Source of the DNA: Chthonomonadaceae bacterium
GTDB lineage: Bacteria; Armatimonadota; Chthonomonadetes; Chthonomonadales; Chthonomonadaceae
DNA length: 59,962 nt
Assembly (NCBI GenBank): GCA_027450145.1
Contig: DAIDKH010000020.1
Location: 1 to 59,962 of the forward strand
Direction of reading: 5' to 3'
Part shown: positions 1 to 59,962 of the stretch, piece by piece
Position numbering within the stretch: the first letter of the stretch is position 1
Layout: every line of letters starts with the position of its first letter
Notes under the pieces: model-generated
What the model was told of the DNA's origin: nothing
Databases searched by the model: none
Seen by the model: the letters and a program-made list of their open reading frames with translations, nothing else
Program-made: the position numbers and the translations under genes

Positions 1-3000
1 CGAACTCGCTGATGTGAACCGAGTCCATGAACACGCACTGGCCAATCTTTGTGCCGAAGAGGCGCAACAAGGGCAGGATGAAGGGTGTGCCAGTAAGGCT
101 TCCAATTAGAGCCGGCACAGCCACATTTTCGTAAAGAGCAGTGATCAGCTCTGTACGCCACACGAAGTTGCTCCAAAGTGGATGCTCTCCGGGAACGTAC
201 GTTCCGATTACCAGCCACTTGGCGGCGGCGACTGCAAGCACGACGGCCAATGCGATTCCCAAACCAGCCAGCGGTGCGCCTAAGACCCAACCGGCAACCG
301 TATCATGAGCGATAAGCTGTCGCAGTACCTCAAACCACACGGCCAGGCCTGTAAACATAAATGTGGGTGGCAGTAGGATGCGGCACAACTCAATGGTGCC
401 ACGCTGAATATACAACCACTTCGTGGGCTTGTAGGTACGGGCTGCAGGGAACTGCCGCGACTCCTGACGCCTCGGTAATACCATGGCGGGCGATCCCAAC
501 CACGACGTATTCTCCACGATTTCGTCACGGGCAAGGGGAGGTACTGACATGCATCCTACGAGACATCCATCAGGAATGTCATCGCCCGAGGGTATGAGGG
601 CACTATTGCCAACGAAAGTCTTCGCACCTACGGTAGTGGGGCGAACCTCAATGACTCCTCGTCGAATAGAGACTGCTCCAATGGATGCAGCATCAGCTAC
701 AAAGCATCCTTCACCTATTTCCAACATATCGGGAACCAGGTGCGATGCGGTCGATACCTCCGCGTGTTTCCCAATCTGTGCGCCCATTAGACGAAGCCAG
801 GGGGGCAAATAGATCGTTGCATACATAGCTTGGTTAAGCTGTAGGCTAAGCTGCACGATCCGATCCTGGAACCAGCGGCGCAGAGCGAAGCGGCTAAGGG
901 CTGGATACCTGCCTGCAGGGGTGCGGCCAGTTGCGCGGCTAAGGCCAGCAAGCATCAGCGGGAACAGCACAGCCCATAGTATAGCGGAGATAGGAGCCAT
1001 TGCACAGGCTCCCAATACCCCGTGATTTTCAAATGCCCAATAGAGAATCGCTACAGAAGGCAACGACACTGCCAGGAGCGCTAGATCGATGATGGTGAGT
1101 AGACCAATGGCTATTAGGCTAAATTGCACGTACCTTTTACCAGGACTGCGGTACACAACGTCGTGTTGTTTGGTTCGTTCATCGTCCCGTTTTGCGGGAG
1201 ATCCGCTCCACCACTGACCCTCGGGTACTTTCTGGCCTGCGGCTAGGAAGGATTGGTCATGAAGTGAACCACGCGTTTCGACGGCACTGCCTGGTGCGAG
1301 GTTAGCATTGTGGCCGACATAAGCGTCCTGTCCTATTGCGGTGCTGTCAATGACTAAATAGCCGTTCTCCACCACTGAGCCCATTACGTGTGCGTCAAAA
1401 CCTACAGAGGCACCACTACCGATGGTGATAAGGTCGAAGTTAAAGATGAACCCGGTATCGATGTGTGCATCAAGGGCAACGTTCGCACCCATCAATTTCA
1501 GGTAGAGAGGAAAGAGCGGCGTACCGGTAAGAAAGCCAACTCCGGCGAAGCCCTGCATTTTTCTTACAAACCACCAGCGTAAATAATAACCAGACCAGAG
1601 CGGGTACCTTCCTGGCTTGAAGCGACCAATAACGGTCCACTTGGCTGTAATCGCCAGTAACATGTTGACTGGCAGCAGCACCAGAGATGTCACAACAAGC
1701 CCGACGAGCGGCAGCAACCTGCCTGTGCCAGGGTCTTTCAAAACCAGTTCCAGCAGGCGTACCGGTATGCTCACTTCAAGAGCGACGATAATTGCCATGA
1801 CAAAGAGCAGCGCCGCCTGTACCGCACCGGCAGCCCTGTAGTGCCACAATCGATTTACGGCGTGGTCATGCTGTTCGTGCGGACGGCTTTCTGTCTCCAC
1901 GCTGCGCCGCTCCTCCAGGCGTGTCGCAAGCTTACGCACTGAGGGGGCGGCATAGATATCAGAAACTGCTACGTCTTCGAAGCCACTTGCGCGGCGCAGG
2001 TCGCTTACGACGATTGCCGCAAGCAGAGAGTGCCCTCCAAGATCCAGAAAGAAATCTGCATCGGGACTCATCGTAGGTGACTGAAACGCTCTGCTCCAAC
2101 ACTCTGCAATGACAGCTTCGGTAGGACTCATGAGAAACATAGCCGCATCGTCCCGCGTGATAACCGGTCGTGGAAGGCGCTTTCTATCGACCTTTCCGCT
2201 TGCCAGCGTAGGTATCTCGTCAATGAGGTCAATAGTAGCAGGAACCATAAATGCAGGCAATTTTACGCGAAGCGTCTCTTTTATTTGCGGAAGATTCGGT
2301 ATAGAGTCTGGACGGGCAGTAACATAAGCGGCAAGCTGCTCGACACCTGGGGCATGTTCAATAAGAGACACTACTCCATTCGCGACACCCTCCATTGAGC
2401 GAAGAACTGTTTCAATCTCGGTGAGCTCAATGCGATATCCGCGAAACTTGATCTGGTCATCGACGCGGCCCAGAAATCGTATATTGCCGTCCTCATCCCA
2501 GGCAGTTAGGTCACCGGTTTTATACAATCGATCAAAGCCTGGAGCATCAGCGAATGGGTTAGGGATAAACCGTGCAGCTGTTAGCTCTTCCCGACCAACG
2601 TATCCACGCGCTATACCGGCACCGCACAGGTGCAGCTCTCCGGGTTGTCCAATGCCTAGTGGCTGGCAGTTCTCGTCGAGTATAAGCGCCCCATAATTGG
2701 GCAAGGGTTTTCCTATCGTTACAGGCCTTTGAGGGTGGCATTCTGCCCATGTCGCAATTACGGTTGCCTCAGTGGGACCGTACGTATTAAGAATTCGCAT
2801 TGATGGCTTCCACCATCGCGCGATCAGGTCCGGTGGGCACGCTTCGCCGCCTAGAATAAGCAGGCGGAGAGTCTTAATGTCGTCCTCCATAGCGGCGAGG
2901 AGCGTAGGAACACATGAAAGTATGGTAATGCGTTGGTTAGTGAGTTCCGTACCTAGAGACGGACCGGAGCGCATCAGTTCGCGACTGCCAACCACCAGCG

Positions 3001-3715
3001 TAGCGCCAGAGCCAAATGCCAGCCACACTTCCTCTACAGCTGCATCGAAAGCAACGGAAAAGCCCTGCAGCACGCGGTCAGATGGAAGGGGACGATAAAT
3101 CTCGGCGGAAACTCGCACCAGGTTGCAGGCATTGCGGTGTTCAATGAGTACGCCCTTTGGCCGCCCGGTCGAACCTGAGGTGAAAATGACGTAGCAGGCT
3201 TCGTTCCAATGCGAATGAGTGTCTACGGCGCACGGTCTTGCGCTGCTGCATGCGGTAATTTCTCCGCTGCAGTAATCGACTTTAACGGTCGGGCAATCTA
3301 GATTATTGTAAGGTTTGCATGCACCTGAAGATGTTACCAGTACAACGGCACCGCTATCCTGTAGAATGGCGGAAACTCGGGTTTCAGGGTACTCGGGGTC
3401 TATGGGAACGTAGGCCGCGCCGCACTTTAGGATGGCGAGCTGTGCAATGTAAACATGAGCACAACGCTCGAGCAGAATAGCGGCGAATTTACCTGGGCCA
3501 ACACCCTGCGACTTAAGGTAATGGGCTAGCCTGTTGGCCGCCACTTCAACCTGTTGGTACGTATACTGGCGTCCATTATCGTCTATGGCCACGTTGCCAG
3601 GGTACAAATCTGCAGTCTGCTCAAAGATCTGATGCAAAAGTTCTTGCCGGCATAAAAGTGGGTCAATAGTGCCGAAAGATCGGCTGTTGCTTAATTGATT
3701 TATATTCGTAGTCAT
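1..3715 (-). CDS. Pls/PosA-type NRPS-like synthetase, 3' end off window
   Basis: Open frame from the ATG at 3715 with no stop before the left edge, so at least 1238 residues. An adenylation domain fills residues ~1-510: core A3 motif TSGSTGRPKGV near residue 180 and an A8-type motif (GYRIELTEIE). A carrier domain follows, with the phosphopantetheine Ser563 in DLGGHSLL. There is no thioesterase and no canonical condensation domain. The rest alternates hydrophobic membrane segments (about 640-705, 855-920, 1110-1180) with hexapeptide-repeat, left-handed beta-helix-like stretches (about 740-825 and 975-1075). This A-PCP-membrane/hexapeptide order is that of the Pls/PosA family, which includes epsilon-poly-lysine synthetase. 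The product is probably a membrane-made amino-acid homopolymer or acylated amino acid; the substrate cannot be read here. The gene stands alone in the visible part. Confidence 0.88.
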   Translation of the reverse strand, partial: MTTNINQLSNSRSFGTIDPLLCRQELLHQIFEQTADLYPGNVAIDDNGRQYTYQQVEVAANRLAHYLKSQGVGPGKFAAILLERCAHVYIAQLAILKCGAAYVPIDPEYPETRVSAILQDSGAVVLVTSSGACKPYNNLDCPTVKVDYCSGEITACSSARPCAVDTHSHWNEACYVIFTSGSTGRPKGVLIEHRNACNLVRVSAEIYRPLPSDRVLQGFSVAFDAAVEEVWLAFGSGATLVVGSRELMRSGPSLGTELTNQRITILSCVPTLLAAMEDDIKTLRLLILGGEACPPDLIARWWKPSMRILNTYGPTEATVIATWAECHPQRPVTIGKPLPNYGALILDENCQPLGIGQPGELHLCGAGIARGYVGREELTAARFIPNPFADAPGFDRLYKTGDLTAWDEDGNIRFLGRVDDQIKFRGYRIELTEIETVLRSMEGVANGVVSLIEHAPGVEQLAAYVTARPDSIPNLPQIKETLRVKLPAFMVPATIDLIDEIPTLASGKVDRKRLPRPVITRDDAAMFLMSPTEAVIAECWSRAFQSPTMSPDADFFLDLGGHSLLAAIVVSDLRRASGFEDVAVSDIYAAPSVRKLATRLEERRSVETESRPHEQHDHAVNRLWHYRAAGAVQAALLFVMAIIVALEVSIPVRLLELVLKDPGTGRLLPLVGLVVTSLVLLPVNMLLAITAKWTVIGRFKPGRYPLWSGYYLRWWFVRKMQGFAGVGFLTGTPLFPLYLKLMGANVALDAHIDTGFIFNFDLITIGSGASVGFDAHVMGSVVENGYLVIDSTAIGQDAYVGHNANLAPGSAVETRGSLHDQSFLAAGQKVPEGQWWSGSPAKRDDERTKQHDVVYRSPGKRYVQFSLIAIGLLTIIDLALLAVSLPSVAILYWAFENHGVLGACAMAPISAILWAVLFPLMLAGLSRATGRTPAGRYPALSRFALRRWFQDRIVQLSLQLNQAMYATIYLPPWLRLMGAQIGKHAEVSTASHLVPDMLEIGEGCFVADAASIGAVSIRRGVIEVRPTTVGAKTFVGNSALIPSGDDIPDGCLVGCMSVPPLARDEIVENTSWLGSPAMVLPRRQESRQFPAARTYKPTKWLYIQRGTIELCRILLPPTFMFTGLAVWFEVLRQLIAHDTVAGWVLGAPLAGLGIALAVVLAVAAAKWLVIGTYVPGEHPLWSNFVWRTELITALYENVAVPALIGSLTGTPFILPLLRLFGTKIGQCVFMDSVHISEF

Positions 3716-3919
3716 TGCGTCATCGTAGACGAGAAATCTCAGTAAAAGTTCAGAAGTAGAACAGGAACGTTAAAACAATGTTATTGTACCCAATTCCGTG
3801 AGTCGAAGCGATTATTTGTAACTATAAACATTATTGGCAGAATTCGATACAAACAGCATAAATACCGATAGGCAATATGGTTATACGTAATAGTTCATCG
3901 GCGTGGCAGCATCGGAAGA
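3716..3919. other. AT-rich intergenic region
   Basis: This stretch lies between the NRPS-like start and tRNA-Cys. It should hold the upstream region of the leftward NRPS-like gene. I see no ORF with a ribosome binding site and no convincing promoter pair. Confidence 0.5.
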
Positions 3920-3990
3920 GGGGCCGACCAGAATCGAACTGGTGATCGCGGTTTTGCAGACCGCTCCCTTAGCCACTTGGGTACGGCCCC
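3920..3990 (-). tRNA. tRNA-Cys (GCA)
   Basis: The reverse strand folds as a tRNA with a 7-bp acceptor stem GGGGCCG/CGGCCCC, T-loop GTTCGATTC and anticodon loop CTGCAAA, giving GCA. The 3' CCA is not encoded, as for the other tRNAs in this window. It is followed on the same strand by nothing within 200 bp and preceded by tRNA-Gly 26 bp upstream, so the two are probably co-transcribed. Confidence 0.95.
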
Positions 3991-4016
3991 GAGGTACACG
4001 AGAGAAGAGATCCTAA

Positions 4017-4087
4017 GCGGGAGACGAGGTTCGAACTCGCGACATCCAGCTTGGGAAGCTGGCGTTCCACCACTGAACTACTCCCGC
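4017..4087 (-). tRNA. tRNA-Gly (CCC)
   Basis: Acceptor stem GCGGGAG/CTCCCGC, anticodon stem CCAGC/GCTGG with loop TTCCCAA (anticodon CCC) and T-loop GTTCGAACC. It reads GGG codons. The 3' CCA is not encoded. It lies just upstream of tRNA-Cys on the same strand. Confidence 0.95.
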
Positions 4088-4596
4088 ACTCCGTGGCACT
4101 ATTATATGGTACGCGCAGACTACTTGTCAAGTATGAAGAGTATGGGCTGACATTGAACGTGAGGATCACTAGGCGCTTAAGAACATTCGACGCTGGGAGA
4201 TGGTGCTAAAGGAGCATAGTGATCCGCGGACATTTCATTTGAAATTTGCACTGATTGTGATTTATCAATCCGAAATAATATGCATATTTGCAGGAAAATT
4301 TGCGATTCTCAGTGTATGCCACATATAAAAAGCGATATATAATACCCGATTCCATTGTAAATTATTGTGCTATGCGAAATAATTCACACCCAGGTAAAAA
4401 CGGTATCACGACGGATGAGATTAATAGTAATCTATAAGAGCGAGGTCACCATGGGTAAAATGCTGTTACCACTGCTTTACTTCATAGTATCCACGTCGGA
4501 GTACCATCTGACAGGACCGACATTCCGCAGTAGCAGGCGTACATCACTTTGTGTCCTCATTCATCACCATCTGTGACAGGAACTGCACCTACCAAT
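4088..4596. other. Gene-poor stretch upstream of the SprT-like gene
   Basis: AT-rich DNA that should hold the promoters of the leftward tRNA pair and the rightward peptidase gene. The only candidate gene is a 41-codon ORF at 4451-4576 (+) starting MGKMLLPLLYF, with a GAGG 6 bp before the ATG and a hydrophobic N-terminus. It overlaps nothing, but it has no recognisable homology and I do not call it. No tRNA, hairpin terminator or clear promoter pair is visible. Confidence 0.45.
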
Positions 4597-5457
4597 ATGA
4601 GAAGCAACGAATGGTTGGAACAGAGATTTCAACTCGTGTTGCGTCGTCACTTCTACGACGTTAACCTGGTCAATCCGGTGGATGTAAGTTATGGTATTCG
4701 GGCACGGCGCCGCCTAGGCTCGATTGCTTTGGTGGACGGACGGTCAATAATACGAGTTAACAGGCTTCTTGCCGAAGATACCGTTCCAACATTTGTGGTA
4801 GACGCGACTATTGGGCATGAGATGGCGCACTATACGCATGGCTTTGGGTCTACGCTGCCTAGAAAATACAGGCACGCTCATCGCGGAGCCGTGGTTGATA
4901 CAGAAATGGACAACCGCGGGATGCATGACATTAGGCTACAGGCTAATGCTTGGGTGAAGGAATCCTGGGGAACGTTCTACATTGACGAGTGCGGTGATCT
5001 TAGCGCCAAAAAGCAGCGGCGCGACTCCTTGCGAAAACTATGTTGGGAGCGGTGGCTAGCTCAGTGCGACCGACGGTCTATTGAGGAAATTGAGGAGAGG
5101 CAGGCCGTCATAATGCGTCAGCTAAAGAGTACCACTGCGCCGGCTTACAGGATAGATTGGTTGGTTGCTGGGCCACGACATACCGCCCTGTCGTACTTTT
5201 ACGATAGCGAAGGAGTGCTGCGCTTTCATGGCCTGCTCGCCGACCGGCGTATTAGCGACTCTGTGGTCGATTTTGAAGTGGCCTATTGGCAGGTGCGTCA
5301 AGTGGTTGGCGCAGATTGGTCGAGAATCCGAACATTCATGCTGCACCATGGGCTGGAGTCCACACTGGTGGAGGCCATAGCATGGCGACAGCGCGTTTGG
5401 AATGTATTTCGTAAACGGAATGTAGATGAGGTATTTCAGATAGCTGAACAATGTTGA
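4597..5457 (+). CDS. SprT-like zinc metallopeptidase-fold protein
   Basis: A protein of about 286 residues. The frame stays open from a TTG at 4549, but I choose the ATG at 4597 because the fold begins there and the extra residues are low-complexity. Residues 74-78 are HEMAH, an HExxH zinc-peptidase motif inside GHEMAHYTHGF; His81 or the nearby His93/His95 could be the third ligand. Spacing and context resemble SprT/Spartan-type or WLM-type zincin domains, which cleave DNA-bound proteins in eukaryotes and are poorly understood in bacteria. The C-terminal half is unrecognised. No signal peptide, so cytoplasmic. Its last 22 bp overlap tail-to-tail with the glycosyltransferase gene. Confidence 0.65.
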   Translation: MRSNEWLEQRFQLVLRRHFYDVNLVNPVDVSYGIRARRRLGSIALVDGRSIIRVNRLLAEDTVPTFVVDATIGHEMAHYTHGFGSTLPRKYRHAHRGAVVDTEMDNRGMHDIRLQANAWVKESWGTFYIDECGDLSAKKQRRDSLRKLCWERWLAQCDRRSIEEIEERQAVIMRQLKSTTAPAYRIDWLVAGPRHTALSYFYDSEGVLRFHGLLADRRISDSVVDFEVAYWQVRQVVGADWSRIRTFMLHHGLESTLVEAIAWRQRVWNVFRKRNVDEVFQIAEQC

Positions 5458-6602
5458 GCGAGCACTTGCCGGTAAACTCTTAAAACGCCCTCTGCCATTG
5501 TGTCGGGTGTGTAAAGCCCGGCCCGCTCCAGACCACGCTGACCCATCCGGTATCTAAGCGGTGCATCTCGCAGAAGTGATTCTATGGCATCTGCAAAGGC
5601 CTCGTGAGAGAATGCAGTCAAACGCCCCGTTTCATGGTCGACAACGAGTTCTCTCGGTCCGCCGTGCGCAACTGCAATGCAGGGCAATCCCGCGGCCATG
5701 GCTTCAACTATGGTGAGGCCTTGCGTCTCCTCAGGAGATGAAAGGACAAAAATGTCTGCGGCTGCATACCAGGCCCCTATGGAATGGAATGGTTGTTCCC
5801 CTGCGAAGTATATTCTGTCCTCTACGTGCAATTCAGCTGCCAACTCTTGCAGCCTATGGCGTCTTTGCCCGTCACCCACGATAGCCACTCGAAATCCGGC
5901 AATATCGGGTGGCAGGTTGCGCTTTGTAAGCAGAGCCACTGCTCTTATTAGCAGGTCTACCCGCTTCTCCGGCCCTAGTCGACTTACCTGCAGAAGCAAT
6001 GGAGCTGCGTCATCCATGTGGATCATCGAACGCAAACGTATTCGCGCGTCTGCGGGTGCGCTCATTGGCGCGACGCCGCTCGGAATAACCTCAAAATTAG
6101 CAAACACGCCATCTTCAGTGAGGGCTGTGCGCGTATGGTTAGAAGGCACTATTACACAATCCGCTCGTGCGCAGAACCGTCTCACATGGTTTCTCATCGC
6201 CTTCGGCCCCACTTTGCGGACAAGCTGCGAGCGCGACAATTCAATCATATCGTCATAGAGTGTATGGGCGGTATACACCATGGGCAGCTTGTGCCTCTTT
6301 GCCAACTCTGCACCAAGCTTGCCCACTGTGAATGGGTGGTGGCAGTGAATGAGCTCTACATTCAGTTCGCGAAAGTCTATGTCTGGTCTGGAAAATGGAC
6401 GCGCCCAGTGGTACGGGTGCCGGGGAAACGGAAGGTCTGGCAGTCGAAATACCAGTTCATCATCGTTGGGATGCGGCTGGCCGGCGGCAAACAGGTAGAC
6501 AGTGTGGCCACGTTTAATTAATGCAGAGCGAAGTGTAGTTAAAGACGTAACCACGCCGTTGGTTACTGGGGCATAACACTCGCTGAAAAAAGCAATTCTC
6601 AT
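5436..6602 (-). CDS. GT4-family glycosyltransferase
   Basis: A protein of 388 residues with two Rossmann-like halves (GT-B fold). The N-terminus MRIAFFSECYAPVTNGV is typical of GT4 enzymes. Arg208 and Lys214 sit in the SRLGPEKRVD donor-phosphate motif, and Glu292 and Glu300 form the EX7E motif in EETQGLTIVE. It is closest in look to PimB/MgtA-like mannosyl- or glucosyltransferases that act on lipid acceptors at the cytoplasmic face of the membrane; the real acceptor and sugar are unknown. It lies 13 bp after the upstream acetyltransferase-like gene, so the two probably form an operon for a glycolipid or polysaccharide. Confidence 0.88.
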   Translation of the reverse strand: MRIAFFSECYAPVTNGVVTSLTTLRSALIKRGHTVYLFAAGQPHPNDDELVFRLPDLPFPRHPYHWARPFSRPDIDFRELNVELIHCHHPFTVGKLGAELAKRHKLPMVYTAHTLYDDMIELSRSQLVRKVGPKAMRNHVRRFCARADCVIVPSNHTRTALTEDGVFANFEVIPSGVAPMSAPADARIRLRSMIHMDDAAPLLLQVSRLGPEKRVDLLIRAVALLTKRNLPPDIAGFRVAIVGDGQRRHRLQELAAELHVEDRIYFAGEQPFHSIGAWYAAADIFVLSSPEETQGLTIVEAMAAGLPCIAVAHGGPRELVVDHETGRLTAFSHEAFADAIESLLRDAPLRYRMGQRGLERAGLYTPDTMAEGVLRVYRQVLAQHCSAI

Positions 6603-6615
6603 ACTGGTATTCCGC

Positions 6616-7752
6616 TCACGCGCTCTGGCTGCCGGCAGAGCGTTTTGTTTGCCGCTCTGCTATGGCCTTCGCGTTCACTACGACGTAATTCTCCGCTCGG
6701 TGTAATAACTTGCCCAGACGCCCACTTACGCCGCGTTCTGAGCGGAGGATCAGGATACGCTGATTCATTCTATGTTCACTGCACCAGTGATATTTGTATG
6801 CTTCATGCCCTCTTAAGAAATCAAACTCGTGACAGTCCTCTAGTATTGCCTGCCTAACAGCTGCCGCGGTAACGAGCATACCTGGGCTATATTTGTGATG
6901 GTCGAGGCTGAAGCCACCCAGGTAGTAAAACGTCCGGCCGTTTAGTGCGTAGCAATAGAGGGCTCCTACTACCTGACCGTCTGCTTCCAGCAGGTGCAAA
7001 CGCAACCAGCCATTAGCAAGAAACCGTGCGGCAGAATTACGATGTAGTTTCTGGACCTTTTCCAGTGCAAGTGCTCCCGGCAGACTGCGGGATCGCCACC
7101 GCTTTTGGTGTAGATCAAATAGCGTCGTAAGATCTTGATCCAACGATTGCTCAGTTGCCATTCGGTACTGCGTGGGACCTAATTCGCGATTTAGCAGCCG
7201 ATCGTAATAACCCAAATTATATCTAAACTTCTTCGAAAACGTCGCAGTAAGTTCTGTCCAGCTACCGGGCAGCGCCAGAAACGGGCACGGTTCAAGAGGA
7301 GCCACAGAACAGCATTCGGATACCTGCGTGGCCCGTCGCACCATAGCTGCCTTCTCTGGAAGTTGCTGAAGGTCTGCTACGTCCCACGATCGGGTGCCCT
7401 CGCTTAGGTGCTCAAGGAGCAGTCGGCAAACTTCGTCCTCATATTCTGGAAGTGCAAGAGGCTTCAGGTAGTCACTGGGTCCGGTACCTACCCAAGATAA
7501 TCGCCGAAGCGGAGTACCGAGATAGGGCGAGACGCAGAATGGTGCTAAACCAACCAGATCACCGCTCTCGTTGTGGAACATCACAAGGTGCATACGTCGC
7601 CGGGATCCATAAAGCGTCCACCAAGTATCGTTCCACTCCCACGTTTGCCACGGTGTTGCCGTAGTGCACCTACCTTGTAATGAGGTCCACTCGGATTGTA
7701 AATCTTTAATGGCGTCGTGGTCGACAGCTGTGCTAATCCTCAAATGACACAT
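6616..7752 (-). CDS. CelD/BcsL-family GNAT acyltransferase
   Basis: A protein of 378 residues with no signal peptide. It has the duplicated GNAT/FemAB-like architecture of the CelD/BcsL family: an N-terminal half containing WQTWEWNDTWW and LVGLAPF, and a C-terminal half with GALYCYALNGRTFYYLGGF followed by FDFLRGHEAYKYHW, the latter being a hallmark of this family. Such proteins are linked to exopolysaccharide or cellulose loci and are thought to acylate sugars. The gene is the first of a two-gene unit with the GT4 gene, 13 bp away, which supports a role in surface glycan synthesis. Confidence 0.82.
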   Translation of the reverse strand: MCHLRISTAVDHDAIKDLQSEWTSLQGRCTTATPWQTWEWNDTWWTLYGSRRRMHLVMFHNESGDLVGLAPFCVSPYLGTPLRRLSWVGTGPSDYLKPLALPEYEDEVCRLLLEHLSEGTRSWDVADLQQLPEKAAMVRRATQVSECCSVAPLEPCPFLALPGSWTELTATFSKKFRYNLGYYDRLLNRELGPTQYRMATEQSLDQDLTTLFDLHQKRWRSRSLPGALALEKVQKLHRNSAARFLANGWLRLHLLEADGQVVGALYCYALNGRTFYYLGGFSLDHHKYSPGMLVTAAAVRQAILEDCHEFDFLRGHEAYKYHWCSEHRMNQRILILRSERGVSGRLGKLLHRAENYVVVNAKAIAERQTKRSAGSQSA

Positions 7753-8096
7753 CCCACGTTAAATAGTCTAATCTGCTCAAACTAATCTCTAATTTGGGAT
7801 TATAGTCTTTATAATATTAGAGTGTCAAGTTAGGGAAGCAACTGTCCTGGTAAATTACCATGGCTTATAACCTCAACGAAGTAGGATTTTCGATTTACTG
7901 CCTATCTCCTAATGCTTGAAGGAGGTCTACCTGTGACCGTGGTGTCTATCGGTTTGAGCAACCAAGAATCAGATTCGCAATAATCGGCAGGATATCAAGC
8001 GAGACTGGATTAACAATAGTCACCAATACGCAGACGCTGTGGCAAGCTGCACACTATCGAGCGCGACTGAGAAATTTATTGTATGGAGTACCGCCC
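7753..8096. other. Divergent intergenic region with a possible 16-residue ORF
   Basis: This stretch separates two divergent genes and must contain both promoters. It has an AT-rich core near 7795-7822 (TATAAT-like on both strands), but no -35 box at good spacing. At 7933-7983 (+) a GTG-started ORF of 16 codons follows GGAGG with 7-bp spacing and ends 113 bp before the PhyH gene. It could be a leader peptide, but its residues (MTVVSIGLSNQESDSQ) are not those of an attenuator. Confidence 0.4.
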
Positions 8097-8906
8097 ATGA
8101 GCGTACCGACCATGTTTTTGACCAATGAGCAAGTGGAGTTCTACCACCGTGAAGGTTACCTGGTAATAGAGAATGTTGCCCCACCTGATGAGATTGAGCG
8201 AATGAGGCAGATTTACGACGACCTATTTAGCCGGAAGGTTGGTCGAGAAGAGGGGAACCAGTTTGATCTGGCAGGAACTGACGAGGACGACATTGAGGCT
8301 AGTCTGCCCCAAATATTGGGTCCATCACGTTATGCACCCGAATTAAAGCAAGCCCATTGTGTTGCAAATGCGTTGGCGATTGCAAAACAACTGCTTGGCT
8401 CAGATGCGGCCAGTACAGGTGATCATGCTATTCTTAAGCCTCCATTCCACGGTGCCTCCACTCCTTGGCATCAGGACGAAGCTTACTGGTCTCCGGATTG
8501 GGACTATAATAGCTTCAGTCTTTGGCTGCCATTGCAAGACGCTACCATAGAAAATGGTTGCCTGCAATTTGTGCCGCGAAGTCATAAGTTAGAGGTGCTG
8601 CCACACCACAGTATAAACAACGATCCACGTATTCACGGCCTTGAGGTGGACGAAGCGGATTTAGGTGGCGTAGTTGCGTGCCCAATTAAGGCAGGAAGCT
8701 GTACAGTGCACCACAACAGAACATTGCACTACGCTGGACCAAATAACTCGCCCACTCCGCGACGCGCCTACATAATGGGATTCAGCTGCCCTGGCGTTAG
8801 GCGCACAGTCCCCCGTTCGTTTCCCTGGAATGAAGCTAAGAGGACTCCGCGTCAGGAGAGGGCGGCGCGAGCGGTAACGACGGGCGAGGCGCAACAGACC
8901 GAATAG
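8097..8906 (+). CDS. PhyH-family Fe(II)/2-oxoglutarate dioxygenase
   Basis: I place the start at the ATG at 8097, behind TGGAGTA with suitable spacing; an in-frame TTG 18 bp earlier lacks one. The 269-residue protein is a phytanoyl-CoA dioxygenase family member. The facial triad is visible as His125-x-Asp127 in PWHQDEAYW and His211 in NRTLHYAGPN, with an Arg in SPTPRRAY able to hold 2-oxoglutarate. Bacterial PhyH proteins hydroxylate lipids or secondary metabolites; the substrate is not predictable here. The last 71 bp overlap, antisense, the end of the membrane-protein gene. Confidence 0.9.
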   Translation: MSVPTMFLTNEQVEFYHREGYLVIENVAPPDEIERMRQIYDDLFSRKVGREEGNQFDLAGTDEDDIEASLPQILGPSRYAPELKQAHCVANALAIAKQLLGSDAASTGDHAILKPPFHGASTPWHQDEAYWSPDWDYNSFSLWLPLQDATIENGCLQFVPRSHKLEVLPHHSINNDPRIHGLEVDEADLGGVVACPIKAGSCTVHHNRTLHYAGPNNSPTPRRAYIMGFSCPGVRRTVPRSFPWNEAKRTPRQERAARAVTTGEAQQTE

Positions 8907-10947
8907 GCTGCCAGCACAATGCATACCACGTGGTGCTGACAGTGGCCGATCCTAGTGCAAATACCACTGTCACTATGCCGGAGTCCTTGGTAATAAGAGC
9001 GGCGCTCATGGTCCACAAGAGTGCCTTCCATCCCAATGCCAGGTCTTGATGAATGAATGCTGCCTCAGCTATTTGCTGTTTAAACGTCAAAAACATAGCG
9101 GCGCTGAATGCAATCGTTATGGATGCGGCTATCAGCAACCAGTGCGATACGCTAAGGTGCAGGTTCATCTGGATTTTGCGGATGATGATCTGGCCAAGAT
9201 ATGCCAAGCCGCGCGAGCCAGCAGCGGTGGTAAGTGCCATACCGGCGTGCGAAACATCGGGTCCACCTAACCAGGCATCAGCAGCGGCAAATGCAAACGC
9301 GAGTGCGAAACCCGCGCAAATACTTGCTAAGAAAGCACCAATTCCGAACTTTCTACCTGTTGCCGGTAAAAGCAGCGACGCGGCGGCAACGGTGTCTACT
9401 ACCACACTACCAGCGTTGGCGCCCCAACCTGGCCACCCGAATATGGCAATTATGAAAATATAAAATACGACAAGTTTGGCTATGCTACATCGTCCCGTAG
9501 ATAGCGCCAATCCACCGAGTGGCAGAGTGACCATTCCCAAAACCACTCCGAGGTATTCGTTGCCGATGCCGTAATAACGGATGCCGCTAAGCGCATATCC
9601 ACCCAGCATAGCATTCCTTATGAGCCGCCCACCAGTGATCAGGTCAATGGCCAACATGGCCAAGAACACTCCAGTGACGACCGTGGTGCCTGGCCGATTA
9701 GTTTTGTCTGCGATGACCGAAGCGATGAAACCAGCGCTAACCATTATCCCGGCGATTTGAAAACCGTAAGATGTAAGATTGCCTGCATGGAACAGTGGCG
9801 CAATGAGGAGCGCCATTGGAAGCGATAAGGCGCTTAGCAGTATCCAGTTCGTCAGCCTCCACGCGCGCTTCCATTGTGATTGCGCCAACATAGACGCAAC
9901 GACTATTACAATGGCAATCATGGCCAGGGGTAGCATGATCCTGACGGTGCCAGCACCGTTTAGCAGTGCGAGTTTGTCATTGTACGTAATCTGCTTAATG
10001 GTTCCACTTCCCGATCGATTCGAAACGAATTGCAGCTTACGCCCTGTGGTGAATGGGGGAACATGGGTGCCAAGGAAGCCTAGAATGGTAGGCTCAATAT
10101 CGGTGTCAGAGACTAGTCCGTAAGTACGGGTGGTTGGCGAGTAGATCTCTCCTGGTGGAACGCTGTCCCCACTAATAACCAGCAGGACAAGCCGGCGCCA
10201 CTGGGCTGGCAGCGGCATCGTTGGAGTTGCTGTGAGCCCAAGAAGAATAATCGTGGATTGCAGGTGAAGTGCTTTGGATTGCTGTACTAGGGCTGCCGCA
10301 AGCGCCGCTCCTGTGATGCCGTCGTGCGAACCAGGTGATGCAGCACTAACCACGGTGAGACCCTGCGGAGACATCAATATGTTGGATGCAGCGACCAGTG
10401 CTGATGAGGTGCGCAAAGGGAACAACGAGCCACTCACAATCCCACGCTCATTGGTGGCGAGTATTGCTGCCTGGCGACTGAAGGTCCTGTCGCGGGTGAC
10501 CGAAACGAAACGGCTACTAAGTGCGGAGTGTGACGCCTCAATGAGCGTATTCGGTAGCTGATTTAGAAGGTGTCTACTCTCTAATAGGGCTATTTGCGGA
10601 CAGACCAGCACGTTTTTAGGAGGCAAATTTGTATAACCTGTGCGTCTACAGTAGATCTCACCAGCGGTCGCTTGGTGCCCAGGATATAGCTCGGAAGGTT
10701 GATAGAACCCATGGAAGCCGTCTGGCATGGTAACCTCGTTACCCGCGGCTACAGTAAAAAGCACCCGTCGCCAAGAGCGCCTTACTGGCGTAGCCGTGTT
10801 CATGAGAGCGGCGCTGCTGGCGCGAACCATGCGCCGCAAAGCAGACCCCGCTGAACCGGTGAGGTCACCGGCATCCAGGCGCTTACAGACGACTAGAACG
10901 ACTAAAGGAGCGGCTGGAGGCAGCAGGGATTGAGCTGCTGCTGCCAC
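8836..10947 (-). CDS. Polytopic membrane protein with AlkP-like extracytoplasmic part
   Basis: At least 703 residues. The N-terminal ~310 residues look extracytoplasmic and end in GLVSDTDIEPTILGFLG, which resembles the segment near the C-terminus of alkaline-phosphatase/sulfatase folds (TDxxPTIL), though no catalytic Ser/Thr motif is visible. About ten membrane helices follow, with a characteristic stretch GIRYYGIGNEYLG near residue 470. The coordinates use a GTG at 10947, but the open frame continues upstream without a stop and encodes a classical signal peptide (KR, then LHVILLVFAAC, then AAAAQ) that starts about 11010, at the end of queF, without an ATG, GTG or TTG. The function is unknown. 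A transport or envelope-modifying role is only a guess. Confidence 0.7.
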   Translation of the reverse strand: MAAAAQSLLPPAAPLVVLVVCKRLDAGDLTGSAGSALRRMVRASSAALMNTATPVRRSWRRVLFTVAAGNEVTMPDGFHGFYQPSELYPGHQATAGEIYCRRTGYTNLPPKNVLVCPQIALLESRHLLNQLPNTLIEASHSALSSRFVSVTRDRTFSRQAAILATNERGIVSGSLFPLRTSSALVAASNILMSPQGLTVVSAASPGSHDGITGAALAAALVQQSKALHLQSTIILLGLTATPTMPLPAQWRRLVLLVISGDSVPPGEIYSPTTRTYGLVSDTDIEPTILGFLGTHVPPFTTGRKLQFVSNRSGSGTIKQITYNDKLALLNGAGTVRIMLPLAMIAIVIVVASMLAQSQWKRAWRLTNWILLSALSLPMALLIAPLFHAGNLTSYGFQIAGIMVSAGFIASVIADKTNRPGTTVVTGVFLAMLAIDLITGGRLIRNAMLGGYALSGIRYYGIGNEYLGVVLGMVTLPLGGLALSTGRCSIAKLVVFYIFIIAIFGWPGWGANAGSVVVDTVAAASLLLPATGRKFGIGAFLASICAGFALAFAFAAADAWLGGPDVSHAGMALTTAAGSRGLAYLGQIIIRKIQMNLHLSVSHWLLIAASITIAFSAAMFLTFKQQIAEAAFIHQDLALGWKALLWTMSAALITKDSGIVTVVFALGSATVSTTWYALCWQPIRSVAPRPSLPLAPPSPDAESS

Positions 10948-11005
10948 CGGTACGCAGGCTGCAAAAACTAGAAGAATAACGTGCAGCCACGATAGAGCAC
11001 AGCGC

Positions 11006-11377
11006 TTAACGGGATGCCTCCTCGTCGTTATAGTCCACCGTGATGACTGAAGAGAAGCCGCCCCTTACGTTGAAATTGCCTGTGATTCTCATGCGGCGCG
11101 GACGACATACGGTTACGAGGTCATCTAATATCTGATTGGTGACAGCTTCGTAAAAGATTCCCTGGTTTCGGTAGGCCTGAAGATAGAACTTAAGCGCCTT
11201 TAACTCTAGACACGTTGCGGCCGGTACATATTCGATATCAATTGTAGCAAAATCTGGTTGACCGGTTTTAGGACACACAGACGTGAATTCATGGCACGTA
11301 TGTGTAATCAGGTAGTCACGATCGGGTCTAGGGTTAGGAAACGTCTCTAGCAGATCGAGTTGTGAACCGGCATTCAT
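11006..11377 (-). CDS. queF: NADPH-dependent preQ0 reductase QueF
   Basis: A short, type I QueF of 123 residues that reduces the nitrile of 7-cyano-7-deazaguanine (preQ0) to preQ1 in queuosine synthesis. Cys35 in [10 protein letters not shown] is the nucleophile that forms the thioimide, and Asp42 the acid. [16 protein letters not shown] is the NADPH-binding family signature. AAGGAG lies 8 bp before the ATG. No queC, queD or queE is visible. The stop codon overlaps the apparent beginning of the membrane-protein reading frame, which suggests translational coupling. Confidence 0.96.
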
Positions 11378-11532
11378 AAAAGCACTCCTTCAGGATGAAC
11401 AGTTGCTCAGTAGGCAACAAAAATATTTCAATCTTTATTTTAGCAAATCCACCGGCAATCACGATATACTCTTTAGTGAGCGGCAAGTTAGTAAAAGACA
11501 GGCTGTTCTCAATTTAACAGGAGGCGACCGGA

Positions 11533-11664
11533 ATGAAGAGCATCTTTGCAGATTGCATCAGCTGCCCATTCGAAATTGACGTGTTTATTTGTGTGAGTGG
11601 CAGTGCGGCTGTGGATCTTCCACGCATTGTCCGCAACAGCGCCGGTCGCTATCTGGTTCCCTAA
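11533..11664 (+). CDS. Small Cys-containing ORF upstream of sigma factor
   Basis: An ORF of 43 codons whose ATG follows a perfect AGGAGG with 8-bp spacing, better than most start sites here. The peptide begins MKSIFADCISCPFEIDVFIC and has Cys8, Cys11 and Cys20, plus Pro12. No signal peptide and no known family. It stands alone, divergent from queF and 161 bp before the sigma-factor start on the same strand. It could be a tiny metal- or redox-binding regulator, or a translated leader; both are inference. Confidence 0.45.
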   Translation: MKSIFADCISCPFEIDVFICVSGSAAVDLPRIVRNSAGRYLVP

Positions 11665-11825
11665 GCATTCGCTATCGCATAGCTTCACGAATACTGCTAA
11701 AAGGCAACCTCATCGGGATGTAGCTTGTTTCACGCTTTGTTGGCGTGACCAATATTGCATTTCTCCGGCGCACAGATTTATTCAATTTATCTGTTTGCTT
11801 TCTGGGCCTACCCGGAGGAATCTCA

Positions 11826-12335
11826 TTGAACTATTCACTTTCAGATCTAGACTGTTCGCCTCTTAACGACATTGAATTGTTGGTTTCCATCAGGGAACGT
11901 GTGGAACGGATGGCTCGCTATTTTGGACGAACCTGCAGCGTGGACAGCGACGATCTAGTGCAGGATGCGTGGGTTGCGGTACTGGAAATGCTTCCGAGGC
12001 TTGATGAAAGCATTGGAGCTCCCGACCAACACCTGCTGAAACGGGCGAGATGGCGCATGCTAGATACCATTCGCAGCAATTCGCGAAGACGACATCTCTC
12101 GTTTGATGACCTTGAACTAGAGGCGCCGGCTCATGACCTAAATGGTAGCATAGACGTCGCAGAACTCATGAGAACGCTTCCCATTATTCAGCAACGGATA
12201 CTTCGCGGCCTTATGGAGGGCTATACCTGGCGCGAAGTAGGGGCACTGGTGGGGTGTTCCTCAGCGAACGTGGCTTACCATGTCCGCAAAATTCGCGAGG
12301 CCTATTATGCTCATTTTCAAGAGCGTCCGACATGA
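11826..12335 (+). CDS. Sigma-70 family (ECF-like) RNA polymerase sigma factor
   Basis: I choose a TTG at 11826 because GGAGGAA ends 5 bp before it; the frame is open further upstream but lacks a site. The 169-residue product has region 2 (VERMARYFGR... DDLVQDAWVAVLEML, then RARWRMLDTIRSNSRRR) and a region 4 helix-turn-helix (YTWREVGALVGCSSANVAYHV). There is no region 1 or 3, so it is ECF-like. No obvious anti-sigma gene adjoins, unless the small Cys-containing ORF upstream serves that role. It faces the GGDEF gene tail-to-tail. Confidence 0.82.
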   Translation: MNYSLSDLDCSPLNDIELLVSIRERVERMARYFGRTCSVDSDDLVQDAWVAVLEMLPRLDESIGAPDQHLLKRARWRMLDTIRSNSRRRHLSFDDLELEAPAHDLNGSIDVAELMRTLPIIQQRILRGLMEGYTWREVGALVGCSSANVAYHVRKIREAYYAHFQERPT

Positions 12336-12378
12336 TGCTCAGGCATGTCTGTATGAATGCGTCCAGTTTTTGGATGCT

Positions 12379-13854
12379 TCAGGCTGCCTGAGCAAGTGCG
12401 ATTTCACATGCGTGGCACACACCACCACTCCCGCGTTGAACGGCGACCTTCAGTGCGCGTTCGGCATTTTCTATCATGTCTAGGGGGGTGAGGGTCTCTT
12501 GGTTAATTGTCTCAATGCCGATCTGCACGCTTATTTTCGCCGGTTGCCAGTCATAGTTAGCAATTTCCTTCTGCAGGCGTTCAGCAAAACATACTGAGCC
12601 TGCAGTGTCGGTATGAGGTAACAACATAACAAACTCTTCGCCATCATACCGGGCTACGGTGTCATAGGGCCGCACTGTCTTACTTATTAGCCGCGCAAGC
12701 GTTCTCAGTATTTGGTCGCCCTCGTCGGTGCCAAACCGGCGGTTGAAGTCCATAAAGCGGTCAATATCTACGAGAACAATCGATGAGATTACTCGATGTC
12801 GTCGATAATATGCTATGGCCTGTTCGATCTGCTCCATTACAAAGCTTCTGTTCTTGACATCAGTTAGCGGATCTTGAGTAACTAATTCCGCGAGGCGTAT
12901 GTTAGCTGACGCCAACTGCTGACGCTGCTGCTCCAGCACGACGTTGAGCGAACGAGCCTGCGCCAATTGCGCCTCTACCTGACGTTCCAATTCTTTGCGG
13001 CGGGTAATGTCCACCCACGCATATAGCACCCCGACTATACTATTACCGCTTCCACGTATAGGGAAGCAGTTTCCAATCACCGTAACCACGGTCCCATGTT
13101 TGTGCTTAACCTGCAGCTCGAGTTCCATTAACGCTTCGCCATCGCATACGCGCCGTAACTGCGCCTGGGTTTCGGTTTCATATTGATTTACTGTATCCGC
13201 CTCGGTCACAGTAAGCAGCTTCCAAATCTTACGAGTTAGGGCCTCGTGCGCGCCGAAGCCAAATAGCCCCACCGCAGCGCGATTCCAGGCAAGAATGCAC
13301 CCTGTGGGGTCGCACGAGTAGCATGCGACAGGTAGATTCTCGAACAGGGTATCGAAACGTCTATTTGCTGCCTCAAGGTACAACAAGGTCGTCTCGCAAA
13401 GGTTCTTTTGGTGTCGCAGCTCTTCGCGTAGAGTTGAGGTATCACGTTTTGCATTGTCGCTCGCCATTAGCAGCGCTAACCGCTGCTGTGCCGCGAACAG
13501 GCCCAACTTGAAGGTATTACCGTCGTGAAGATCGGCAATATGAATATCTGCATCTGGTACCGCGTTAGCGCCACCATACGAGATTATGACGCTATGTTGT
13601 TGACCGCGCCGCTTTCGAAATAATTCTATGGCTGCCTTTGCTTTATCATTCGACGAGTCAATTAGAAGCAAATCAACCGGGTGAGTCTGTATGTATGCAT
13701 CCAGCTCGCGATCATCGCTCATTGCAATTGCCTTACAACCGTGTGACTGCACAACGGCAGCAAGGATGGATGCGCCAGCCTCTGCGCCCGAATAAATCAG
13801 CGCTCTCAAGGGCTCATTACTGTCCTGTATTTTTGTAAGTGGCGCAGTGCACAT
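12379..13854 (-). CDS. Diguanylate cyclase with receiver-like and PAS domains
   Basis: A soluble protein of 491 residues. Residues ~15-130 look like a degenerate receiver domain (HPVDLLLIDSS near 58-68). A PAS domain spans ~165-285 and ends in WVDITRRKELERQ. A short coiled coil spans ~285-325, and a GGDEF domain follows. The active-site signature is Asp404-GEEF rather than GGDEF/GGEEF, in RYDGEEFVMLLP. A product-inhibition I-site, RPYD at 395-398, sits the usual five residues upstream. It probably makes cyclic-di-GMP, but the first-position Asp makes activity less certain. There is no EAL domain. The gene is divergent from the 6-phosphogluconolactonase gene, which is 103 bp away. Confidence 0.9.
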   Translation of the reverse strand: MCTAPLTKIQDSNEPLRALIYSGAEAGASILAAVVQSHGCKAIAMSDDRELDAYIQTHPVDLLLIDSSNDKAKAAIELFRKRRGQQHSVIISYGGANAVPDADIHIADLHDGNTFKLGLFAAQQRLALLMASDNAKRDTSTLREELRHQKNLCETTLLYLEAANRRFDTLFENLPVACYSCDPTGCILAWNRAAVGLFGFGAHEALTRKIWKLLTVTEADTVNQYETETQAQLRRVCDGEALMELELQVKHKHGTVVTVIGNCFPIRGSGNSIVGVLYAWVDITRRKELERQVEAQLAQARSLNVVLEQQRQQLASANIRLAELVTQDPLTDVKNRSFVMEQIEQAIAYYRRHRVISSIVLVDIDRFMDFNRRFGTDEGDQILRTLARLISKTVRPYDTVARYDGEEFVMLLPHTDTAGSVCFAERLQKEIANYDWQPAKISVQIGIETINQETLTPLDMIENAERALKVAVQRGSGGVCHACEIALAQAA

Positions 13855-13957
13855 TTGAATTCCGTCTCCCTACCGAATAAGGCTTAACTACTTCTCTTAT
13901 AGGATTGGTGTGTAAGTATCGGCATAATCTGGTACAAAATACATATTGGAGACGAAA

Positions 13958-14701
13958 ATGAATCAAAAGTCCGTGCTGGTATTCGACTCTGCGGAAGCTC
14001 TTGCGGTTGCCGCTGCCCGTTTTGTAGGAGAGACTGCTGAACGCGCTATTCAGGAGAGAGGGAGGTTTCTGGTAGCACTTTCTGGGGGCAGCACTCCGGC
14101 TAAGATGTATAAGTACTTGGTTGACTATCCCTCTGCATACAATAATTGGGTAGTGTTCGTATCGGATGAACGTTGGGTACCGGAGGACGATCCCGCCTCT
14201 AATATGGGCGCGGCACAACGGCTATTTCTTAACCATGTGCCTATTCCGCCGCAAAATATAAAGCACGCGTATTTGCCAGGGATGACTGCTGCATCAGGCG
14301 CATTGAGGTATGAGCTCGCCCTTAAGGAATTCAGCAGCGATCCGTACCAAAATAACGATGTTCACCTCGATCTCGTGCTTTTGGGCATAGGAGATGATGG
14401 ACATACCGCATCGCTTTTCCCGGGCAAGCCTGCACTGTTCGCTAATGACAGGCTGGTAGTCGATACGCCGCCGGGTACGCTGCCACCCCCGGTTGAACGT
14501 GTAACGTTCACGTTCACAGCAATAAACAAGGCCCGGAATGTTGTCATACTGGCATCGGGCGTAAATAAAAGCTCAATAGTTGCGTCCGCCACTACGGGCG
14601 CGCTCAATGCTAATATGATGCCTGTACAGATGGTGATACCTATAAACGGTGAACTGGTGTGGATGGTCGACAAAGATGCGGCGGGCAAGCTGACTTCTTA
14701 G
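13958..14701 (+). CDS. pgl: 6-phosphogluconolactonase
   Basis: I choose the ATG at 13958, preceded by TTGGAGAC. The protein has 247 residues of the glucosamine-6-phosphate isomerase/6-phosphogluconolactonase superfamily (DevB type). Signatures are ALSGGSTPA (phosphate loop), VSDERWVP and LLGIGDDGHTASLFPG. It hydrolyses 6-phosphogluconolactone in the oxidative pentose-phosphate pathway. No zwf or gnd is adjacent. The coding end forms part of a perfect 11-bp inverted repeat with the intergenic region. Confidence 0.95.
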   Translation: MNQKSVLVFDSAEALAVAAARFVGETAERAIQERGRFLVALSGGSTPAKMYKYLVDYPSAYNNWVVFVSDERWVPEDDPASNMGAAQRLFLNHVPIPPQNIKHAYLPGMTAASGALRYELALKEFSSDPYQNNDVHLDLVLLGIGDDGHTASLFPGKPALFANDRLVVDTPPGTLPPPVERVTFTFTAINKARNVVILASGVNKSSIVASATTGALNANMMPVQMVIPINGELVWMVDKDAAGKLTS

Positions 14702-14719
14702 GGAAATCGCTTGCCCGCC
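14680..14719. terminator. 11-bp perfect hairpin spanning pgl stop codon
   Basis: GGCGGGCAAGC (14680-14690) pairs perfectly with GCTTGCCCGCC (14709-14719), and the 18-nt loop contains the pgl stop codon. There is no T-run on either strand, so it may terminate inefficiently or stabilise the 3' end. It lies between convergent genes. Confidence 0.5.
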
Positions 14720-14754
14720 CGTCATCGTACATTGTCACCACTCGTGGGTGTGCG

Positions 14755-16638
14755 TCAGTCCTTGACCTCAGCATTACGAACGACGTAGGTATCAAAGAGC
14801 GCCTTCAGAATTGATTTGAAGCCAAAGCCTGCCCGCAATGCGATGAAGTCTCCGCCTTTGGCCTGGATCCACTTCTTGCCACTCTCGCTTACATCGTGGC
14901 TGATGAATTTAATTACCACCAGGAAGATATCCGATTTTTTGACCGTCGACTGGATCTTCCTTGACGAGTTCAGTTGTTCACCGTAAAGCCACGTGACGTC
15001 GGCGAAGGGCAGATTGGCTTTCAGTGCCGATACGATGACATCCTGAGGCTTTCCACCGCAAGCGATTGTAAACACCTTACCCTGCATGAGCGGTTTCAGG
15101 CTGCTAATCCACTCCCGCATCTGTGCGTCGGTGGCAGCAATATCCTCTTCCTTATCAAGTTCCTCTGCCTCTTCGTCCCGCTTTACTTTCTTCAGGTGCT
15201 CAACTGCGAACTTCATGTGGTTCTTAAACCGTGCAGTTCCGCGAAGCAACTGTTCAGCGCACGGTCCAATCAGCGCAGTAACATCCTTACATGACGGTGG
15301 GATACCAGCTTTAACGCACGCATCAAGAGCCTCGTTAAGAGCGGCTTTGTCCTCTGCGAATCTCGCGGTGTTCGTGCCGAAATCTGACCTGCCTTCAAAT
15401 AGTAAGCGCAGCTGTTCAATTGCTTCGTCTCTTAGCAGGGCTTTTTGCTTGGAGGCTGCTCTATCCTCAAGCGAGCGTTGGGCCGACCTAAGTTCCGACG
15501 GGAGCTTGCCTGCTATGGAAGCAAGATCATTGTAAGCAAGCGCGGAATTAAGGCCGCTCAGGAACCCGTTTCCTTGGTGATTACGTATGTCCGCAAAGAG
15601 CTTGCACTGGTTTTCGTCCTTGAAATCCAGCTGCTGCAAGAGTACATGAAGCATCTGCTGCCGTGCGGCGATCGTATTGAGAAGCTCTAGAGGGTAATCC
15701 TGGTGCTCTTTACACCAATTCATCGCCTCCTGTGCCTCTGCCACAAGCAGATAATTCTTCGAGAGCTCCCTCCAGAAGTCTTGGGGAGTTTCGTCCTCCT
15801 CCAATGCGTCGAGGTCAAGTTTCACTCTTATCAGGCAATCTGATGTGTTATTCAGGCAGCAGAAGGCGATGTCGGTTAGTACTTCCAACAGGTCGCCCAT
15901 GCATGGTGGTTCCGGTTGATAGACCGAATACGCTTCCTGAATTGACCTTATTTTGCAGACTAACGAACGCACGCGGAGTAGGGTGGCCGGTTGTATGTTA
16001 TAGTCGGTATTGATTTGTTGAGATAACGCGGACCACAATTGCTGTACTTCGATCACCTGGGCCCGAAGTACTGTCTCGCCCTCTTCGTCGAGCGTAGGAG
16101 CGACCGGAGGTGGTGGCGTCAGCTCAATCAGCGCGTTTACCGGCTCATCGGCAAGTAAATTCCCGTCAACAACTGCCTCGGTCACGGTCACAGTCGCAGT
16201 CACAGCCGCCTCCACACCGGTTTCGAGGGTGAGGCCGGTAAAGCCCATTTTCGTAGCGGAGTTTATATTCTCGTCGGACGATAGGCGAATCGGGGAGGCG
16301 TTAGTTTCATCGGGCGTCGTCGCTGGTCGTAGAGTCGTTGGTTGCCCCAACGGAGAGCCAACAATCTCTCGCTCTAACCTCATTAGGGCCAGCCGTTGAG
16401 AATACGTGGCGGTTAACAATTCGAGAATGGATATGACGGCAATATCGTCGAATACTGATTTTGCAGCTGTGTAGGCTGCGTCCAATCTCTCAATCTCTGT
16501 GGTAATAAGTGCGGTGCGGTGCTGTAGGTCCTGCAGTGTCGACTGCCGTGCTTCTAGCGAATGAAGAAGCTGAGCTACACGATCGCTCGTGTTCACATAC
16601 TGGTCCCATTCGGGATGGGGCTCGCTTAGTCCGGACAT
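14755..16638 (-). CDS. Helical protein with C-terminal DUF2325-like domain
   Basis: I start at the ATG at 16638 (MSGLSEPH), 7 bp after GGAGG. The product has about 627 residues. A coiled-coil segment (about 20-65) is followed by a low-complexity Thr/Val/Pro-rich linker (about 95-190), a long helical middle rich in Leu, Glu and Gln, and a charged Glu/Lys stretch near 505. The last ~100 residues fit DUF2325: IACGGKPQDVIVSALK, then WLYGEQ, then KKSDIFLVVIKFISHDVSES. DUF2325 looks like a small Rossmann-type domain of unknown role. No signal peptide. I cannot assign a function; the layout suggests a multidomain sensor or adaptor. Confidence 0.72.
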   Translation of the reverse strand: MSGLSEPHPEWDQYVNTSDRVAQLLHSLEARQSTLQDLQHRTALITTEIERLDAAYTAAKSVFDDIAVISILELLTATYSQRLALMRLEREIVGSPLGQPTTLRPATTPDETNASPIRLSSDENINSATKMGFTGLTLETGVEAAVTATVTVTEAVVDGNLLADEPVNALIELTPPPPVAPTLDEEGETVLRAQVIEVQQLWSALSQQINTDYNIQPATLLRVRSLVCKIRSIQEAYSVYQPEPPCMGDLLEVLTDIAFCCLNNTSDCLIRVKLDLDALEEDETPQDFWRELSKNYLLVAEAQEAMNWCKEHQDYPLELLNTIAARQQMLHVLLQQLDFKDENQCKLFADIRNHQGNGFLSGLNSALAYNDLASIAGKLPSELRSAQRSLEDRAASKQKALLRDEAIEQLRLLFEGRSDFGTNTARFAEDKAALNEALDACVKAGIPPSCKDVTALIGPCAEQLLRGTARFKNHMKFAVEHLKKVKRDEEAEELDKEEDIAATDAQMREWISSLKPLMQGKVFTIACGGKPQDVIVSALKANLPFADVTWLYGEQLNSSRKIQSTVKKSDIFLVVIKFISHDVSESGKKWIQAKGGDFIALRAGFGFKSILKALFDTYVVRNAEVKD

Positions 16639-16732
16639 TACCAACCTCCATGAATTGAATAAGCTGCAAGTTTCTTGCTGCTCTATGTATACAATCCCGG
16701 CGGAATGCAGAAATTCCGGTACTGCTCGAAAA

Positions 16733-17314
16733 TTATCCGGAAAATTTCTCGTTTAGAAAATTCGCAATCATTTGCCTTCCATGTTCCGTAAGGGCGGATT
16801 CGGGGTGAAACTGAACGCCTTCAACCGGATACTGGGTGTGCCGAACACCCATTATTTCGCCGGCTGTGGTCCATGCGGATATTTTTAGCACGGGTGGGAG
16901 CGATTCCTTCTTAATAATTAGTGAGTGATAGCGTGTCGCAACAAATGGGCTCTCAATACCAGCAAACACACCCTGCTGATCGTGGTAGATTTCCGATGTC
17001 TTACCGTGCATAATTTCTGTGTGTCGCACAACCTCAGCCCCAAACGCGGCGCCAATGGACTGGTGACCCAAACACACGCCAAAGATAGGGATTGAGGAGG
17101 CGAACTCTTTTATAAGCGGAACGCAGATACCAGCTTCAAGTGGAGTACACGGCCCGGGGGAGATAAGAATCCGCCGCGGCTTCATAGTAGCAATCTGGTC
17201 AAGGGATATCTTGTCGTTGCGGTGCACTTCGATACCCGCACCCAATTCCCCCAAATACTGCACGAGATTGTAGGTAAAACTGTCGTAGTTATCGATAACT
17301 AGTACATCTGTCAT
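16733..17314 (-). CDS. Anthranilate/aminodeoxychorismate synthase amidotransferase subunit
   Basis: A class I glutamine amidotransferase domain alone, 193 residues. The triad is Cys81 in FGVCLGHQ, His170 and Glu172 in VQFHPES, and SPGPCTP is the PabA/TrpG signature. It supplies ammonia to a chorismate-using partner, for folate (PabB) or tryptophan (TrpE); in many bacteria one such protein serves both. No trpE, pabB or pabC lies in the window, so the pathway cannot be decided, and I leave the symbol open (pabA or trpG). Confidence 0.93.
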   Translation of the reverse strand: MTDVLVIDNYDSFTYNLVQYLGELGAGIEVHRNDKISLDQIATMKPRRILISPGPCTPLEAGICVPLIKEFASSIPIFGVCLGHQSIGAAFGAEVVRHTEIMHGKTSEIYHDQQGVFAGIESPFVATRYHSLIIKKESLPPVLKISAWTTAGEIMGVRHTQYPVEGVQFHPESALTEHGRQMIANFLNEKFSG

Positions 17315-17493
17315 GTGTAGGAACCCTTTAGAATCTATGCACTACCGGTTACAATGTCCTCGTGCGCGTGAATATGGTGTGTCCACAGGCAATAATGGTA
17401 CGGCCCGCAATCGCTCGGCGTCCCTTTGGGTACCGAATCCTTGAGCGTACCGGTTGGCACACTTTAGAAACTATTGCGCTTTTAAGGCAATAA

Positions 17494-17523
17494 CGCCGAA
17501 CACCGCTTAAGCAGGGTTCGGCG
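17494..17523 (-). terminator. Hairpin downstream of the small His-tail membrane protein
   Basis: CGCCGAAC (17494-17501) pairs with GTTCGGCG (17516-17523), an 8-bp stem with a 14-nt loop. On the minus strand it lies 42 bp past the stop codon of the small membrane protein and is followed by TTATTGCC, a poor T-tract. The rest of 17315-17564 shows nothing I can support. Confidence 0.4.
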
Positions 17524-17564
17524 CAAGCACAAACTGAATATTGGTATGAAATTACGAGAGTAAA

Positions 17565-17789
17565 TTAGTGACCGTGGCCGTGAGCCGCGGTTTCGTCCTC
17601 ATCCGGTTCTTCTATCGGTGTTAGCAGCATCCAGCCACCAATGGGGGCGAGTGCAAGCCCTAACCCAATGAGACAGTCCTGAAGGTAAGGATGGATCATG
17701 ATGAAAGAGGGATGGTAACTCAACAATACCAGTGGGCCGCTGATGAGGATTGCGACTGCGCCTAACACGCGAACTGAGGTTTTACTCAT
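17565..17789 (-). CDS. Small two-helix membrane protein with His-rich tail
   Basis: A 74-residue product. Helix 1 (about 9-27, VLGAVAILISGPLVLLSY) and helix 2 (about 38-57, DCLIGLGLALAPIGGWMLL) leave both ends on the same side. The C-terminal tail is acidic, then ends HGHGH, which could bind a metal ion. No recognised family. It stands alone, divergent from the D-aminoacylase-type gene 114 bp away. A reasonable codon pattern and start support it as a real gene, but there is no functional clue beyond the tail. Confidence 0.6.
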   Translation of the reverse strand: MSKTSVRVLGAVAILISGPLVLLSYHPSFIMIHPYLQDCLIGLGLALAPIGGWMLLTPIEEPDEDETAAHGHGH

Positions 17790-17903
17790 TTGAAACTCCG
17801 GCTTATGTACAGGGAATTGCGCTACAATGTCGAATATTGAAATTATACCCGACTCGACGCCAAGATTTGAGCTATTGCCACTAGAAATAGTAGAAGGCCT
17901 GCT

Positions 17904-19454
17904 ATGTATTCTATCATATTAAAGAACGGATCTGTAGTCGACGGCACAGGCGTCGAACCCAGAATTGCAGATTTAGCGATTCGGGGCGATCGAATAGTTG
18001 CCGTAGATCCGCTTCCGCCTACGGTTGAGGCGGATGTTATTGTAGATTGTTCTGGCCTAGTAGTATCCCCGGGGTTTATCGACATCCATACCCATGCGGA
18101 CATTGCACTACTTCAGGACCCGTACCACCTACCAGCGGTTACGCAAGGCGTTACAACTGAGGTTTTTAGCAATTGCGGCCTGGGTTTCGCTCCTGCTACG
18201 GGGTCTGGAGTGGCGCTGCAACGGGCCAATCTTGGCGGATTGTTTGGTGACAGCAGTCGGGTCGACTGGCGTTGGAGTACCACTGGTGAATTGCTATCTG
18301 CATACGAGTGCCAGGGCGTAGCAGTGAATGTAGCGTATCTGGTTCCGCACGGCTCATTGCGCGCTTCTGCTATGGGGTACGCACTGCGTGAGGCTAGCAC
18401 AGACGAGCTTGCCGTCATGAGAGCCATGCTGGCAGAATCGCTGAACGAAGGTGCCTGGGGAATGTCAACCGGCTTGTGGTATGCACCCATGAAAGCAGCG
18501 GGGATCACAGAGAACATCACGTTAACAAGGACAGCAGGGTTTGTGGCAACGCACCAACGCGATTACGGTGACCGTTTGTTTGAAGCCACAGCCGAGAGCA
18601 TTGAAATCGCGAAAAGTGCTGCCGTTCCCGTCCAGATATCGCACTTGCAGATGAATGGCCGTATTAACCGCGGACGCGCCAGTGAGTTACTGGATTTACT
18701 AAATACGGCCCGCAGCAACGGGGCGGACATAACTTGTGATACATACCCTTATACTGCAGGTTCCACGGTTCTTCAAGCGATCTTACCCGCAGGAATTGCT
18801 GGCGAGACCCCCGATGAGATTCTAGAGTCGCTACGTGACGAGAAAACCCGCAGCGCCATTGCCTTTGCCCTCGATGATGGCAGAGACTGGTCTAAATACG
18901 TTGTCTCCGGCGCGAGCAGCGCAGAGTTCGGTCAATTTGAAGGAGTAGATTTCGCCTCGGCTGCACAGCTTATGGGGCAGTCAATTGGTGAGTTTATTTG
19001 CAACATGATTGTGGGCGAGCAGTTGCGCGCCTGCTTCATCCACCATGCCGCCTATGAGCAAAACTTAGAGACCATAATGTCGTGGAGGCATAATATGTGC
19101 GGGAGTGATGGTCTCCACCTACCTGGCAGGTGTCATCCGCGGTTGTATGGAACTTTCCCCCGTCTCTTGAGGCGTTATGTGTATGACAGGCCAGTCCTAA
19201 CATTACAGGATGCCATTTACAAGATGACCAGTGCACCCGCGACACGGTTGGGTCTTCGAGATCGTGGGCAATTATGCAAGGGATATTTTGCCGACGTGGT
19301 CGTGATAGATCCTAAATTAGTCCGCGATACAGCAACCTTTGAAAATCCCAAAGAATTTCCGGAGGGAATAGTGCACGTGTGGTGCAACGGGGTTCAGGTT
19401 AAGGCCCACGGCCAGCCGACTCGCAAGCTGGCTGGCCGCGTGCTACGGCGTTAA
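17904..19454 (+). CDS. N-acyl-D-amino-acid deacylase family amidohydrolase
   Basis: A 516-residue amidohydrolase superfamily protein. The small beta-sandwich is at both ends. Barrel strand 1 carries His62-Thr-His64 in PGFIDIHTHAD; a bridging Cys is possible in SNCGLG. SHLQMNGR and TCDTYPYTAG supply later metal-site positions, and the C-terminal MTSAPATRLGL-RGQLCKGYFADVVV is typical of D-aminoacylases. It should hydrolyse N-acylated D-amino acids or a similar amide; dihydropyrimidinase-type activity is an alternative. No signal peptide. AGAAGG precedes the ATG. Confidence 0.9.
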   Translation: MYSIILKNGSVVDGTGVEPRIADLAIRGDRIVAVDPLPPTVEADVIVDCSGLVVSPGFIDIHTHADIALLQDPYHLPAVTQGVTTEVFSNCGLGFAPATGSGVALQRANLGGLFGDSSRVDWRWSTTGELLSAYECQGVAVNVAYLVPHGSLRASAMGYALREASTDELAVMRAMLAESLNEGAWGMSTGLWYAPMKAAGITENITLTRTAGFVATHQRDYGDRLFEATAESIEIAKSAAVPVQISHLQMNGRINRGRASELLDLLNTARSNGADITCDTYPYTAGSTVLQAILPAGIAGETPDEILESLRDEKTRSAIAFALDDGRDWSKYVVSGASSAEFGQFEGVDFASAAQLMGQSIGEFICNMIVGEQLRACFIHHAAYEQNLETIMSWRHNMCGSDGLHLPGRCHPRLYGTFPRLLRRYVYDRPVLTLQDAIYKMTSAPATRLGLRDRGQLCKGYFADVVVIDPKLVRDTATFENPKEFPEGIVHVWCNGVQVKAHGQPTRKLAGRVLRR

Positions 19455-19465
19455 GCGAACAGGTA

Positions 19466-20092
19466 TTACTGAGGTATTCTGCAGCCGTAAAATGGTGTCG
19501 AAGGGTGGGGTGGCAAACCACCGTCACACACTGCATGCAATGCCTCGCGCACCCATGCTGTTGGAAGGCTGTGGCAAAATCGAGCGGCATTGTAGCCGCC
19601 GGTATAAACTAATTTACCGGCACGGTTTATTATTACTGCGCCCGGGGTGGCGTATACGCCAAACCGCCGTGCCAACTGGCCATTATGATCCTCTACAAAT
19701 GCCATGGGAGGGAGTCCACGTTCCTTGAATATCTCAGCTGCCTTATCGCCTTTCCCGTGCCTGTATTCACCTACGGTGATCCACTGCACCCTTTGGGAAG
19801 CGAACTCACGCACCAGCCCCCGTACCACCGGTTCGTTGTCCTGCGAGCAAATACAGTGTGGATTCCAGAAATTGATGACGGTCACAACACCGGGAGAGGT
19901 TAAGGGTACAGCACCCGTAGTCGATGTGAGTGTCGTTAGCGGTGGACTGTCGGTAATCCCAGGATGAGCGGCAATTGCTCCAGCCTGAGCCGTAACCGGT
20001 CTCATATAACTCACATCGTAGTGCCAGAAAGCTCCTGCTACCATTGCGGCCCAAAGCGTTAACGCCAGTGCTAGTTTTAGGTTTGCACTCAT
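19466..20092 (-). CDS. Membrane-anchored thioredoxin-fold protein with CxC motif
   Basis: A 208-residue product with an N-terminal membrane helix (about 5-24) and a TlpA/redoxin-type domain outside. The usual WCxxC is replaced by NPHC80-I-C82-S, a CxC motif; VVTVINFW and [10 protein letters not shown] (cis-Pro region) place the fold. Such CxC domains occur in DUF6436-type proteins. Its role in disulfide or copper handling is inferred. The start overlaps the MCP stop by 4 bp (ATGA), so the two are translated together. Confidence 0.82.
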
Positions 20093-22032
20093 GCCGCTCT
20101 CGCCTCTCGAATTATTTGCGGCTGACGGCTGACAGCCGTGACCGAGCTCTCTTCGGACAATTTGAAACGCTGCATGAGTTGTGCTGCTTTCTCGACCTGC
20201 TCCGACAGTTCCCGGCTAATGGCTCGAACCTGCTCCAGTTCCGACCGTTGCTCTTCTACAAACTGGGCCACACTTCGTGCCCCTGCCGATACCTCTACAG
20301 CTACGGCACTCATCTCTTGGGCGCCCGCAGCAGATTCCTGGCTAACGCTAGCCACCATCGTGATGACTTCCGAGACCTCGTCGGCGCCGCTCATCATGGT
20401 CGTGACATGTTCTCCATTTAAATTCGCAGCGACTTCAACTGCATTAGCTGCAGACGTAAGTGCCTGAACATTCAGATGTGTCTTCTCTGCCGCGGTCTGC
20501 AGTGACAACACCTCTGATGTAACCTGTTCGGCCGCCATCTGTATCTGCTTAAGCGCTTCACCGGCCTCATTGCTGCAAGCGACACCTTCCGAGACTTCTT
20601 TGCTGCTACCGTGCATGGCATTTACTGCGTCATTTACCATTGTGCGCACTCCTTCGATAAGTGCTGCAATCTCGCGAGTCGCCAGTGTTGACCGTTCGGC
20701 CAGTTTGCGCACTTCGTTTGCCACAACAGCAAAGCCACGGCCATGCTCACCCGCACGCGCGGCCTCTATCGCGGCATTTAAAGCGAGGAGATTAGTCTGA
20801 TCGGCGATTTGGTTAATTGTCTCAACAATGGCGCCAATCTCCTGGCCCTTAATGCCTAGTTCCTGTACACGGCTGGCGGACGCATTCACCTGGTCCTGTA
20901 TTCTGCGCATCGAATCTACCGTTTTGTTTACCGAAATACTGCCTGTTTCTGCCATAACCTGTGATTGCTGAACGCTTCCAGACATCGAAATTGCGCCCTG
21001 CTGCATCAGTTCTACGCTGTCGATGGCCTGGGCAATCTGCCTCTCCATTTGCATCGCTGCGTCCGTCTGCTCAACACCGGCTTCGCGAACCTTCTCCATG
21101 ATCGTTAGGAGTGCCTCCACTGCGCCTGCCGCTCGTGTTGCGCCATGTGCCTGCTGTTCGCTTGCTGTCGCCATCTGCTGGCTGGTTTGCGACGACATTT
21201 GGGAAGCTGAAACGACACCATTCATAGCTTCTGCTATATTCTGTGCGGAGCTGGCGACCCCATCTGCCGTGTGAATAAGCATCTTGCTCGTGTCATCCAC
21301 CATCGCTGTGTGGGCAGCAAGCGAAGAAATGAGATCACGAAGATTGGCAATCATCTTTTGCAATGCCACACCCAGTAAGTCTTCTTCTCCACGAGGGTGC
21401 ACCTCGATGGTTAGATCCCCATCTGAGATCCGTGTGGCTATCTCAGTCATTGCAACGTGGTAGTTGTTTGTATCTGCCATCATCTGCCATTCACTTCGCA
21501 TCTGGTTGGCCAGGTAGATTAGGACAGTTGCCTCGAACACAACGAAGAGCGCATGGATTATCGTTAGTCCCCATGCATTGAACGCAGTGGAATAGATGTA
21601 GACTGGTACGTGGTAGGTTTGGAGCGCCGTAAATAGCAGATGGTGTACCGCAATGGTTATAGCCGCTACTAAAATGGGGCGCCAATCGCGATAGATTAAT
21701 AGGAACGCTAATCCCACAAAAACGTGAAAGTGAGCTTCAGTCATTCCGTGAGCCTGCGAAATGAATAATGCGCTAAATACCATAAGCGCGGCGCCAATAA
21801 CGCACCTTGTCTCAGTTGCACCTGGCCGTGTCTTCGCCAGCCAGGTTACAATGAGCGCTGTAGGTAAAGCTACCAACAGCGACTGCATCATTGTGCCGTA
21901 CCAAAATGACAGCAGCAAGGAAGCAGCAACATGTACCCAGATCAACGGAATAAAGAATTGGTCGATCCTGCTTTCTGCATCCCGAATATTAAAATGTTGC
22001 AGATGCTGTTGGTTATTACTCACGGTGTTCAC
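20089..22032 (-). CDS. Methyl-accepting chemotaxis protein with six-helix His-rich membrane sensor
   Basis: A 647-residue protein, GTG start at 22032 with AGGGAG 8 bp before it. The N-terminus (about 28-190) has six membrane helices without a large periplasmic domain and carries conserved His: [16 protein letters not shown] and [14 protein letters not shown]-like segment (about 195-250) leads to a long MCP signalling coiled coil, whose tip is near 420-450 ([20 protein letters not shown] and [16 protein letters not shown]). It binds CheA/CheW and controls chemotaxis or another Che output. The membrane histidines might hold heme or copper (inference). It is overlapped by the CxC thioredoxin gene. 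No other che gene is present. Confidence 0.93.
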
Positions 22033-22179
22033 TATAAAAGCTCCCTGAAAATCAAATTAACAAACAGAGATTTATACTGGTTCATCGATTATCGGGTTAT
22101 TGTGATAAATCGTTAGGGGGCGTGAATATGCGATAAAATTACGGTTTGCATGCAATAAAACCATTAAAATTTGATAATG

Positions 22180-22208
22180 TTGACAAGCGTTTATGAAAAT
22201 GTTATACT
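22180..22208 (+). promoter_or_regulatory. Sigma-70 promoter of the cold-shock gene
   Basis: TTGACA at 22180-22185 and TATACT at 22203-22208 with a 17-bp spacer: a perfect -35 and a 5/6 -10. Transcription should start about 22215, giving a 5' leader of only ~50 nt, shorter than the E. coli cspA leader. Confidence 0.88.
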
Positions 22209-22265
22209 GCGCGCGTCTCGGGCGGGGAACCCTGATGACTTAACATCGCCAGGAGGAAGCAATTC

Positions 22266-22466
22266 ATGCGCGGGAAGGTGAAGTGGTTCAGTGACGCGAA
22301 GGGCTATGGCTTCATTGAGACCACGGATGGTAAAGATATTTTTGTGCACTACTCCGCCATACAAAGAGATGGCTTTAAAACCCTTGCTGAAGGGCAGGAG
22401 GTTATATTCGAGATTGTCGATGGGGCTAAAGGTCCGCAGGCGGCAAATGTCAATTCTGAAGCATAG
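22266..22466 (+). CDS. Cold-shock domain protein (CspA family)
   Basis: A 66-residue single OB-fold nucleic-acid chaperone. RNP1 is KGYGFI (residues 12-17) and RNP2 is DIFVHYSAI (24-32), with the N-terminal GKVKWF typical of the family. AGGAGGAA lies 7 bp before the ATG. It binds single-stranded RNA/DNA and melts RNA structure, either on cold shock or constitutively. The near-consensus promoter and strong ribosome site predict high expression. Confidence 0.97.
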
Positions 22467-22542
22467 ATGCAGTTGAAGGTTTGAAAGCCTAAAAAGGAGA
22501 TGCGGCCCCGCGCATTCCCTGAAGTCACATGATCTAGCTGCG

Positions 22543-22586
22543 ATGGGTACTCTGTCACTTTGCTTTACGACAGGGTACCCATTTTA
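22543..22586. terminator. Terminator between csp and fmt
   Basis: The 14-bp stem ATGGGTACTCTGTC (22543-22556) pairs with GACAGGGTACCCAT (22569-22582), one G-T wobble, then TTTTAG. It lies 76 bp past the csp stop and directly before the fmt stop on the other strand, so it can serve both convergent genes. Confidence 0.75.
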
Positions 22587-22587
22587 G

Positions 22588-23559
22588 TTATGTGCTTAGG
22601 AAACTGAAATGGTCGCCCGGTTGCAATCGCAAACCTCTGGCCCAAGCGTCCGCTGGCATACGTTTACCACTTTCTGGCTGTACTTCCAGAAGATGAATGG
22701 CGGTACCTTCACCAGCTGCCACTACGACGGAGTGGCGGTCTTTAGCAATCGATAATAGAGTACCAGGCACGCAGTTATGGGCGTTTATCTCGGTGGTGGC
22801 TGTTTGCCAAACCTTCACTTTTTTGCCGTTGATTTCAGCGGTACACCCAGGTTTCGGTACCATTGCACGCACCCTGCAGTTAATTTTCCACGCTGAGTCG
22901 CTCCAGTTGATTACACCATCGGTTGGCTGAATTGCTGGTGCAATTGTCGCCAACACATGATCCTGGGGAGTACGAACTGCAGTCCCTTCATGAAGTGCAG
23001 TAAGCGTATCTAGAAGAAGCAGTGCACCCGCCTGGGCCAACTTTAGAGTTAAGGTTTGAGTGGTATCGTCATTGTCGATGGCCACGGTCGATTTTTGCAG
23101 AATATCGCCAGTGTCTAGCGAGGGCTCCATCCACATCGTGGTAACGCCCGTATACCTATCACCGCGAAGTATGGACCACTGTATCGGAGCAGCACCTCTC
23201 AATTCTGGCAGCAGCGAACCGTGTACGTTAATGGGGCCGAGGCGCGGTATAACCAGGAGCTCCTGAGGGATAATTTGCCCAAACGCTGCCAGGGCAATAA
23301 CGTCTGGGTTCATTTCTCGCACTTTCTCAATAAAGCGCGGTGATCGAACACGCTTTGGCTGCAGCACGGGAAGAGAAAGCTCCTGAGCGGCAACTTTTAC
23401 TGGAGAAAATGTAACGCGGTTGCCTCTACCCGAGGGTTTGTCCGGCTGAGTTACGACGGCAAGGATGTTATGATCAGATTCAGCAAGTGCAACCAGGGAT
23501 GGAACCGCGAAATCTGCTGTACCAAAAAACAGCACGTTGAGTTGGCAGTGGTTATTCAC
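22588..23559 (-). CDS. fmt: Methionyl-tRNA formyltransferase
   Basis: About 323 residues from a GTG at 23559, which overlaps the def stop codon by 8 bp; the frame is open for 13 more codons upstream, but those residues have no place in the family. Signatures are LFFGTADFAVPSL at the N-terminus, AAFGQIIP, the catalytic Asn and His in INVHGSLLPELRGAAPI, and Asp in DTGDIL. The C-terminal OB-fold (about 205-320) binds the tRNA. It formylates Met-tRNAfMet with 10-formyl-THF for initiation. Confidence 0.97.
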   Translation of the reverse strand: MNNHCQLNVLFFGTADFAVPSLVALAESDHNILAVVTQPDKPSGRGNRVTFSPVKVAAQELSLPVLQPKRVRSPRFIEKVREMNPDVIALAAFGQIIPQELLVIPRLGPINVHGSLLPELRGAAPIQWSILRGDRYTGVTTMWMEPSLDTGDILQKSTVAIDNDDTTQTLTLKLAQAGALLLLDTLTALHEGTAVRTPQDHVLATIAPAIQPTDGVINWSDSAWKINCRVRAMVPKPGCTAEINGKKVKVWQTATTEINAHNCVPGTLLSIAKDRHSVVVAAGEGTAIHLLEVQPESGKRMPADAWARGLRLQPGDHFSFLST

Positions 23560-24157
23560 GAGGCGCGTGGGGAGCTTCGTCGTCGTCGTCGTCAACAAGC
23601 CAGGTCAAGCTATCCGGATCGGCATGATCTATAAACAAAATACCATCTAGGTGATCAAGCTCGTGTTGAATAATTCTTGCCTCTAATCCAGACACACGCT
23701 TTGTGAGCGAACGGCCCCGTTCATCAAAGGCGGTCACTCGAATATGCTCCGCCCGCGGCACCACGCCTTGCAGTCCCGGAATCGACAGACAGCCCTCGGG
23801 AGGGTCCGTTTGCATGCCTTTGCGCGACTGTATTACAGGGTTTATCATAACCTGTACTCCGTCGCCTTCCCCTGCATCGTATACGAATATACGTGTTGAG
23901 ATACCGATTTGTGGTGCAGCAAGCCCAAGACCGTTGGCTTTTCGCATAATCTCAACCATGCGCTTTACGGTCGCCTGGGTCTCCTTGTTACAATGACGCA
24001 CAGGTGGCGCCACTTTGCGCAACACTGGGTCCCCAAGCTTAACGATCTCCGGAATTTCAGCCCACATGAACTGAACCTCAGGAGGCGGTGATATGGTGCT
24101 ATCTATGTCGGGAAGCTTGACTTCTGCTATGACAGGTTTTTCTTTCTCTATAGTCAT
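23552..24157 (-). CDS. def: Peptide deformylase
   Basis: A 201-residue product with the three def motifs: GLGLAAPQIG (77-86), EGCLSIPG with metal ligand Cys123, and QHELDHLDG with His165, Glu166 and His169. It removes the formyl group from nascent proteins and forms the classic def-fmt operon with the overlapping fmt. The first ~32 residues are an extension beyond typical deformylases; the family core starts near IPEIVKLGDPVL. Confidence 0.98.
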   Translation of the reverse strand: MTIEKEKPVIAEVKLPDIDSTISPPPEVQFMWAEIPEIVKLGDPVLRKVAPPVRHCNKETQATVKRMVEIMRKANGLGLAAPQIGISTRIFVYDAGEGDGVQVMINPVIQSRKGMQTDPPEGCLSIPGLQGVVPRAEHIRVTAFDERGRSLTKRVSGLEARIIQHELDHLDGILFIDHADPDSLTWLVDDDDDEAPHAPRE

Positions 24158-24172
24158 TTGTCACTTCGGCAT

Positions 24173-24244
24173 GCGCCTGGTAGGATTCGAACCTGCGGCC
24201 TTCTGCTCCGGAGGCAGACGCTCTATCCACTGAGCTACAGGCGC
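24173..24244 (-). tRNA. tRNA-Arg (CCG)
   Basis: Acceptor stem GCGCCTG/CAGGCGC, D-arm with A20 (AGTGGATA), anticodon stem TCTGC/GCAGA with loop CTCCGGA (anticodon CCG), T-loop GTTCGAATC. It reads CGG. The 3' CCA is not encoded. It sits 15 bp upstream of def. Confidence 0.95.
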
Positions 24245-24638
24245 TAGATGATACCAATATACTCTGCCACTCAAACAAATGTCAACGAGTCTGCCGTTGC
24301 AGCTACGGGGCAGGCGATTGGTTGGCATTGTAGTACCGATGCAAAAGTGCAACCACGGTTACCACAGTTCAGTAAAATGGCAACTGGCTAGCGCGAAAGG
24401 ATGGTCTTCTGTTGGTAAAAAAGGCATTTACAGGTAAATCTACGGTTTTAATGGCTAAAGCCACAGGTGAACATCCATTTAGGATTTAAGTCATAGTGGT
24501 AGGGTATAATTCGCCTAACGTTTGTGAGAGTTTGCGTTGGCGTGCCGTGGCTGCCATCCATCAGCCTATTTGCGCTTCGAATTATTGGGACTTGGGCTGC
24601 CGTGGTATGTGAATTGGGTAAAGGCGGGTAGCAATTTA
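24245..24638. other. Intergenic region before the SUKH-TPR gene
   Basis: Contains the upstream region of the leftward tRNA-Arg and the rightward SUKH-TPR gene. TATAAT at 24505-24510 (+) is a likely -10, but no -35 lies at 16-18 bp. No other gene, hairpin or RNA is evident. Confidence 0.4.
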
Positions 24639-25757
24639 ATGAGTCAGAGCAACACTCCCAGGTTTGAAACGGTAGAGGCAGAACTGCGTACGCTTGAGGT
24701 TTTCTGGCAGGCGAAACTTCCACACTCATTTCGGCGGCTTTATCAGCACTTAAGTCAGCCTTTGCTCGCCCCTTGTGAGTTTTTGCCATTGCGGGACATT
24801 GCTATGGGAGCAGGACGCTCTTACGGAATGCTTCCCCAGCTCCTACCCTTTGGCCGTGGCATTGATGACGGCAGTACTTACGCCTTCTATGCGCTTCCGG
24901 ATCACGATGCGGTAAATTGGCCGGTGCTTCGGTGGGACGAAGACGAGATGTATGTTCAGCCGGTTTCCTCGTCCTTTGAGGCATTCGTTCGGCACTGCTT
25001 TGCAGTGGGTAGGTACGCAGCTGATGACATGGGCGAAGTTCAGGAACAGTACGCGCAAGAATGCTCTCAAACACTCAACGCTCTCGGCATCTCAGGTCAC
25101 CCAGCTATGGAGCGGCCTGCAAGAAACGATTCGGAGCTTCATTCCATACTCGTTCAAATGGATCCGTCTGATGCGGTGAGCCTCTGCCACTTAGGATGTG
25201 GCAGCCGCACACGAGGCGATATAGAGCGCGCATTGGACTACTATTTCAAGGCATCAGAGGCAACTCCTTATTTCGGCGATCCGTGTTATTTGGCGGCGGA
25301 TGTTTACCGAGACAGGGGAGAAATGGACAAGGCAGTACAGAGCTGGTGGGCAGTAGTGCATCGATTATTGCTTTTGTGTACCCGCACGTACGAGTGGGAT
25401 CTAGGAGATGAGCATCCGGAGGCGGATATTTATGAGGTGGCTGCAGATGGCCTTGCTCAACACGGCTCTCTCATAAGCTCCGACATGGCAGATGACCCGT
25501 TGTGGCATGCTGTGGCGAAAGACGATCCGTACGATCCTGAGGTAAGGGAATCCCTTGCCCACCTTATGCTAATACGGGGTAAATTTGAGAACGCGGAGCG
25601 GGAGCTATTAAATGCCCTTTCTTTATGTTGTGACCAAACCGGTTCGCGTCCCGAACGTTTGTATGACAGCCTCATCTCGCTGTATGATAAGCAAGGGCAG
25701 GCTCGAGACGCTGCTTTGGCTAGATTTGACCGACAGCTTCCACGAGACGCACAGTGA
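24639..25757 (+). CDS. SUKH (SMI1/KNR4)-like domain protein with TPR repeats
   Basis: I use the ATG at 24639 (MSQSNTPRFETVEAEL); the 34 codons before it are open but unlike protein. The product has 372 residues. Residues ~1-135 resemble a SUKH/SMI1-KNR4 fold: LEVFWQAKLPHSFRRLYQHL, LLPFGRGIDDG, then WPVLRWDEDE. The C-terminal ~200 residues look like TPR helices (RGDIERALDYYFKASE, RGKFENAERELLNALS). SUKH domains often serve as immunity proteins in toxin systems, or as general protein-binding modules. No toxin gene is adjacent. The stop overlaps the next start by 4 bp. Confidence 0.68.
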   Translation: MSQSNTPRFETVEAELRTLEVFWQAKLPHSFRRLYQHLSQPLLAPCEFLPLRDIAMGAGRSYGMLPQLLPFGRGIDDGSTYAFYALPDHDAVNWPVLRWDEDEMYVQPVSSSFEAFVRHCFAVGRYAADDMGEVQEQYAQECSQTLNALGISGHPAMERPARNDSELHSILVQMDPSDAVSLCHLGCGSRTRGDIERALDYYFKASEATPYFGDPCYLAADVYRDRGEMDKAVQSWWAVVHRLLLLCTRTYEWDLGDEHPEADIYEVAADGLAQHGSLISSDMADDPLWHAVAKDDPYDPEVRESLAHLMLIRGKFENAERELLNALSLCCDQTGSRPERLYDSLISLYDKQGQARDAALARFDRQLPRDAQ

Positions 25758-26332
25758 CCCAAACGAGTAGTGCGGCAAGGTTGATACCTGAGGTGGGTGA
25801 CAACGCGGTAGATGTGACCGTGTACGGCGGCAAAACTGGAGAGCCAGTTCAGCTTGCGACGTTTTGGCAAAACGAGAGCGTGGTTCTAGTCTTCCTGAGG
25901 CATTTGGCGTGCAGCTTCTGCCGCGAACAGGTGACGGACCTTCAACTACGAACCAACGAATTTCTTAAGCTTGGTACAAGGGTAGTGTTGGTGACGGTTA
26001 ATCGCTGGGAAGAGACCAGAAAATTTTGCAGTGATCGTAATCTTCTTGACCCGTTCGTCTGTGTGTCTGATCCAGATCGTACAGCATATCACGCCTATTC
26101 ACTATCGCGGGGTAATACAAGTCAGATATTCAATCCTCACGTTATGGCGCGCGGTGTACATGCCATGCTTCATGGTCACTTTAATGGAATTCCCAAAGCA
26201 GACCCGTTTCAAATGCCAGGTGTATTCGCCGTTAATCAAAAGGGAATAGTCATTTTTGCCCATCGACATCGAGATGCATCTGATAATCCCGATGTCGAAG
26301 ATATACTTCGCGCAATTGAGGCAGGGAATTAA
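25754..26332 (+). CDS. Peroxiredoxin-like (AhpC/TSA-2 type) protein
   Basis: Starts at a GTG (25754) overlapping the TGA of the SUKH-TPR gene. The 192-residue thioredoxin-fold protein has FLRHLACSFCREQV with Cys53 and Cys56, a CxxC pair at the Prx-like-2 active site, and GVFAVNQKGIVIFAHRH near the end. It probably reduces peroxides or disulfides in the cytoplasm; the substrate is unknown. Translational coupling suggests it works with the SUKH-TPR protein. It converges on the GH36 gene with only 2 bp between stop codons. Confidence 0.85.
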   Translation: MTQTSSAARLIPEVGDNAVDVTVYGGKTGEPVQLATFWQNESVVLVFLRHLACSFCREQVTDLQLRTNEFLKLGTRVVLVTVNRWEETRKFCSDRNLLDPFVCVSDPDRTAYHAYSLSRGNTSQIFNPHVMARGVHAMLHGHFNGIPKADPFQMPGVFAVNQKGIVIFAHRHRDASDNPDVEDILRAIEAGN

Positions 26333-26334
26333 TC

Positions 26335-28401
26335 CTATACACCTACCACCGTTATCCATTTTATTGCGCTATCCAGTTGGAGTGTAACTAGGCGGGTTCT
26401 ATCGTCGTACTTCCACTCTAATTCCCCGTTATTCGAGCTCACTCTCTGAGGTTTGTCCGCTGCCCAGATGCCGAATGGTCCTTCACCACGCACGTCTACG
26501 CGCATTTCCCCGGACTGGTTGTGTTGAACGGCCGTAATTGCACCCGCGCTGTTGAACATTTCAAGCAAACCGATTGGCGCGACGCCGTTTGTCACCGGCA
26601 CAACCGTTATCAATTCGTACGATCCTGGTTCAATATCAATGGTCTTGCAACCTCGCGGCGTTAGCACGAGGACCTCCTTGGTTTGAAAGGCGTATGTAAC
26701 GAACAGGTCACCGTGTAGGTCAGGAATATCCGCTGGGGATGCGGTGCAATGAATGGTGATAGGTGCTTCCGGCCGATGCAGCGCGTGAAAAACCCCCAAG
26801 ACACCGCCGTGTGCGTTGTAGTTGAAGATTTTGAGGGGAACGGGATCTGTAAGGGGATTATTGAAGAGCGACTCTTTTGCGGGCAGCGCGGGCTGCCGGC
26901 ACCTCAAAACAGTGCCGTCTCGTAGAACTAATTTTCGTAATAACTCAAAATCGTGGCCATCTGGTTTGTCCGACACGTAAACTGGTGCTCCGCTTATAGC
27001 ACGAGCAGCTGCATGGTAGGGCCCAGCCTCATGACCAGACTGAAACATGTCCCAATCAGGGTGCATGAAGTTACTGAACCATAGACTTACATGTGCGTTG
27101 GTAATGAGGTGCAGTCCATGGGTCTCTGGTCGGTTCGGCCAGAAATCAGTACTGGTCCTTATGAGTGTCGAACCGGACGACTGATAGAAGACCTCGCTTG
27201 CACACGACATGCAGTTGATTATGTTTCCATTGAAATACCGTTGAGCCGCTCCCTCAATTGCCTGGTGGTACGCGTGCATTAGGGCAACACGACCTCCCTC
27301 CCCTTCACCGACGGCTTCTATCGCACATTGGTTGTCTACCTTAACACCGTCAACACCTTGAATGGCCAACGCGTGATAGTAGTCGTCGTAGAATTGCGAT
27401 ATTCTGCTAGCCGGTACCACGCCTATTGTGCTCCCCCAGTATTCAGAGTTGAATTTGGGCATATGGTGCAATATACCAGCCGAGAAGGATCGGTTTTTTA
27501 TCCGAACTTCATATTCTGCAAAGCTGAGTGGATTAACGCCTGCCCAATAGCCGCTTAGCGCATGCCACACAATAATGCTCTGAATTCCAAGATCGCGGGC
27601 CTGGGAAACCATTGGCGTAAGATCATGGCCGAACTTTTCATTTGCAGTAAACGAACTAAGGCGTACCGTTCGGTTTCCGTCGGCTAACACCTGTTGCCAC
27701 CCATCGTCCAAGATCAGGAACCTGGGTAATAGATCTGCGGCTTTAAAGCTCAACAGACCATTAATAACCTTCTCATGCGATACATCTTGATAGAATGCAT
27801 CCCACGTACACCAGCCAAACCAATCTATGAATTCTGGTAATGGTTTCCGCCGTCGCAGTGAGCAATTTGGGACAATGTGGGACACGATTTCTGAGGCATC
27901 GCGCATTAACTTAAACGGGTCAGAGTCGGCGAGCATATAAACGGCGTCTACCTCCGTGCTTACCACGGAAGTATCGCCGGACTCAACAATGACGAATAAA
28001 TTCCCGTTCTCCGTCCCGGACAGTGAAACATGGAAGTGGTTATCAACCAACGGCACAATGAGTATGTAACGGTCGCCGGTAAGTTCAACAAGAAGGTATT
28101 GCGTTTCCGGTGGTACATCGGTGAATGAGGTGCCCGTTGTTCGCAGCATCCAGAATGGCTCGTACCGGTGGCACGCGCTCCATCGCAGAACCTGGTCCGT
28201 GTTCACGCCCAAACAGCAGCGCCACCAACAGCTAGCATTCTCGGCTCGAGCGGTGAGCAGAACACCATACTCGGGTTGGTCGCCAGCGATTAGGTTGCCC
28301 AATTCACCAACGCCAGCCGGTGGCGAGTGCGAAGCCGTAATAAGAGACTCACCACATTTTAACCCATCGGATGACCAAGATAAAATGGACGCGTCTCTCA
28401 T
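26335..28401 (-). CDS. GH36-type (raffinose synthase/Sip1-like) alpha-galactosidase
   Basis: A 688-residue protein. The N-terminal beta-sandwich is ~1-190, the barrel begins at FGWCTWDAF (about 195) and LILDDGWQ, and GVDGVKVDNQ (about 355) holds the predicted nucleophile Asp in a KVD motif. The C-terminal region is a beta domain. Family members cleave or transfer alpha-galactosyl groups; raffinose/stachyose synthases are the plant relatives. No signal peptide, so the enzyme should act inside the cell on imported oligosaccharide. Its ATG overlaps the obg stop (ATGA), an unusual partner. Confidence 0.87.
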   Translation of the reverse strand: MRDASILSWSSDGLKCGESLITASHSPPAGVGELGNLIAGDQPEYGVLLTARAENASCWWRCCLGVNTDQVLRWSACHRYEPFWMLRTTGTSFTDVPPETQYLLVELTGDRYILIVPLVDNHFHVSLSGTENGNLFVIVESGDTSVVSTEVDAVYMLADSDPFKLMRDASEIVSHIVPNCSLRRRKPLPEFIDWFGWCTWDAFYQDVSHEKVINGLLSFKAADLLPRFLILDDGWQQVLADGNRTVRLSSFTANEKFGHDLTPMVSQARDLGIQSIIVWHALSGYWAGVNPLSFAEYEVRIKNRSFSAGILHHMPKFNSEYWGSTIGVVPASRISQFYDDYYHALAIQGVDGVKVDNQCAIEAVGEGEGGRVALMHAYHQAIEGAAQRYFNGNIINCMSCASEVFYQSSGSTLIRTSTDFWPNRPETHGLHLITNAHVSLWFSNFMHPDWDMFQSGHEAGPYHAAARAISGAPVYVSDKPDGHDFELLRKLVLRDGTVLRCRQPALPAKESLFNNPLTDPVPLKIFNYNAHGGVLGVFHALHRPEAPITIHCTASPADIPDLHGDLFVTYAFQTKEVLVLTPRGCKTIDIEPGSYELITVVPVTNGVAPIGLLEMFNSAGAITAVQHNQSGEMRVDVRGEGPFGIWAADKPQRVSSNNGELEWKYDDRTRLVTLQLDSAIKWITVVGV

Positions 28402-29762
28402 TCAATCTCTCCTCGTCGCCGCTTGCGTCGGGCAGTGGCGGACGCACGTTCGTCGTATTCGCGGTCGGCTTCTACTTCATCCTCGTAATTAAATTCAATT
28501 TCACCAATTTTGACGGTATTACCATGCTTGGCCCCCATGGTCTTTAACTTGCGGTTGATGCCCATTTTCGATAGCGTCTTCTGCAGCCGCTTCACTGCCT
28601 GCTCGTTATCTAGATCCGTCATGAGTACAGTACGCTCCACTTTTTTACCCGTAATGACAAAGGTGTTATCGTCCTCAAGGGTAGCTGTCCATCGTTCGTC
28701 GTCGTGTGTGTCTGCCGATATTACGACGTGTTGGTCAGTTTCTGTTGGTGGGGCCTCGGATGCACGAGCTGCAGTGACCATATCTGCAAGCCGATAGACC
28801 AGAGCATCCAGGCCAGTGCGAGTAGCCGCTGAAATCCTCATATATTCGACACCGGCAGCTGCCAGCTCTTGCTCGATCACCTGCAGGTCGCCTTCAGATG
28901 GCGATAGATCAAGTTTGTTAAGCACAACAAGTTGAGGTAGTTCCGCTAGTGATGGATCAAACAGAGCGAGTTCACGGTTGAGGGTATGATAGTCCTCTAG
29001 AGCATTACGACCAGACATACCTCCCGCATCCAATACGTGTACGAGAACCCGTGATCGCGAGATATGTTTCAGAAACCGATGGCCCAAACCAGCGCCTTCG
29101 CTTGCGCCTTCGATTATGCCAGGAATATCCGCCATCACAAAGCTTCGCTCGTCATCCACCCGCACGACACCTAAGTGGGGCACCAGAGTCGTGAAGGGAT
29201 AGGCGCCAACTTTTGGACGCGCGGCGCTCACTGCAGAGATAAGTGTGGATTTGCCGGCGTTTGGAAAACCAAGTAACCCGACATCAGCCAATAATTTTAA
29301 TTCAAGCCGTAGGACACTGTGTTCGCCAGGTTCGCCCTGTTCGGCAAACTGGGGAGCCTGTTGTATAGAATTTGCGAAATGTGCATTGCCACGACCGCCA
29401 ATGCCGCCTCTAGCGATCACCGCACGGCTGTTTGGTGCGTTAAGATCCGCAAGAAGTTGATTACTGCCGGCATCATAAACCATCGTGCCCATTGGCACTT
29501 TGAGCACGAGATCAGAACCGTTCTTGCCGAACATATCTTTTCCCGCGCCATCTACACCCCGTTCGGCTTTATATTTATGACGATAACGAAAGGCCAGCAA
29601 GGTGGTTACGTTCGCATCCACTTCAAATATAACGCTACCGCCGTGTCCTCCGTCCCCGCCATTTGGCCCGCCTAAGGGCACGAACTTCTCACGCCGGAAA
29701 GTCTTCGCGCCATTACCGCCGTTACCGGCCTGCACTTCGATTTCTACTTCATCAACAAACAT
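28398..29762 (-). CDS. obg: Obg-family GTPase
   Basis: I choose the ATG at 29762 (MFVDEVEIEV); upstream residues in the frame lie in the tmRNA terminator region. The 454-residue protein has the glycine-rich OBG domain (about 1-160: GGNGGNG, GGPNGGDGGHGGS), then the G domain with P-loop GFPNAGKST (about 166-174), TTLVPHLGVV, DIPGIIEGA, NKLD and SAAT, and a C-terminal OCT domain (about 345-425: TFVITGKKVERTVLMTDLDN). It acts in 50S ribosome assembly and growth control. No rplU-rpmA pair lies upstream, unlike many bacteria. Confidence 0.97.
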   Translation of the reverse strand: MFVDEVEIEVQAGNGGNGAKTFRREKFVPLGGPNGGDGGHGGSVIFEVDANVTTLLAFRYRHKYKAERGVDGAGKDMFGKNGSDLVLKVPMGTMVYDAGSNQLLADLNAPNSRAVIARGGIGGRGNAHFANSIQQAPQFAEQGEPGEHSVLRLELKLLADVGLLGFPNAGKSTLISAVSAARPKVGAYPFTTLVPHLGVVRVDDERSFVMADIPGIIEGASEGAGLGHRFLKHISRSRVLVHVLDAGGMSGRNALEDYHTLNRELALFDPSLAELPQLVVLNKLDLSPSEGDLQVIEQELAAAGVEYMRISAATRTGLDALVYRLADMVTAARASEAPPTETDQHVVISADTHDDERWTATLEDDNTFVITGKKVERTVLMTDLDNEQAVKRLQKTLSKMGINRKLKTMGAKHGNTVKIGEIEFNYEDEVEADREYDERASATARRKRRRGEIE

Positions 29763-29820
29763 ATTAGTTACAATCCCCTCGCACCATAATACAGCCGCAG
29801 TATGTGTTTTGGGCTGTCTA

Positions 29821-29852
29821 TAAAAAAGGGGCAGGCTCATTTGCCTACCCCT
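29821..29852 (-). terminator. Rho-independent terminator of ssrA
   Basis: On the minus strand AGGGGTAGGC pairs with GCCTGCCCCT (10 bp, one G-T) across a 6-nt loop, followed by TTTTTTA. It lies 11 bp after the tmRNA 3' end and separates it from obg. Confidence 0.92.
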
Positions 29853-29862
29853 GTGTCTAATA

Positions 29863-30213
29863 TGGAGGTGGAGAGACTCGAACTCTCGTTCCCAGCGTTC
29901 CGCCCTCCGCTTCTACGAGCGTATCTCCCGGTTAATTCTCGCGCCTGCCTGCCGCGGGAGCGCGACTAGCAGATCGCCAGACTGCATCAATGTCCCGCCT
30001 GTACGGCAGCCTAGTACAGGATCGGTAATCCGACATTGGTTACGCCCGGATCACTCTCGGTCGGCAGGAGAGAGGCGGACGGGCTACCTAACTAGGCAGC
30101 CAGCGCGTACTGTTGAGTGTTCGCGTTTATGTTTTTGCCGCTTTTAACGAGGCCAGCGGCACCTCGGCTCGCAACGTAGACCGGCACCCACCAGGTCGAC
30201 ACCAATCACCCCC
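29863..30213 (-). ncRNA. ssrA: tmRNA (transfer-messenger RNA)
   Basis: A one-piece tmRNA of ~351 nt on the minus strand. The 5' GGGGGTG pairs with 3' CACCTCC, the T-arm is GAGAG-TTCGAGT-CTCTC, and no CCA is encoded. The tag frame, at 30139-30092, reads GKNINANTQQYALAA then TAG; the last five residues YALAA are the standard degradation signal, while the exact resume codon (GGC) is inferred. With SmpB it rescues stalled ribosomes. A TATAAT at 30232-30237 (minus) is a likely -10. Confidence 0.95.
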
Positions 30214-30962
30214 GAGTACCATATCCTCTCTATTATACTACAGATTAATCTGTGCCGTTAGCCAGCATTCAGCAAGTTGAGGCACTGAATAACGCATATT
30301 TAGCAACAAGTGGTAACGTACATGGCGCGAGTTGCAAAGTGCTGTGGTAACGATCGACCTTTGACGCTCTGCTCCACGGCGTTTCGGCTATCGCCGAACA
30401 CTCCAAGAGAGCTAGTGCCCAAAATTATTTGGCTACACACAATAATCCGATGGATTAATCATATTAAACAGCCAGATGGCCTGTGGCTGTAAATTTTTGA
30501 TAATGTTGCCAAATAGTTCATTGCACGCCGCGTATGCAACAGCCTAACGCTGATCTCCGTAGGCAGCAGATGATGAAAGGTGAATGGGCCGGGGCAATGT
30601 GGCAGTGTGTATTCCAAGGACACTAAGGTAGCTAATTCACAACGTTGTAGACGATTACCGAGCAATAACGCGGGCAGTAGATTATATGATTCGCAGTGTA
30701 GACTATACTACTGGGCGGTCTAAAGTCGCTATTAACCATCGTACACATCAGGGCAGAACGGCGTGCTGCCCTGCAATCTAGGCTGCACATAGCACGAGTG
30801 TCATCGAGTACTCTCCTTTCGTTTTTCATGTCCAAGTGTTTACAGTTGCCAGACCCTGAGGTGGTCGTACGCACTTTACAACTCTGCCTGTTCGGTGTAT
30901 AATCGCACGGTAAGACGCGGTGACTATATTCATCCGAAATCTGCACTGGGAGCATTCGAAAC
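30214..30962. other. Long non-coding stretch between ssrA and the DnaA-N-like gene
   Basis: About 750 bp with no ORF supported by a ribosome site and no known RNA fold. It contains the ssrA -10 (30232-30237, minus), a short palindrome CAGATTAATCTG at 30241-30252, and the promoter at 30875-30903 for the next gene. The remainder (about 30260-30870) shows nothing I can support; an unknown small RNA cannot be excluded. Confidence 0.45.
30875..30903 (+). promoter_or_regulatory. Sigma-70 promoter of the DnaA-N-like gene
   Basis: TTTACA at 30875-30880 and a perfect TATAAT at 30898-30903, spacer 17 bp. Transcription should start near 30910, about 50 bp before the ATG. Confidence 0.85.
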
Positions 30963-31598
30963 ATGACATCTGCCTCGCCTCAGGCACTCTGGCAAAACTG
31001 TGTCGATCAACTTAAGAACAGAGTGAACAACCTTCCATTTTGGGAGGCACTTGAGCTGTGCGTGCCCATTGCAATCGACGATGGTACGCTGGTTTTAGGC
31101 TTGGATTCTGCCCACCTAAACAAAGTGGCATATTTGCAGCAGCCAGCCAACTATGCAACCATTAATGAGGTTATTTCCACCACATTCAATACTGCGCTGA
31201 CCGCCAAATTCATTGAGGGTGTAACTCTACAGGACTGGGAGATTGCACGAAAACGCGATGAGCGCGTTGCCGCAATGAAGGCCTCCGGCGTGCGTCAGGC
31301 CGTCCAAAAGGATGCTTCTGTATCAGGGTGGGAGGATCTCTATGAGGTGGTTGCCAGGCTATACGCGCAATCCGTAAATCGAGCACTACCACAGGGTAAG
31401 GCAAGGTATGCGAGTGAGGCACTATACGCTGTTCTCGACGCCATGGAGACCCTCTATACGAAGCCCGATGAGGTTTCGGAGCGAGGTTTGGCGCGTGTCC
31501 TTGAACGTATTTCCAATGCGTCTGAAATACCGGCCGCCGTGTTGGCATTCGAGCTTGAACGACTTCGAGCGTGGAAGGCGGCCAACCCGGAGGGCTAG
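30963..31598 (+). CDS. Protein with DnaA domain-I-like N-terminus
   Basis: A 211-residue product. Residues ~1-95 follow the pattern of DnaA domain I: LWQNCVDQLKNRVN, FWEALELCVPIAIDDGTLVLGLDS, then hydrophobic positions to the end of WE. In DnaA this region binds DnaB, DiaA/SirA-type partners and other DnaA copies. There is no AAA+ domain and no DNA-binding helix-turn-helix; the second half (about 115-205) is predicted all-helical and unrecognised. It could be a replication-initiation partner or decoy; this rests on pattern only. It has its own strong promoter and is monocistronic. Confidence 0.6.
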   Translation: MTSASPQALWQNCVDQLKNRVNNLPFWEALELCVPIAIDDGTLVLGLDSAHLNKVAYLQQPANYATINEVISTTFNTALTAKFIEGVTLQDWEIARKRDERVAAMKASGVRQAVQKDASVSGWEDLYEVVARLYAQSVNRALPQGKARYASEALYAVLDAMETLYTKPDEVSERGLARVLERISNASEIPAAVLAFELERLRAWKAANPEG

Positions 31599-31635
31599 CT
31601 GAGAAATTTCGTTCTAGTTAATTGAACAAAGATAA

Positions 31636-31680
31636 CAAGAGGACTGTCGCGCCCCTAGGGGAATAGCGACAGTCCTCTTG
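31636..31680. terminator. 15-bp perfect hairpin between convergent genes
   Basis: CAAGAGGACTGTCGC (31636-31650) and GCGACAGTCCTCTTG (31666-31680) are exact inverse complements with a 15-nt loop. It lies 37 bp after one stop and 26 bp from the other. There is no good T-tract on either side, but position and strength suggest bidirectional termination. Confidence 0.7.
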
Positions 31681-31706
31681 TGCAATTGAAAGCGCGTGTG
31701 ATCGCG

Positions 31707-32444
31707 CTACTCATCTGCCTCTGAGCCAAAGAGCTTGACGGCGTTGTCGTATAGTATTCGCCGGCGATCGTTTGGCCTTACATTGGAATCGTCCAGGAGG
31801 CCCATAAAGGCCATTGGATCGCACACAGGAAGACCACTGCCGAAAATGAGCCGGTGAGCACCAATGGCCTCAATTGCTGCTGGTATCTTTCTTACATCAA
31901 GGGCACCAGAAATATCAAGGTAGATATTGGAGTTCTGGTGTGCGGCCGCCACTGCAGCATCCCAATCCTGTCCACCCATGCTAATGAGCACGAAGCGATG
32001 CATTGTATAGGATCGCGCAAGATCAAGCGCGGCCGCTACGCATGCCGCGTTTGGAGAATAAACGTAAACCGGCTTTTGGTACCTGCGGCAGCCGTTCAAT
32101 ATTTCGTCGGCGATCAGCGGGTTCAACGGCTCAATAGGGTTACTGCCTGCCAGCATCACAGCTACAAACCGCTTGCTTCCAAGATGTTCCTTAATCGAGT
32201 CAAGAGATGCCTTGGGCCTCCCTAGGTGCGCCGTTACGCAACCAAGTAAAGAGGGGTTCATGTCTAGCACAGACTTTAGAATGCGATTACCCGCAATAGG
32301 ATCAACCATCGCAGCCCGAGCGGAGCGAGCTACTGCGATGTCAATGCCACGTTCTGTTAGCAGCGCTGATAGGTCTTGCGCAGTATGGAATTTGCCTGGA
32401 ATAACACTGCCCTCAAGCACAATGTTGCTATCAATGGTCGGCAA
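31707..32444 (-). CDS. Amidohydrolase-2-like TIM-barrel protein, metal motif absent
   Basis: A 245-residue protein of the amidohydrolase-2 type by its pattern of alternating strands and helices and its C-terminal HRLIFGSGLPVCDP, which matches the strand-8 region RIVFGSGAP of its neighbour. The N-terminal DxHxH metal motif is replaced by TIDSNIVLEG, and no His pair is visible near the start. It could be a metal-free lyase/hydrolase, or a regulatory or structural partner. It follows its paralog by 12 bp in one operon. Confidence 0.68.
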   Translation of the reverse strand: MPTIDSNIVLEGSVIPGKFHTAQDLSALLTERGIDIAVARSARAAMVDPIAGNRILKSVLDMNPSLLGCVTAHLGRPKASLDSIKEHLGSKRFVAVMLAGSNPIEPLNPLIADEILNGCRRYQKPVYVYSPNAACVAAALDLARSYTMHRFVLISMGGQDWDAAVAAAHQNSNIYLDISGALDVRKIPAAIEAIGAHRLIFGSGLPVCDPMAFMGLLDDSNVRPNDRRRILYDNAVKLFGSEADE

Positions 32445-32456
32445 TTTAGTGTTCTC

Positions 32457-33185
32457 CTAATAGCCCAGTAGACGGGCAGCGTTTCCACCTTGAATTCGGT
32501 CGAGAGTGGAGGCTGAAAGGCCTGAATATTGCAGCGTTTGCAGAGTTCCTGCAATAGAACGGAGTGGGGCGCCGCTTCCAAAAACGATCCGTTCGTCGCC
32601 AACAACCTCCGCTAGGTACCTTAGGCTGCCGGGTGCGAGCAAGTGAGAGGTCTCAATCATCCAGCCAGGGTGGTGGCGCATGACCGCCGCAGCCTCTGCG
32701 AGTAGCGCAGGTGTAACGTGAGCAAGAATCACCGTACCTTTAAATGCCGCGGCGACCTTCGAAAGTCGAGTCATCTGACCGGGCGTCAATATATCCACCA
32801 TCACGGGTAAAGGCGCAGGACAGTCGTTGATAACTTCAAGCATATCGGCAAACGGCGCGTAATCCGCTGGCCAATGTTGAAGATCTGGAAAGAACCGGAT
32901 TAACTTAAATCCAGAATCGCGCAATGCTTGCAATGGGGTCGCATCACCGTAATACGAATTGGGATTGCAGGTTGCTACCGGAATCAATACCCCCTCATCG
33001 CCACACGTAACGCGGGTTTGGGCATTTCCAACACCTGTGTCCATTAAAATACCGACGGTAGAAATTGTGCATGCGCGTGCTATATTGTGCTTCTGCATTA
33101 AGGTTTGCAGGTCATCCAGCGATAGATCGGCGTTCAACGCTGGTAGTGACCCGAAAAGGGTGTTAATATCGATAATTTGGTGCAT
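32457..33185 (-). CDS. Amidohydrolase-2-like TIM-barrel protein, paralog
   Basis: A 242-residue paralog of the downstream gene. It starts MHQIIDINTLFG, where amidohydrolase-2 enzymes have DxHxH. Strand motifs FKLIRFFPDLQHW, VILAHV and ERIVFGSGAP match the family's barrel, including the 'cluster of Asp/Gly' near the end but with Gly-Ser-Gly rather than the usual metal-binding Asp. It is first in the pair, 33 bp downstream of gltX and on the same strand, so it may be co-transcribed with it. Confidence 0.7.
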   Translation of the reverse strand: MHQIIDINTLFGSLPALNADLSLDDLQTLMQKHNIARACTISTVGILMDTGVGNAQTRVTCGDEGVLIPVATCNPNSYYGDATPLQALRDSGFKLIRFFPDLQHWPADYAPFADMLEVINDCPAPLPVMVDILTPGQMTRLSKVAAAFKGTVILAHVTPALLAEAAAVMRHHPGWMIETSHLLAPGSLRYLAEVVGDERIVFGSGAPLRSIAGTLQTLQYSGLSASTLDRIQGGNAARLLGY

Positions 33186-33218
33186 GGTTAGCTCCAGTGA
33201 AATTATGAACGACCGATA

Positions 33219-34706
33219 TCAGAGTGCTTCAAGAACGGAATGCAAGCGTTGTAAGGTGGTTTCTCGTCCCAATGCCCAGAGTGCTTCAAACAGACCAGGC
33301 CCCACGGTCCGCCCCGTTACGGCTACACGCGTGGGGTGAATTACTCCTGCGAATTTAAGCTGCATATCCTCGGCGAGCGTACGTATAGCCGTTTCCAAGG
33401 ACGTTGGCTCCCAATTCTCTATCTTTGTGAAGATATCAATTTCGTTTCGAAGAAGGGCATGGATGTATTCGACATGCAGCCATTTCGTAACTGCTTTCTC
33501 GTCATAGCCCTCCGGAAACCGCAATTCATGGAAGAAGGGCTCTGCCATTGGTACTATTTCCGAGAGGACTTTCATCCGCTCAATCTCAAGTGGTATTAGT
33601 TTGCGAGCGAGTTCAAGCTCTATTTCTGAGGGTGGGTTGCTGATGAGCCCGGCCTTCTGCAGCTGCTGAATGCATAGACCTATGATACGACCAGGAGGGC
33701 TTTGTCGGATGTACATTCCGTTCATCCACTTCAGTTTGTCGTAGTCGAAGATTGCCGGATGCTCTGAAATGCCCTCAAGGGAAAATCGTTCAATGAGCTC
33801 AGGAAGAGTAAAAAGTTCCCGGTTCTCGTCGCCAGCAGACCAGCCAAGCAGAACAAGGAAGTTAAGCAGTGCCTCAGGAAGATATCCCTGTTCAACGAAT
33901 TCGGTGAACTGGGTAGAGCCATGACGCTTGCTCAGCTTCTTACGATCTGATCCCATGATGAGCGGAGGGTGCACTAGAGCGGGAGGATCCCAACCGAACG
34001 CATTGATGACAGCCACAAACTTTGCTGCGCTCGACAACCAGTCATCGCCGCGGATGACGTGGGTTACACCCATCAGATGGTCATCGACCGCACATGCGAG
34101 GAAATAGGTGGGAAAGCCATCTGTTTTCAGCAGAACCTGATCGTCCTGAGTGCGATTATCGTAAACGATGTCGCCTTTCACTAGATCATGGACTACAGTC
34201 TGACCTTCAAGCGGCATTGCAAGGCGCACTACGCAAGGTGGTTCGTGACCAAGCTCCTCGCGTCGCTTTGTCCTCATCTCTTCTCGCCCGTCATCGCTTC
34301 GGCAGCAACGGTCATAGCCAGTGGGAATGCCCTTTGCCTGCTGCTCCTGGCGCATGGCTTCAAGCCGTTCCCGTGAACAGTAGCAACGATAGGCGTGCCC
34401 AGAAGCTATAAGCTTGTCCGCGTATTCCTTGTAAAGGGGCAGCCTCTCGCTTTGAATATAAGGTCCGCTGCTGCCTCCAGAAACCCACCACTCGTCTGGA
34501 ATTGTTCCCAGATATCGCAGGCTTTCCTCAATATCCCATATACCTTCCGGCATATACCTTCCCGGAGTGCGATCGGTATCTTCAAGTCGAGCGATGAATT
34601 GGCCACCCATTTTCTTCACAAACAACCAATTGTATATCGCGGTCCTTAGGTTACCTACGTGAGGTGAACCGGTGGGACTTGGGGCATAACGAACGCGTAC
34701 CGGCAT
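33219..34706 (-). CDS. gltX: Glutamyl-tRNA synthetase
   Basis: A 495-residue class I aminoacyl-tRNA synthetase. The HIGH motif is HVGN (residues 16-19) in APSPTGSPHVGNLRTA, and the KMSKS motif is KLSKRHG. A Cys-containing loop (HAYRCYCSRERL) sits in the connective region. It charges tRNA-Glu, and possibly tRNA-Gln as the non-discriminating form in species with GatCAB; this cannot be told here. The following amidohydrolase-like pair may be in its operon. Confidence 0.98.
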   Translation of the reverse strand: MPVRVRYAPSPTGSPHVGNLRTAIYNWLFVKKMGGQFIARLEDTDRTPGRYMPEGIWDIEESLRYLGTIPDEWWVSGGSSGPYIQSERLPLYKEYADKLIASGHAYRCYCSRERLEAMRQEQQAKGIPTGYDRCCRSDDGREEMRTKRREELGHEPPCVVRLAMPLEGQTVVHDLVKGDIVYDNRTQDDQVLLKTDGFPTYFLACAVDDHLMGVTHVIRGDDWLSSAAKFVAVINAFGWDPPALVHPPLIMGSDRKKLSKRHGSTQFTEFVEQGYLPEALLNFLVLLGWSAGDENRELFTLPELIERFSLEGISEHPAIFDYDKLKWMNGMYIRQSPPGRIIGLCIQQLQKAGLISNPPSEIELELARKLIPLEIERMKVLSEIVPMAEPFFHELRFPEGYDEKAVTKWLHVEYIHALLRNEIDIFTKIENWEPTSLETAIRTLAEDMQLKFAGVIHPTRVAVTGRTVGPGLFEALWALGRETTLQRLHSVLEAL

Positions 34707-34757
34707 GGGATGAAGTAGGGGAGGCGGACGACAGCGCCATCCCCATTCCTTTCTATT

Positions 34758-36740
34758 CTAGTTCTTTATGAGATATTTTCGTTTGCTTCTATCGAAGCCC
34801 TGGCTCTGTTTCTTTGCGTCATACACCCAGGCACCACCGCGCTGGAAGAAGCAATGGTAGCCAGACAGAATGGAAGCGGTTAAACGCCGTGGAACTCTTC
34901 TTACGATATTAACTTCCGTTTGAAGCGTAAGGAACTCGATGCCCTTCTTGTAATGCTCCATGATCTCGCGTACCAGCTCGTAGGTCGGAAGCTGCTCGTC
35001 CTCGGCTCGCTGCTGCAGTTCGACAAGCTCATTCATCCGGTTACGGCTGAAGAACAAGGGCATCTCGCTTTCACCATTATAGTGTACGATATACCGGCTG
35101 TCTGCAACTCTCTCCAACGTGAAGGTGGCGCCGGAGTCGATAGGAATGGTTTGGTACCAGTCATAGAGACCGTAGATTAGGCGCGTTTCATTGTTAACCC
35201 ACACAGATACCGTTTGCCCACCCGGCAACACGAAGTCAACGTTCAGCACAGTTGGCTCTTGCGGGAAAAAGCTAGTGGGGAACAGGCACATGGGTAGCGT
35301 ACCGATCTGCTTGTGGTGGTACTTAATGACTGCTCGAGCCGTAGATGGTGGGTTAGCATCCACCGCCCCCACAGGCTCCTCATCTAGTACATCCTGGGCC
35401 ATCGGGTTACGTAGGTCTCGGTCCAGACCGCCTTCAAGTCCTTCATCCTCCAGCAAGATGTCAACTTCGTTGCCCTCAAGGTCAGTGAAGGAGTACTCCG
35501 GTATGTTGAGAATTTCTGGCACTGAATGGACATAGCCCGGGATCTCTATGGTGGAAATGATCCTGGTTGAACCAACCCACAGGAGTCCCTCCTGCTGTCG
35601 GAGAGCATTCAGGACATTGGCTACATCCTCTGCAAAAGTGGGGGACGATGGTATGATTTCCAGTTTTTTGTCCAACAGCGAGACTATGTCGACTACATCG
35701 GCCGCTCTTACAATCTCGTCAGTTAGCTCAGCAATCAGCGACTCATCAACCTCGAGAGGCATGGCCGCAAGTTGAGAATTGGCCTCTTCATCGTCATCAA
35801 CTTCCTGCGTGGCAACTTCTTTTAAGAGCTCGGCAATACGTTCGGCGCACTCCGCGCTCATCCAAGATTTATTCGACAGTGACAGGCAATTGGATGCATA
35901 CAGAGCTTTGTAGAATAGCTCCGCATTGAACTGCTCGCCAAGGCGATGGAATGCTATGAACTGAAGTGCCATTGCGCTGAGCGGCTGATTAATCTTATTA
36001 AGGAACGCAGAAATGCTCGCGCTATCCTGACCAAGTTCTACCTCTTCGGCTAGTGCGAAGTGCGTATATGTCTCTTCATCTCTCAGGAAGTTGTAAAACT
36101 GTACATCCGCTTCGTAATCGTCACGTGCGTAGTCATGGGGGTGGTAACCTACGAGTTCCGTCTTTAGGAGCCATTCAACAGGCGCCAAAAAGCCCGGGGC
36201 AGCGTAGAAGAGTGTGGTGCCAGGATCTGCAAGTCGTGGCAGCATCTCCTGGTAGTATTCAGCTGGCCTACCGTAGATCGCTTCCAGTTCAATCGCGAGT
36301 TCTGCGATAGACGCTGGGCGGCCAATTGAGTTGAAGACCTCAAGAAGATTGCTATGGAATGGGCGATTTTTGTCGATAAAGCGCGACCACAACGTCCAGC
36401 GCACGTCACGAGCGGATGTTCGCGCATTGGATTGGGCAGAATCTATTGTAAACCGGCGCTGATCCTTAACGAGAACGACGCGCACAAGCTTAAGATCGCT
36501 AGCGTTCTTTATTGTAGAACCTAGGTGCTCGAGTGATGTTAGCGACTCTTCGGTGGGTTCTGGTGAAAGAAGTTCAACAGATAAAGTACGCGCAAGCTCA
36601 GACGCCCGCACCGACACAGCGCGATCCGCTTCTCCACTTGCTCTAAGAATGGCATTGCAAATGAGGTCTCCGCCGAATAAAGCGGCGAGCTCAATATCTG
36701 TTGGTGGAACGTAGGTGTTGTTAATTGCGGCTGCAGCCAC
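34758..36740 (-). CDS. Large unrecognised protein between gltX and rimO
   Basis: A 660-residue soluble product that I do not recognise. The N-terminal ~340 residues are mostly helical (FNSIGRPASIAELAIELEAIYG reads like a winged-helix region near 130-150, similar to transcription-factor IIE-type helix-turn-helix). An acidic linker (DDDEE) near 310 and a Glu/Asp-rich stretch near 450 separate a C-terminal beta-rich domain (about 480-600: VNVDFVLPGG-like strands, VSVWVNNETRLIYGLYDWYQ) and a basic tail. No membrane helix, no signal peptide. It lies 18 bp after rimO and 51 bp before gltX on the same strand. Confidence 0.55.
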   Translation of the reverse strand: MAAAAINNTYVPPTDIELAALFGGDLICNAILRASGEADRAVSVRASELARTLSVELLSPEPTEESLTSLEHLGSTIKNASDLKLVRVVLVKDQRRFTIDSAQSNARTSARDVRWTLWSRFIDKNRPFHSNLLEVFNSIGRPASIAELAIELEAIYGRPAEYYQEMLPRLADPGTTLFYAAPGFLAPVEWLLKTELVGYHPHDYARDDYEADVQFYNFLRDEETYTHFALAEEVELGQDSASISAFLNKINQPLSAMALQFIAFHRLGEQFNAELFYKALYASNCLSLSNKSWMSAECAERIAELLKEVATQEVDDDEEANSQLAAMPLEVDESLIAELTDEIVRAADVVDIVSLLDKKLEIIPSSPTFAEDVANVLNALRQQEGLLWVGSTRIISTIEIPGYVHSVPEILNIPEYSFTDLEGNEVDILLEDEGLEGGLDRDLRNPMAQDVLDEEPVGAVDANPPSTARAVIKYHHKQIGTLPMCLFPTSFFPQEPTVLNVDFVLPGGQTVSVWVNNETRLIYGLYDWYQTIPIDSGATFTLERVADSRYIVHYNGESEMPLFFSRNRMNELVELQQRAEDEQLPTYELVREIMEHYKKGIEFLTLQTEVNIVRRVPRRLTASILSGYHCFFQRGGAWVYDAKKQSQGFDRSKRKYLIKN

Positions 36741-36758
36741 TTCTATACTCCTTGCACG

Positions 36759-38171
36759 TCACGACATAGTTGCGAGATTTAGTTTCATTGCGAGCCGCAT
36801 ATCTGCGGCATTAACGGGAGACGCTATCAGGTCATACGGGCGCGCCTCGGTAATGCGGACCTTCACGAAGGTACCCGGCCGAGCCATGCATGTTCGCACG
36901 TACACTTGGCCATCGACTTCTGGAGCATCTCGAAAGGTTCGCGCGACTGCCATCGTAAAGTCCCTAGGTGCTCTACCTTCCACCAATGCATCCATTTCAG
37001 TGCCTACCCAAAGCTGATTACGCTCCAGCGATATTCCCTGTTGAGTCTCCATTAGGCGATTTCGCCGCTCAATCTGCACCTCGTGTGCAACTCGGCCCGG
37101 CAGATTCGCGGACGGGGTGCCCTCCTCAACAGAGTACGTAAATGCTCCGACACGATCGAAGCGCGCCTGCTTGGTGAAGCTCAACAGGTTCTCAAATTCG
37201 TCATCAGTCTCGCCAGGAAAGCCAACGATAAACGTCGTGCGTATTGCTGCCTGCGGCGAAGCTTTGCGAATACGATCAACGAGTGCGAGATATGCCTCGC
37301 CCGACATTGGACGGCGCATCCGTCTTAATACAGCGTCATCAGCATGCTGAAGGGGCATGTCGATGTAAGGAAGAACTTTGGGCGTATTTGCGAGTGCGTC
37401 GATTATGCGGTCGTTCACTCGGGACGGATAGCAATAGAATAGACGGATCCACTGGATGCCATCAACGGTAGAAAGCGCCTTCAACAGGTGCGCAAGACGA
37501 AATTCACCATAGAGGTCATGTCCATACTGCGTCGAGTCCTGAGCTATGAGGTTCAGTTCGACCGCACCTTGCTCCGCAAGCATGCGAGCTTCCGCTAGGA
37601 CCATCTCCTCCGGCTTACTCACGTGTTTGCCGCGAAATGACGGAATGCTGCAGAATGTGCATGCATGGTCACAACCTTCGGAAATCTTTAAATACGCAGA
37701 CCAAGGTGAACCTTTGCGTACTCTTGAGGGAACGTTAAGCCATTGATGATGTGGTTTTAGGTCCGCTTTAACGGCTGGCGGTCGATTCGCCAGTGCGTCA
37801 AGAACCACGCTGGAAATACTGTGCGTAGTACCTGTACCCATAAACGCATCGACATCCGGTAGCTCCGCTGCCAAATCGTCACGATATCGTTGTGGAAGGC
37901 AACCTGTCACTATTACCTTGTCGATTTCGCCGGCACGTTTTCTTTGCAGCGCGGCCCGAATGGTGTCCATGGACTCCTGTCTTGCTGACTCGATGAAGCT
38001 GCAAGTGTTAATAATGACTACGCGGGTTCCACCAGCCACCGTCGCAGGAGAGGACGTGTGGTCAACCACGAACCCGTCCTTGTGGAGAATTCCCAACATT
38101 TCTTCGCTGTCGACCTCATTTTTTGAGCAACCCAAACTTATAAGGCTGACAGATGCCGATTCAATGGACAT
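36759..38171 (-). CDS. rimO: Ribosomal protein S12 methylthiotransferase RimO
   Basis: A 470-residue radical-SAM methylthiotransferase. The N-terminal UPF0004 domain holds three cluster Cys in SLGCSKNEVDSE, NTCSFIESA and TGCLPQRY. The radical-SAM CxxxCxxC is in GCDHACTFCSIPSFRG, and a C-terminal TRAM domain binds the substrate. GCSKNxVDSE is typical of RimO rather than MiaB. It methylthiolates Asp88 (E. coli numbering) of ribosomal protein S12. It is the first gene of a possible rimO-unknown-amidohydrolase/gltX run. Confidence 0.96.
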   Translation of the reverse strand: MSIESASVSLISLGCSKNEVDSEEMLGILHKDGFVVDHTSSPATVAGGTRVVIINTCSFIESARQESMDTIRAALQRKRAGEIDKVIVTGCLPQRYRDDLAAELPDVDAFMGTGTTHSISSVVLDALANRPPAVKADLKPHHQWLNVPSRVRKGSPWSAYLKISEGCDHACTFCSIPSFRGKHVSKPEEMVLAEARMLAEQGAVELNLIAQDSTQYGHDLYGEFRLAHLLKALSTVDGIQWIRLFYCYPSRVNDRIIDALANTPKVLPYIDMPLQHADDAVLRRMRRPMSGEAYLALVDRIRKASPQAAIRTTFIVGFPGETDDEFENLLSFTKQARFDRVGAFTYSVEEGTPSANLPGRVAHEVQIERRNRLMETQQGISLERNQLWVGTEMDALVEGRAPRDFTMAVARTFRDAPEVDGQVYVRTCMARPGTFVKVRITEARPYDLIASPVNAADMRLAMKLNLATMS

Positions 38172-38352
38172 GCGTTCAGTGGTACCTATTCATAAATTAA
38201 CACGAATTCCGATTAGGCTATTATACCCCATAAGGTGATCGCTCTTCCGGACCCATTGTCCGTTCCGCGAACTTGTGTGAGTTGCAAATTGACTGCCGAG
38301 CCAATCCTTTCAAGATATTTGCTTACTTCACCCGCGGTACTTCATTTTTACC

Positions 38353-38381
38353 TTGACAAACAGTGCTGCGTATGCCAAAAT
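38353..38381 (+). promoter_or_regulatory. Promoter of tRNA-Asn
   Basis: TTGACA at 38353-38358 with CAAAAT at 38376-38381 (17-bp spacer). The -35 is perfect, the -10 is 4/6. The tRNA begins 15 bp after the -10. Confidence 0.6.
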
Positions 38382-38395
38382 AATTGCCGTTGTGA

Positions 38396-38467
38396 TCCCC
38401 GCTAGCTCAATGGCAGAGCGTTCGGCTGTTAACCGAAATGTTGGTGGTTCGAGTCCACCGCGGGGAG
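38396..38467 (+). tRNA. tRNA-Asn (GTT)
   Basis: Acceptor stem TCCCCGC/GCGGGGA, anticodon stem TTCGG/CCGAA with loop CTGTTAA (anticodon GTT), T-loop GTTCGAGTC. G is the discriminator base. The 3' CCA is not encoded. A promoter lies immediately upstream. Confidence 0.96.
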
Positions 38468-38632
38468 TTGTGTGGCTTTCACCTTCGTTACTCCCTGGGC
38501 ACCCAGCCTCCGCACTGTGCGATGCTCCTGAGAACCGCGGTCGGTATGCCGAACGATTACTCGTGATTTCGAATTCCGTTTAACATTACTTACCTTGTAG
38601 AATTCTATCGTACGCCATATGGTGGTCAATTA

Positions 38633-39442
38633 GTGGAAAAGCCGACTCCCCAAAAGTTACCGATATTTAGCCCTACTAAGATCAGCACGTTTATTGAGTG
38701 TCCCACCAAGTATAAGTATGTTTACGTCGATCGTATTGGCCGCTTTTATCAAAAGCCACATGCTTACTTCAGTTTCGGTACGACGTTGCACCAGGTGCTT
38801 CAGGCTTATCACAGCCCGGGAGGCGAGCAATCGGTCGAATTCCTCCTGAGCCAATTAGATGATCGATGGATCTCTGCCGGTTATGAGTCCGTGGATGAGG
38901 AACGTGAATACAGGATGAGGGCAGAGGAGGTGTTGAGGCTATACCATCAGCGCGCCCTTGAGCGAGCGGGTACAGTCGTGACTGATTCCGTCGAGAGGAA
39001 CCTAAGTCTAAACCTGGGTACTTTTAAGCTCTCTGGGCGGATAGATCGAATTGACGTGCATCCGGACGGCACTGTGGAAGTAGTAGACTACAAGAGTGGT
39101 AGGGACGACGTAACAACGGGGGATGTATACGGAAGTCTGGCGATGAGGTGCTATATGCTGCTTGCATCGCGAACAATGCTAGCCACCGACATTATAGGCA
39201 CGATCATTGCTCTTAGAACTTGCAGAAGCGCATCCGTGGCGATCACGCATGAGCAATTGCAGCAAACTGCGGATGAAATTACCAATCTGGCCAACACAAT
39301 TTTAACAACCAACATAACTGCGGTTGAGCCCGTTCGTATTGAAGTTTGTGATAAGTGCGAATTTTTGTCGAGATGTCAGCGAACCTGGAAATCCCGCGCA
39401 CAAGGACTAGCCCCATCACAGAATTCGCGAGGGGAGTATTGA
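38633..39442 (+). CDS. RecB/AddB-type PD-(D/E)XK nuclease with 4Fe-4S Cys
   Basis: A 269-residue protein from a GTG at 38633. The nuclease core shows GRIDRID (Asp138) and VVDYKSG (Asp152, Lys154), the PD-(D/E)XK catalytic set. Cys23 near the N-terminus plus Cys239, Cys242 and Cys248 near the C-terminus match the iron-sulfur clamp of AddB/Cas4-type nucleases. It lacks helicase domains, so it resembles a stand-alone PF12705 protein, related to Cas4, but no cas genes are near. Its stop touches the panB ATG; a link to coenzyme A synthesis is not evident. Confidence 0.85.
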   Translation: MEKPTPQKLPIFSPTKISTFIECPTKYKYVYVDRIGRFYQKPHAYFSFGTTLHQVLQAYHSPGGEQSVEFLLSQLDDRWISAGYESVDEEREYRMRAEEVLRLYHQRALERAGTVVTDSVERNLSLNLGTFKLSGRIDRIDVHPDGTVEVVDYKSGRDDVTTGDVYGSLAMRCYMLLASRTMLATDIIGTIIALRTCRSASVAITHEQLQQTADEITNLANTILTTNITAVEPVRIEVCDKCEFLSRCQRTWKSRAQGLAPSQNSRGEY

Positions 39443-40270
39443 ATGCGATCCAATGAAAGTGACGCGCAACCTAAAAAGGTTGTAACTGTCCCAGATTTAA
39501 TCGGCTATAAACTCCAAGACCGTCGTATCGTGATGGTTACGGCATACGATTATTCAGCGGCGTTAATCGCAGATAGGGCAGGGGTAGACGCCATTCTCGT
39601 TGGCGATTCGTTAGGTATGATGGTCCTTGGCCACAAAAACGTACTGCCTGTTACATTGGATGACATCATTCATCACACCCGTGCAGTTACGGCTGCGGCG
39701 CGCCGGGCGCTAGTGGTTGCGGATCTGCCGTTTGGGGCTTACCAGGCTGGAGCGCAGGATGCTCTGCGGTCTGCCGTTCGCCTTATGAAGGAAGCGGGAG
39801 CGAGGTCGGTAAAGATGGAGGGCGGGGCGCAAATAGCGGACGCTATAGAACTAGTGACCAAGAGCGGTATTCCCGTTGTCGGCCACCTTGGACTTACGCC
39901 GCAATCGGTCCACAAATTTGGTGGTCACAAATTACAGGCAACCACCGAGGCCGAGGCAAGCGCGCTCGTTCGCGATGCACTCGCAGTGGAGCAAGCTGGA
40001 GCGTGGGCTATAGTGTTGGAGATGGTGCCCGCCGCGGCGGCTATGGCGGTTTCACGCGAACTCTCCATTCCCACGATTGGTATAGGAGCTGGCCCGTGGT
40101 GTGATGGGCAGGTTCAGGTCTGGCATGACTTGCTGGCGTTACCGCCAGGTAGAGATTTTCATCATGTTAAGCAGTACGCAAATTTGGGTGATATAGCCAT
40201 TGATGCGCTTAAAACTTATGCGGATGAGGTAAGAGACGGCAAATTTCCAACAGAGGAACACAGCAGCTAA
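39443..40270 (+). CDS. panB: 3-methyl-2-oxobutanoate hydroxymethyltransferase
   Basis: A 275-residue TIM-barrel enzyme that makes ketopantoate from 2-oxoisovalerate and 5,10-methylene-THF. Family signatures: MVTAYDYSAALIADRAGVD, LVGDSLGMMVLGH, DLPFGAY, VKMEGG and GHLGLTPQSVHKFGG, then PTIGIGAG. Asp, Lys and Glu of these motifs bind Mg2+ and substrate. It is followed by panC after 3 bp. Confidence 0.98.
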   Translation: MRSNESDAQPKKVVTVPDLIGYKLQDRRIVMVTAYDYSAALIADRAGVDAILVGDSLGMMVLGHKNVLPVTLDDIIHHTRAVTAAARRALVVADLPFGAYQAGAQDALRSAVRLMKEAGARSVKMEGGAQIADAIELVTKSGIPVVGHLGLTPQSVHKFGGHKLQATTEAEASALVRDALAVEQAGAWAIVLEMVPAAAAMAVSRELSIPTIGIGAGPWCDGQVQVWHDLLALPPGRDFHHVKQYANLGDIAIDALKTYADEVRDGKFPTEEHSS

Positions 40271-40273
40271 TCT

Positions 40274-41131
40274 ATGAGAACTTTTCAGCAAATTGCACCG
40301 TTACGAACGTACTTGCGCGGGATCAGGCAGGAAGGCAAAACGATAGGCTTTGTCCCTACCATGGGAGCGCTTCACGCAGGGCACATGTCCTTAGTAAAGC
40401 GGGCTGCCCAAGACTGTGATCTTGTAGTCGTTTCTATCTTCGTAAATCCTACTCAATTTGGTCCGACAGAGGACTTTACTAGCTACCCGCGGGTTTTGCA
40501 GCAGGACTTACAGGTGGCCTCTAATTCTGGCGTAGATGCTGTTTACACACCTGCTGTCGAGGATATATATCCCGACGGTTTTCAAACAACTGTCACGCCA
40601 GGTGCGCTTGCCCAACGGCTAGAGGGCCAACACCGACCCGGTCACTTCGCGGGCGTCTGTACAGTAGTGGCAAAGTTGTTAAACATTGTTCAACCAGACC
40701 GCGCGTTCTTCGGTCAGAAAGACTTTCAGCAGGCGCGCATTATTGAGCAGATGGTGCATGACCTGAATTTCCCGTACGAAGTCGTAGTGGCGCCAACTGT
40801 GCGCGCAGATGATGGGCTCGCGCTATCGTCTCGCAATGCCTACCTGTCACAGGAGGAGAGATTAGCTGCGACCGCACTCAATGAGGCCCTGAATGAGGCT
40901 GCGCGTGCACACTTGGCTGGTGAGAAGTCCCCACAAGCGCTCAGTGAAATTGTGCGAGAGCGATGCCTTAAAGAACCGCTCGTCTCACTAGAATACTGTG
41001 AAATTGCGAATAACATCTCGCTAGAACCGATTGAGGATGTTGACTCCTGCAACGCAGTGATACTCGTTGCAGCGAGAGTCGGTAAAACGCGGCTTATCGA
41101 CAATATTGTGCTCCCCACGCGTTTGTCGTAG
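40274..41131 (+). CDS. panC: Pantothenate synthetase
   Basis: A 285-residue ATP-dependent pantoate-beta-alanine ligase. The HIGH-like motif is HAGH in VPTMGALHAGHMSLVKRA; FVNPTQFGPTEDF, FGQKDFQQ and SSRNAYLS are signatures. With panB it forms the panBC operon; panD is not here. A good terminator follows 29 bp after the stop. Confidence 0.98.
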   Translation: MRTFQQIAPLRTYLRGIRQEGKTIGFVPTMGALHAGHMSLVKRAAQDCDLVVVSIFVNPTQFGPTEDFTSYPRVLQQDLQVASNSGVDAVYTPAVEDIYPDGFQTTVTPGALAQRLEGQHRPGHFAGVCTVVAKLLNIVQPDRAFFGQKDFQQARIIEQMVHDLNFPYEVVVAPTVRADDGLALSSRNAYLSQEERLAATALNEALNEAARAHLAGEKSPQALSEIVRERCLKEPLVSLEYCEIANNISLEPIEDVDSCNAVILVAARVGKTRLIDNIVLPTRLS

Positions 41132-41159
41132 GCAACACGGAGTAGGTTAGCGTACCAAC

Positions 41160-41198
41160 GGGACTGTACTTTTTAAACGATTAGTACGGTCCCTTTTT
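41160..41198 (+). terminator. Rho-independent terminator of panBC
   Basis: GGGACTGTACT (41160-41170) pairs with AGTACGGTCCC (41183-41193), 11 bp with one G-T, and TTTTT follows. The following 41199-41483 holds no gene I can support. Confidence 0.92.
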
Positions 41199-41483
41199 GG
41201 TTCACGGCTTGGTGAGTGTGTGAAGATGAAGGGCAGCCACTGCGTATCCGCATGGGGCAAAGTTTGTGATGGTTAAAGGGGCGACTTTTAGCCGCGCGAA
41301 GAGCAACGGAGTCACACGTGGTAAGTTTCTGTCACATGGGGCCGGTTAATAATAAGCGAGCTAGTGGTGTGTGGCAACACGAAGATGTGCCATGTTACAG
41401 AGGGGTACGCGAATACTTGCGTTTACGAGTGGGACGCCAGCGCTTACTCTGATGTACGGCATGAGAATTGGACTGATGAATAC

Positions 41484-41555
41484 GCCGTCGGAGGGATTCG
41501 AACCCCCGACGCCCTCCTTAGGACGGAGGCGCTCTATCCACTGAGCTACGACGGC
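41484..41555 (-). tRNA. tRNA-Arg (CCT)
   Basis: Acceptor stem GCCGTCG/CGACGGC, D-arm AGTGGATA with A20, anticodon stem CCTCC/GGAGG and loop GTCCTAA (anticodon CCT), T-loop GTTCGAATC. It reads AGG. No CCA is encoded. It lies 93 bp downstream of the second tRNA-Arg on the same strand. Confidence 0.94.
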
Positions 41556-41648
41556 AAAAAACCCTTACTTAGACGTTAACACGGCACTGAATAATGAGTT
41601 CTGGTTTGGTGTACCGAGGTAATCACGAGTTCAACAACTGAATTTTAT

Positions 41649-41720
41649 GCGCCCGGAGAGACTTGAACTCCCGGCCTACAGGTCCGCAACCTGTCGCTCT
41701 ATCCACTGAGCTACGGGCGC
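41649..41720 (-). tRNA. tRNA-Arg (GCG)
   Basis: Acceptor stem GCGCCCG/CGGGCGC, D-arm AGTGGATA identical to the other tRNA-Arg genes (A20 identity base), anticodon stem ACAGG/CCTGT and loop TTGCGGA, so anticodon GCG. It would read CGC and CGU. Nearly all bacteria use ACG, edited to ICG by TadA, so G34 is unusual. T-stem GGGAG/CTCTC, no CCA encoded. A good promoter lies just upstream. Confidence 0.92.
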
Positions 41721-41755
41721 CCGAATGCGAATTTAACCGCTGTTCACAATCAGGT

Positions 41756-41785
41756 ATTATACGGTGTGACGCCTCTAAAAGTCAA
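41756..41785 (-). promoter_or_regulatory. Promoter of the tRNA-Arg pair
   Basis: On the minus strand TTGACT (41785-41780) and a perfect TATAAT (41761-41756), spacer 18 bp. It points to tRNA-Arg(GCG), 35 bp away, and probably also drives tRNA-Arg(CCT). It overlaps the leader of the divergent modA. Confidence 0.82.
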
Positions 41786-41803
41786 GGGAAGGACAATACC
41801 AAA

Positions 41804-42601
41804 GTGGGCAGACTTTATCTGAAACGCGTGGCTTCAGTCGCTACGCTTCTTGTGCTGGCAGCGCTACCGGTGCATGCTGAAACCGTCATTGTATCTGCAG
41901 CCGCATCACTTACTAATGCGTTTACTGAGCTCGGCCGGATGTTCGCCGCGCAACACAAAGGTGTTGTGGTTCGGTTTAATTTTGGGTCGTCTGGATCCCT
42001 AGAGCAACAAATTGAACAGGGTGCTCCTGTGGATGTCTTTGCCTCTGCCGCGGTAAAAGAGATGAATCATCTTCAAAGCGAGCATCTCATTGTGATTTCC
42101 ACGCGCAACAACTTCGTAACCAATCGACTGGTGCTGATTGCTCCCTTAGGCTCTCCGCTTAAAACATGGCATGAACTTACCGCGCGTTGGGTTCATCATG
42201 TTGCCGTTTCTGATCCTGCAAGCGTACCGTCAGGGCGGTATGCTAAAGAAACGCTACTGCATAAAGGAATTTGGAGCGAGGTATTGAGAAAGGCCGTCTT
42301 GGGTGAGAACGTTCGTCAGACACTGCAGTATGTAGTAGACGGCGATGCTCAGGCTGGTGTGGTTTTTGCAACGGACGCAAAAATCGTACCCCACAAGGTA
42401 AAGGTTGTGAAAGTTGCGGTACCCGGTGTGGACCATCACCCAATCGTTTATCCGGTGGCTGTAATTTCTGCAACGCATCATCCTCTGTTTGCCGGGCTTT
42501 TTGTAAAATTCCTTAACAGCCAGGAGGCACAGGCCGTGCTTAAACACTATGGTTTCTTGCCACCAAATGTATCGGTGGGCAAACATGCCTCGCAAAGGTA
42601 G
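41804..42601 (+). CDS. modA: Molybdate ABC transporter substrate-binding protein
   Basis: Start at a GTG (41804) with GGAAGGA upstream; the open frame extends back into the tRNA, which is not coding. The 265-residue product has a signal peptide (LKRVASVATLLVLAALPVHA, cleavage before ETVIV). ModA signatures: VSAAASLTNAF, FNFGSSGSLEQQIEQGAPVDVFASA, and VPSGRYAKETL with GDAQAGVVFATDA. It binds molybdate or tungstate outside the membrane and feeds ModB. It is cut off from any ATPase gene. Confidence 0.95.
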   Translation: MGRLYLKRVASVATLLVLAALPVHAETVIVSAAASLTNAFTELGRMFAAQHKGVVVRFNFGSSGSLEQQIEQGAPVDVFASAAVKEMNHLQSEHLIVISTRNNFVTNRLVLIAPLGSPLKTWHELTARWVHHVAVSDPASVPSGRYAKETLLHKGIWSEVLRKAVLGENVRQTLQYVVDGDAQAGVVFATDAKIVPHKVKVVKVAVPGVDHHPIVYPVAVISATHHPLFAGLFVKFLNSQEAQAVLKHYGFLPPNVSVGKHASQR

Positions 42602-42604
42602 TTT

Positions 42605-43294
42605 ATGTCCATGGATTGGAATCCACTGTACCTGTCGCTCCGAATCGCTTTTGCCGCTATGGCAGGAGTGGTACCTTTAGGCCTATTAGCAGGTTGGTGG
42701 CTGGCCCACGGCCGCAGGTTTCCCGGTAAAGTGTTTGTCGGTACTTTGTTAACGCTGCCCATTGTACTACCCCCTACTGCAGTTGGGTATATGCTGCTTC
42801 TTGCGCTAGGTCGAGGAACCCTCCTCGGCCGTTGGATCAACAGCAGAGTGGGGTTGCACCTGATATTTACGTGGCAAGGAGCCTCACTAGCTGCCGGCAT
42901 AATGGCCTTCCCGTTGTTTGTACGATCGGCTCAGGCGGCTTTTGGCTCTATCCAGGTGGAGTTACTGGAAGCAGGACGCAGTTTCGGCGCGGGTGAATGG
43001 TACCTGTTCTGGCGCATAGCTGTTCCGCTGTGCTTACGCAGTCTGCTATCGGGTTTTGCCCTGGCATTAGGTAGGGCGCTCGGTGAATTTGGGGCGACGC
43101 TAATGGTAGCGGGAAACATTCCCGGAGTAACGCAAACGCTTCCGCTGGCACTGTATGCCCAGGAACAGGCGGGTAATGACCACGTAGCGCTAGTATTTAC
43201 AATACTTCTATCCGTAACGGCGATGGGTCTTGTAGGAATTTCCGACTGGCTGGCAAACAGAACGGGCAATTACGCAAGCTATTCCACCAGGTAA
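42605..43294 (+). CDS. modB: Molybdate ABC transporter permease
   Basis: A 229-residue integral membrane protein with five or six helices and the ABC-permease EAA loop (LEAGRSFGAGEWYLFWRIAVP). LPIVLPPTAVGYMLL and GRALGEFGATLMVAGNIPG are ModB signatures. It lies 3 bp behind modA. The usual next gene, modC (the ATPase), is missing; the next gene is nadA on the other strand, so the ATPase must be elsewhere or shared. A terminator follows. Confidence 0.96.
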   Translation: MSMDWNPLYLSLRIAFAAMAGVVPLGLLAGWWLAHGRRFPGKVFVGTLLTLPIVLPPTAVGYMLLLALGRGTLLGRWINSRVGLHLIFTWQGASLAAGIMAFPLFVRSAQAAFGSIQVELLEAGRSFGAGEWYLFWRIAVPLCLRSLLSGFALALGRALGEFGATLMVAGNIPGVTQTLPLALYAQEQAGNDHVALVFTILLSVTAMGLVGISDWLANRTGNYASYSTR

Positions 43295-43431
43295 TGGCAA
43301 GGGAACCAGATAGAGGAAAAATTTCGTCTAATAGAGTGTAGCAATTTGCTTGTGGTGGTCAGAAATGAACGCGACAGTGCAAGCTGTTACCGCATGTCCT
43401 CCTTTTCGTTGTGTTGGCGAGTAGTCGCTGA

Positions 43432-43470
43432 AATCCTGTATCCGCACTTGGCGGGTACAGGATTTTTTTA
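43432..43470 (+). terminator. Rho-independent terminator of modAB
   Basis: AATCCTGTA (43432-43440) pairs with TACAGGATT (43456-43464), followed by TTTTTTA. It sits 138 bp after modB and next to the nadA stop on the other strand. Nothing else is visible in 43295-43431. Confidence 0.88.
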
Positions 43471-43472
43471 GC

Positions 43473-44567
43473 TTAGAGCATTAGCATTCTATCCAGAGCA
43501 AGTCTGGCATCACGTGCTGTCGGCTCCGGTACCGAGATGATATTGCTAGGTTCGTTGGCCAAGATGTTATGTAGTGACCAGAGCAGGTAGTAAGGGTGTA
43601 TGCGATACATGGTGGAACACGGACAGACTACAGGATCCAGACAAAAAATCTTGCGATCCGGGCATTCGTGGGCCAGCCTATTGACAAGGTTTATCTCAGT
43701 TCCTACACCCCAAACCGAGCCAGGCGCCGCGTTAGTGATCGTGCTGATAATTCGTTCGGTCGATCCGCTAAAGTCTGCTGCCTGCACAACCTCAAGTGAG
43801 CATTCCGGATGAACGATTATGTTGACACCCGGATAGTTTTTTCTTGCTTCTGTAATCTGTTGAGTGTTAAAGCGAGCGTGAACGGAGCAATGGCCCTTCC
43901 AGAGTATGACTTTTGCATTACGCAGACCTTCGGACGTATTTCCGCCTAATGGCAACATGGGATCCCAAAGGACCATTTCGCTGTCCGGGTCTACTCCCAG
44001 GGCTGTGCTCGTGTTCCTGCCCAGATGTTGATCAGGAAAAAACATCAGCTTCTCACCTTGCTTGAATGCCCACGAAATCACCTGTTCGGCGTTCGATGAC
44101 GTACAGCATGCGCCCCCGTTTTTACCTACAAACGCCTTGATGGCCGCAGTCGAATTTACATAGGTTACTGGAATGACTTTATGGTCTACAACGGAATGCA
44201 CCTGACTCCACGCATGTTCCACCTGGCGTATAGAAGCCATATCAGCCATGGAGCAGCCGGCAGAAAGATTGGGCAGAATGACTACCTGTTGTGGTGAAGT
44301 GAGAATGTCTGCAGTCTCGGCCATGAAGTGAACGCCGCAAAAGACGATATAACTCGCATGTTTGTTGGAAGCCGCCAATTGGGAGAGTTTTAGGGAGTCA
44401 CCGCGGTAGTCCGCCCACTTAATTATTTCATCACGCTGATAGTGATGCCCAAGTACCACGACACTGTTACCTAATTTATCACGACAGTCCGCTAATTGTC
44501 TGTCGGTTTCATCTGGAGAAAGCTCGCTGAAATATTCGGGTAGCGGATCCTGCAAAGTAATTGCCAT
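43473..44567 (-). CDS. nadA: Quinolinate synthase A
   Basis: A 364-residue enzyme that condenses iminoaspartate with DHAP in de novo NAD synthesis. Signatures: VLGHHYQRDEIIKWADYRGDS, and the three cluster Cys that bind a catalytic 4Fe-4S: Cys105 (SAGCSMADM), the Cys of HPECSLEVV, and one of the pair in CPCSTMY. AGGA precedes the ATG. nadB and nadC are not in the window. Confidence 0.97.
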   Translation of the reverse strand: MAITLQDPLPEYFSELSPDETDRQLADCRDKLGNSVVVLGHHYQRDEIIKWADYRGDSLKLSQLAASNKHASYIVFCGVHFMAETADILTSPQQVVILPNLSAGCSMADMASIRQVEHAWSQVHSVVDHKVIPVTYVNSTAAIKAFVGKNGGACCTSSNAEQVISWAFKQGEKLMFFPDQHLGRNTSTALGVDPDSEMVLWDPMLPLGGNTSEGLRNAKVILWKGHCSVHARFNTQQITEARKNYPGVNIIVHPECSLEVVQAADFSGSTERIISTITNAAPGSVWGVGTEINLVNRLAHECPDRKIFCLDPVVCPCSTMYRIHPYYLLWSLHNILANEPSNIISVPEPTARDARLALDRMLML

Positions 44568-44747
44568 TGTTTATTCCTGGTCTGCTGGCAGGCGGATTTA
44601 GACCGCCGGGGATGTTGACGCAGCAAATTAGCCAACGCACATAATAGGTGGAGAAAGGGCCACCATGATGATTATACCGCGTAGACTCATTACACATTCA
44701 AACGTCCCCAAGGTGAAATGAGGTAATTTCACAGATTTGGGCCTCAG

Positions 44748-45143
44748 TCAATCTTCCCGTGCCTCCCGGGTCCTAAAGATCTCGACACCGACGCTTTCGG
44801 CGATAACTCCTACAGGTGGAAGAAGCTTGGTGAGTACCAGCCGAACGGCAAACACGCCGGCATGATGATCGAAAATTGAGGAAGCCATTCTTTCTGCCAG
44901 TGTCTCGACCAACCTGCATTTGTCTGTAGCGCCAATTCGTGATATTAGTCCCGCCACGGCACCGTAGTCGACGGTATCAGAAAGGCGGTCGGTTACCACC
45001 GCATGCCGAGCTTTAATGTGAAGGGCAATATCGGCTCGGTAACGGTGACCAATCTCCTGCTCAGCATCTGGAACGCCGTGGTAGCCATAGAATTCCAATC
45101 CGGTGATGTGTATGATATCAAATTCGTTCAAATTGTAATCCAT
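44748..45143 (-). CDS. folB: Dihydroneopterin aldolase
   Basis: A 131-residue T-fold enzyme of folate synthesis that splits 7,8-dihydroneopterin to 6-hydroxymethyl-dihydropterin and glycolaldehyde. LEFYGYHGVPDAEQEIGHRY is the family's active-site start, VDYGAVAGLI and VETLAERMA follow, and the catalytic Lys is in LVLTKLLPPVG. It stands alone; folP and folK are not adjacent. The 180 bp between it and nadA shows no gene. Confidence 0.96.
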   Translation of the reverse strand: MDYNLNEFDIIHITGLEFYGYHGVPDAEQEIGHRYRADIALHIKARHAVVTDRLSDTVDYGAVAGLISRIGATDKCRLVETLAERMASSIFDHHAGVFAVRLVLTKLLPPVGVIAESVGVEIFRTREARED

Positions 45144-45424
45144 GCCTGAAGTCTACCCTTTGAAACAGATTCAGCGAGTTGGGTCGTTGAAAACTCGCAT
45201 CCTGTTTATTACGTCCTCCTGATGACAAGGTGTGCTATTGAAACCAGCGTCTTTGCGGCGGAAAGTACTAATGGCATTTCGTACACCGCAGTCATGTTTT
45301 TACTGTTACAGGAAGCAGGTTGACACCGGTTCGCACTAATAAGAACGGTGTTCAATCATAAGGTTTGGTCTACAAAGCGGTACAATAGTGGTAATTACGA
45401 GTATTTCCAACGATTGCGGATAAA

Positions 45425-47680
45425 GTGAGCAACGGATTGAAACCTAGCGGAGACGCATCAGACCTTCTAAAAAACCTGAACCCGGTACAAAGGGAGGCCG
45501 TGCTGTATACGCAAGGACCCATGCTGATATTCGCCGGTGCTGGTAGTGGTAAAACCAGGGTTATCACCTATCGCATCGCTCATCTAATTAACGACCTCCA
45601 CATACCACCGTATAAGATATTAGCAGTCACCTTCACCAACAAAGCCGCTAATGAGATGCGCGATCGCGTCTTGAGCCTGGTTGGAGATATTGCGGGACGA
45701 GGCATCCACGTCGGTACATTCCACTCGATTTGTGCTCGAATACTGCGAGAATTCCATGCAGAGGCGGGTCTGGTTCGGGAGTTTGTTGTCTACGACGATG
45801 CCGATCAGATAGCGGTAGTAAAACGCGCGCTGGCACAACTAAACCTAGATGAAAAGAAGTTTACCCCGCGTACAATCCTGCATTTTATAAGCAAGGCCAA
45901 GGAGAAGATGGTCCGGCCCGAGGACTGGCATGACCATTTTTCCGGGTTTGTGGAAGATATTGCCGGTAAAGTTTACAATCTCTACGCCGCCACACTGAAG
46001 TCTAGTAATGCTCTCGATTTCGATGACCTGTTGACGGAAGTTGTGTATATGCTGCGCCGTTCGCCGGATGTTTTGGCGAAGCTGCAAAGCCGTTACACCT
46101 ACATTCACGTGGACGAATACCAGGATGTTAATCTGGTGCAGTACAAGCTGATCGACCTTCTAGCCAAAAACACTCGCAATTTGTGTGTGGTAGGCGATGA
46201 CGATCAGTCAGTTTATAGTTGGCGAGGTGCGGCCGTAGAACTTATACTCCGCTTTGAAGACGACTATCCTGACGCGAAAGTTCTAAAGCTGGAGCAAAAC
46301 TACCGATCCACTGGTGGCATTCTTGAGGCCGCATATTCTGTGGTGCGACACAATCCCAATCGACGGGACAAAAAGTTATGGACGGAGAATGACCACGGCG
46401 TACCGCTCGTACGGTATGAGGCTGAAAACGAACATCAGGAAGCAGAGTGGATTGTTCGGCAAGTTCTCGATAGATTAAAGGCGGGTGGTCGCAAGTGGAG
46501 CGACTTTGCGGTACTATATCGCACTAACGCACAAAGCCGGGTATTGGAGGACCTGCTGCGGCAGTGGAACATCCCATACAGGATAATTGGGGGCACCCGC
46601 TTCTATGATCGCAAAGAGGTTAAGGATGCGATCGCCTACCTTAGGGTCTACAATAATCCTCAGGACTCCGTCAGTATCCGGCGGATACTGAATAACCCTG
46701 TGAGGGGAATAGGCGACACAACCCTAAAGCGGCTGGAAGAGGACGCAACCATTGCTAATGCGTCACTTTGGAACAGCTTAATCCACGTTGAGATGGTCCA
46801 AGGTGTCTCAACACGTGCACGGTCGAGCATCCAAAAATTCACCGGTATCTTCACCAGTCTCAAAGAAGATTCAGGGACTGAATCGCTCCCTCAAATTCTT
46901 ACTAAGCTTCTAATGGAAAGTGGCTATATGGACGCGTTGTCGTCAGAGCGCACTATTGAGGCAGAAGGAAGAATAGAGAACCTTAACGAACTTTTAAGGG
47001 CTGCCGTTGAATTTCAGTCTGAAAGACCATTCGGTGCAGTATCCGAATTTCTTGAGAATGTCTCCCTAGTATCCGACATCGATGCTCTTGATGCTGGTGC
47101 TAATGCCGTTGTACTCATGACGCTTCACAGTGCAAAAGGATTGGAGTTTCCCGTCGTCTTCATGGCTGGGATGGAGGAGACAATCTGCCCGCATGCGCGC
47201 TCCATGGAAAGTGACATTGAACTCGAGGAGGAACGCCGCCTCTGTTATGTGGGAATTACGCGCGCACAGGAAGAGTTGTTGTTCACCCATGCGCGACGAA
47301 GGTCCAACTTTCAAGGTATTGCCTTCAACCCTGTTTCGCGCTTTTTAAATGACATTCCCGATGAGCTGTTTGACGAGCCGAAGCGCCGGCCGACAGTTAG
47401 GTCATTCGATCCCGATGAAGATTCTGAGTGGAGGTCGCCCAAGCCCGTCGCGCGTCTTTGGACGGATGCACCTCGGCCGCCTATCTCGGACAGGCGTCAG
47501 TCTTCAGTAGGTGCTTCGGGCTTCCGTGTTGGACAGAAGGTAAAGCACGTACGATTCGGCACCGGTGTTGTACTGAATGTAGTTGAAACCGGTGACGACA
47601 CTACTGTTGAGGTTGCGTTCGCACAGATTGGTCCTAAGAAGCTGTTGCTCTCTTTGGCGAAACTAGAACCGGTGACATAG
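45425..47680 (+). CDS. UvrD/PcrA-type superfamily 1 DNA helicase
   Basis: A 751-residue 3'-5' helicase from a GTG at 45425. Walker A is GAGSGKT (about 38-44), Walker B in VDEYQDVN, motif III in VGDDDQSVYSWRGA, motif IV in QNYRST, motif V in LMTLHSAKGLEFPVVF, and motif VI in RRLCYVGITRAQ. The C-terminal GQKVKHVRFGTGVV is the Tudor-like domain of PcrA/UvrD that binds RNA polymerase. It works in nucleotide-excision repair and conflict resolution. The upstream 45144-45424 holds no clear gene. Confidence 0.96.
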   Translation: MSNGLKPSGDASDLLKNLNPVQREAVLYTQGPMLIFAGAGSGKTRVITYRIAHLINDLHIPPYKILAVTFTNKAANEMRDRVLSLVGDIAGRGIHVGTFHSICARILREFHAEAGLVREFVVYDDADQIAVVKRALAQLNLDEKKFTPRTILHFISKAKEKMVRPEDWHDHFSGFVEDIAGKVYNLYAATLKSSNALDFDDLLTEVVYMLRRSPDVLAKLQSRYTYIHVDEYQDVNLVQYKLIDLLAKNTRNLCVVGDDDQSVYSWRGAAVELILRFEDDYPDAKVLKLEQNYRSTGGILEAAYSVVRHNPNRRDKKLWTENDHGVPLVRYEAENEHQEAEWIVRQVLDRLKAGGRKWSDFAVLYRTNAQSRVLEDLLRQWNIPYRIIGGTRFYDRKEVKDAIAYLRVYNNPQDSVSIRRILNNPVRGIGDTTLKRLEEDATIANASLWNSLIHVEMVQGVSTRARSSIQKFTGIFTSLKEDSGTESLPQILTKLLMESGYMDALSSERTIEAEGRIENLNELLRAAVEFQSERPFGAVSEFLENVSLVSDIDALDAGANAVVLMTLHSAKGLEFPVVFMAGMEETICPHARSMESDIELEEERRLCYVGITRAQEELLFTHARRRSNFQGIAFNPVSRFLNDIPDELFDEPKRRPTVRSFDPDEDSEWRSPKPVARLWTDAPRPPISDRRQSSVGASGFRVGQKVKHVRFGTGVVLNVVETGDDTTVEVAFAQIGPKKLLLSLAKLEPVT

Positions 47681-47746
47681 CGCACGAGTTATTACCAGGT
47701 TAGTATGTTAGACCCGAGAAGGGAAGATTAAAGGAGTAGATACCAT

Positions 47747-49588
47747 ATGGCAAATTCGCATGATGCTTGGAAGGCACTGGCCACGCAGTTGCGCGCAGAC
47801 AGCATTCGCTGTACAACAGAAGCGGGGTCGGGACACCCAACCTCAAGCATGTCCGCAGCTGATCTTATGGCAGTGCTGATGAGTGAATACCTGCATTATG
47901 ATTTCACCGATCCTCACAGCATCGCTAACGATAGACTTATCTTCAGCAAGGGGCATGCCGCGCCGTTGCTCTACTCTATGTTTAAGGCAGCCGGAGTGAT
48001 TACCGACGAACAACTGCTGTCCTTAAGAAGGCTGGGCAGTCCTATAGAGGGGCATCCCGTTCCACTACCCAATGGGCTACCTTACGTAGACTTAGCCACT
48101 GGATCATTGGGACAGGGTCTCCCTGCCGCAGTAGGGGTAGCGCAAAGCGCAAAAATGGACGCCCTGCCGTTGCGGGTATGGGTTCTGCTCGGTGATAGCG
48201 AGATGGCGGAAGGCAGCAACTACGAAGCGTTCGAACTGGCAGGCCATTATGGGCTGAATAACCTTGTTGCCATTATCGATATGAATCGACTTGGGCAACG
48301 CGGCCCTACCATGTTGGAGTGGCAGAGCGGCGTTTATGCTGAGCGTGCGCGGTCGTTTGGCTGGCACGCAATAGAAATCGACGGCTTGGATGTTGCGCAG
48401 GTTAATAACGCCTATGCAGAAGCGATGAAGTCAGATAAGCCCGTATGTATCGTTGCCAAAACTCAAAAAGGTGCCGGCGTGTCCTTCCTTGCCGATAAGG
48501 AAGGGTGGCATGGTAAGGCACTACCAGCCGCTGATGCCGAAAAAGCTTTGGCGGAACTTGGTAATCCACCCTGCAACATTAAGGTGACCGTTAAGAAGGC
48601 GCGTACCGAAGCTCCGGTCGTCAATGCAAAGCTTGCAACATTTCAACCTCCGGTTTACGAGCCAACTTCCAAGGTTGCCACTCGAGAGGCGTACGGTGAC
48701 GCACTTGCAAAACTAGGAGCAGCCAGAGCAGATGTCGTAGTGATGGATGGAGAGGTAAGCAACTCTACCTTTGCTGAGAAGTTCAAGAAGGTTTTTCCCG
48801 ATAGGTTTGTTGAGTGTTACATTGCAGAACAGCAGTTGGTGAGTATGGCCGTCGGCATGCAAGTTCGACGAAAACGACCATTTGCCTCCACCTTCGCTGC
48901 ATTTTTCAGCCGAGCATTTGACCAAATCCGCATGGCTGCAATTTCCCAAGCAACCATAGGTTTGGTAGGCTCGCACGCAGGCGTAAGCATTGGGGAGGAC
49001 GGCCCTTCGCAAATGGCACTGGAAGATCTTGCTATGGTGCGGGCGGTACATGGCAGCACCGTTCTTTATCCGTCGTGTGCGACTACCACCGTTCACCTAA
49101 CCGCACAGATGGCTTCACAACCTGGCATTACGTATATGCGCACCACACGCGAGAAAACCCCAATATTGTACGGGCCGGACGAGTCGTTCCCCATTGGCGG
49201 GAGTAAAACCCTGCGGTCTAGCGCGAACGACAAGATTACCCTAATCGCTGCTGGCATAACTCTGCACGAGTGCCTTAAGGCGCACGATCTTCTTGCTGCA
49301 GAGGGAATTGCTGTTCGAGTAATCGATCTCTACTCCGTGAAACCTGTCGACACCGTAGCGATTCGCAAAGCGGCCTTGGAGACGAAGGCCCTTGTGACGG
49401 TGGAAGATCACTGGCAACAGGGCGGGCTTGGGGACGCCGTGTTAGAGGTCTTTAACGGCGAGGCGCACCCAACGCTGATGAGGATTGCCGTGACCGCAAT
49501 GCCTGGATCTGGTAAGCCCGATGAACTACTAGAGGCCGCAGGTATTAGCGCAAACGCCATCGTCACCAAAGTTAAATCGATCGCTTAA
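47747..49588 (+). CDS. tkt: Transketolase
   Basis: A 613-residue thiamine-diphosphate enzyme with all three domains in one chain: the N-terminal PP domain with EAGSGHPTSS, SKGHAAP and LLGDSEMAEGSNYEA (Mg/ThDP site), a Pyr domain with the catalytic-type Glu in MDGEVSNSTFAEKF and CYIAEQQLVSMAVGM, and a C-terminal domain (VEDHWQQGGLGDAV). It is shorter than E. coli TktA and closer to the animal/archaeal type. It moves two-carbon units in the pentose-phosphate pathway. AAAGGAG precedes the ATG. Confidence 0.96.
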   Translation: MANSHDAWKALATQLRADSIRCTTEAGSGHPTSSMSAADLMAVLMSEYLHYDFTDPHSIANDRLIFSKGHAAPLLYSMFKAAGVITDEQLLSLRRLGSPIEGHPVPLPNGLPYVDLATGSLGQGLPAAVGVAQSAKMDALPLRVWVLLGDSEMAEGSNYEAFELAGHYGLNNLVAIIDMNRLGQRGPTMLEWQSGVYAERARSFGWHAIEIDGLDVAQVNNAYAEAMKSDKPVCIVAKTQKGAGVSFLADKEGWHGKALPAADAEKALAELGNPPCNIKVTVKKARTEAPVVNAKLATFQPPVYEPTSKVATREAYGDALAKLGAARADVVVMDGEVSNSTFAEKFKKVFPDRFVECYIAEQQLVSMAVGMQVRRKRPFASTFAAFFSRAFDQIRMAAISQATIGLVGSHAGVSIGEDGPSQMALEDLAMVRAVHGSTVLYPSCATTTVHLTAQMASQPGITYMRTTREKTPILYGPDESFPIGGSKTLRSSANDKITLIAAGITLHECLKAHDLLAAEGIAVRVIDLYSVKPVDTVAIRKAALETKALVTVEDHWQQGGLGDAVLEVFNGEAHPTLMRIAVTAMPGSGKPDELLEAAGISANAIVTKVKSIA

Positions 49589-49656
49589 GCTACTTATTGG
49601 AGCGAGGGGCATTGGGTAACATCTGACCCCGTGCCCCTTTTCAGGAGGTGGATTCC

Positions 49657-51021
49657 GTGGCCGAAATTGTAACATTGCCGCAGCTAGGCTCAACTATGGA
49701 GGAGGGCATTGTTGTTCGCTGGTTGAAGAGCATTGGTGACTTCGTAAAGGCTGGTGAACCTCTACTGGAGGTCGAGACCGACAAGGCTACAATAGAGGTA
49801 GAAGCTCCGGCGAGTGGTATCTTGAGTGAGCTACTGGCGAAGGAAGGCGAACTTGTTCCTGTACGGCAGCCAATCGCATTAATTGGTGAAGGCGCTTCAG
49901 CGGGTGTACTCAACCCACCACAGCATTCTGTCAGCACCGTCAGTGGAGCAGTAAATTCCGTTGCAGAGACGGTGGCGACGGATTCGGTTGCACATGATAC
50001 AGACATTCCGGCGGTATCACCACGGGCGCGTCGACTGGCTGCTGCCAATAATGTGGACATCCAACAGCTTGTGGGCCGAGGCAGCGGACCCTACGGCCGA
50101 ATACTGGAACGGGATGTAATGGCATTTATCGCCAGCCCAATCTCCACAGAAGAGACCGCCAAGCCACCACGTCTAACGCCTCTCGCAGCTCGAATTGCCG
50201 ATGACCTAGGAGTCGCGCACAGCGATCTTGCTTTAGGGTTACCTGGCAGTAGAATTAGGTCTGTAGATGTGATGAATGCTGCACGGCAGAACGAGACATT
50301 ATCGAACCCAGCGACTGCTGAGGCAGACGTGACTTACGACGTACAGGCCATGGGTAATTTGCAGAGGCGTGTGGCTGATAACGTCTCGCGTTCGGCCTTT
50401 ACTGCACCTCATGTCACACTGACTCTGGCAGTCGACATGACCGAATGCATACGGTTGCGGACTCTTCTTCTTCCGGCAATTGAGGCCGCCTATAGAACTC
50501 GGCTGTCATTCACAGACATGATTGTAAAGGCGGTGGCTTTAGCATTGGTGGAGCATCCAAAACTCAATGCGTCACTCAATGGCACAGATTTGCGTATTCA
50601 CCGCAAGGTTAACATTGGCGTGGCTGTTGCCTTGGATGATGGCCTTGTGGTACCAGTAATACATGATGCGGATACCAAGAGCCTGGGATTGATCTCGGGT
50701 ACGCTAAAAAAGTTGGTGTCAGTGGCACGGGACAATCGGTTAACTCCGGATGATCTCTCCGGTGGTACCTTTGCAATCACTAATCTTGGCGCATTTGATA
50801 TTGATCACTTCGATCCTATTATAGCGACAGGTCAGGCAGCTATTCTGGGTGTCTGCCGCATAGCAGAAACTCCCGTCGTGGTTAACGGTGCAGTGGTAGT
50901 GCGCTCTATGATGAACCTCTGCCTTTCGTTCGATCACCGCATTACCAACGGGGCTCCAGCAGCTAAATTTTTGCAAACCATCAAGCAGATTTTAGAAGCA
51001 CCAGCACGCTTGGTCGTCTAG
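49657..51021 (+). CDS. Dihydrolipoamide acyltransferase (E2)-type protein
   Basis: Start at a GTG (49657) behind AGGAGG; the earlier in-frame GTG lies inside that site. The 454-residue protein has a lipoyl domain with Lys43 (ETDKATIEVEA), a peripheral subunit-binding domain (SPRARRLAAANNVDI, GRILERDVM), a second PSBD-like segment (LTPLAARIADDLGV, GSRIRSVDV), and a CoA-acyltransferase domain. The catalytic motif is DHRITNGAPA: His is present, but Asn stands where DHRxxDG has Asp. No E1 or E3 gene is adjacent, only transketolase 68 bp before. It is probably part of a 2-oxoacid dehydrogenase complex. Confidence 0.9.
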   Translation: MAEIVTLPQLGSTMEEGIVVRWLKSIGDFVKAGEPLLEVETDKATIEVEAPASGILSELLAKEGELVPVRQPIALIGEGASAGVLNPPQHSVSTVSGAVNSVAETVATDSVAHDTDIPAVSPRARRLAAANNVDIQQLVGRGSGPYGRILERDVMAFIASPISTEETAKPPRLTPLAARIADDLGVAHSDLALGLPGSRIRSVDVMNAARQNETLSNPATAEADVTYDVQAMGNLQRRVADNVSRSAFTAPHVTLTLAVDMTECIRLRTLLLPAIEAAYRTRLSFTDMIVKAVALALVEHPKLNASLNGTDLRIHRKVNIGVAVALDDGLVVPVIHDADTKSLGLISGTLKKLVSVARDNRLTPDDLSGGTFAITNLGAFDIDHFDPIIATGQAAILGVCRIAETPVVVNGAVVVRSMMNLCLSFDHRITNGAPAAKFLQTIKQILEAPARLVV

Positions 51022-51038
51022 GCCCAAATGGCATGAAC

Positions 51039-51069
51039 GAGGGAGCAATCTACCGTGAACTGTTCCCTC
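51039..51069. terminator. Hairpin between the E2 and GNAT genes
   Basis: GAGGGAGCA (51039-51047) pairs with TGTTCCCTC (51061-51069), 9 bp with one G-T, between convergent genes, without a clear T-run. A modest terminator. Confidence 0.5.
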
Positions 51070-51090
51070 ATTTGCGCGGGCGTAGGGCCT

Positions 51091-51660
51091 CTAATTAAGC
51101 CTACGTGTCATCCAGACTACTTTATCGGGTCCGGCAGTTACCGGGTGGGGCTGCTCGGATGTTATTAGGTAACCATGCCGTTCGTACAGAGCGATGTTTC
51201 GTTCCATAGATACTCTGGTGCCTAATCGCATCTCGGACAAGCCTGCCGCTGCCGCAATGATTTCCATATAATCAAGGATTGCCGATGCTATTCCTCGGCC
51301 CCTCATTGCGGGTAAAACAGACAGTCGGCCAATATACAGGTGATCTGGTCGTAAACGGAAGAGTGCGGAGCCTACGGGAATACCGTCTACATAGGCTAGA
51401 ACGCCGCCGCCCTCAGCCATCTGTTCTGTTAGTTCATCGAGCGTAATTGTAACTGCGGCAGAAGGAGGGTTTAGCTTTCCATCATATTCTGCGAATGCGC
51501 AGCGGGTAATTTCGTGCATGCACGGGAACTGATGAGGCTGAGCTATCGCAATGGTCGCCATACCCGCAGGTTTTAAAATAGGTACATCCACAGGAGAAAT
51601 GCCTCTTAAACAGGAGCGGAGGGTTTCACGTAGATTGCCTTTTTGTGCGTCGTCGCTCAT
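51091..51660 (-). CDS. GNAT-family N-acetyltransferase
   Basis: A 189-residue protein. GNAT motif A is LSVLPAMRGRGIASAILDYM (acetyl-CoA pyrophosphate loop RGRGIA), and ERNIALYERHGYLI is motif B. The first ~33 residues are an extension before the fold begins at MATIAIAQPHQ, so a start at that Met is possible. The substrate is unknown. It stands alone, with a 12-bp hairpin upstream. Confidence 0.88.
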   Translation of the reverse strand: MSDDAQKGNLRETLRSCLRGISPVDVPILKPAGMATIAIAQPHQFPCMHEITRCAFAEYDGKLNPPSAAVTITLDELTEQMAEGGGVLAYVDGIPVGSALFRLRPDHLYIGRLSVLPAMRGRGIASAILDYMEIIAAAAGLSEMRLGTRVSMERNIALYERHGYLITSEQPHPVTAGPDKVVWMTRRLN

Positions 51661-51767
51661 AGTAGCCTATATTACATACAGTACATAGAATTGCTTAGGA
51701 AGTTTAATTATACACCAAAATTACATCCACTAGATTTGAATCCCCGAAAAGCAAAGACCTTTCGCTT

Positions 51768-51813
51768 CCTGCCAGATCATATTGCCAATTTTGCGATAGC
51801 GTGATCTGGCAGG
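51768..51813. terminator. 12-bp perfect inverted repeat downstream of PPK2
   Basis: CCTGCCAGATCA (51768-51779) and TGATCTGGCAGG (51802-51813) with a 22-nt loop. It lies 56 bp after the PPK2 stop on the minus strand and before the GNAT gene. No T-run follows on that strand; it may be a terminator or a protein-binding palindrome. Confidence 0.5.
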
Positions 51814-51869
51814 CCTACCGGTTAATATTACTTGGTTGCCCTTAATTCGTGGAAGAAACCATGCTGCTC

Positions 51870-52703
51870 CTAACTGGGTTCAGCTGCCCTCATTGCACTT
51901 AGTTCAGCCTTTGCTTTCAATCCTTCAGCTTCCAGGTGTTTCATCCAACCCTTCCTGTATGGGGTTAGGGCATTGACTATTGTTTCAGCAATGGCCAGGT
52001 TTCTAAACCATTTGTGGTTTGACGGTACGATGTACCACGGTGCATGTGGTGCGGCAGTTTCGTTTAGCGCGTCTTGATAAGCTTTTTGGTATTTGTCCCA
52101 ATACTCTCGTTCGTGCCAGTCACCTACTGAAAGTTTCCAGCTTTTGGTAGGATCCTGCTCTCGTTCGAGCAACCGACCCTTTTGTTCATCCTTGCTAATA
52201 TGAATAAAAAACTTAAGTATGACGGTATTGGAATCTGCCAACAAGTGCTCGAAATTACGAATGTGCTGGTAGCGGCTTTTCCAGACCTTCGGCGCTACAA
52301 GTTGATGTACACGAGTAACCAGGACGTCTTCGTAGTGCGACCGATTGAAAATATTGACGCAGCCAAGCTGTGGTGTATGTTGATGAATGCGCCACAAGAA
52401 ATCATGACCTGCCTCCAGTGGGGTAGGTACTTTGAAGGAGGCGACTTTGCAGCTTTGGGGATTGAGGCCGGTCATTACATGACCAATTGCACCATCTTTC
52501 CCTGCAGTATCAAGACCCTGAAGCACCACGAGTACCGCGGTTTCCTGTGCTGCATACATGAGTGTTTGCAACTCCCGCATTTCGGCAAGCAGTTTATCGG
52601 CCCTGGCTATTGCATCGGCCTCAATTAAACCGTTGTGGTAATCGGGATCGTGGTCAGCCAGTTTAATCGGCTTTTTGCCATCAAGAGCCTTAATGAGCGG
52701 CAT
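51870..52703 (-). CDS. Polyphosphate kinase 2 family protein
   Basis: A 277-residue single-domain PPK2. Walker A is GLDTAGKDG (about 63-71), the Walker-B/lid region reads FNRSHYEDVLVTRVH, and KFFIHISKDEQKGRLLER and YIVPSNHKWFRN are family hallmarks. It moves phosphate between polyphosphate and nucleotides, probably AMP/ADP phosphorylation (class II or III), though class cannot be settled by eye. It lies 32 bp downstream of the fused HAD gene on the same strand, so the two probably form an operon. Confidence 0.93.
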   Translation of the reverse strand: MPLIKALDGKKPIKLADHDPDYHNGLIEADAIARADKLLAEMRELQTLMYAAQETAVLVVLQGLDTAGKDGAIGHVMTGLNPQSCKVASFKVPTPLEAGHDFLWRIHQHTPQLGCVNIFNRSHYEDVLVTRVHQLVAPKVWKSRYQHIRNFEHLLADSNTVILKFFIHISKDEQKGRLLEREQDPTKSWKLSVGDWHEREYWDKYQKAYQDALNETAAPHAPWYIVPSNHKWFRNLAIAETIVNALTPYRKGWMKHLEAEGLKAKAELSAMRAAEPS

Positions 52704-52735
52704 GGTCTTCTCTCCTATGGTGTTGGGAACTAGTG

Positions 52736-54526
52736 CTAGTACAGGTTGAACAGACGGGCAAGCGCTTTAGCCACCCCGTCCTCGTCGCACGTTTCTGTTA
52801 TTTCATCTGCAATTTGCTGAACTTCTGGTTTGGCATTGGCCACGGCCACCGACCGACCTGCCCATTGGAGCATGGGGATATCGTTCCAACTGTCTCCGAA
52901 TGCAATGGTATCCTGTCGGGCGATAGAAAGTGAGTCTGCCAATTTCGCAAGTGCAATGCCCTTGTTGGCGTCTATCGGTAGAAATTCCAGGTATTCCGCG
53001 TTGCTTCTCATTACGGTGATTTGCCCGTTAAAGCGCTTTTTCATCTCGGGCAGCAGCTTCTCAATGGTATCTGGAGCATCCACAATGATCAGTTTGGTGG
53101 GTCGCTCACCCCGCAGTCTTAGATCAAAGTCATCTATCACTTCGTAGGGCGCGCCTGTCCGCTGTTGGTACAGTTCCATCCACTTGTTTCTGGTAGCAGA
53201 GTAGATATGGTCGTGGAGGTAGAAGTTCAATTGCATACCGCGGCTTTTTGCAAAATCCATCACTTCTGCCGCAATTGCAGCAGGAACATTTTTTTCTTCC
53301 AAGATTTCACCGGATATCGGGCTTCTCACCATCGCACCGTTGTAGCATATGATCGGGCTGGTGATACCCAGTGCTCGAGCCGCAGGTAGAGTTGTTTCAA
53401 ACATCCTACCGGACGCAATAACTACGGTGATGTTCTGCTGCATTGTTAATTCCACCGTTTTGCGTGTGAATTCAGAGACTTCATGTCTGCTGTTCAGTAA
53501 TGTGTCATCCAAATCGATGGCGCAAAGTTTGTAACTGGTAGTCAAAAGTACTTCCTTCGTAGATGTTAATTCTAAGTGCGCTTCGCCGGAGCGTTGCCCT
53601 AAATCGATGGCACAACCTGTAGCCCCTTTTAACAGCAATGAACCATCCTCTTCGAATACCGAAGCGGGTCGTACCAGAGTCAATATATCGGTGACATTGG
53701 CACCCAATGCCTTTGCAATTGCCACGGCATCCCGTTGTAAAGGATGGCGACTTGATGAGATTATGGCATGCAATAGGGGGATGTGGTCGGCACGATGCAG
53801 TCGAAGCAACCCGTAGATCACGGCAGCCTGTGCGTTAAGATCGCCAGAACCCACTGCCTTGACGAACAAGGGCTGCACTCGGTTTGGCTCTATGCATAGC
53901 AAGGTCTCGACAGCTGCAATGCGCAACGACAGTGGTCCATTCGCATTTATTGACTCAATATTTACTGGTGGGCTAGGAATGCTGGGCTGGTAGCTAATCA
54001 GCCCGCGCCACAGGGCCCATTCTGCTGGTTCATCCGCAGGCGTGCACAGTATGCGAAGCCACTGTTCATCACTGAAGCTAATCGCGTTCACTTTGAGTGA
54101 ACAGACAGAATTCGTTGCAAGCGCGTATGCCCAATCGGCACAACCAGGGGTTTGGTCAATTCGGTCGAGCGCTTCAACCAGCGTAAGTCGGCGGCGGTTA
54201 TCCGGGATGGTTTTGAGCGCTGCAGCGAGAGGCTGTTCATACCACCTTACCATATACTCATCGGCACATAGAGCAAGAATTGCGTAGGTGCCTCGAACAG
54301 CATCAATCGTAAACAGAACGCATGCAGCCTCAATAGATAGCCTCGATCTGTTACGGAATACAAGTTCCGTAAGGACGGGGTCTGCGGCGCTTGGATCCTC
54401 TAAAAGCAGCTGACGAGACGAAGTCCGTACGTGCGGATCGGGATCTAAAAGATCCCTCGCGGCTAATCGCAACCTTCTGGACCTTTTGGCACCCTGTAGC
54501 ACTGCCTGCAAATAGGAGTTTGACAT
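52736..54526 (-). CDS. Fusion of helical-repeat domain and Cof-type HAD phosphatase
   Basis: I start at the ATG at 54526 (MSNSYLQAVLQGAK); a GTG 21 bp earlier is also possible. The product has about 596 residues. Residues ~1-300 look like HEAT-type helical repeats (DLLDPDPHVRTSSRQLLLED, LRIAAVETLLCIE, ALRL-type heptads), and ~335-590 is a Cof-type HAD hydrolase: motif I AIDLDDTLLNSRHE, motif II VIASGRMF, motif III Lys in ANKGIAL, motif IV GDSWNDIPML. Cof proteins dephosphorylate sugar phosphates or nucleotides. The helical part may recruit a partner. It lies 32 bp before PPK2. Confidence 0.83.
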   Translation of the reverse strand: MSNSYLQAVLQGAKRSRRLRLAARDLLDPDPHVRTSSRQLLLEDPSAADPVLTELVFRNRSRLSIEAACVLFTIDAVRGTYAILALCADEYMVRWYEQPLAAALKTIPDNRRRLTLVEALDRIDQTPGCADWAYALATNSVCSLKVNAISFSDEQWLRILCTPADEPAEWALWRGLISYQPSIPSPPVNIESINANGPLSLRIAAVETLLCIEPNRVQPLFVKAVGSGDLNAQAAVIYGLLRLHRADHIPLLHAIISSSRHPLQRDAVAIAKALGANVTDILTLVRPASVFEEDGSLLLKGATGCAIDLGQRSGEAHLELTSTKEVLLTTSYKLCAIDLDDTLLNSRHEVSEFTRKTVELTMQQNITVVIASGRMFETTLPAARALGITSPIICYNGAMVRSPISGEILEEKNVPAAIAAEVMDFAKSRGMQLNFYLHDHIYSATRNKWMELYQQRTGAPYEVIDDFDLRLRGERPTKLIIVDAPDTIEKLLPEMKKRFNGQITVMRSNAEYLEFLPIDANKGIALAKLADSLSIARQDTIAFGDSWNDIPMLQWAGRSVAVANAKPEVQQIADEITETCDEDGVAKALARLFNLY

Positions 54527-54547
54527 ATCGGTACGTATCCCAGCCAC

Positions 54548-55177
54548 ACGATAAGTTGGCGGCGATATTGCTCACTTATAATGGATTCCTAGAAGGCGCA
54601 ATTGGTTCCGGCAGTCGTTCAACCAAAAGTATCCAAGTTTGTTTTTCAATCTAATTCTCTCTAAGTGAAGTTTAACACAATTGCATCTGCAATTCACCAG
54701 GCCAAACTGGGAATGAGATGACAGATCGCTTAAAGTCCACAAATCCACTGAAGTAGAAGCGTCATGCCAACCATGAGTCGGCCGACGGACGGGATGTACA
54801 CAACAATCGTAATACTGCTTATTAAGTGTCGCATGATGTCATATCAATCACGTTGTGCAATGGTAAAAAGACTAAGTGCATATTTGGTGCCGGTACTTAG
54901 CCTCAAAACCCAACGTTGGGCAATGTGTAGTATCATCTCTGTGAGGTGAAATACTTGTGTAAGGTCATTGGGAGCTAAGGTGGATGGGGCAGGTGAACCG
55001 TTACTACTACCTGACAATGGTGAGAATAATGCCAAAAACGGCATCCTGGCTTTGCACGCAATTGCAATTGTGTGGCTGTTTGGCACTTAATCTTCACGAA
55101 ACACCGGTCTTTACCAATGCCCAAGTGACCGATCAGAACTGCGCAATTAAAACAGGATATCTTTGGAGGATTTGACG
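54548..55177. other. Gene-free stretch before the gamma-glutamyltransferase
   Basis: About 630 bp with no supported gene. It should contain the promoter of the leftward HAD/PPK2 unit and the rightward gamma-glutamyltransferase. An AATTGCATCTGCAATT palindrome lies near 54675 and a repeat of GCAATTG near 55058. Short open frames exist, but none has a ribosome site. Confidence 0.4.
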
Positions 55178-56779
55178 TTGAAACAGCACCGCGGGGTTGT
55201 GTATGGCGCAAACGGCGTAATTGCAGCATCCCAGCCATTGGCAGTCAGTGCCGGGCTCAAATTGTTGATGGAGGGCGGTTCATTTGCAGACGCAGCACTT
55301 GCAGCGTCCGCGGTACTCTGTGTTACTGAACCGCACAATAGTCACCTGGGTGGGGATGGGTTTGCACTTGTTTACGAGGCACGTACGGGATCCGTCACAG
55401 CTCTCAACGGTGCTGGAAAGGCGCCTATAGCGGCAACACGCGAGGCGCTATGTAATGGAATTCCCACGCGCGGAACAGCCGCAGCAGCGATTCCTGGCCT
55501 ACCGCATTTTTGGTGTGTAATGCACGATCGCTGGGGGCGTCTAAGCCGCGAACGTTGCCTGAGTACAGCGATTCAGTATGCTCGGCACGGGTATCCCGCG
55601 GGTAAGCGAACTGCTGGGGCTTTTGCAGGAAGTGGCGAATTGTGGCGCGAATTTCCAGAAACGCTCTCCACGCTTACAGGCAGTGACGAGCTGCCTAATG
55701 CCGGCGACATATTGCAGCAGCCGGATCTTGCCGACACGCTTGAATCAATCTCCGTGCAGGGCTCTGATGGATTCTACCGAGGATCCGTTGCGCGGGCCAT
55801 TGCCGAGGCATGCGCTGATACTGGTGGATACATCAGCCTGGAAGACCTTGCAAACCACACTACATTGGTTTTAAAGCCGCTTACAACGCGCTACCGTGAT
55901 GTCGTTATCCACGGACAACCGCCTTCGTCCCAGGGTCACATACTGCTACAGGAGTTGAATATCCTTGAGCACTTTGATGTGAAGGCCATGGGACATAATA
56001 GTGCTGACCTAATACACGCCATGGTTGAGGCCAAGAAGTTAGCGTTTGCGGATCGATGGAAGTATTTAGGGGATCCCGATTTTGTAGATGTTCCTATAGA
56101 GTTTTTGCTGTCTAAAGACTATGCCCGCCAACGAGCGAACACGATTGACATGCATAACGCTGCGGGTTCAGCTGCAGGCGGTGAGGTACCGCACGATACA
56201 ACATATTTCTGCGTTGCAGATAAGGAAGGCAATGCAGTGAGCTTCATACAGAGTGTGTTCTGGGGGTACGGTAGTGGCGCAATAATCCCAGGTACTGGTG
56301 TGCTTCTAAATAATAGAATGACCAGTTTTTCATTAGATCCGCAGCATCCCAATTCCTTAGTTCCTGGTAAGCGGCCCGTTCACACTTTAAATACCTGGCT
56401 TATCACGCGGGAGATTGATGGTTATCAGGCGCTTGAGGCGGTTGGAGGTACGCCAGGCGCAGATTACCAGGTACAGACCAATTTACAAATGATAAGCAAT
56501 ATTGTGGACTTTGGCATGAACCCGCAGGAGGCAATAGAAGCGCCGCGTTGGCAGCATGGCGAGGGTGTTCGTGTGGACGGGAAAGATGAGGAGCTAGCGA
56601 TTGAGGATAGAGTAGACACGGATGTGGTGAAGAGCCTGCAGGAAAGGGGACACCACATCCATCTGCTGCCGTCCTACGGGCACGGCAGTACTGTGCAGTG
56701 TATTATTCGGCCGCAGGGCAGCCAATGTTACACGGCTGGTTCAGATTTGAGGGCAGATGGCCATGCTGCCGGCTTTTAG
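55178..56779 (+). CDS. ggt: Gamma-glutamyltransferase
   Basis: I choose the TTG at 55178, 7 bp after GGAGGA; two other in-frame TTGs lie too close to or within it. The ~533-residue Ntn-hydrolase precursor has NSHLGGDGFALVYEA at the N-terminus and the autocleavage Thr in PHDTTYFCVAD, where the first Thr after cleavage is the nucleophile; GYGSGAIIPGTGVLLNNRM is the substrate loop. It moves or hydrolyses gamma-glutamyl groups, e.g. of glutathione. There is no signal peptide in the visible sequence, although most GGTs are exported. Confidence 0.92.
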   Translation: MKQHRGVVYGANGVIAASQPLAVSAGLKLLMEGGSFADAALAASAVLCVTEPHNSHLGGDGFALVYEARTGSVTALNGAGKAPIAATREALCNGIPTRGTAAAAIPGLPHFWCVMHDRWGRLSRERCLSTAIQYARHGYPAGKRTAGAFAGSGELWREFPETLSTLTGSDELPNAGDILQQPDLADTLESISVQGSDGFYRGSVARAIAEACADTGGYISLEDLANHTTLVLKPLTTRYRDVVIHGQPPSSQGHILLQELNILEHFDVKAMGHNSADLIHAMVEAKKLAFADRWKYLGDPDFVDVPIEFLLSKDYARQRANTIDMHNAAGSAAGGEVPHDTTYFCVADKEGNAVSFIQSVFWGYGSGAIIPGTGVLLNNRMTSFSLDPQHPNSLVPGKRPVHTLNTWLITREIDGYQALEAVGGTPGADYQVQTNLQMISNIVDFGMNPQEAIEAPRWQHGEGVRVDGKDEELAIEDRVDTDVVKSLQERGHHIHLLPSYGHGSTVQCIIRPQGSQCYTAGSDLRADGHAAGF

Positions 56780-56983
56780 CTTGAGCGGGACTAACCTAAG
56801 CTTTCATAGGAACGTTTTGTAGGTACGATCGTCGTAAGGTTGGATAATGCTACCATTATTTTATTGTGGGTGTTTCCAATCACGCCACTCTTTCATGCAG
56901 GTTTCATGTTAGAGTGCGAAACTGATGGGTGCATGTACTAGTATCCACTGGTGCATGGCAATTTCAACAGGAGTACGACGTTT

Positions 56984-57781
56984 ATGAACAGAAAGAACCG
57001 GCACTATTTGCCAACGTTGACAGCAGTGTGTGCTGTTACATTGGCACTTTGTGGTGCCACGGCACATGCACAGGGACCAGGTGGCCGAGGAATGGGCGGT
57101 CGCATGATGGGCGGACCCATGATGGGCGGGCCAATGATGGGTGGTTCGGCGGTAACCCTTCCCATTTCAGTGTTGAAATCCGGTTTAGGCCTAACTGAAT
57201 CGCAAACAACAAAAATTGAGGAAATTCAGAAATCGTTCCGCACCGAGCGTCAGAGTATGTTTGGCGGCATGGGACGCGGCCGAAGGGGCGGCCCGGGCGG
57301 CCCACCTCCCGGCGGACCTGGGGGGCCCCCTCCTGGTGGACCACCGCCTATGATGATGCAGAACATGATGAAAATGCGTACTGCGATGCAGCAAGACGAG
57401 GCGAAGATCGTCGCTGTTCTCGACTCGTCGCAGAAGAGCAAATTGCCGCGGCTGTTGAATGTGGCTTCTGCACTAGACATGGCTGGCGTAGGTGCTGGAG
57501 TGTATCCTGAGCTTCATCTTTCTGCATCTCAAGAGGCAAAGCTATCGGCCATCGCTGTTGAGAGCCGCAAGAAGATGCAATCGGAGATGATGGCAGCTAT
57601 GCAAAACCATGACTTCCAACAGATGCGAACAAACATGCAGAACATGCGGGCTCAGAATCGCACCTCTGTTTTCGCCGCTCTTACGGCAAACCAGCGCAGT
57701 GCAGCTACAGCGTACGAGAATGCCCATCCTATGCGAAGAGGGCCAGGAATGATGGGTGGCCCTCCCGGTCCACCTCAATAA
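56984..57781 (+). CDS. Secreted Spy/CpxP-like LTxxQ-motif protein, Met/Gly/Pro-rich
   Basis: Start at the ATG at 56984 (MNRKNRHYLPT), after AGGAGTACG. The 265-residue precursor has a signal peptide ending near AHA-Q. Tandem MMGG motifs, a GGPGGPPPGG low-complexity stretch and poly-Met (MMMQNMMKMRTAM) follow. Two helices carry LTxxQ-like motifs, LGLTESQTTKIEEIQ and LHLSASQEAKLSAI, of the Spy/CpxP periplasmic chaperone group. It may sense or chaperone misfolded or metal-loaded envelope proteins. It stands alone and ends in a Met/Pro/Gly tail (GMMGGPPGPP). Confidence 0.78.
   Translation: MNRKNRHYLPTLTAVCAVTLALCGATAHAQGPGGRGMGGRMMGGPMMGGPMMGGSAVTLPISVLKSGLGLTESQTTKIEEIQKSFRTERQSMFGGMGRGRRGGPGGPPPGGPGGPPPGGPPPMMMQNMMKMRTAMQQDEAKIVAVLDSSQKSKLPRLLNVASALDMAGVGAGVYPELHLSASQEAKLSAIAVESRKKMQSEMMAAMQNHDFQQMRTNMQNMRAQNRTSVFAALTANQRSAATAYENAHPMRRGPGMMGGPPGPPQ
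57104..57145 (+). repeat. 15-bp tandem repeat encoding MMGGP
   Basis: About 2.8 copies of an ATGATGGGCGGxCCx unit inside the Spy/CpxP-like gene, starting at 57104, 57119 and 57134. In-frame expansion or contraction would change the number of MMGGP units. Confidence 0.75.
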
Positions 57782-57836
57782 GTCAAACGGCTGCGGTCAG
57801 GCTCTTAATGATTGGGACCAATGGATTGGTGAAATT

Positions 57837-57873
57837 CGTGGTCGGTTAGCCCTTATTCAGGCTGCCGACCACG
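57837..57873. terminator. Hairpin overlapping the serine-hydrolase stop codon
   Basis: CGTGGTCGG (57837-57845) pairs with CCGACCACG (57865-57873), extended by inner AGCC/GGCT pairing. It overlaps the last codons of the leftward hydrolase gene and lies 56 bp after the rightward gene. No T-run follows. It resembles the pgl stop-codon hairpin. Confidence 0.55.
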
Positions 57874-58925
57874 TTTGCGAATAGCCGCCGTAATGTTAGC
57901 ACCTCTGTACCGTCATTGCTGTTCTCAAACAGAACTCGGTTGGTAAGTAACACTGCGACTGTATTGCTACTTGGATCGATGAGCAGCATCGTTCCTGTGA
58001 ATCCCGTATGACCAAACGTCTCCTCCGACAGTAGATCTGCTCTGGGGAGATATCCGTTTGGTGATGCGAACCACCCAATTGTATGAGCCGGCAACGGGGG
58101 AGTAGTTTGGCGTCTGGCTGCCAATCGCGCAGCTGCAGGACATAGTATGTGGCCTACTCGGCCAGGGCTGGAGTTTAGCGAATGCAGTAGCGCATTACCG
58201 AGCAAGGCAAGGTCTGGTGCCGTTGTGAACATCCCAGCGTGACCGGCTACCCCTCCAAGGCCTCTCGCGTTAGGATCGTGGACTTTGCCTAACTGTGCAG
58301 TCGTCGCTGCTATACGGCTGTGGAACTGCTGCTGTGGATTATACATGGAATCGTTCATGCCTAGGGGAACAAATATTTTATCGTGTGCCAACTGGTGAAG
58401 TGGAGTATCGCTCAATCGCATAATCACGTTGCCTAGGAGCATATATCCCAGGTCGCTATAGCAGTACTGGGTACCGGGTTCCGCCTCCAAAGGAGTAGCG
58501 AGCAGCGCCTTAAGGGGGCTCGCTGCATGGTGAACTGCTTTCCAGGCTGGCAGGCCGCTGGTGTGGGTTGCCAGCTGACGAAGCGTTACCCGGGCTGCAG
58601 GTGTTTCAGCCGCTTCGGGTAACAGTGCCATAAGCGGCTGTTCAAGATGGAGACGGCCTTGTTCTACAAGTTGGAGTAGGAGTATTGCAGTGATCGGCTT
58701 TGTGATAGATGCAGCGTCGAAAATCGTGGATAGTGTTGTAAGCGGTGCGGCGGAGTCATCGTAAAGGGTACCTACTGCGTGACTAAATACTGTGTCATAT
58801 TCCCGAGTTACGAGTCCAACTGCCGCGGAATATAGTCCGCGTTCAACACCGCTGGTCATTAGTTCTTTCAATACATTTTCACCACTATTTACAGTGCCGC
58901 CAAATCCGCCTTTCAGTACCATCAT
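57846..58925 (-). CDS. Beta-lactamase-fold serine hydrolase (class C/DD-peptidase-like)
   Basis: A 359-residue protein. The catalytic SxxK is Ser73-Ile-Thr-Lys76 in FDAASITKP, the second motif is Tyr157-Ser-Asp159 where YxN is usual, and the third is HTG in FGHTGFTG. This is the AmpC/EstB/DD-carboxypeptidase family. No signal peptide, so probably cytoplasmic, and esterase or amidase rather than antibiotic resistance. The YSD variant occurs in esterase-type members. GGAG precedes the ATG. Confidence 0.9.
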   Translation of the reverse strand: MMVLKGGFGGTVNSGENVLKELMTSGVERGLYSAAVGLVTREYDTVFSHAVGTLYDDSAAPLTTLSTIFDAASITKPITAILLLQLVEQGRLHLEQPLMALLPEAAETPAARVTLRQLATHTSGLPAWKAVHHAASPLKALLATPLEAEPGTQYCYSDLGYMLLGNVIMRLSDTPLHQLAHDKIFVPLGMNDSMYNPQQQFHSRIAATTAQLGKVHDPNARGLGGVAGHAGMFTTAPDLALLGNALLHSLNSSPGRVGHILCPAAARLAARRQTTPPLPAHTIGWFASPNGYLPRADLLSEETFGHTGFTGTMLLIDPSSNTVAVLLTNRVLFENSNDGTEVLTLRRLFANVVGSLNKG

Positions 58926-59120
58926 TTGGTCTCCATCACTTCTTACTGCACACTATTTTGCTGTTTGTACACACCGGGTAGCAGGATTGCGTTGTGATCC
59001 ACCGTACAAATTATGGGACGTTTCGCGCTGGATGTGGAACATTATCTTACAGCAACGACGCCTACGCTTGCCTAACGCCACAAGGAATGTGAACAACCCG
59101 TACTCCAGGAGTGGAATGAA

Positions 59121-59962
59121 ATGCCGCGCGATCTGCCCGTATGTAATGGCAACCTGTTGGTTGCCTTCGACGACCGTTATAACCTTCGTGAATTATACTA
59201 CCCCTATGTCGGCCAGTACAACCATACTATGGGCTATCCTTGCCGCTTTGGAGTATGGTGTGACGGAAGAATGACCTGGGTTTCTGATGATGGCTGGGAT
59301 CGGAGCCTAAAGTATGAAGATGATACGCTGGTCACCTGCGTGGAACTTGTTCATCACGAACTTGGATTGAAGCTTACCTGTCACGATTGCGTAGACTGCA
59401 GCAGTGATGTCTACCTTAGAAAAATAATCGTTGAGAACCTGAAGGATGGCGAGCGGGATGTTCGACTTTTCTGGCACCTGGATCTTAATATCGCTGGATC
59501 ACGTGAGGGTGACACCGCGTACTATGATCCGCGTCAGAAGGCGCTAATTCACTATAAGGGCCGGCATTGGATACTCATTAGCGGTGCGAATGAGCGAGAT
59601 TGGGGTCTTTCTAGCTACGCGGTTGGAATAATTGGTCACCATAAGGCACAAGGTACGTGGCGCGATGCAGAAGACGGATCATTGTCACGAAATCCCATCT
59701 CGCAAGGCACGGTTGACTCGGTTGGACGTGTCATGGTGCGCGTGAAGGATAAGGCAGTCGCGTATTATTGGATTTGCACTGGAAGCGACATGGCGGAGGT
59801 CACTGCTCTTGACCAGAACATTCGCTCGGTTGGCCCAGAAACTATTCTGCGCCGCGTTAGGACGTACTGGAAGTTTTGGGTTACCAAGGGAGATAACCCC
59901 ACAGACTTGCCTGCGGATGTTGTTAAGTTCTATCACAGAAGCCTGCTTGTACTACGCACGCA
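59121..59962 (+). CDS. GH15-type glycoside hydrolase, 3' end off window
   Basis: Open frame from the ATG at 59121 (AGGAG 9 bp upstream) to the right edge, 280 residues so far. It begins MPRDLPVCNGNLLVAFDD and continues with YNLRELYYPYVGQYNH, GVWCDGRMTWVSDDGW and a beta-sandwich of super-sandwich type, as in the N-terminal domain of bacterial GH15 glucoamylases/glucodextranases. The catalytic barrel (alpha6/alpha6) would lie past the window and is just starting. No signal peptide. It probably releases glucose from alpha-glucans or trehalose. The 195 bp before it show nothing else. Confidence 0.82.
   Translation, partial: MPRDLPVCNGNLLVAFDDRYNLRELYYPYVGQYNHTMGYPCRFGVWCDGRMTWVSDDGWDRSLKYEDDTLVTCVELVHHELGLKLTCHDCVDCSSDVYLRKIIVENLKDGERDVRLFWHLDLNIAGSREGDTAYYDPRQKALIHYKGRHWILISGANERDWGLSSYAVGIIGHHKAQGTWRDAEDGSLSRNPISQGTVDSVGRVMVRVKDKAVAYYWICTGSDMAEVTALDQNIRSVGPETILRRVRTYWKFWVTKGDNPTDLPADVVKFYHRSLLVLRT

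Follow-up and report, generated by a model that had tools for sequence, protein, structure and literature searches.

A membrane-bound Pls/PosA-family synthetase with a predicted lysine pocket in an uncultured bacterial lineage

The stretch of DNA that we analysed (59,962 nucleotides; hereafter the window) corresponds to contig C20 of genome G000 in its entirety (bases 1–59962), and its left end carries a minus-strand gene for an NRPS-like synthetase of the Pls/PosA family, preceded by two tRNA genes (Table 1). In our open reading frame reading, the synthetase frame begins with an ATG at 3715 and runs off the left end of the window still open, leaving the 3' end of the gene truncated. A domain search of the encoded protein detected a single AMP-binding domain (residues 31–372, E 3.8e-78) together with an AMP-binding C-terminal subdomain at residues 433–508, followed by one carrier domain and the incomplete terminal domain.

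Table 1. Positions of the synthetase gene, its domains and the adjacent tRNA genes in the window.
Feature	Position	Strand	Remarks
Pls/PosA-family NRPS-like synthetase gene	2..3715	minus	1238 aa; contig end cuts the C terminus
Adenylation domain	2171..3643	minus	residues about 25–515
Specificity residues 1–9 (of 10)	2756..3046	minus	D224, A225, E228, S267, I287, G289, T311, V319, I320
Tenth specificity residue, K508 (A10 lysine)	codon 2192–2194	minus
Carrier (thiolation) domain	1916..2113	minus	residues 535–600; one copy
Phosphopantetheine serine S563	codon 2027–2029	minus	Ser in 43 of 43 family rows
Polymerising terminal domain, cut	2..1822	minus	TIGR02353 positions 2–614 of 695
Membrane helix pair 1	1640..1840	minus	residues 626–660/663–692, hydropathy
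Membrane helix pair 2	929..1132	minus	residues 862–896/898–929, hydropathy
Membrane helix pair 3	188..379	minus	residues 1113–1131/1139–1176, hydropathy
tRNA-Cys (GCA)	3918..3990	minus	about 200 bases ahead of the ATG; separate from the enzyme
tRNA-Gly (CCC)	4016..4087	minus	upstream of tRNA-Cys

Residues 632–1238 matched TIGR02353, the NCBIfam model for the 'Pls/PosA family non-ribosomal peptide synthetase', with 466.5 bits, passing the curated cut-off of 423.1 despite the truncation. An earlier note on this DNA had proposed a synthetase of this type and had named a C-terminal part from an unrelated family as evidence that would speak against it; the match to TIGR02353 identifies this part as related. 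Hydropathy analysis predicted six membrane helices arranged as three pairs, and in the window copy one extra, weaker hydrophobic segment at residues 1198–1217. With a terminal domain above the cut-off, one adenylation domain, one thiolation domain containing the carrier serine and the three predicted helix pairs, the window gene is confirmed, as judged from its sequence, as a member of the Pls/PosA (TIGR02353) family.

The earlier note had also remarked that the left part of the gene is missing, in agreement with the window being an entire contig and with the remaining, C-terminal piece of this genome's synthetase lying at the end of contig C111 (7476–7850, minus strand). The gene that comes after this piece on C111 encodes a redoxin that is 88% identical to the redoxin of L030 (JAJYCW010000061.1), a locus of the same genus whose synthetase is complete, comprises 1367 residues, is 85% identical to the window protein and covers TIGR02353 positions 2–695 of 695 with 606.2 bits. 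The L030 protein stops soon after this match, beyond its third hexapeptide segment, and the next gene is redoxin-like. A second relative, L031 (JAJZFK010000129.1), is 80% identical and cut at its 5' end. We found no exact overlap between the contig ends of C20 and C111 and left the two contigs unjoined.

The C-terminal part contains soluble segments between the membrane helices. A hexapeptide-like pattern occurred 18 times in residues 632–1238 as compared with 5.2 times in shuffled sequences (0 of 500 shuffles as high), and four times in residues 1–610 as compared with 4.0 (272 of 500 as high). Judging from these counts, the pattern exceeds chance and is confined to the C-terminal part. Together with the domain search and the hydropathy analysis, the shuffles bear out the layout given in the earlier note, namely one adenylation and one carrier domain followed by helices that alternate with hexapeptide segments. 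PF00132 (Hexapep) matched 28 of 29 C-terminal members at E 0.01; its match to the window piece alone was weak (15.1 bits, cut-off 27), and L030 scored 27.9 or 23.3 bits depending on the region bounds. When a profile of the C-terminal regions of 29 family sequences (A2) was searched against the PDB, 183 distinct sequences matched at E 0.1 or better, and gamma-carbonic anhydrases and hexapeptide acyltransferases led the best 60 of these 183. The profile matches fall in soluble segments 1 and 2 (3r3r, 3tio) and 3 (3ftt), and the third segment also matched beta-helix proteins in the PDB when searched alone. By sequence comparison, the three tandem soluble segments are of the beta-helix (hexapeptide) type, the third being known from the relatives and from contig C111. 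The layout of segments and helices agrees with the family model outlined in PMC10522769, in which six membrane helices bear three five-turn beta-helices. A structure prediction of the C-terminal part using the L030, window and L031 rows reached a mean pLDDT of 31 and was discarded.

Within the third segment, a Q1256-x-H1258 motif (L030 numbering) is invariant in all 39 rows that reach this site and is also present in the C111 piece; the conservation count comprised 41 rows, leaving out L106 (a copy of L052) and L107 (partial). We do not claim Q1256 and H1258 as a catalytic pair: it is Q1256, not H1258, that overlies the beta-helix histidine in three of four alignments, and the fourth of the alignments displayed does not reach the motif.

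As the earlier note had stated for the thioesterase, domains for condensation and release are missing. Even at E 5, Pfam detected no thioesterase in the C-terminal regions of the window protein and of the complete L030 protein, and neither PF00975 (thioesterase) nor PF00668 (condensation) matched anywhere in the window genome (completeness 97%) at E 0.01. Further NRPS modules downstream, which the note had named as another finding that would refute its reading, were likewise not encountered, the redoxin gene coming next on C111 as well as at the L030 locus. Apart from weaker matches, a search with the window protein gave one further adenylation protein (519 residues) in its genome. It also contains two loci of the phosphopantetheinyl transferase (PPTase) family, both on other contigs.

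The spacing of the PosA pocket residues, listed in PMC10522769 as D217, M218, E221, H260, N280, T304, V312 and S313, fits the window protein without a gap. Carried over from D224 and completed by the A10 lysine, it gives the pocket DAESIGTVIK, a code that recurs in the relatives L030, L033, L034 and L092 and thus in five proteins of this phylum, probably Armatimonadota, including that of the window. A 16S rRNA search found no match in the genome; the assignment to Armatimonadota, and within it to the order Chthonomonadales, to which Chthonomonas belongs, draws in part on a type of prepilin leader in L034. In the solved epsilon-poly-L-lysine synthetase 7WEW, the pocket positions are identical to those of the Streptomyces member L057 (DAESIGTVVK; match E 1.2e-262), and the window pocket equals that of 7WEW at nine of ten positions, with Ile instead of Val at code position 9. 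Module 1 of bacitracin synthetase 2, which uses lysine, belongs to a multimodular NRPS and is without the Pls terminal domain. Its signature, listed as DAESIGSV for BacB-M1-Lys (PMC3207962), has seven of eight positions in common with the window pocket. PMC10522769 reports that code positions 1 (Asp) and 3 (Glu) are required for activity and that position 2, which helps to set chain length, is Ala in the members that use lysine, Met in PosA, Phe where diaminobutyrate or diaminopropionate is used and Gly in the beta-lysine member; the PosA substitution M218A raised lysine use nearly tenfold. Based on the pocket likeness to 7WEW and the bacitracin module and on Ala at position 2, L-lysine is the best substrate prediction. 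The specificity code, which the earlier note had recommended examining while leaving the product unknown, hence predicts that the substrate is most likely L-lysine.

Codes vary within the family. The 43 members that we compared comprise five DAESIGTVIK, five DAESIGTVVK (all from actinobacterial plasmid records), ten DFE-type, twelve DSECYGGVTK, seven DGESLGTVGK and two DLE-type proteins and one DMEHNGTVTK protein, and L031 is without the region. The TIGR02353 relatives with DSECYGGVTK and DGESLGTVGK belong to the same phylum and even to the same taxonomic family as the window, but have other pockets and fall in separate clades; DSECYGGVTK is described in PMC10522769 as a Bdellovibrionales code with modest L-arginine activity.

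A protein of the same family and mechanism could instead use a different basic substrate, such as ornithine, beta-lysine or a hydroxylated lysine, and make a different cationic homopolymer, which we regard as unlikely. The window adenylation domain is 42–46% identical to DFE-/DME-type members versus 39% to two actinobacterial lysine-type members. Furthermore, PosA, the delta-poly-L-ornithine synthetase of Acinetobacter baumannii, belongs to the same family and has the same layout and gapless pocket spacing, and its code is reported to be closest to that of the bacitracin lysine module although ornithine is the preferred substrate (PMC10522769). A PhyH-type dioxygenase gene lies at 8079–8906, about 4 kb off, but on the opposite strand, separated by a stretch long enough for four genes and without a demonstrated link. 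Against a different substrate speak the Ala at position 2, which the window shares with the lysine members where Met, Phe or Gly are given for others, and the identity to 7WEW at nine of ten pocket positions; the published PosA pocket for ornithine reads DMEHNGTVSK. In the PDB, the window adenylation domain is matched best by linear gramicidin synthetase and other proteins that rank ahead of 7WEW. In our weighing of the lysine reading, the adenylation-domain identities, the tree placement, the Ile at position 9, the PDB ranking and the PosA precedent were all counted against it.

Compared with Pls of the Streptomyces albulus type, the adenylation domain of which is represented by 7WEW, the window protein has the same succession of adenylation domain, thiolation domain, six helices and three soluble segments as far as the published descriptions of Pls go, and neither enzyme has a condensation or thioesterase domain. 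The differences lie in the identity to two lysine-type members from actinobacterial plasmids (about 39% in the adenylation domain, 27–30% in the C-terminal part), in the exchange at position 9, in the lack of an adjacent hydrolase gene and in a separate clade in the best tree. This tree, calculated by a quick method from 40 proteins (leaving out L106 as a copy of L052 and L031 and L107 as partial), grouped every code with at least two rows into a single group. The window clade (five rows, support 88, not starred) stands apart from the actinobacterial lysine clade (five rows, support 100), and its first-branching member, L092, carries a seeming condensation-domain remnant. A single clade of all lysine-type members was not obtained in the best tree; forcing it cost 11 log-likelihood units with a p-AU of 0.0747, so that a joint clade is not rejected and we treat an independent origin of the lysine pocket as no more than possible. 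The tree in PMC10522769 already has lysine-type codes falling into two groups. Our broader proposal, namely that an uncultured lineage (probably Armatimonadota) produces epsilon-poly-L-lysine by means of an enzyme clade whose lysine pocket was reached independently of actinobacterial Pls, that L092 retains an apparent condensation remnant and that the synthetase is the only NRPS-type system found in the window genome, is therefore put forward as tentative and, taken as a whole, rather doubtful.

Across the phylum, TIGR02353 matched above the cut-off in 13 of 291 genomes and at E 1.2e-60 or better in 25 of 291. At E 0.001 or better the number rises to 201 genomes, of which the other 176 reach only 1e-13 or weaker; the weaker matches, among those listed, are short hexapeptide stretches. 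The presence of the family in many phyla has already been published (PMC10522769). Literature searches using TIGR02353, Armatimonad or Chthonomonad in combination with polylysine, and the unspaced code strings retrieved no report of this clade among the papers listed, and the main text of PMC10522769 does not mention an Armatimonad.

The tRNA-Cys and tRNA-Gly genes are found directly upstream of the synthetase also in L030, L033 and L034, and no tRNA was found in the 8 kb examined around the L092 gene. Of the 17 genomes of the taxonomic family, 16 gave a match to the pair, which was also present in all 14 loci scanned (L111–L124); the Pls gene follows it in four of 17 loci (flanks of about 1.5 kb or less), and hence the pair is found throughout the family whether or not a Pls gene is there. 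The position of the Pls gene beside the pair is fixed in three genera, which fits a single arrival of Pls followed by inheritance. Ten further neighbours that we tested, including genes for a glycosyltransferase, a GNAT protein, PhyH, QueF, a sigma factor, a GGDEF protein and the redoxin, all recur in L030, and none of them was found in the examined stretches around L033, L034, L035 and L092. With neighbours that recur in L030 alone of the loci compared and a tRNA pair that occurs with or without Pls, we rejected the idea of a conserved operon. Elsewhere in the family, PPTase genes adjoin L054, L061 and L062, an M1 peptidase gene adjoins the plasmid-borne lysine-type members L057 and L103, and diaminobutyrate transaminase and aspartate kinase genes adjoin L056; the window neighbours covered by our Pfam scan include none of these four gene types. 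The same scan revealed no lysine-pathway, exporter or poly-lysine hydrolase genes among these neighbours, and this, too, was counted against the lysine reading.

Alternatively, the enzyme might transfer a single lysine or a few of them onto an acceptor in the cell envelope and release no free polymer. Membrane anchoring and the acyltransferase-like segments would suit this activity, as would the glycosyltransferase gene about 1.7 kb and the GNAT (Acetyltransf_6) gene about 2.9 kb away, but these neighbours are kept in L030 and were not found in the stretches examined around the other four loci, and the characterised members named in PMC10522769 make homopolymers, which leaves it very improbable. 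That the gene is decayed or mis-assembled, for instance as a chimera, is hardly credible: although it is cut at a contig end and the opening residues of the piece on C111 deviate from what C20 and L030 would lead one to expect, its frame is intact, relatives with 85% (complete) and 80% (5' end missing) identity exist in two other assemblies, the upstream tRNA pair is the same in three genera, the pocket and carrier serine are kept and the invariant Q-x-H is present on C111.

Collectively, we consider it likely that the window gene encodes an NRPS-like polymerase of the Pls/PosA family, bound to the membrane, whose single module would work iteratively to convert L-lysine to epsilon-poly-L-lysine. 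The sequence shows the domain order, the family membership, the pocket, the membrane pairs and the kinship of the soluble segments to beta-helix acyltransferases, and no condensation or thioesterase domain was found elsewhere in the genome; that lysine is used and joined by isopeptide bonds is inferred, and so are the chain length, the release and the biological role. In Pls, chain growth proceeds through attack of the acceptor's side-chain amine on the lysine held by the carrier. In the window enzyme, the adenylation domain would activate L-lysine with ATP, and, once a phosphopantetheinyl transferase has provided the carrier arm, lysine would be loaded onto S563. The C-terminal part, with its three predicted left-handed beta-helix segments and six membrane helices, would replace the condensation and thioesterase domains: either a free lysine or the growing chain would attack the carrier-bound lysine through a side-chain amine, each round adding one isopeptide-linked residue to the chain. 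This would parallel Pls, in which lysine is adenylated, held on the carrier domain and polymerised by the C-terminal part without condensation or thioesterase domains, as outlined in PMC8506220 and PMC10522769. The product would probably serve as a secreted or surface cationic antimicrobial.

The clade is a new lysine-type addition to a known family and leaves knowledge of the mechanism unchanged. Epsilon-poly-L-lysine serves as a food preservative and antimicrobial, and only a small number of synthetases in this family have been characterised. A lysine-type clade that occupies a fixed place beside the tRNA genes in an uncultured lineage would offer a distant enzyme for expression and, in addition, a natural case for asking whether the lysine pocket has arisen once or twice.

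Where the synthetase gene is split between two contigs, the end of C111, which holds the remaining C-terminal piece, and the start of the window show no exact overlap and read slightly differently, a mismatch that perhaps reflects strain variation within the assembly. Elsewhere in the window, the 703-residue protein gave no Pfam match at E 0.001 and has a counterpart with 56% identity in the same-genus locus L030, where it is less conserved than its neighbours. Two Amidohydro_2 proteins are adjacent on the same strand and are possibly a duplication.

Coordinates of the features discussed
Feature	Location	Strand	Length (residues)	Source
703-residue protein	window 8836-10947	-	703	
its counterpart	L030 2633-4876			
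Amidohydro_2 protein	window 31707-32444			Pfam scan
Amidohydro_2 protein	window 32457-33185			Pfam scan
L092 family member	L092 1220-5944	+	1575	

The L092 family member carries the same lysine code as the window protein, and its N terminus is longer by about 200 residues. This extra part weakly resembles a fragment of a condensation domain: it aligns with positions 218-281 of PF00668 at E 6e-4, which does not reach the cut-off. The extension looks as if it came from a former C-A-T module.

Reading of the pockets revealed that DGESLGTVGK is common to seven Pls/PosA-family proteins from the same phylum as the window (L036, L037, L038, L093, L094, L095 and L096), which form a single clade in the tree. 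Two genomes of the same taxonomic family, G014 (L037 and L039) and G007 (L038 and L040), each encode two Pls-family synthetases with differing pockets, DGESLGTVGK and DSECYGGVTK. DGESLGTVGK does not occur in the parts of the PosA paper (PMC10522769) that were consulted. Because position 2 is Gly, the code suggests that the DGESLGTVGK members may use a larger basic substrate.
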